From a virus, in the IMG/VR virus record IMGVR_UViG_3300011116_000327, positions 1-21,722 of that record: DNA of 21,722 bases. One strand, written 5' to 3'. This document shows positions 1 to 21,722 of the stretch, piece after piece. The position numbers were made by a program, and so were the translations under genes. The notes below the pieces were generated by a model. It saw only the letters and a program-made list of their open reading frames with translations, ran no database searches and had not been told where the DNA came from. Position 1 is the first letter of the stretch. Each line of letters opens with the position of its first letter.

Positions 1-87
1 CGCCCTGTTGCCCTGTTCACCTACCTCCAGCCCGGCCAGCCATTCCGCCCCGGAACCCAGCAAATGCGCGAGGAGGTCCCCCTCTGA
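1..87 (+). CDS. C-terminal end of an unidentified gene
   Basis: Frame 1 is open from the first base and ends in TGA at 85-87, giving the last 28 residues of a protein that begins outside the window. The tail ends in MREEVPL and has ordinary amino-acid composition. It lies on the same strand as the genes that follow and ends 59 bases before the next start. Nothing in so short a piece identifies the product. A non-coding reading cannot be excluded. Confidence 0.45.
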   Translation, partial: RPVALFTYLQPGQPFRPGTQQMREEVPL

Positions 88-107
88 CTCGCCCCCCAAT
101 TACCCCT

Positions 108-130
108 CGATCGCTCCGGCCCTTCGATCG
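108..130. other. Inverted repeat of CGATCG upstream of the winged-helix-like gene
   Basis: CGATCG at 108-113 recurs at 125-130, separated by 11 bases. Each copy is itself a palindrome. The pair lies 16 bases upstream of the ATG at 147, where an operator or leader element could sit. CGATCG is common in GC-rich DNA, so chance is a real alternative. Confidence 0.25.
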
Positions 131-146
131 GCTGGACGAGGTAATC

Positions 147-428
147 ATGCAGGTCATATCCCTGAACGTCGGAAAGCCCTGTCCGACCACGAAAGAGATC
201 AGGGAGTGGACCGGGATGCCGATGAAACGGATATGGCCCTACATCGAGGGCATGGCCCAGAGGGGCAGGATCGAGATGGAAGTGCAAGAATCGAAGCCCC
301 AGGGTAAGGACCCCAAGCGCCGCCGTCTCAGGATCGCGGGCGGAGAGTGGACCGGGTGGACTGACCGGGGCATCAATGCCGAGGGATGGGCGAAGCGACG
401 GGCGAGGGAGGCTGTTGCGTCATGCTGA
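147..428 (+). CDS. Small winged-helix-like DNA-binding protein
   Basis: This 93-residue protein has the layout of a winged helix-turn-helix. Residues 14-45 contain TTKEIREWTG, then MPMKRIWPYIEGMAQRGRI, the usual pattern of a helix, a turn, a recognition helix and the start of the wing. A basic stretch, KDPKRRRLRI, follows where a wing strand would be. The ATG at 147 is preceded by GACGAGG at a workable distance. The stop overlaps the ATG of the Tat-signal gene (ATGCTGA), so the two are probably translated together. It may regulate phage genes or act in replication. The fold is inferred from pattern only and no specific family is recognised. Confidence 0.55.
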   Translation: MQVISLNVGKPCPTTKEIREWTGMPMKRIWPYIEGMAQRGRIEMEVQESKPQGKDPKRRRLRIAGGEWTGWTDRGINAEGWAKRRAREAVASC

Positions 429-760
429 CGATTACGAGCCGCCGCCGATTCCTCCTTGGCGCAGGAGCCCTGATAGCAGCCCCGTCGATTGTGCGGGCGC
501 AAAGCCTCATGCCGGTGAGTGTGGTGGAGGTGAGCGAAGGTTTGACGTTGGATAACATTCTGCGGGCCAAGTCTGCGCTGGAAGCGAACGAAATGACCGC
601 CACGGAGTTGGTCGCCCTTCAGCAACGATGGGCGGATGCCGCCCTTGAGCTAACTCGACGCGTTCTGGAAAATGGCGCGCTCAAGCCCCCGACCGTGAAG
701 TGGTTTGCGGCGGGCGCCGACTTTGCCAACGGGCTCGCGAGCGTCACGCGCCAATCCTAA
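422..760 (+). CDS. Small Tat-exported protein of unknown function
   Basis: The start at 422 overlaps the preceding stop and has a GGGAGG ribosome-binding site about 10 bases upstream. A start at 386 would bury the signal peptide, so I prefer 422, giving 112 residues. The N-terminus is a textbook twin-arginine signal: SRRRFLL at residues 6-12, then a hydrophobic stretch rich in Ala and Leu, and a likely cleavage site after VRA at residue 26. The mature part (about 86 residues) looks helical and has no motif I can name. Small proteins whose signal ends in a phrase like 'APSIVRAxSLMPV' are familiar from phages and prophages of Alphaproteobacteria. Their role is unknown to me. A folded periplasmic product of a phage gene suggests an effect on the host envelope, which is inference. 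Confidence 0.8.
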   Translation: MLTITSRRRFLLGAGALIAAPSIVRAQSLMPVSVVEVSEGLTLDNILRAKSALEANEMTATELVALQQRWADAALELTRRVLENGALKPPTVKWFAAGADFANGLASVTRQS

Positions 761-777
761 ATAGACGCCACTTTCGC
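757..777 (+). promoter_or_regulatory. 21-base motif, copy 1, upstream of the small terminase gene
   Basis: CTAAATAGACGCC followed by ACTTTCGC occurs here and again at 10105-10125 with only two differences (A/G and C/T). The copy straddles the stop codon of the Tat-signal gene and opens a 67-base gap before the small terminase gene. I see no convincing -35 element at the right distance. A phage-specific promoter or regulator site is the most natural reading, but it is not proven. Confidence 0.45.
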
Positions 778-827
778 TGCATCTAACTGACCGGGCGTAT
801 CTTTCGCGTATTTCGCGCGGAGTACGC

Positions 828-1286
828 TTGTCCGAACTCACAGCCAAACAGCAGCGATTCGTCGCTGAGTATCTGATCGACGGTAACGCCACTCAGGCGG
901 CGATCAGGGCTGGCTACTCAGCAAAGACGGCGCACGCCATCGGGCACGAGAACCTTAACAAACCTGAAATTGCCGCTGAAATAGCCAAGAGGCAGCAAAA
1001 GATCGCGGACAAGCTCGGGCTGACCGCCGAATCCCTGATCCTCGACACCCAGGAAATCCGCGACCTCGCCAAGCGTGACGGCATCTACGCCTCCGCCCTG
1101 AAGGCGAACGAAATGCTTGGCCGCTCGCTGGGTGAAGTTAATCCCTTCCGCGAGACCGTGAACATCAACGCCAAGGTCGAGGCTCCGTCCGAGGACGTGA
1201 TGGAAGCCGCCCGGCGTATCGCATTCGTCTTTGCGCAAGCAGGGGCGATTCCCGAGGCGGAAGCCTCACCTCCGACCAAGCATTAA
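828..1286 (+). CDS. terS: Terminase small subunit
   Basis: The protein (152 residues) recognises phage DNA and hands it to the large terminase for packaging. The first 50 residues carry the Terminase_2 family signature: LTAKQQRFVAEYL, then NATQAAIRAGYS and the following helix, which together form the DNA-binding helix-turn-helix. Residues 50-100 look helical, as expected for the oligomerisation core, and the C-terminal tail is less ordered. The start is TTG at 828, with GGAG about five bases upstream. Starting there keeps the conserved first helix complete, and no ATG is available before it. Its length is normal for the family. It is the first gene after the 757-777 motif and so probably opens the late packaging transcript. 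Confidence 0.92.
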   Translation: MSELTAKQQRFVAEYLIDGNATQAAIRAGYSAKTAHAIGHENLNKPEIAAEIAKRQQKIADKLGLTAESLILDTQEIRDLAKRDGIYASALKANEMLGRSLGEVNPFRETVNINAKVEAPSEDVMEAARRIAFVFAQAGAIPEAEASPPTKH

Positions 1287-1314
1287 GCAATCGAGCAATC
1301 TGGAGTAGCGTACC

Positions 1315-1842
1315 ATGGCAAGCACCAAGTCCTCTTTCGTCTCTCTGCACGGCAAGCGCCTCGGCCTCGCGCCGGGCTACCTCAAGGTCGACGGCGGCCT
1401 CGCGGGTCCCGCCCTCAATGTCAGCGCCTCGACCGTGGCCGGCAACAGCGCGACCACCTCCGAGGTGACGCTGAAGTCCTACTCACTGCCGGGCAGCACG
1501 CTGGCGACCGACCAGGGCGTCTATGTGAAGGCTTATGGCCGCTTTGCCGGCAACGCCCAGAACAAGCGCGCGACCCTCTACGTCGGCGGCGTGAACATCA
1601 CGACGGCTTCGGTCACGACCTCTGGCGGGGCTTGGTATCTCGAAGGCCGCTACTACAAGACCGGCTCCAGCACGCAGCGCGCGATCACGGGCGGCATGAT
1701 CGGCTCGACCGCTCTGGCTCTTGCCAGCGCGACCGACACGGCGACCGACACGTCGGCCATCACGATCGCGCTGAAGGCAACGTCGGGGTCGGGCTCGGCC
1801 AGCGACATCCTCTGCGACGCTCTGGAAGTCGGCTTCCTCTAA
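1315..1842 (+). CDS. Beta-rich virion-type protein, probably jelly-roll
   Basis: This 175-residue protein is very rich in Ser, Thr, Ala and Gly and has almost no charged helical segments, so it should be nearly all beta strand. The middle section contains LKSYSLPGSTLATDQG, then KRATLYVGG, then GGAWYLEGRYYKTGSSTQ. I recognise this succession from C-terminal domains of phage fibre and other virion proteins (jelly-roll type): a 'LPxxTLA' phrase, an 'LYxGG' strand and a 'W.LE...... TGSSTQ' strand. The start ATG has GGAG nine bases upstream. The gene lies between the small terminase and a glycosyltransferase, not with tail genes. It may be a decoration protein, a small receptor-binding protein or an acceptor for the glycosyltransferase. 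Only the structural class is supported. Confidence 0.6.
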   Translation: MASTKSSFVSLHGKRLGLAPGYLKVDGGLAGPALNVSASTVAGNSATTSEVTLKSYSLPGSTLATDQGVYVKAYGRFAGNAQNKRATLYVGGVNITTASVTTSGGAWYLEGRYYKTGSSTQRAITGGMIGSTALALASATDTATDTSAITIALKATSGSGSASDILCDALEVGFL

Positions 1843-3228
1843 GTGGTCTGGTACTGCCCCTCATACGGGCGACCGGAGCAGCTTAGAGACCTCCTGAACG
1901 CGCCTGGCGGCATGCCGCAGAACCTGGTCGTCCTCGTCAATGAGGACGATCCGAGGCGGGACGATTACCTGCGCCTGTCACCGTGGCCCGTCCGGCTGAT
2001 CCCGGCGGGTTCACGGGCTTGCGACGCGCATCGGTTCGTGTTCCGCGAATACCCCGACGAGCCGTACTACGGCATCACTGCGGACGACTTCATTCCGCAG
2101 ACGCCGGGTTGGCACGAGAAGATGGTCGCGGCGGCGGGTGGCGGTCACATCGCTAACCCAAAGGGCGGCCCCGGCTGGCCGGACAAGTTAAGAACCGCCC
2201 TGTGCCTTGGCGGCGATCTTGTGCGGGCCATGGGCTTCATCGTGCCTGATGGCATCAATCACAACTACGCCGACGACGTATGGGATCTGATCGGCCATAC
2301 GTTCCGCCTGATCGCGCCGCTGCCCGATGTCGTGGTGGAGCACAAGCATCCGCTCTATGGCACGGCGCCGGTCGATGCGACCTACGTCCGGGGCTCGGCT
2401 GACTTCGAGCAGGACCGGGCGCGCTTTGCCGAGTGGCGCAAGGTTGAATGGCCGGAAGTCGCCCGCCGCGTCGCTGAGTTCACCGGCATGGAGCTTAGGA
2501 CGATCACGGGCCGCACGCATTGCGTGGCGTTCTGCATCCCCTCTGCGGATCAGGTGATGGTCCACAAGCCCTTCATCCGCTGCTTAGAGGCCACGAAGCG
2601 GCTGCTGGACGAGCATGGCGTGCCCTGGGTCCACATCCAGAAGGATGGCGGCAGCCACGTCGGCAAGGCCCGCGAGGGCGTGCTGTGGGACGCGATGAAG
2701 ACCAACGCCACGCATTTCATGTGGCTGGACGACGACATGACGTGGGAGCCGGAGGCGGTGCTTGGCCTTCTGGCGTCCGGCCACGATTTCGCCGCCGTGG
2801 TCGGCATGCGCAAGACCGACCCGCCCAAGCCGGCCTGCAATACGCTGCCGGGCGCGGCTGTGTTCGATCACAGGACGGGGTTCCTGGAAGTGCGGGACGT
2901 GGGCTTCGCCTTTGTCTGCCTGACTCGCAAGGCGATCGAGCGCATGTGCGAGGCGTACCCCGACCTCAAGTACGAGACGGGCGACGGCAGCGACCAATAC
3001 GCCCTGTTCCTCGACATGATCGACCGGGACAGCACGCCTGCGGGGGACAGGCTGGGCGAGGATTTCAGCTTCTGCCGCCGCTGGCGCAAGCTCGGCGGTC
3101 GCATCTGGGTCGATGCCCATGCCGAACTCGGCCATTGGGGTTCCGGCAACTACAAGGGCAAGCTGTCCGATTTCTTCGAGTACCGGGCCGCTGAAGCGCC
3201 GCCCGTTCCTGCGTCCAAGGTGGCCTGA
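1843..3228 (+). CDS. Glycosyltransferase with two tandem GT-A-like domains
   Basis: The 461-residue product looks like two GT-A type glycosyltransferase units in a row. The N-terminal unit (about 1-215) begins with a strand and loop, WYCPSYGRPEQL, and has an acidic ADD at 80-82 after PYYGIT, plus a possible metal-binding His in VVVEHKH near 165-170. The C-terminal unit (about 225-450) is the clearer one. It has HFMWLDDDM with the metal-binding DDD at 296-298, GEDFSFCRRW with ED at 406-407, and a late His at 431 in GHW. This is the ordinary family-2-like order of DxD, ED and HxW. The start is GTG directly after the TAA of the previous gene, so translation is probably coupled. The 3' end abuts the large terminase gene. 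The sugar and acceptor cannot be read from sequence. Host surface, virion protein or DNA are all possible. Confidence 0.8.
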   Translation: MVWYCPSYGRPEQLRDLLNAPGGMPQNLVVLVNEDDPRRDDYLRLSPWPVRLIPAGSRACDAHRFVFREYPDEPYYGITADDFIPQTPGWHEKMVAAAGGGHIANPKGGPGWPDKLRTALCLGGDLVRAMGFIVPDGINHNYADDVWDLIGHTFRLIAPLPDVVVEHKHPLYGTAPVDATYVRGSADFEQDRARFAEWRKVEWPEVARRVAEFTGMELRTITGRTHCVAFCIPSADQVMVHKPFIRCLEATKRLLDEHGVPWVHIQKDGGSHVGKAREGVLWDAMKTNATHFMWLDDDMTWEPEAVLGLLASGHDFAAVVGMRKTDPPKPACNTLPGAAVFDHRTGFLEVRDVGFAFVCLTRKAIERMCEAYPDLKYETGDGSDQYALFLDMIDRDSTPAGDRLGEDFSFCRRWRKLGGRIWVDAHAELGHWGSGNYKGKLSDFFEYRAAEAPPVPASKVA

Positions 3229-4857
3229 GTGAACGCCGCCGCTCAATCGTCCTCGCCCGCCGATCTGCTGGGGCAGATCATGTCGCGCTTCAACGCGATG
3301 CCGGAGGACAAGCGAGCCGAGGTCAAGAGGCTGGCCGAGGATGTAACGCGCGGCATGAAGTGGCTGCCGAACGCGGGGCCGCAGACGAAAGCCTATTTCT
3401 GCCCGGCAGACGTGCTGCTCTATGGCGGGCAGGGCGGTGGCGGCAAGTCGGACTTGGGCCTTGGGCTGGCCTTCACCGCCCACGAGAAGTCCCTGATCCT
3501 GCGCCGGCAATACACCGACCTTGGCGCCCTGATCGACCGCGCGCTGGAGATCAACGGCTCGCGCGAGGGCTTCAACGGCTCGCCCCCGCCCAAGCTGACC
3601 ACGGCGGACAACCGCCTGATTCGATTCGGCGCCAACCAGCGGCTCGGTGACGAGCAATCGTGGCAGGGCCAGCCGTTCGACCTCAAGGTGTTCGACGAGG
3701 CGTGCCAGCATCTTGAGCAGCAGGTCCGGTTCCATCTCGGCTGGCTGCGCTCGACCAAGCCCGGCCAGCGCACCCGCGCCCTGTTGCCGAGCAATCCCCC
3801 GATCACGTCCGAGGGCCAGTGGATCATCGGCATGTTCCGCCCGTGGCTGGACATCACGCACCCGTTCCCGGCCAAGCATGGGGAACTGCGCTGGTTCGTG
3901 ACGGACCCGGACGGCAAGGACTTCGAGGTTCCCGGACCACAGCCCTACCAGTTCCCCGGACAGGACCGGCCCGTGCTTCCTGTCTCGCGCACGTTCATTC
4001 CTGCCGAGCTTCGCGATAACCCGTACCTGATCAACACCAACTATCAGGCCCAGCTTGACGCCCTGCCGGAGCCGTTCCGCTCGGCCGTCCGCGACGGCAA
4101 CTTCATGGCGTCCAAGAAGGACGACCAGTGGCAGGTCATTCCGACCGCCTGGATTGTGGCTGCTCAACAGCGCTGGACGCCCAAGCCGCCAGATCATGTG
4201 CCGCTGTGTGCCCTTGGCGTCGATGCCTCGGGCGGCGGTGACGATCCCATGGTGATTGCGGGCCGGCATGATGGCTGGTACGCGCCGCTGGTCGCGGTTC
4301 CCGGCAAGGAGTTGCCGATCGACCGCATGGGCAGCCATGGCGCGGGCATCATCCTCTCGCACAGGCGCGACGACGCTCAAATCGTGATCGACATGGGCGG
4401 CGGCTACGGCGGCTCGATGTACGAGCACCTGAAGCTGAATGGCCTGAGCGTGATCGGCTACAAGGGCTCGGCTGCCTCGACGGTTCGCACCCGTGACCGA
4501 CAGATGGGCTTCGTCAACAAGCGCAGCGAGACCATTTGGCGCTTTCGTGAGGCGCTGGACCCTGACCAGGCCGGCGGCTCGCCCATCGCGCTTCCTCCCG
4601 ACCCGATCCTCGTCTCCGACCTCACTGCGCCGCTGTGGGAGCCGGTCAGCTTCAAGGGCGGCATGGCGATCAAGGTCGAGGACAAGGAAGACGTGTGCGA
4701 ACGGCTGGGCCGCTCGACCGACCGAGGCGACGCCGTGGTCATGGCGTGGTCTTCGGGCCTCAAGCAGATGAACGTCGAGGGGGGCTTCAGCCCGTCTCGC
4801 AAGTCCCGGCCCCAGGTGATCATGGGGCACCAGAACGTGCGTAGAGTAAGGAGGTAG
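3229..4857 (+). CDS. terL: Terminase large subunit
   Basis: This is the packaging ATPase and nuclease that threads DNA through the portal. In the N-terminal ATPase domain a Walker A loop, GGQGGGGKS, lies at residues 66-74 and a Walker B strand, LKVFDEA, ends in D156-E157. In the C-terminal RNase H-like nuclease domain three acidic positions can be proposed: D332 in GVDASGGGDD, D388 in IVIDMGGGYG, and D501 in STDRGDAVVMAW. At 542 residues the length is normal. Translation starts at a GTG touching the TGA of the glycosyltransferase gene. The C-terminus is basic (RRVRR), a common end for these proteins. The order small terminase, two inserted genes, large terminase, portal is compatible with a podovirus whose packaging genes come first. 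Confidence 0.95.
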   Translation: MNAAAQSSSPADLLGQIMSRFNAMPEDKRAEVKRLAEDVTRGMKWLPNAGPQTKAYFCPADVLLYGGQGGGGKSDLGLGLAFTAHEKSLILRRQYTDLGALIDRALEINGSREGFNGSPPPKLTTADNRLIRFGANQRLGDEQSWQGQPFDLKVFDEACQHLEQQVRFHLGWLRSTKPGQRTRALLPSNPPITSEGQWIIGMFRPWLDITHPFPAKHGELRWFVTDPDGKDFEVPGPQPYQFPGQDRPVLPVSRTFIPAELRDNPYLINTNYQAQLDALPEPFRSAVRDGNFMASKKDDQWQVIPTAWIVAAQQRWTPKPPDHVPLCALGVDASGGGDDPMVIAGRHDGWYAPLVAVPGKELPIDRMGSHGAGIILSHRRDDAQIVIDMGGGYGGSMYEHLKLNGLSVIGYKGSAASTVRTRDRQMGFVNKRSETIWRFREALDPDQAGGSPIALPPDPILVSDLTAPLWEPVSFKGGMAIKVEDKEDVCERLGRSTDRGDAVVMAWSSGLKQMNVEGGFSPSRKSRPQVIMGHQNVRRVRR

Positions 4858-4859
4858 TC

Positions 4860-5057
4860 ATGGCTGGATTGTTTGGTGGTGGATCTTCGCCGCCGCCGCC
4901 TCCACCGCCGCCGTCCATTCCGACCCCGGTCGTGATGCCCACGCCCGACCCTGAAGGGCAGAAGACCGCCGAGGCGAAGAAGCGCGCCGAGATGCGAGGC
5001 CGCGTGACAACCCGCGCCGCGACGATCCTCGGCAGCGATAACGACACGCTGGGCTAG
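4860..5057 (+). CDS. Small proline-rich phage protein
   Basis: This 65-residue protein starts MAGLFGGGSS, continues with a run of eight prolines, and ends in a basic helix and loop, KKRAEMRGRVTTRAATILGS. Small proteins of the form 'GLFGGG / poly-Pro / RGRASTILG' are common next to portal genes in many tailed phages. Their function is not established as far as I know. The ATG has an excellent Shine-Dalgarno, AAGGAGG, five bases upstream, the best in the window, which suggests a high translation rate. It begins two bases after the large terminase stop and ends four bases before the next gene. Confidence 0.8.
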   Translation: MAGLFGGGSSPPPPPPPPSIPTPVVMPTPDPEGQKTAEAKKRAEMRGRVTTRAATILGSDNDTLG

Positions 5058-5061
5058 GGCC

Positions 5062-5520
5062 ATGGCCGACGTGATCATTGGCGAAGGTCCGGCACCCAAG
5101 GGCGGGAACGATCCCGCTGACATGACCGATCGCTACAACACAAAGCTCACGCCGGAAGAAGAAGCTGCGTTTCTTGAATGGGCGCGGTCGGGGAAGCGCG
5201 ACTACAGCAAGGACACATTCGACTACGACATGCGTGGCTTTTGGAAAGCCATGACGCAGGGGGACGAGAAGGCAAAGACGGAAATGCAGAACGGCAACCC
5301 GCATTTCCCGGACACCTACAAGAAGCCCAATCATCCCTCGTTCAGCAACGAGAGCAAATATCACGGCGCAGACGGCCATCAAGGCGGTCGGTGGTCGTCT
5401 CGTGACGGCAAGGACGTATTCACGCCCGGCCCCGGCAATCTGAAATATTGGGAGCCGGCGGCCTTGGCTGCGTACTTCGCCAAGTATGGCGACGGCGCCG
5501 TTCTAGATGGAGGCCAATGA
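5062..5520 (+). CDS. Conserved phage protein with HFPDTYKKPNHPSFS motif
   Basis: The 152-residue product contains FDYDMRGFWKA around residues 53-63 and HFPDTYKKPNHPSFSNES around 80-98, followed by a GGRW segment. This combination is a widely shared signature of uncharacterised proteins beside the portal gene in podoviruses and some other tailed phages. It is hydrophilic and has no signal peptide or membrane segment, so a virion or assembly role is likely but unproven. The ribosome-binding site is weak (AGGG close to the ATG). The TGA overlaps the ATG of the portal gene by one base. Codon use is less G/C-biased at third positions than in the portal gene. Confidence 0.75.
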   Translation: MADVIIGEGPAPKGGNDPADMTDRYNTKLTPEEEAAFLEWARSGKRDYSKDTFDYDMRGFWKAMTQGDEKAKTEMQNGNPHFPDTYKKPNHPSFSNESKYHGADGHQGGRWSSRDGKDVFTPGPGNLKYWEPAALAAYFAKYGDGAVLDGGQ

Positions 5521-7226
5521 TGCCGCTCGACGCCTCGACCGATTCTCTTTCCCGCAAGGGCCTGCGCGATCAGATTCGCGCCCAAGGCACCAAGCTGTTC
5601 GATCGCGGCGGCCTGATGGCCTATTGGGAGGAATTGCGCCGGAACTTCTACCCCGAGCGCGAATCCTTCACGGGTACAACTCAGTTGGGCGATGACTTCG
5701 CCTCGGACCTGATGAGTAGCTACCCAGTGGTGGCCCGGCGCGACCTCGGCAACACCTTCGCCGCCCTGCTGCGCCCGACGCGCACGCCGTGGTTCAAGAC
5801 CCGCTCGTCCCGACCCGACCGGGAGACGACCGAAGACCGCCAGTATCTCGACTGGGCAACCGAGCTTCAGCGCAATGCGATGTACGACCGCGTGACCTCG
5901 TTCGTGCGGGCCGCACGCGAGGCGGATCACGACTATTGCACCTTTGGGCAGGCCGCGATCCGGCTGGATATGTACCGCCCGCGCAACGGACAGACGCCCC
6001 ACCTGCTCTACAAGACCCGCCACCTCCGCGACGTGGCGTGGCTGGAGAACGTCATCGGTCAGATCGACACGATCTATGACCGCGACAAGCCCACCGCCAC
6101 GATGCTCCGCGCCCTGTACGGCGATGGGAAGCTGCACCCCAAGGTCATCGAGAAGCTGACCCAGACCAATCCCGAGCCGCACGCGACATTCAACGTGTGG
6201 CGCCTGGTCCTGCCGACCGAGGTTTACCGCGAGATGCCCGGCGCCAAGGACATGCGGACGCCCTACGTCTCGATTCACTACGACGTGGACAACGACCACG
6301 AGATCGAATGCACGGGCCAGTGGACACGAGGCTATGTGATCCCGCGCTGGCAGACCGTCTCGGGCAGCCAGTACGCCCATTCCGCCGCCATGGTCGCGGC
6401 GCTCCCCGATGCGCGTCTGCTGCAGGCCGTGACGCTGGTCCTGCTGGAGGCGGGCGAGAAATCCGTCAACCCGCCGCTGATCGCGACCGAGGATGCCGTC
6501 CGCTCCGACATCGCCATCTATCCCGGCGGTCAGACGTGGGTCTCGCAAGAGTACGACGAGAAGCTGGGCGAGGCGCTGCGCCCGATGAATATCGACGCCA
6601 AGGGCCTCGGCTTCGCCATGGAACTGGTCCGCGATATCCGCTCGTCCCTGCGGGATGCGACCTTCCTGAACAAGATGGATTTGCCCCCGGTCGGCGGCCC
6701 CGACATGACCGCCTACGAGGTCGGCCAACGAGTGCAGGAATACATCCGCAACACACTGCCTCTGTTCGAGCCGGTCGAGCAGGACTACTCGGCCTGGCTT
6801 TGCGACGACAGCTTCGAGTTGCTGTACCGCAACAGCCCGGAAATGCAGATGAACCTGCCTCGCTCGCTGATTGGGCAGGACCGGACATTTGAGTTCGAGA
6901 GCCCGCTGCGTGCTGCAGCCGAGAAGGCCAAGGCCGGACAATTCATCGAAGCGGGCCAGATCATCAGTCAGGCCGCCCAACTTGACCCGACCAACGCCCT
7001 GATCGTGAACAGCAAGAAGGCCACGCGCGACGTGCTGCACGGCATCGTGCCGGCGGCGTGGCTGAACACCGAGGCAGAGGTCGATGCGGCTGTCGCCAAT
7101 CAGAAGGCGGCTGAACAGCAGGCCAAGATCATGGCGCTCATGGAGCAGGGCGCCGGCATCGCCAAGACCGCAAGCGAGGCGGCGGCCAATGTCTCGCAGG
7201 CCGCGCCATCGTTCCAGATGGCGTGA
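5520..7226 (+). CDS. Portal (head-tail connector) protein, T7 gp8-like
   Basis: The protein forms the dodecameric ring at the packaging vertex. It belongs to the T7-type head-tail connector family. Diagnostic stretches are the N-terminal LMAYWEELRRNFYPERESF, then RRDLGNTFAALLRPTRTPWFK, the central LVLPTEVYREMPG and a Gln/Ala-rich C-terminal helix. Two ATGs occur at 5517 and 5520. GGAGG at 5509-5513 is six bases from the second and only three from the first, so I chose 5520 (568 residues). The open frame reaches back to 5448, but that extra part is Arg-rich noise overlapping the previous gene. The length is close to T7 gp8. The gene is followed by an accessory cassette, whereas in T7 the scaffold gene comes next. 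Confidence 0.93.
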   Translation: MPLDASTDSLSRKGLRDQIRAQGTKLFDRGGLMAYWEELRRNFYPERESFTGTTQLGDDFASDLMSSYPVVARRDLGNTFAALLRPTRTPWFKTRSSRPDRETTEDRQYLDWATELQRNAMYDRVTSFVRAAREADHDYCTFGQAAIRLDMYRPRNGQTPHLLYKTRHLRDVAWLENVIGQIDTIYDRDKPTATMLRALYGDGKLHPKVIEKLTQTNPEPHATFNVWRLVLPTEVYREMPGAKDMRTPYVSIHYDVDNDHEIECTGQWTRGYVIPRWQTVSGSQYAHSAAMVAALPDARLLQAVTLVLLEAGEKSVNPPLIATEDAVRSDIAIYPGGQTWVSQEYDEKLGEALRPMNIDAKGLGFAMELVRDIRSSLRDATFLNKMDLPPVGGPDMTAYEVGQRVQEYIRNTLPLFEPVEQDYSAWLCDDSFELLYRNSPEMQMNLPRSLIGQDRTFEFESPLRAAAEKAKAGQFIEAGQIISQAAQLDPTNALIVNSKKATRDVLHGIVPAAWLNTEAEVDAAVANQKAAEQQAKIMALMEQGAGIAKTASEAAANVSQAAPSFQMA

Positions 7227-7244
7227 TGAACGGAGAACGCACCC

Positions 7245-7700
7245 GTGAAAGACGAACTGGAGCGCATAGCGACGGCGCTTGAAAGCATTGCGGCGTCGCT
7301 GATCAAGAAGGCGAATCCGCCGATTGCCGTTGAGCCAGAGTTTGATGCTGACGGTTGGCGCATTCAGCGCGGCTTCCTTGATGACGGAACGTCTTATGTG
7401 ATGCGTATCAAGGAGGGCCACTTGGTAGGATATGATTCGGCACGTGAACCGGGAACGTGGCGTGACCCGGAAACGTCCGATCTGACCAAGCGCATCTTCT
7501 GCAATCCGTCCGGGTCGTGCAGTCGATGCGCTCCCAACATCCGCGATTTGCCTGCTCGACAAGTTCTTGATGCCCTCCAACGGGCCGCAAACCATACGGC
7601 TACGTGTCCATTTCGGCGAGCGTTTGGGCATCCCGATCTGCTGTCCCCTGACGGACGACTAGCGCCTGTCGGCGGTCTCCGTGAATCGGGGCCGGCATGA
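7245..7700 (+). CDS. Hypothetical protein with four cysteines
   Basis: I do not recognise this 151-residue protein. It opens with an amphipathic helix, MKDELERIATALESIAASL, a common oligomerising start in small phage proteins. It continues with a beta-looking middle, GWRIQRGFLDDGTSYVMRI, and has cysteines at 86, 92, 95 and 121, the first three spaced C-x5-C-x2-C, which could hold a metal. GTG at 7245 is preceded by GGAG about nine bases away. The stop overlaps the ATG of the nuclease-fusion gene (ATGA), so the two are coupled. Third codon positions contain visibly more A and T than in the portal or scaffold genes, as expected for a later acquisition. Confidence 0.6.
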   Translation: MKDELERIATALESIAASLIKKANPPIAVEPEFDADGWRIQRGFLDDGTSYVMRIKEGHLVGYDSAREPGTWRDPETSDLTKRIFCNPSGSCSRCAPNIRDLPARQVLDALQRAANHTATCPFRRAFGHPDLLSPDGRLAPVGGLRESGPA

Positions 7701-8401
7701 CGCGGGGTATAGACAAGCTAACGGAGGAAGCCATCGCGGCGGCCACAAAACCTGGCCTATACGGTGACGGCGGCAACCTCTATCTCCAGGTTGCTGACAT
7801 AGACGGCAAGGGCCCGACGAAGTCGTGGGTGTTGCGCTACATGCTCAATGGCCGGGCTCGCAAAATGGGCCTTGGCAGTGTCAACGACCGTACATTGCAC
7901 CAAGCACGCGAGCGCGCTCGGTGGGCACGCTTGCAGCTTGCCGACGGCGTTGACCCCCTCAGTGTAAAATATCTCGTTACGCCCGTCGCGCCGGGGCGAG
8001 AGCCGACCGCTTCTATTCAGCAGACGGCCAAACCCAAAGTTGCGCGACCAACGCTGACCTATTTTATTCAAGCCGGTGACGCGAATGGCCTCGTGAAGAT
8101 CGGCAAGACCACCGACCTAGAGACGCGCATCGCAAGACTTCAGACTGGGTGTCCTCTGCCGCTGCATGTCATCCGCACAATCTCATGCGATTGTGAATCA
8201 TACATGCACCGAGCATTTGCGGGCGAACGCCAGCGCGGCGAGTGGTTTGAGTTTTGCCCGAGTATGCTTCTTCTGCCCGACCCAGCGACAGAGGCGGTCT
8301 GGCTGCAAGGTGACGCGTGGCGCGAGACTGTTGATCTTCTCTACGGCGGCCCCCTCGGGGGAGGCATGAGTAAACTCGCCATCAACGGGGCGAGAGACTG
8401 A
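7697..8401 (+). CDS. Integrase arm-binding domain fused to a GIY-YIG nuclease domain
   Basis: This 234-residue protein joins two known modules. Residues 5-90 match the N-terminal arm-type DNA-binding domain of P4-like tyrosine integrases (DUF4102): LTEEAIAAA, YGDGGNLYLQV, KSWVLRYMLNGRARKMGLG, then QARERARWARLQLADGVDP. No tyrosine recombinase catalytic domain follows. After a linker (about 95-118), residues 120-186 match the GIY-YIG/T5orf172 (MUG113-like) nuclease domain: TYFIQAG, LVKIGKT at 132-138, R144 in LETRIARL, E167 and H171, then GEWFEF at 181-186. The whole is a DNA-binding plus nuclease architecture like a homing or site-specific endonuclease. The gene overlaps its neighbours on both sides (ATGA and TGATG). 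Codon use is less GC-biased than in structural genes. Function is inferred from domains only. Confidence 0.8.
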   Translation: MTRGIDKLTEEAIAAATKPGLYGDGGNLYLQVADIDGKGPTKSWVLRYMLNGRARKMGLGSVNDRTLHQARERARWARLQLADGVDPLSVKYLVTPVAPGREPTASIQQTAKPKVARPTLTYFIQAGDANGLVKIGKTTDLETRIARLQTGCPLPLHVIRTISCDCESYMHRAFAGERQRGEWFEFCPSMLLLPDPATEAVWLQGDAWRETVDLLYGGPLGGGMSKLAINGARD

Positions 8402-8718
8402 TGGCATTGCCCAAGCTCCCGGTCCCCCGCCGTGTGCCGACCAAGAAGCCCCCGCCGTTCTTTGATGTGGAGTGGGATACGCCGGACGCGGCAGCCTTGC
8501 AGGCATTAGCCCGAGGCGACGCCACACCCGAGCAACAGAAGCGCGCCCTTGACTGGACGATCAACAAGGCCGCCCGCGCCTATGACGTGAGTTTCCAGCC
8601 CGACAACCCGCACGGCACCGACTTCTTCGAGGGCCGCCGCTATGTCGGACTGAAAATCGTGGAGCTTTTGAAAATCAGCACGCGAGACTTTGCAACGCAA
8701 GACACAGGTGAACGCTAA
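8401..8718 (+). CDS. Bbp19-like phage protein
   Basis: This 105-residue protein has a proline-rich, basic start followed by a compact helical domain: TPEQQKRALDWTINKAA, then PHGTDFFEGRRYVGLKIVELLKI. The 'R.LDWI... F.EGRR.VG..IV.LL' pattern matches a small family found near head genes of podoviruses, named after Bordetella phage BPP-1 Bbp19. Its job is not established. A virion assembly role fits the position directly before the scaffold gene. The ATG overlaps the TGA of the nuclease-fusion gene by one base and the TAA overlaps the ATG of the scaffold gene by one base, so this junction is tight on both sides. Confidence 0.65.
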   Translation: MALPKLPVPRRVPTKKPPPFFDVEWDTPDAAALQALARGDATPEQQKRALDWTINKAARAYDVSFQPDNPHGTDFFEGRRYVGLKIVELLKISTRDFATQDTGER

Positions 8719-9725
8719 TGAGTGACGACAAGAATACCCCGCCGGCTGGTGATCCGCCTTCGACGCCGCCATCGACTCCTCCGACTACGCCACCGGCATC
8801 CAGCGCCCCGCCGGCCTCGACGCCTCCCGCGTCGTCTTCAGCAACCCCACCGGCCACACCGCCCGCAGGTGATCCTCCGGCGGGCGATCCGCCTGCGGCC
8901 CCCGCCTTCCCCGACGACTGGCGCGAGAAGTACGCCAAGGGCGACGAGAAGAAGCTGAACACGCTGAAGCGGTACGCCTCATACGAGGCCGCGATGGATG
9001 CGCTGTTCGAGGCCCGGCAGAAGATCAGCCAGGGCTTGCAGAAGCCCAAGCTGCCGGACAACGCCACCCCCGAGCAGATCGCGGAATACCGCCAGGCCCT
9101 CGGCGTGCCGGAGGCGCCGGACAAGTACGACGTATCGCTGGGCGACGGTCATGTCTGGGGCGAGGCCGACAAGCCGCTGCTGGAGTCGTTCACCAAGGCT
9201 GCGCACGAGTCGAACGTCCCCGCCGAATACCTGAAGCCGATTCTGAAGTGGTATGACCAGCTTCAGCAGCAGCAGCACGAGGCCCGCACGCTGGCCGATG
9301 CCGGTTACAAGAAGGCCAACGTCGATCGCCTCGCCTCGGAGTGGGGCGGCAACCTCGGCATGGAGACCCGTATTGCTGACGAGTTCATGCAGCAGATGGG
9401 CCCGGAGATGTACGAGAAGTTCAAGGGGGCCCGCGACGGGGAAGGCAACCTCCTGTTCGCCAATGCCGACTTCATCCGCTGGGCCAACAAGATGCAGCGG
9501 GAACTCAACCCCACCGGCACGGTCCTGCCGGGCACGGGCATCAACTCGATGCAGGCGGCGGAAACCCGCAAGGCCGAGATCGAGGCCATGATGAAGGACA
9601 GCAACTCGGCCTACTTCAAGGGCGAGAAGATCACCAAGAACGGGCGCACCGATACCAAGATTGCGCTCGAATACTACGACCTGCTTCAGGCGATCGAGCG
9701 GCAGCAGGGCCGTAAGGCGGCGTGA
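8718..9725 (+). CDS. Head scaffolding (capsid assembly) protein, T7 gp9-like
   Basis: The 335-residue protein should direct assembly of the procapsid and then leave. Residues 8-66 are a low-complexity Pro/Thr/Ser/Ala segment with recurring TPP and GDPPAGD units. Next comes PAFPDDWREKYAKGDEKKL, then a long helical region with LPDNATPEQIAEYRQALGVPEAPDKY, a phrase typical of phage scaffold and head-assembly proteins. The C-terminus is helical and basic (QQGRKAA), where scaffolds usually bind the coat protein. AGGTGA upstream gives a reasonable ribosome site for the ATG at 8718. The gene sits two short genes before the major capsid gene, as expected. The acidic, helix-rich character also fits. 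Confidence 0.85.
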   Translation: MSDDKNTPPAGDPPSTPPSTPPTTPPASSAPPASTPPASSSATPPATPPAGDPPAGDPPAAPAFPDDWREKYAKGDEKKLNTLKRYASYEAAMDALFEARQKISQGLQKPKLPDNATPEQIAEYRQALGVPEAPDKYDVSLGDGHVWGEADKPLLESFTKAAHESNVPAEYLKPILKWYDQLQQQQHEARTLADAGYKKANVDRLASEWGGNLGMETRIADEFMQQMGPEMYEKFKGARDGEGNLLFANADFIRWANKMQRELNPTGTVLPGTGINSMQAAETRKAEIEAMMKDSNSAYFKGEKITKNGRTDTKIALEYYDLLQAIERQQGRKAA

Positions 9726-9898
9726 GGGCGGCAGGCTGGTACTGGGTTCGCCGCGTCAGCGACGAGCCCTGGCAGCCCGCCCATTGGGGCCCATGCACAT
9801 ACTATCGGGGTGAGTGGCGCTGGAGACTCGCCACCTACCTGGAGCTTCATCGCGGGCGGATGTACCGCATAGGAAAGCGCATTGATCCTCCAGCTTGA
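9722..9898 (+). CDS. Small Trp-rich phage protein
   Basis: A 58-residue frame starts at a GTG that overlaps the scaffold stop and ends in TGA at 9896-9898. It is rich in aromatic residues: GWYWVRR, then WQPAHWGPCTYY, then GEWRWRL, and ends IGKRIDPPA. The pattern 'WYWVR ... W.PA.W ... IG.RI.PP' is one I know from short proteins encoded near head genes in prophages of Alphaproteobacteria. Function is unknown. Its end overlaps the next gene by 17 bases, consistent with translational coupling. It is under the size most gene finders accept and is easily missed. Confidence 0.65.
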   Translation: MRAAGWYWVRRVSDEPWQPAHWGPCTYYRGEWRWRLATYLELHRGRMYRIGKRIDPPA

Positions 9899-10112
9899 CC
9901 CGCCGATTCCAGTCGCCGTGACGGCGGGCGCGCTGCCGCTTGGCGTGAAAAGCAAATGCGGACGCGGCTGGTGCTACGGCTGGCAGTCGGTCGGCATCGA
10001 CGGCCACCGGCTCTGGATCGTGGTGATGGACGACACGGGCGAGGTCGTGGACGTGCCGCAGCCCGAGGTTCGCGTCGATATGAACTGGAGCATCGGGCGG
10101 CGGTCTAAATAG
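9882..10112 (+). CDS. Small conserved phage protein (QLDPPIPV type)
   Basis: The frame starts at TTG 9882, with AGGAAA about five bases upstream, and gives 76 residues. It opens MILQLDPPIPV, has a central HRLWIVVMDDTGEVVDVP, then VRVDMNWSIGRR. The layout 'L.PPIPV..... LG......GW..... LWIV..D.TGE.... P.VR...N...GR' matches a family of short phage proteins of unknown function found beside portal and capsid genes in alphaproteobacterial prophages. Starting at the TTG keeps the diagnostic PPIPV segment. The stop TAG lies inside the second copy of the 21-base motif. Confidence 0.65.
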   Translation: MILQLDPPIPVAVTAGALPLGVKSKCGRGWCYGWQSVGIDGHRLWIVVMDDTGEVVDVPQPEVRVDMNWSIGRRSK

Positions 10113-10125
10113 ACGCCGCTTTTGC
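10105..10125 (+). promoter_or_regulatory. 21-base motif, copy 2, upstream of the capsid gene
   Basis: CTAAATAGACGCC followed by GCTTTTGC matches copy 1 (757-777) at 19 of 21 positions. As with copy 1, it straddles the stop codon of a small gene and opens one of the few real gaps of the operon. The capsid ATG is about 165 bases downstream. A second phage promoter giving extra capsid transcript would make sense, since capsid protein is needed in large amounts. The role is inferred. Confidence 0.45.
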
Positions 10126-10164
10126 CCAATTGCGTTTCGCTCGCGTAACCTTCCCGACAATTCG

Positions 10165-10189
10165 CTAGACGGCCCCTTTAGCCATCTAG
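10165..10189 (+). other. Imperfect hairpin in the leader of the capsid gene
   Basis: CTAGACGG at 10165-10172 pairs with CCATCTAG at 10182-10189 (seven of eight pairs) around a nine-base loop. No T run follows, so it is not an obvious terminator. It lies in the 178-base gap before the capsid gene and might shape the leader of the capsid transcript. Confidence 0.3.
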
Positions 10190-10197
10190 TCGCGGCC

Positions 10198-10213
10198 CCG
10201 GCTTCACTGCCGG
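10198..10213 (+). other. Short GC hairpin in the leader of the capsid gene
   Basis: CCGGC at 10198-10202 and GCCGG at 10209-10213 form a perfect five-pair stem with a six-base loop. It follows closely after the 10165-10189 hairpin. Short GC stems are frequent by chance in DNA of this composition. Confidence 0.25.
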
Positions 10214-10290
10214 ACACCCCGGCCGACTGAGAGCAAGGACACCCCGGATGCGGAGGTCTCACAACCTTCACCTCTTGGAGCTTGCTCACC

Positions 10291-11130
10291 ATGAGCGACA
10301 CCGCATTTCAAACACAGTACCGGCAGGAGTTCATTTCCGGCTTCGAGCAGCGCGAGTCGATGCTGCGCAAGGCCGTAACGACCGAAGCCGTGATCAAGGG
10401 CAACACCGCGACCTTCCTCGTCGCAGACTCGGGCTCGGCTTCTGCCGTCACCCGTGGCGTCAACGGCCTGATCCCGGCCCGCGCCGACAGCCTGACCCAG
10501 ACCTCGGCCACTCTCGCGGAATGGCACGACCTGGCCCGCAAGACCGGCTTCAACATCTTCGCCTCGCAGGGCGATCAGCGTCGCATCATGCAGATCACGA
10601 CGATGGGCGTGATCAACCGCAAGATCGACACCGACATCCTCGCGGCGCTGGAAACCGGCACGCAGGACACCGGCACGGCCACCACGGCTTCGCTGGATCT
10701 CGTGATGTATGCCAAGACGATCCTCGGCAACAACGCGGTCCCCGGCGACAACCTGTACGCCGCCATCAGCCCGGCCTTCGAGGCTTACCTGATGCAGACC
10801 AAGGAGTTCGCTTCGGCGGACTACATCACCCGCAAGCCCTTCGAGGGCTCGAACTCGGGCGTCGGCTCGGTGTTCATGTGGGCGGGCGTGACCTTCATGG
10901 TTCACCCGAACATCACCGGCAAGGCGACCTCGCTGGAGAAGTGCCTGATGTGGCACCGCGACTCCATCGGTCACGCCCTGGACAAGGACACGCTCCAGGC
11001 CCCTGTCGGCTACAACGACGAACACGACTACTCGTTCGCCCGTTGCACCGCTTTCTTCGGCACCGCCCTCCTGCAGAACTCTGGCGTCGTCCAGATGAAG
11101 CATGACGGCTCGGCCTACGTCGCTCAGTAA
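10291..11130 (+). CDS. Major capsid protein
   Basis: The 279-residue product is the head coat protein. It starts MSDTAFQTQYRQEFISGFEQRESMLRKAV and continues with KGNTATFLVADSG and RGVNGLIPARADSLTQT, then a long helix and strand region and a C-terminal YARCxxxFG-like segment (YSFARCTAFFGTALLQ). This arrangement matches the short capsid proteins of podoviruses and related prophages, thought to have the HK97 fold. The family call rests on pattern. I chose the ATG at 10291 because GGAG lies ten bases upstream. An in-frame TTG nine bases earlier adds only three residues. The gene stands between a 178-base leader and a strong ribosome site for the next gene, and downstream genes are separated by a hairpin region. 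Confidence 0.88.
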   Translation: MSDTAFQTQYRQEFISGFEQRESMLRKAVTTEAVIKGNTATFLVADSGSASAVTRGVNGLIPARADSLTQTSATLAEWHDLARKTGFNIFASQGDQRRIMQITTMGVINRKIDTDILAALETGTQDTGTATTASLDLVMYAKTILGNNAVPGDNLYAAISPAFEAYLMQTKEFASADYITRKPFEGSNSGVGSVFMWAGVTFMVHPNITGKATSLEKCLMWHRDSIGHALDKDTLQAPVGYNDEHDYSFARCTAFFGTALLQNSGVVQMKHDGSAYVAQ

Positions 11131-11142
11131 GGAGAGCCATCA

Positions 11143-11430
11143 ATGAGCTACAGCACTTCCTCGCCGCCGCGCCTGATCGTCCCGTCGTTCACGGGCGCCG
11201 GCTCGGTCTGGTACTACACGTCTGCCGACGCGAGCGCGACGGTCGATGCTTCTGGCTATATCACCAATGGCGGCAACCTCGGCATGAAGGTCGGTGACGT
11301 TGTGATCGTCAACGACACGGGCACGCCGCTGATTACCGCCCATCAGGTGATTTCGGTCTCGACTACTGCTCCTGGCGCCGTCGACCTGTCGAACGGCACC
11401 ACGATCGGCACGAGCACGAACAGCGACTAG
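11143..11430 (+). CDS. Probable head accessory or decoration protein
   Basis: This 95-residue protein is mostly beta strand and Ser/Thr-rich. Its core is SVWYYTSADASATVDASGYITNGGNLGMKVGDVVIV, a phrase ('W.Y.S.DA.ATV...GYF ... L.VGD.I.V') repeated in many short phage proteins encoded straight after the capsid gene. That position and the all-beta composition suggest a head decoration or head-fibre component. The exact role is not known. GGAGAG lies seven bases before the ATG, and the gene begins 12 bases after the capsid stop, so both are probably expressed at high level from the same message. Confidence 0.65.
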   Translation: MSYSTSSPPRLIVPSFTGAGSVWYYTSADASATVDASGYITNGGNLGMKVGDVVIVNDTGTPLITAHQVISVSTTAPGAVDLSNGTTIGTSTNSD

Positions 11431-11460
11431 TCGTAGCCTCGCGCTGCGATTCACAAAAGT

Positions 11461-11482
11461 CCCCCGGCCATCCGGTCGGGGG
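11461..11482 (+). terminator. Nine-pair hairpin after the capsid genes, possible attenuator
   Basis: CCCCCGGCC at 11461-11469 pairs with GGTCGGGGG at 11474-11482 (eight Watson-Crick pairs and one G-T) around the loop ATCC. No T run follows on the + strand. On the - strand the stem is followed by ACTTTTG. It sits 30 bases after the stop of the gene behind the capsid gene, the place where T7 has its partial terminator after gene 10. Reduced readthrough or transcript-end protection are both possible. Confidence 0.5.
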
Positions 11483-11490
11483 CAACTGGG

Positions 11491-11535
11491 TTGCCGCCGC
11501 CATTGCAGCGTAGCGTTCCGCTGTGGTGGCGGCAA
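11491..11535 (+). other. Long stem-loop in the leader of the next tail gene
   Basis: TTGCCGCCGCCA at 11491-11502 pairs with TGGTGGCGGCAA at 11524-11535 (12 pairs, one G-T). Inside it, CAGCG at 11506-11510 pairs with CGCTG at 11519-11523 around an eight-base loop, with a three-base bulge on the left. The structure starts eight bases after the 11461-11482 hairpin and ends 11 bases before AGGAGA, the ribosome site of the TTG start at 11561. It could protect a processed 5' end or adjust translation. Confidence 0.45.
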
Positions 11536-11560
11536 TTCCACACCATAGGAGAACGCAGTC

Positions 11561-11992
11561 TTGAAACTTGTTCCGCATCTTCTCCGCGAGTCGGAAACCC
11601 GCCACAGCAACTACGAAATCGTGCTGGAGGAGGGGGTGGCTCTCGAAGATACCCTGAAGTCCGAGTTCTGGGTGCATGTCGCCCGCCGTCTCAGGGTCCG
11701 GGACCACATTCAGATCCACGCATTCGACGGTTCCTGGTACGCCGAGCTTCTGGTGCGCGGCGCCACGCCGCTGTCCACCACGGTCGGCCTGATCAGCAAG
11801 GTCGAGTTCGAGCCGAGGGCCGCCAAGACCAGCGAGCGCGAGACCGTGCCGGGCTACACCATCAAGGCGCGCGGCGCCGCCAAGTGGTGCGCCATCCGCG
11901 ACGCCGACAAGGATGTCGTCGTCACCGGCCTGAACACCTACGACGAAGTGGTGGCCTGGCTGAAGAACCCGCCGCAGCAGATCGCGGCGTAG
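11561..11992 (+). CDS. Conserved phage protein, probable virion component
   Basis: The 143-residue product has the sequence DTLKSEFWVHVARRLRVRDHIQIHAFDGSWYAELLVR near its centre, a phrase ('L....YW.HVA..L...D.I.V...DGSWYAELLVR') shared by short proteins between the capsid and adaptor genes of podoviruses. The last part, VPGYTIKARGAAKWCAIR and TYDEVVAWLKNPP, looks like a small alpha/beta domain. Function is unknown. It begins at TTG 11561, with AGGAGA eight bases upstream. No ATG fits the conserved start. The gene lies after two strong hairpins and may have its own processed transcript. Confidence 0.7.
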   Translation: MKLVPHLLRESETRHSNYEIVLEEGVALEDTLKSEFWVHVARRLRVRDHIQIHAFDGSWYAELLVRGATPLSTTVGLISKVEFEPRAAKTSERETVPGYTIKARGAAKWCAIRDADKDVVVTGLNTYDEVVAWLKNPPQQIAA

Positions 11993-11998
11993 TCAACC

Positions 11999-12658
11999 GT
12001 GAGCGTTACGCGCCTGACGGTCTACAACGGCGCGCTCCGAGAGGCGGGCGAGCGTTCGCTTGCCTCACTTAGCGAGAACCGCGAGCCCCGCCGTCTTCTG
12101 GATGATATCTGGAACGACGGCGCGGGTTTGCTGCGCTTCGTGCTTCAGGCAAAGCAGTGGCGCTTTGGCCGCCGCACGGTGAAACTGTCGGCGGACCCCG
12201 ACATCACGCCGGACTTCGGCTATCGCTACGCCTTCGGTGTTCCGACCGATCACGTCCGCACATGCGCGGTATCTGAGGATCAGTACCTGCAGACGCCGCT
12301 CCTCGCCTATCAAATCGAGTCCGGCTACTGGTACGCCGACATCGACCAGATCTATGTCTCGTATATCAGCACGGATACGAGCTACGGCGGCGACCTGAGC
12401 AAGTGGCCGCCCAACTTCACGCTCTGGGTCGAGACCCACATGGCGAGCCTGATTGCCGGTCGCCTGACCGGCTCCAAGGCCAACCGCAACGACCTGATCA
12501 AGCTCGCCGCGATGCGCCTCAAGGAAGCCGCCGCGACCGATGCCATGGAGAGCCCGACCCAGTTCCCGCCGGGCCCGCAGGGCACGTTCGTTCGCGCCCG
12601 CGCCGGTCGGCAGGCCGCGCGGTACGACAGGGGAAGCCGCACGCGGCTGACGGGTTAG
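11999..12658 (+). CDS. Tail adaptor (tubular protein A), T7 gp11-like
   Basis: The 219-residue product fits the T7 gp11 family, which forms the adaptor ring under the portal. The opening, LTVYNGALREAGERSLASLSENREPRRLLDDIWNDG, is the family signature (the 'YN.AL...G...' helix and the 'R.L..iW' helix). Later come KQWRFGRRT, then WPPNFTLWVETHMASLIAGRLTGSKA, where the family has its long helix. The C-terminus is basic and probably extended. GTG at 11999 is six bases after the previous stop, with no strong ribosome site, so translational coupling is likely. The length is slightly above T7 gp11. The gene order adaptor then nozzle is preserved. Confidence 0.9.
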   Translation: MSVTRLTVYNGALREAGERSLASLSENREPRRLLDDIWNDGAGLLRFVLQAKQWRFGRRTVKLSADPDITPDFGYRYAFGVPTDHVRTCAVSEDQYLQTPLLAYQIESGYWYADIDQIYVSYISTDTSYGGDLSKWPPNFTLWVETHMASLIAGRLTGSKANRNDLIKLAAMRLKEAAATDAMESPTQFPPGPQGTFVRARAGRQAARYDRGSRTRLTG

Positions 12659-12659
12659 C

Positions 12660-15398
12660 ATGCCCGTTCACGCACTCCTGGCATTCAACCGCGGAATTGT
12701 ATCGGACAAGGCCCTCGCACGCGCCGACCTGAAGCGCATGGCCCTGTCTGCCGAGACGCAGACCAACTGGATGCCGCGCACGCTGGGCCCGATGAGCCTG
12801 CGTCCGGGGCTTGGCTACATAACCTCGACGCAGAACGATGCGGCGGCGAAGTACATCGAGTTCGTCTATTCCGCCTCCGACATGGCGCTGATCGAACTGA
12901 CCGACTCCAGCATGCGCGTGCTGATCGAAGATGTCGTGATCCGCCGGCCTGCGGTGACATCGAAGCTCGATCGCTGGAACAGCGGCGGCGGCGTATGGGA
13001 TTCTAGCAGCGACACGACCTCGACCTTCGTCAACGGCACGGATGTGGGCTACTGGAAGAACAACGACGAATCTGGCGGAACGTCGGCCTTTGCGACGGGC
13101 GGCTACCTGTCTCTGACCGGCACCGGCACGGCATCGGCTATTCGCGACCGCCGCATTGCCGTGGTCGAGACCAACGTCGAGCATTCGCTGAATATCATCA
13201 TCAACCGGGGCAAGGTGACGCTGAAGGTTGGCACGTCCGAGGGCGGCGAGGAGCTATTGACCCAGCGCACCCTGCGTGCGGGCTACCACAGCATCTCCGT
13301 CACGCCCACGACCGCGACCATGTTCGTGCGTCTCAGCAATGCCAGCACCGTGGCGTCTCTGGTCGATAGCGTGACCCTGGGCCAGGCGGCGGCGGATATG
13401 ACGCTGACGACGCCATGGACGGCGAGCGATCTCAGCAATGTCCGCTGGGCGCGTATCAACGACGTGACCTTCGTCGCCTGTGCCGGCGTACAACAGAAGC
13501 GCATCGAACGACAGGGATCGGATAGCCCGCGCTCGTGGTCGGTGGTCGAGTATGCGCCCGAGGATGGGCCTTTCCGCGACGTCAACACGGGGCCCGTCCG
13601 CCTGAAGGGGTCGGCCCTGACCGGCGACATCACGCTGACGGCAGAGCGTAATTTCTTCAAGTCCACGCACGTCGGCGGGCTGTTCTCTCTCACGTCGGCG
13701 GGCCAGGAAGTGACGGCGACGGCGGCGGCGGAAAATACCTTCACGTCGTATATCCGCGTGACGGGCGTGGGCAGCGCACGCGCATTCACCATCACGCTGT
13801 CAGGCACGCTGGCCGCTAGTACCGTAACCCTGCAGCGGTCGGTTGCCTCTCCGGGCGACTGGACCGATGTCACCACGTATACGGCCACGACGACCACGAC
13901 CTACACGGACGGTCTCGACAACCAGATCATCTACTACCGCATCGGCATCAAGACGGGTAACTACGGCGGCGTCGATAGCGTGGCGATGACGCTGACCTTT
14001 TCGGCGGGCTCTATCACCGGCATCGTTCGCATCACGGGATACACGTCGGCCACGTCGGCATCGGCGCAGGTTCTGAAGGATCTCGGCAAGGCCAACCAGT
14101 ACACGCAGGACTGGCGTGAGGGCGATTGGAGCCCGAAGAACGGCTATCCATCCGCCGTGGCTGACTCCGATGGCCGCCTGTTCTGGGCCGGCAAGGGCTA
14201 TGTGTGGGGCTCGATCTCCGATGCGTTGGATAGCTTTGACGACACGGTAGAGGGCGATTCCGGGCCGATCCGCCGCACCTTGGGCGAGGGTGCGGTCGAT
14301 GTCGTCAACTGGCTGCAGCCGTCCACCAATCTCCTGATGGGCCTCGACGGCACGGTATCGGCGGCGAGGTCGTCGTCTCTGGATGAAGTCCTGACGCCGA
14401 CCAAGTTCAACGTGAAGCCCCTGGGCGATGTTGGCACCTGTGCGGTTCCCAGCGTCCGCATCGACACCTCGACGGTATTCGTGGGCGCCAATGAGAGCCG
14501 CGTCTATGAGCTTGCATTGGATTCCGGCAGCTACAACTACGCGCCGCCGGGCGACCTGACCGCACTCGTTCCCGAGATCGGGGATCAGCGGTTCCTGCGT
14601 CGGGCGTTCCAGCGTTTCCCCGATCGACGCCTGCATCTTGTGCTGGGCGATGGCACGGCGGCCATCCTGATCTTCGACAAGCTCGAAAACGTCATCTGCT
14701 GGGTCAAGGTGACGACGGACGGAACCATTGAGGATGTCGTGACCATCCCCGGCCCGTCCGGCACCAAGATCGAGGATCGCGTCTATTACGTGGTCAAGCG
14801 CACCATCAACGGCTCGACCAAGCGCTACCTAGAGAAGTGGGCGCGCATGGATCAATGCACGGGAGCCGCCGACAACCGCCTTGCCGACAGCTATGTCACC
14901 GGCACCCTGTCGGGCAGCACCACGGTCCCCGTGGCGCACCTGGAGGCCAAGACCGTCTGCCTGTGGGGCAATAGCAAGTACCTCGGCACCTACACGGTAT
15001 CGAGCGGCGCGATCACGGCGAGCGAGGCGATTACCGGGACCTACGTCGTCGGGCTGGTCTATACGGCCCAATACAAGAGCGGCAAGCGGGCGATTGCCGA
15101 GTGGCAGCGCATGATGCTGACCCAGCACAAGAAGATCGACGCGCTGGGCCTGGTTCTGTCGAACGTGCATCACACGGGTCTGCAATACGGCCCCGACTTC
15201 ACGACCATGGACGACATTCCGCAAGTGGTCGATGGCACGCCGGTCACGACGGATACGATCCATTCGACGCTGGAAATCGACCCCACGGGCTTCCCCGGAG
15301 AATGGGACACCGACCCGCGCCTGTGCCTGGAGGCTACCGCGCCCAAGCCCTGCACGGTGCTTGCGGTGACGCTGGTCGAGAGCGGAGACGGCACATGA
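12660..15398 (+). CDS. Tail nozzle (tubular protein B), T7 gp12-like
   Basis: At 912 residues this is the large beta-rich tail tube protein of T7-type phages. The N-terminus has the usual opening: FNRGIVSDKALARADLKRMALSAETQTNWMPRTLGPMSLRPGLGYI. It continues with SDMALIELTDSSMRVLIED, close to the family's platform domain. The long Thr/Ser/Gly-rich middle should form the propeller and fibre-dock domains. It exceeds T7 gp12 by more than 100 residues. The segment around residues 95-215 (DRWNSGGGVWDSSSDTTSTF onward) looks like an added beta domain of a type seen in many podovirus nozzles. The ATG is one base after the adaptor stop and the TGA overlaps the next ATG. Confidence 0.9.
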   Translation: MPVHALLAFNRGIVSDKALARADLKRMALSAETQTNWMPRTLGPMSLRPGLGYITSTQNDAAAKYIEFVYSASDMALIELTDSSMRVLIEDVVIRRPAVTSKLDRWNSGGGVWDSSSDTTSTFVNGTDVGYWKNNDESGGTSAFATGGYLSLTGTGTASAIRDRRIAVVETNVEHSLNIIINRGKVTLKVGTSEGGEELLTQRTLRAGYHSISVTPTTATMFVRLSNASTVASLVDSVTLGQAAADMTLTTPWTASDLSNVRWARINDVTFVACAGVQQKRIERQGSDSPRSWSVVEYAPEDGPFRDVNTGPVRLKGSALTGDITLTAERNFFKSTHVGGLFSLTSAGQEVTATAAAENTFTSYIRVTGVGSARAFTITLSGTLAASTVTLQRSVASPGDWTDVTTYTATTTTTYTDGLDNQIIYYRIGIKTGNYGGVDSVAMTLTFSAGSITGIVRITGYTSATSASAQVLKDLGKANQYTQDWREGDWSPKNGYPSAVADSDGRLFWAGKGYVWGSISDALDSFDDTVEGDSGPIRRTLGEGAVDVVNWLQPSTNLLMGLDGTVSAARSSSLDEVLTPTKFNVKPLGDVGTCAVPSVRIDTSTVFVGANESRVYELALDSGSYNYAPPGDLTALVPEIGDQRFLRRAFQRFPDRRLHLVLGDGTAAILIFDKLENVICWVKVTTDGTIEDVVTIPGPSGTKIEDRVYYVVKRTINGSTKRYLEKWARMDQCTGAADNRLADSYVTGTLSGSTTVPVAHLEAKTVCLWGNSKYLGTYTVSSGAITASEAITGTYVVGLVYTAQYKSGKRAIAEWQRMMLTQHKKIDALGLVLSNVHHTGLQYGPDFTTMDDIPQVVDGTPVTTDTIHSTLEIDPTGFPGEWDTDPRLCLEATAPKPCTVLAVTLVESGDGT

Positions 15399-15748
15399 TT
15401 GCCATCGTGCCAGCTACCCCCGACCTTGCCCGCGCCTACTACGGCAAGGAGCCGCCGTGGACGTTTCAGGGCTACGCCGCCGTGATGGATGGCAAGCCCG
15501 TGGGATTGGCCGGCGTCTATCGCGAGGGCGTACATCTGGTCGCCTTCTTCGATGCGGCACCTGCCTTGCGTGCCTCCAAGCGTGTAGCGGTGCAGGGGCG
15601 GCGTTTGCTGCGCAAGCTGATGGACGACGCCCGCCGTCCGGTATTCGCCAAGATGAACGCCAGAGAGCCCACCGCACCAGCCCTGCTGCGTCGCGCCGGG
15701 TTCGTCCCGCTCCATGACGACATTCTGGTGAGGATACCCAATGCGTAG
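15395..15748 (+). CDS. GNAT-fold internal virion protein, T7 gp13-like position
   Basis: The real start is the ATG at 15395 (overlap ATGA with the nozzle stop, GGAG nine bases upstream), giving 117 residues. A much longer frame from 15101 is only an overlap with the nozzle gene. The protein has a compact acetyltransferase outline: the strand pair FQGYAAVMDGKPVGLAGVYREG, a helix with AVQGRRLLRKLMDDA at 65-79, and the closing LLRRAGFVPLHDDILVRI at 97-114. The classical acetyl-CoA loop (R/Q-x-x-G-x-G/A) is not intact near 64-70. T7 gp13, the internal virion protein A after the nozzle gene, is also GNAT-like, so position and fold agree. A structural or assembly role is more likely than catalysis, though this is inference. 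Confidence 0.75.
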   Translation: MIAIVPATPDLARAYYGKEPPWTFQGYAAVMDGKPVGLAGVYREGVHLVAFFDAAPALRASKRVAVQGRRLLRKLMDDARRPVFAKMNAREPTAPALLRRAGFVPLHDDILVRIPNA

Positions 15749-16454
15749 CGCGTGCCCTTGGTCCATTCACAACTCACGCCTTGCCGAGCAGGGCGCACGC
15801 TTTACCGGCCTTGAGATCGCTGCCGCCGTTGGCGCCGCCTCAAGCCTTGCCTCGATCGGCATGGGCATCATCGGAGCGGGCCAGCAGGCCGATGCCCAAC
15901 GCCAGGCTGGCGACATTGCTTACCGCAACGCCCTGCAGCAGCAGCAGGTACTAGAGGCGCAGGCCAAACAGAAGGAAGCCGACGCCAAGGCGGAACAGGC
16001 TGCCTCGCAGCGCACGGCCATCGAGCAGAAGCGCAAGTCCACGATTGCCGCAGGACGCGCCACCGCCGTCATGGCGGCCTCTGGTGCCGGCGTCGATTCC
16101 CGTCTGCTTGAGGGCATCCTTGGGGAAGGCGACTACGCCAAGAATGTCGCGCTGTACGAGGGCGACGACCGGGCATCGAAGCTCAACTACGGGGCTACTT
16201 TGGACCGCTGGGCTGGCAACGCACGGGTGGGGAATGGGGCCTATACCCGCTCGTCCATGTATAGCCGCGCATCTGGAACGGAGACGGCGGGCTATGTGAA
16301 GGCGGGACTGCAGGGGCTGTCGCTGGCGGCGAAGTATGGTGGGGACTTCGCGGGCAGCTACGACCTCGGCAAGGACACGCTTCGCACCGCTAATGATGCC
16401 GACTTGGGCGGTTACGGCATCGGATACAACTACGCCGATCCGAGGCTGACGTGA
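15741..16454 (+). CDS. Internal virion protein, T7 gp14-like
   Basis: This 237-residue protein starts at ATG 15741, with AGGA six bases upstream, overlapping the previous gene by eight bases. Residues 24-47 form a Gly/Ala-rich hydrophobic helix (IAAAVGAASSLASIGMGIIGAG). Residues 48-100 are a Gln/Ala/Lys coiled coil, followed by RKSTIAAGRATAVMAASGAGVDS. These features and the place directly after the gp13-like gene fit the gp14-type core protein, which is ejected with the DNA and thought to sit in the outer membrane channel. The C-terminal part is Gly/Tyr-rich. It is the last gene before the antisense lipoprotein, and its stop is two bases from the end of that gene. Confidence 0.8.
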   Translation: MRSACPWSIHNSRLAEQGARFTGLEIAAAVGAASSLASIGMGIIGAGQQADAQRQAGDIAYRNALQQQQVLEAQAKQKEADAKAEQAASQRTAIEQKRKSTIAAGRATAVMAASGAGVDSRLLEGILGEGDYAKNVALYEGDDRASKLNYGATLDRWAGNARVGNGAYTRSSMYSRASGTETAGYVKAGLQGLSLAAKYGGDFAGSYDLGKDTLRTANDADLGGYGIGYNYADPRLT

Positions 16455-16456
16455 TG

Positions 16457-17101
16457 TTAGTACGAGGAACAGGTCACAATGTTGCCCGTCGTAAACGAGC
16501 AGGTCGTGAACGTGGGCAGGGACGTGCGTTGCACGTTCGTCCATTCCTGCAGGACGCGGGTGGCCCGCTGTCTGTCTTCCCGTTCCTGTGCCTGAGCGCG
16601 GCCAAGAGATGCCTCGATCTTCTCTGCGGCGGCGCGATTCCGGCTATCAAATCGGTTGATTCTCGCAAGGCTCAATTCGGCATATTGCCCGTAACTGATT
16701 TCGCGACGCACGAGCCTAGCGAAGTCCATGTCGGCTTCCGTATAGGTCTCGGCGGCAGCCGTGACAAATGCCGGATGAATTGTGCTGACGCGCTGAAGGA
16801 CATCCGAGCGACAGGTCGCAAGACTCTTGTGGACGGCAAGCAACAGCGGAACGTCATCGCTTGTCGGCTTGTTCCGGTTCGCAAGCACATCCATGGGCGG
16901 ACGCCCAAGGACAAATCGCCCGGTCAGCGCACGGTAGTCTGGACTGCGTTCGATGTTGTCCGCGCATTCGGCGGACTGCCGTCTCGATTGATCGACGGCC
17001 AGATTGATGTCTCTAGCTTCTCGCTCGGCATTGGTCGGCCCATTGGGGGCGGCGCATCCAGCCACGAGCAGGGCCAGCGCCACAATCGCAAGTCGCATCA
17101 T
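16457..17101 (-). CDS. Outer-membrane-type lipoprotein on the opposite strand
   Basis: This is the only convincing - strand gene in the window. I chose the ATG at 17101 because GAGGA lies seven bases before it and because it places a lipoprotein signal at the N-terminus: MMRLAIVALALLVAGC, with the lipobox ending at Cys16. Ala follows the Cys, which favours the outer membrane. The remaining 198 residues are mostly helical and charged, with a Gln/Glu/Arg-rich coil near the end, and finish in TTCSFTTGNIVTCSSY. That cysteine-pair ending is familiar from small secreted or surface proteins. Third codon positions and composition favour this strand over the overlapping + frame. It fits a moron, an extra gene expressed apart from the late operon, perhaps acting on the host envelope. 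A lysis role is possible. Function is unknown. Confidence 0.75.
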   Translation of the reverse strand: MMRLAIVALALLVAGCAAPNGPTNAEREARDINLAVDQSRRQSAECADNIERSPDYRALTGRFVLGRPPMDVLANRNKPTSDDVPLLLAVHKSLATCRSDVLQRVSTIHPAFVTAAAETYTEADMDFARLVRREISYGQYAELSLARINRFDSRNRAAAEKIEASLGRAQAQEREDRQRATRVLQEWTNVQRTSLPTFTTCSFTTGNIVTCSSY

Positions 17102-17166
17102 CGTTCCATCCTCGCGCCCGCAAACCAGCATCGGGCATCCGTGGCCGCCGTTCAAGGGGAAGCCTG

Positions 17167-19794
17167 ATGGGTACTTTCGGGTCATCCGCCGATTTCCAGC
17201 GCCCGACGCCGCGCGTCACAAGCTCTCCTGCCATCCCGGCCGCGCCGGACCTGTCCACTGCAGGGGCAGATACCCTGTACGCGCAGGGCCAGCAAACCAA
17301 GGAACTGGCCGCTGCTGCCGACCATTTCGGGCAGGTCATGGACGAGACGGCGGCACAGGACGCCCTCAATCAGCTTCGCACCAAGCGCCAGGAACTGACC
17401 CTCGACCCGCAGAAAGGCGTTGCCAGCCTGAAGGGCGGCGATGTCCTGAAGCAGGGCCCGTCCGGCAAGCCGTGGCTGCAGGAGTTCCCCGACCAATTCA
17501 GGCAGTCCGCCGACGACCTCGCCGGCAAGCTGATCTCCCCCCGCGCCAAGGCGATGTTCCGTGACGCCGCTGCGAAGGAGCAGATCGGCTTCAAGGGCGA
17601 TGTCCTGCGCCATATCACGGGCGAGACCGAGAAGTGGGAAGACGCGGTCTTCAAGGATACCAACGCCGTCTTGACCAATGACGCGGTTAGAAACATCGAC
17701 AACCCGCAGGCCCTCGACGGTATTGTGGGAAAGATGATTGGGGCGACCGAAAACTATCTTCGCCGCAAAGGATTACCAGCGGAGGCGTCCAAACTTGACA
17801 TCCAGTCCGGCGTCTACGCCACCGTAATATCGACGCAGATACAGTCAGGTAACGATCAGGCCGCGTTGGCAGCATTCTCTCGCTATGGCGACAAGCTAAC
17901 GGCGGCGGACAAGCTGAAGCTCCTGCCGAGTCTTGAGACAATCCAGCGCAGCACCTCAGCCAAGGAGTTCGCGCGCAATCCGGGCGCCTTTGCCGGCGGG
18001 TCGGGAGACTTCGACGTGCGCCTTGCGGCGGGCGAGGGCGGCTCCGAAAATGGCGGCTTCGTGTTCAACAAGCTGGGCTCCGGCGCCTATGGTCCGTTCC
18101 AGTTCATGCCCGATACGTGGGCTGACGTTCGCGCCAAAAACCCCGGCCTCAATCTTCCCGCCGATATGACGCAGGCGACCTTTGAACAGCACAAGGCAGC
18201 TAACGATGCGTTCAAAGCGGCCAATGCCGAGAGCCTGAAGGCGGACGGTTATGAGCCGACGGCTGCGAATATGTATCTCGCCCATCGCTTTGGGGCCAAG
18301 GGCGCTGTCAGGGTACTAAGCGCCAACCCGGCCACGCCGCTGGAGAAGATCCTGCCGGCGACGTGGTTCGACAAGAATCCAGACTTGCGTGGCCGGACGG
18401 CGGGCGAGTTCATCGACGGCGCACAGAAGCGCATGGCCGGCGTGACTACCGTATTCGGCTCCAGGCCCGGCGCACCCGGCAACATCGCGGATAGTCGGAT
18501 CGGTGATCCGCTGGCGACATCGGTAAACGACGCCACGGCAGGCCGTCCCGCGCGCACGCTTGAGGAAGCGGTCAACATCGTGACGAGCCCGTCCGCCCGT
18601 CAGGCCGCGACCGATCCGGGGCAGGGCGTTCCCAATGCTCGTCAGCAGATGATCCAGATTGAGCAGGAGCGTCAGCGCGCCCGCGAGATCAACTACGCGC
18701 AGTTCTCCGGCAACCCCAAGACCTACGCGGCAAACGAGGCGGCGATCAATTCCCTGTATGAGCAGCGCAAGGCATCGGTCCAGCTTTACAAGGATCAGCT
18801 TTGGGACGCGGTGCAGGAGCATATGCTGAGGGGTGGCAAGGGCCCGGATGGGAAGCCCAATGGTACTCCCGCAATGGAGATGCCCTCGGCAGACATCGTC
18901 AGTCAGTTGGACTTCGAGCAAGTCCGCAAGCTGGAGAAGCAGGTCGAGTTGAATATCCAGGGCGCGAAGCCCAAGACCGATTGGGGGCTTTACACCGACC
19001 TTGAGCGGGGCCTGACGCATGAGAACGCGAACGTCCGTGAAGTGTTCGCCAAAATGCACCCCATGCAGTTCCGAAGCCAGTTGGCTGACGACCAGTACAA
19101 GAGCATCCTCGAATTGCAGGCCACCGTGCGCAAGGGCGACGGCAGGGAGATCAGCGAGGCCGTATCGCGCTCGCAGATCATTAAGTCCACGCTGGAGGTT
19201 GTTCTTGGGCCAGAACCCAAGCCGACCGATGGCACGCGCCGGAAGGAATACGCCAACAAGGAGGCGCAGTTCAATCGCGTGCTCAACTACGAAGTCTCCG
19301 CCTTTGAAAAAGAAAAGGGCAAGAAGGCCGACGCGAAAGAGTTTCAGGATATTGTCGACGGCATCATCAAGTCCGCCGTCTCCGGCGAGCGCAAGGGCTG
19401 GTTTGGCTGGGGCAGTCCAGCGGAGAAGCCCCTGTTCCAGTTCTCGCTGGCGGACATTCCCAGGCCGGATCGCGACGCGCTGGCGGCTTACCTGCGATCG
19501 GTTGGCGTCGCGCCAACTGACTCTAACATCCTGGAAGCCTACCGGCACGCAAAGGTGATTGAGTCACGCAAACGCACGGTTGTTCCCTACGGTCGTGGCA
19601 ACTGGCAGCCGGGCGTCGATGCCGCTCCATATACAGAAGCATCGCCTGATGGTGGATTTGTCCAAGCCGCAACGATGCCACCGTCCATTGGAGGCAATAC
19701 GTTCGGCGGAAACACATTCGGTGGAAATACCTTCGGTGGGCGGACGTTTGGGGGCAACACCTTCGGCGGCCAGACATTCGGAGAGTCAAAGTAA
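17167..19794 (+). CDS. Internal virion protein with lytic transglycosylase domain
   Basis: The 875-residue protein should be ejected into the host envelope and cut peptidoglycan for DNA passage. The N-terminal 270 residues are helical. Residues 283-415 match an SLT-type transglycosylase: AAGEGGSENGG with E294 as the likely catalytic acid (18 residues before Q312, as in soluble lytic transglycosylases), then GPFQFMPDTWADV, MYLAHRFGAKGAVRVL and the closing NPDLRGRTAGEF. A long helical part follows (416-830). The last 34 residues are GGNTF-type repeats ending GESK. AAGGGGAAG is a good ribosome site for the ATG at 17167. The gene occupies the place of T7 gp15, although in T7 the transglycosylase belongs to gp16. 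It starts 65 bases from the divergent lipoprotein start. Confidence 0.85.
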   Translation: MGTFGSSADFQRPTPRVTSSPAIPAAPDLSTAGADTLYAQGQQTKELAAAADHFGQVMDETAAQDALNQLRTKRQELTLDPQKGVASLKGGDVLKQGPSGKPWLQEFPDQFRQSADDLAGKLISPRAKAMFRDAAAKEQIGFKGDVLRHITGETEKWEDAVFKDTNAVLTNDAVRNIDNPQALDGIVGKMIGATENYLRRKGLPAEASKLDIQSGVYATVISTQIQSGNDQAALAAFSRYGDKLTAADKLKLLPSLETIQRSTSAKEFARNPGAFAGGSGDFDVRLAAGEGGSENGGFVFNKLGSGAYGPFQFMPDTWADVRAKNPGLNLPADMTQATFEQHKAANDAFKAANAESLKADGYEPTAANMYLAHRFGAKGAVRVLSANPATPLEKILPATWFDKNPDLRGRTAGEFIDGAQKRMAGVTTVFGSRPGAPGNIADSRIGDPLATSVNDATAGRPARTLEEAVNIVTSPSARQAATDPGQGVPNARQQMIQIEQERQRAREINYAQFSGNPKTYAANEAAINSLYEQRKASVQLYKDQLWDAVQEHMLRGGKGPDGKPNGTPAMEMPSADIVSQLDFEQVRKLEKQVELNIQGAKPKTDWGLYTDLERGLTHENANVREVFAKMHPMQFRSQLADDQYKSILELQATVRKGDGREISEAVSRSQIIKSTLEVVLGPEPKPTDGTRRKEYANKEAQFNRVLNYEVSAFEKEKGKKADAKEFQDIVDGIIKSAVSGERKGWFGWGSPAEKPLFQFSLADIPRPDRDALAAYLRSVGVAPTDSNILEAYRHAKVIESRKRTVVPYGRGNWQPGVDAAPYTEASPDGGFVQAATMPPSIGGNTFGGNTFGGNTFGGRTFGGNTFGGQTFGESK
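19690..19779 (+). repeat. Six tandem GGNTF-type pentapeptide units
   Basis: Fifteen-base units encode GGNTF three times, then GGRTF, GGNTF and GGQTF, residues 842-871 of the transglycosylase protein. Codons vary between units (for example GGA GGC AAT and GGG GGC AAC), so the peptide is conserved more strongly than the DNA. The repeat ends four residues before the stop. Confidence 0.9.
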
Positions 19795-21722
19795 ATGGCC
19801 GACTTCGACACAACGATAGAAACGCCCCTCGATACCGTTCCGGCTGCCCCGCCGCCCGCTCCGGCCCCGCCCGCCGCCGTGGCCGGTGCCTACGCCTACC
19901 CGGAACCCAACAGTATGGCGGAAGCGGCCCGGCTGGTGGCAGACAATCAGGGCGCCCGTCTGCGGGCCAACCTGCTCGCCTCTCAGGGCATTCCATCCGC
20001 CACCACGGCAAAGGCGCTGGACATTGCAAGCCAACTCAGCGCACCCGTCGATACGGTCGAGCGCAATCTTGCCGACTTCGAGAGCATCGCCAAGCGCAAG
20101 CAGTACGAGTCCATCCTGTCCGGCTCGCCGCTTCTCAAGCAGTGGATGCTTGAGCCGATCAATCTGAAAGTCGGGCAGGACGACATCGAGAGGCTGGCGA
20201 AGGCCGAGAACGCATGGCGCGGGGTGATGGATACGATTGTCCGCTCTCCGTTGCAGGGTGCGGTCGGATACATCGGCAGCAAAATCGCCGGTTTGGGTGA
20301 GGGGCTCAATATCATCGGGCGGCAGTACGATGCACTCAACCCGGCGTGGGCCATTGAGGCGCCGTGGTATCTCGATCCCGGCGAGATTCTGAAACGCGGC
20401 GGCGGGTCCATAAAGTATATCGCTGACGAACTGATCGGCGTTCCGAAAGAGCGCCAGAACTTTGCCGATCAAGTCGCGCAAGGCGTCGGCCAGATCGGCG
20501 GTCAGATCGTCGACAGCATCCTCATGGGCGGCAGGGGGCTGGTTGTCAGCTTGTTCGGTCAGGGAATCGACCAGATGGTCGATCAAGTCAAAGAGACCGG
20601 CAAGTACGGCACCCTTGCGGGGGACGCCACCATCCTGGCGGGCGGCGCGATTACGGCGCTGACCGAAAAGATGGGCTTGGATCTAATCCTCAATCGCGTC
20701 CCTCCGGCCATCAAGAACAAGGTGCTGCGTGCTGGCGCGGACATTCTCATGGCGGGCGGCATCGAGGCTGCAGAGGAGTTTTTGGAGCAGGCCGCACAGA
20801 ACGGCGTTACGAACGTGATGCTACGCTCGCAGGCCGAATACAGGCCGGTGACGGAAGGCGCCTTTGATGCGGCGGCTCCGGCGTTCTTCTCTGCCGGACT
20901 GGTGCGCGGTGCCGTGCTGGGCGCGGGTCGGTTCTCCCAGCCTAAGCCGAAAGAGAAGGACGACCGCACCCTCGATCAGCGATGGGCCGAGCGGCAGGCG
21001 CAGGCGGTCGATGCACTGGTCGCGAGCGTCAGTGAGACCAACCTGTCCAAGATGTCGCCGGAGAAGATGGCGGACTATCTGGAAAACCTTGCCAAGCATA
21101 CCGGCGACCAGTCCGTCTTCATCCCCGCCGAAGTGGTGCAGACCTACCTCCAATCCAAGCCTCTGGAGGATATGCAGAAGTTCGCCGATGCGCTGGGCAT
21201 CAGCGAGCAGTTGCCGGAAGCATTGGCCCGAGGCGGCGACGTGGTGATCCCGCTCGCGAAGTACGTTTCCGAGGCGGGCAAGTCCGACGCGCACAAGGCA
21301 TGGCTGAATGACCTTCGCCTGGAGGTGGATGGCCTCTCTGTCCGTCAGGCCGAGGAAGATGCCAAGACCCAGAAGGAACGGGTCAAGCTCGCGGTCGAGC
21401 GGTTCGAGAAGCAGCTAGAGGCGGGCATTGCCGAAGTGGACGCCACCACGCGCGTCTATGAGGACATGCGCGACAAGCTCAAGACGCTGGGGCAATACAC
21501 GAACGACGCAGCCGAACAGCAGGCCGCCCTGCTCGCCGAACGCTATGCGGCAAGAGCGGCGCGCAGTCCCAACCAGTACGCCGACGCATGGGACGCCTAC
21601 ACGAAGGCAGGACCGGGCAAGGGGCTGGAAATCCAGACCGTGCTTTCGGATCGCGTGCGGGCGATGCCGCCGGATGATCTCGACCTCCTGCTGAACAGCA
21701 TCCGGTCGGGGAAGGTGAAGCC
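19795..21722 (+). CDS. N-terminal part of a very large internal virion protein
   Basis: The frame starts at ATG 19795, directly after the TAA of the transglycosylase gene, and stays open for 642 codons to the window end, so it is incomplete. Residues 12-30 are Pro/Ala-rich. Residues 100-200 are helical (LLKQWMLEPINLKVG, then WYLDPGEILKRGGGSIKYIADEL). Residues 225-380 are rich in Gly/Ala hydrophobic helices (VAQGVGQIGGQIVDSILMGG, TLAGDATILAGGAITALT, GGIEAAEEFLEQAAQNGVTN), as in large ejection proteins that insert in membranes. A charged coiled coil covers about 520-590. The position after the gp15-like gene fits T7 gp16. Related podoviruses carry proteins here of over a thousand residues. No catalytic domain is visible in the part present. 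Confidence 0.8.
   Translation, partial: MADFDTTIETPLDTVPAAPPPAPAPPAAVAGAYAYPEPNSMAEAARLVADNQGARLRANLLASQGIPSATTAKALDIASQLSAPVDTVERNLADFESIAKRKQYESILSGSPLLKQWMLEPINLKVGQDDIERLAKAENAWRGVMDTIVRSPLQGAVGYIGSKIAGLGEGLNIIGRQYDALNPAWAIEAPWYLDPGEILKRGGGSIKYIADELIGVPKERQNFADQVAQGVGQIGGQIVDSILMGGRGLVVSLFGQGIDQMVDQVKETGKYGTLAGDATILAGGAITALTEKMGLDLILNRVPPAIKNKVLRAGADILMAGGIEAAEEFLEQAAQNGVTNVMLRSQAEYRPVTEGAFDAAAPAFFSAGLVRGAVLGAGRFSQPKPKEKDDRTLDQRWAERQAQAVDALVASVSETNLSKMSPEKMADYLENLAKHTGDQSVFIPAEVVQTYLQSKPLEDMQKFADALGISEQLPEALARGGDVVIPLAKYVSEAGKSDAHKAWLNDLRLEVDGLSVRQAEEDAKTQKERVKLAVERFEKQLEAGIAEVDATTRVYEDMRDKLKTLGQYTNDAAEQQAALLAERYAARAARSPNQYADAWDAYTKAGPGKGLEIQTVLSDRVRAMPPDDLDLLLNSIRSGKVK

What the first reader, a model, noticed from the sequence alone, without database searches (positions are those of the whole stretch)
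7697..8401. Integrase arm-binding domain rewired onto a GIY-YIG nuclease
The N-terminal half is a DUF4102 arm-type DNA-binding domain, normally found only at the front of P4-like tyrosine integrases. Here the recombinase domain is absent and a GIY-YIG/T5orf172 nuclease domain follows. Such a protein could cut DNA that looks like an integrase arm site: attachment regions of competing integrative elements, the phage's own att region or a homing site. A weapon against satellites or rival prophages would be a new use of the arm domain. Seen: the two domain signatures and the missing catalytic part. Inferred: the activity and the target.
Basis: partly seen in the sequence, partly recalled or inferred. 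Interest (0 to 1): 0.75.

Follow-up and report, generated by a model that had tools for sequence, protein, structure and literature searches.

The report
Phage nuclease wearing integrase's DNA-binding domain
A bacterial virus carries a small DNA-cutting enzyme whose DNA-recognising half comes from the integrase of an integrating element, so it may cut rival elements at the place where they insert into the host chromosome; the build is real and so far unique in our searches, but the cutting is untested.

Summary
Window 7697-8401 is one intact 234-aa gene: a P4-type integrase arm domain (PF13356/DUF4102, residues 8-89) followed by a MUG113/T5orf172 GIY-YIG nuclease with its catalytic residues; the recombinase part is absent. 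No second such fusion appeared in any collection searched. The nearest arm domains (67-75% identity) belong to ordinary integrases of alphaproteobacterial elements, and the DNA-contacting beta-sheet is almost unchanged from theirs. The gene sits in an accessory slot of a BPP-1/HTVC010P-like podovirus, empty in most relatives. In two of the closest relatives that slot carries the CBASS inhibitor Acb3; the neighbouring slot can carry homing endonucleases. One of the nearest arm donors lies in an 11.2-kb element in tRNA-Ser (int, AlpA, small terminase; no large terminase, portal or capsid found) that shares internal virion proteins with this phage family: a satellite or a deleted prophage. Best reading: a homing-endonuclease-derived, Odn-like chimeric nuclease aimed at attachment arm sites of competing elements. 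Main rival: an ordinary homing endonuclease with an unusual DNA-binding domain. Domain capture by this nuclease family has a precedent (Odn of phage ICP1); use of an integrase arm domain was not found described.

The parts
7697..8401 (+). chimeric gene, 234 aa: arm-type DNA-binding domain + GIY-YIG (MUG113/T5orf172) nuclease
7718..7963 (+). Arm-DNA-bind_3 domain, residues 8-89
   Evidence: E 7.6e-16; fold match to 3ju0/3jtz/3rmp
7754..7882 (+). beta-sheet region of the arm domain (residues 20-62), the expected DNA-contact surface; 33 of 35 donor-clade residues kept
   Evidence: DNA contact by the sheet is established knowledge of this fold (3rmp)
7964..8056 (+). linker, residues 90-120, low predicted order in most of its length
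8057..8263 (+). MUG113/T5orf172 GIY-YIG nuclease domain, residues 121-189; Y122, R144, E167 (codon 8195-8197), H171
7245..7700 (+). companion ORF of 151 aa, unknown, inserted together with the chimeric gene; overlaps its start codon; low GC3 (0.57)
5529..7226 (+). portal (head-tail connector), left border of the slot
8401..8718 (+). Bbp19-like gene, right border of the slot
   Evidence: E 3.2e-4, below the Pfam cut-off; conserved in relatives

Best explanation
The gene encodes a chimeric nuclease that arose when a homing-endonuclease-type GIY-YIG domain (MUG113/T5orf172) was joined to the arm-type DNA-binding domain of a tyrosine integrase from an integrative element. In an infected cell the arm domain would bind the arm-type sites that flank the attachment core of elements using that integrase class (the characterised example sits in tRNA-Ser), and the GIY-YIG domain would cut DNA nearby. 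That would disable the rival prophage or satellite, or its excised circle. Shown: both domains, conserved catalytic residues, fold and ancestry of the arm half, retention of the binding sheet, the accessory slot. Inferred: DNA binding, cleavage, identity of the target, benefit to the phage.
For: Domains and catalytic residues. Arm fold equals P4-type arm domains including the attP complex. Nearest arms are integrases at 67-75% identity, more than the 42% between Odn and its target's RepA_N. Sheet residues kept 33/35 against 27/46 elsewhere, p 2.6e-4; other integrases keep 22-25 of 35. Arm dN/dS 0.13-0.16 against the nearest integrases. The L042 integrase lies in an 11,231-bp element between 16-bp att repeats at tRNA-Ser that has int, AlpA and TerS and homologues of the window's g15741 (59%) and internal virion protein (42%), with no homologue found of TerL, portal, MCP or tail-tube genes. 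The portal-Bbp19 slot holds the CBASS inhibitor Acb3 in L365 and L294. Precedent: Odn of ICP1 and coliphage homologues.
Against: No binding or cleavage data; arm sites of these elements are not mapped. Only one instance of the fusion exists in our searches, so no co-evolution with targets can be shown. The satellite-like element may be a deleted prophage. Homing endonucleases occur in the neighbouring slot of relatives, which fits the rival. dS near saturation makes the selection estimate rough, and the region test (sheet against rest) was chosen after seeing the alignment.
Confidence: 0.48

Rival explanations
1. An ordinary free-standing homing endonuclease whose DNA-binding module happens to be an arm domain. 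It cuts the homologous slot in related phages that lack it and spreads by repair, with no effect on other elements.
For: MUG113/T5orf172 is a homing-endonuclease-associated nuclease; alphaproteobacterial relatives carry the homing-endonuclease-associated repeat PF18780 in front of it. The gene is absent from 80 relatives, most with an empty slot. L314 (GIY-YIG+NUMOD3) and L345 (HNH) carry homing-type genes one gene further on.
Against: The arm sheet stays almost identical to that of living integrases, which a new phage target would not explain. Putative arm motifs are not enriched in the window, but they are unproven motifs. The slot itself holds Acb3, an anti-defence gene, in L365 and L294.
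Confidence: 0.28
2. It acts by occupancy more than cutting: the arm domain occupies arm sites and blocks integration or excision of rivals (or of the phage's own relatives), the nuclease half being minor or used only for removal of bound circles.
For: Arm domain structurally intact; homing nucleases can act as repressors, as noted in the literature read.
Against: Catalytic residues are fully kept, which would be unneeded.
Confidence: 0.1
3. A chance or decaying fusion, or an assembly artefact, without function.
For: Single instance in all searches.
Against: Intact in-frame ORF overlapping both neighbours, similar GC3 in both halves, catalytic and DNA-contact residues kept.
Confidence: 0.05

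Closest known systems
Odn (origin-directed nuclease, Gp88) of Vibrio phage ICP1, with the Odn-like proteins of coliphages Inny, Muut and Mt1B1_P17 (PMC8263062, PMC10448857)
   Same: Phage-encoded; N-terminal DNA-binding domain resembling one of a mobile element; C-terminal T5orf172-type GIY-YIG nuclease; similar gene size (odn is under 700 bp, this gene 705 bp).
   Different: The captured domain is an integrase arm domain, not RepA_N; the expected target is an attachment region, not a replication origin; activity is untested here.
MUG113/T5orf172 free-standing homing endonucleases (with CapR, DUF723, DUF4397 or, here, PF18780 modules)
   Same: Same nuclease family and layout; insertion between late genes; absent from relatives.
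   Different: Arm domain as the DNA-binding module, not seen in any MUG113 protein examined here.
Arm-type domain of P4-like integrases (3jtz, 3ju0, 3rmp)
   Same: Same fold (Z 11.6-12.9) and full domain.
   Different: No core-binding or catalytic recombinase domain follows.
HNH-AP2 homing endonucleases
   Same: Endonuclease domain joined to an AP2-type domain; the arm model also aligns weakly with an AP2 structure (6sy0, Z 5.6).
   Different: HNH, not GIY-YIG; AP2, not an integrase-derived arm domain.

Membership tests
Odn-type anti-satellite nuclease | T5orf172/MUG113 nuclease domain with conserved catalytic glutamate | tested here: met
Odn-type anti-satellite nuclease | N-terminal domain closely similar to a DNA-binding domain of a mobile element | tested here: met
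   67-75% to integrases, one in a satellite-like element
Odn-type anti-satellite nuclease | the captured domain is RepA_N, aimed at a replication origin | tested here: not met
   it is an integrase arm domain; so it may work like Odn but is not filed as one
Odn-type anti-satellite nuclease | cuts the element from which the domain came and protects the phage | not testable with these tools
   needs nuclease and infection assays
Homing endonuclease (MUG113/T5orf172) | nuclease family and DNA-binding module at opposite ends | tested here: met
Homing endonuclease (MUG113/T5orf172) | gene absent from the same site in relatives | tested here: met
   no homologue in 80 relatives; most slots empty
Homing endonuclease (MUG113/T5orf172) | cuts the empty allele and is copied into it | not testable with these tools
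   needs cleavage and co-infection assays
P4-like tyrosine integrase | arm-type domain | tested here: met
P4-like tyrosine integrase | core-binding and tyrosine recombinase domains | tested here: not met
   no recombinase hit; 145 residues after the arm, with a GIY-YIG domain
PICI-like satellite (the G002 element, not the gene) | integrase, AlpA, small terminase without large terminase, att repeats at a tRNA | tested here: met
PICI-like satellite (the G002 element, not the gene) | no relics of a helper-like prophage | tested here: inconclusive
   internal virion proteins in the window's order leave 'deleted prophage' open
PICI-like satellite (the G002 element, not the gene) | induced and packaged by a helper phage | not testable with these tools
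   needs induction experiments

The most novel reading that the evidence does not exclude
An attachment-site-directed nuclease: a phage has turned the integrase arm domain of its satellites or rival prophages into the aiming part of a GIY-YIG nuclease, so that any element keeping that integrase carries the sites by which it is cut. This would be a second class of captured-domain anti-element nuclease beside the origin-directed Odn, with the attachment region as target.
Probability: 0.42. Interest if true: 0.85.

Novelty: new variant of a known kind. Interest (0 to 1): 0.68.

Why it matters
If true, capture of a rival's own DNA-binding domain onto a homing-type nuclease is a repeated strategy that works with different targets (origin, attachment region), not a peculiarity of Odn and its relatives. 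An attachment-directed nuclease would put selection on integrase and arm-site pairs, a possible reason for their turnover. The accessory slots beside the portal and the Bbp19-like gene, holding Acb3, homing endonucleases or this gene, are also a place to look for further counter-defence genes.

Tried and rejected
Phage hits H1 and H2 that seemed to span both halves are annotated as integrase-like genes of about 390 aa. Plasmid hit H41 spanning both halves is spurious: a stop codon separates the parts. A degenerate DNA pattern for arm-spacing-KIG gave 26 viral loci, none with a fusion. Arm loci from genomes (80) and viral contigs (24) and 59 MUG113 ORFs: only the window, and L001 which is its own copy, has both halves; most but not all of the 80 genome loci are complete integrases, others are truncated or cut by contig ends. 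Portal relatives from the first alignment were too distant; the second alignment gave the close ones. The nearest portal in the donor order (G078, 42%) lies at a contig end, so its slot cannot be read. Combined arm+GIY alignments misaligned, so the halves were modelled with separate alignments. Foldseek with the GIY-based model gave no significant match, its N-terminal half being poor. A sharper arm-site motif was sought; only a 9-bp repeat CTTCCGAGG left of the L042 integrase and a conserved GTTTGTRCGTA box were found, not usable as proven sites. Literature: no paper held both DUF4102 and GIY-YIG; none on Acb3 was held, so that function rests on the Pfam name.

Full report
WHAT IS THERE. Window 7697-8401 (+) is a single ORF of 234 aa without internal stops. 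Pfam finds Arm-DNA-bind_3 (PF13356, the former DUF4102) at residues 8-89 (E 7.6e-16), MUG113 at 133-189 (E 3.9e-12) and T5orf172 at 121-187 (E 2.9e-6), all above curated cut-offs, and no recombinase domain. The gene overlaps the preceding ORF by four bases and the following one by one. Two structure predictions, one fed with integrase arms and one with MUG113 domains, each fold the corresponding half confidently. The arm half aligns with the arm domains of HAI7 and HPI integrases, including the attP complex 3rmp, at Z 11.6-12.9. The nuclease half aligns best with Slx1, a GIY-YIG nuclease, at a modest Z of 4.9. Residues Y122, KIG134-136, R144, E167, H171 and EWF182-184 are kept, with few exceptions, across distant relatives.

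HOW RARE IT IS. tblastn of the protein against 50,697 phage and 72,556 plasmid records shows no true fusion among the best matches. In genomes, the 80 best arm matches belong to integrases, complete or truncated. In viral contigs, 24 arm matches and 12 MUG113 matches all lack the other half. A local HMM scan of ORFs of the loci fetched by then finds 112 arm and 59 GIY ORFs, and only the window (with its own copy L001) has both. The searches depend on peptide patterns and sampled genomes, so 'unique' means unique in what was searched.

WHERE THE ARM COMES FROM. The nearest arms are in a prophage-like viral contig (L002, 67% over 107 residues; a gene resembling a host solute-binding protein at its left end, by my reading of the translation, and a small terminase further on), in L041 (75% over 88) and in L042 (73% over 91), the latter two from genomes of one bacterial order. 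Pairwise dN/dS of the arm is 0.13-0.16, though dS is near saturation. Within the arm, region 20-62, the beta-sheet that contacts DNA in this fold (established knowledge; 3rmp is the attP complex), keeps 33 of the 35 residues fixed in the donor clade, the rest 27 of 46 (p 2.6e-4); other integrases keep 22-25 of 35 in the sheet. This suggests that the binding specificity of that integrase clade has been retained; it does not prove it, and the regions were chosen after seeing the alignment.

THE DONOR-LIKE ELEMENT. The L042 integrase lies in an element of 11,231 bp bounded by the 16-bp repeat ATGGCGGAGGGGATGG, whose right copy is the 3' end of tRNA-Ser(GCT). It encodes the integrase, AlpA, an AAA_25 ATPase, an Sf6-type small terminase, a GNAT protein and homologues of the window's g11561 (30%), g15741 (59%) and internal virion protein (42% and 27% in two segments). 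No homologue of the window's large terminase, portal, capsid or tail-tube genes was found in it. It is satellite-like; but the virion genes follow the order of the window with blocks missing, so an internally deleted prophage is also possible. Either way an element with a closely related arm domain shares virion genes with this phage family, which places the two in contact.

THE SLOT. The window is the late module of a BPP-1/HTVC010P-like podovirus. In 80 relatives with portals 44-70% identical, neither the chimeric gene nor ORF151 gives a hit, and in most the Bbp19-like gene follows the portal directly or after a short gap. L365 and L294, with portals about 70% identical, carry Acb3 exactly there, a CBASS inhibitor by Pfam (E 2.8e-72 and 1.6e-71). 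L314 carries a GIY-YIG+NUMOD3 gene and L345 an HNH gene between the Bbp19-like gene and the scaffold gene. The region thus takes up both anti-defence and homing-type cargo. ORF151 and the chimeric gene have lower GC3 (0.57, 0.65) than the other phage genes (0.71-0.89), as expected of newcomers.

MECHANISM. The best explanation is an Odn-like nuclease aimed at attachment arm sites (0.48). Odn of ICP1 is the direct precedent: a T5orf172 nuclease joined to a RepA_N domain 42% identical to that of the satellite PLE, which cuts the satellite's origin and is dead when E180 is changed (PMC8263062). Similar proteins in coliphages match putative satellites (PMC10448857). The survey in that paper lists Zn-finger and RepA_N modules on T5orf172 nucleases; in the passages read here no arm domain is mentioned. 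The main rival is a plain homing endonuclease (0.28): the nuclease family, the PF18780-bearing relatives and the neighbouring slot all fit it. Against it stands the conserved arm sheet; putative arm motifs are not enriched in the window, but those motifs are unproven. Blocking by occupancy (0.10) and an artefact (0.05) are less likely.

WHAT IS NEW. Capture of a mobile element's DNA-binding domain by this nuclease family is known; an integrase arm domain as the aiming part was not found described. I therefore call it a new variant of a known kind. Activity, target and benefit are all untested.

Noticed in passing
L365 7847-8668; L294 4217-5116: The same portal-Bbp19 slot in two of the closest relatives carries Acb3 (PF25187, CBASS inhibitor), so the slot is an anti-defence location.
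   Followed up: partly
L314 7362-8156; L345 8225-8773: Between the Bbp19-like gene and the scaffold gene, relatives carry a GIY-YIG+NUMOD3 gene and an HNH gene: a homing-endonuclease hot spot in the capsid module.
   Followed up: partly
L362 1901-2419: A proteasome-subunit-like protein (PF00227, E 6.1e-9) lies between the Bbp19-like gene and the scaffold gene of another relative.
   Followed up: no
window 7245-7700; L315 7736-8188: ORF151 has no known family; it shares the peptides PETSDLT and GGLRESGPA with an otherwise different ORF in the same slot of L315.
   Followed up: partly
L372 1-11433 (G002:C31 339701-350932): An 11.2-kb element in tRNA-Ser(GCT) with int, AlpA, small terminase and internal virion proteins but no large terminase, portal or capsid homologue found: a candidate satellite of BPP-1/HTVC010P-like podoviruses.
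   Followed up: partly
L232 12150-12872; L252 304-1104; L254 374-1159: Alphaproteobacterial MUG113 proteins with an N-terminal homing-endonuclease-associated repeat (PF18780; in L232 below the Pfam cut-off), one about 4-5 kb from a prophage portal gene.
   Followed up: no
window about 4668-4747: An 80-bp stretch of the large-terminase gene is 76-80% identical in DNA to terminase genes of ten Streptomyces phages, with no other DNA match.
   Followed up: no
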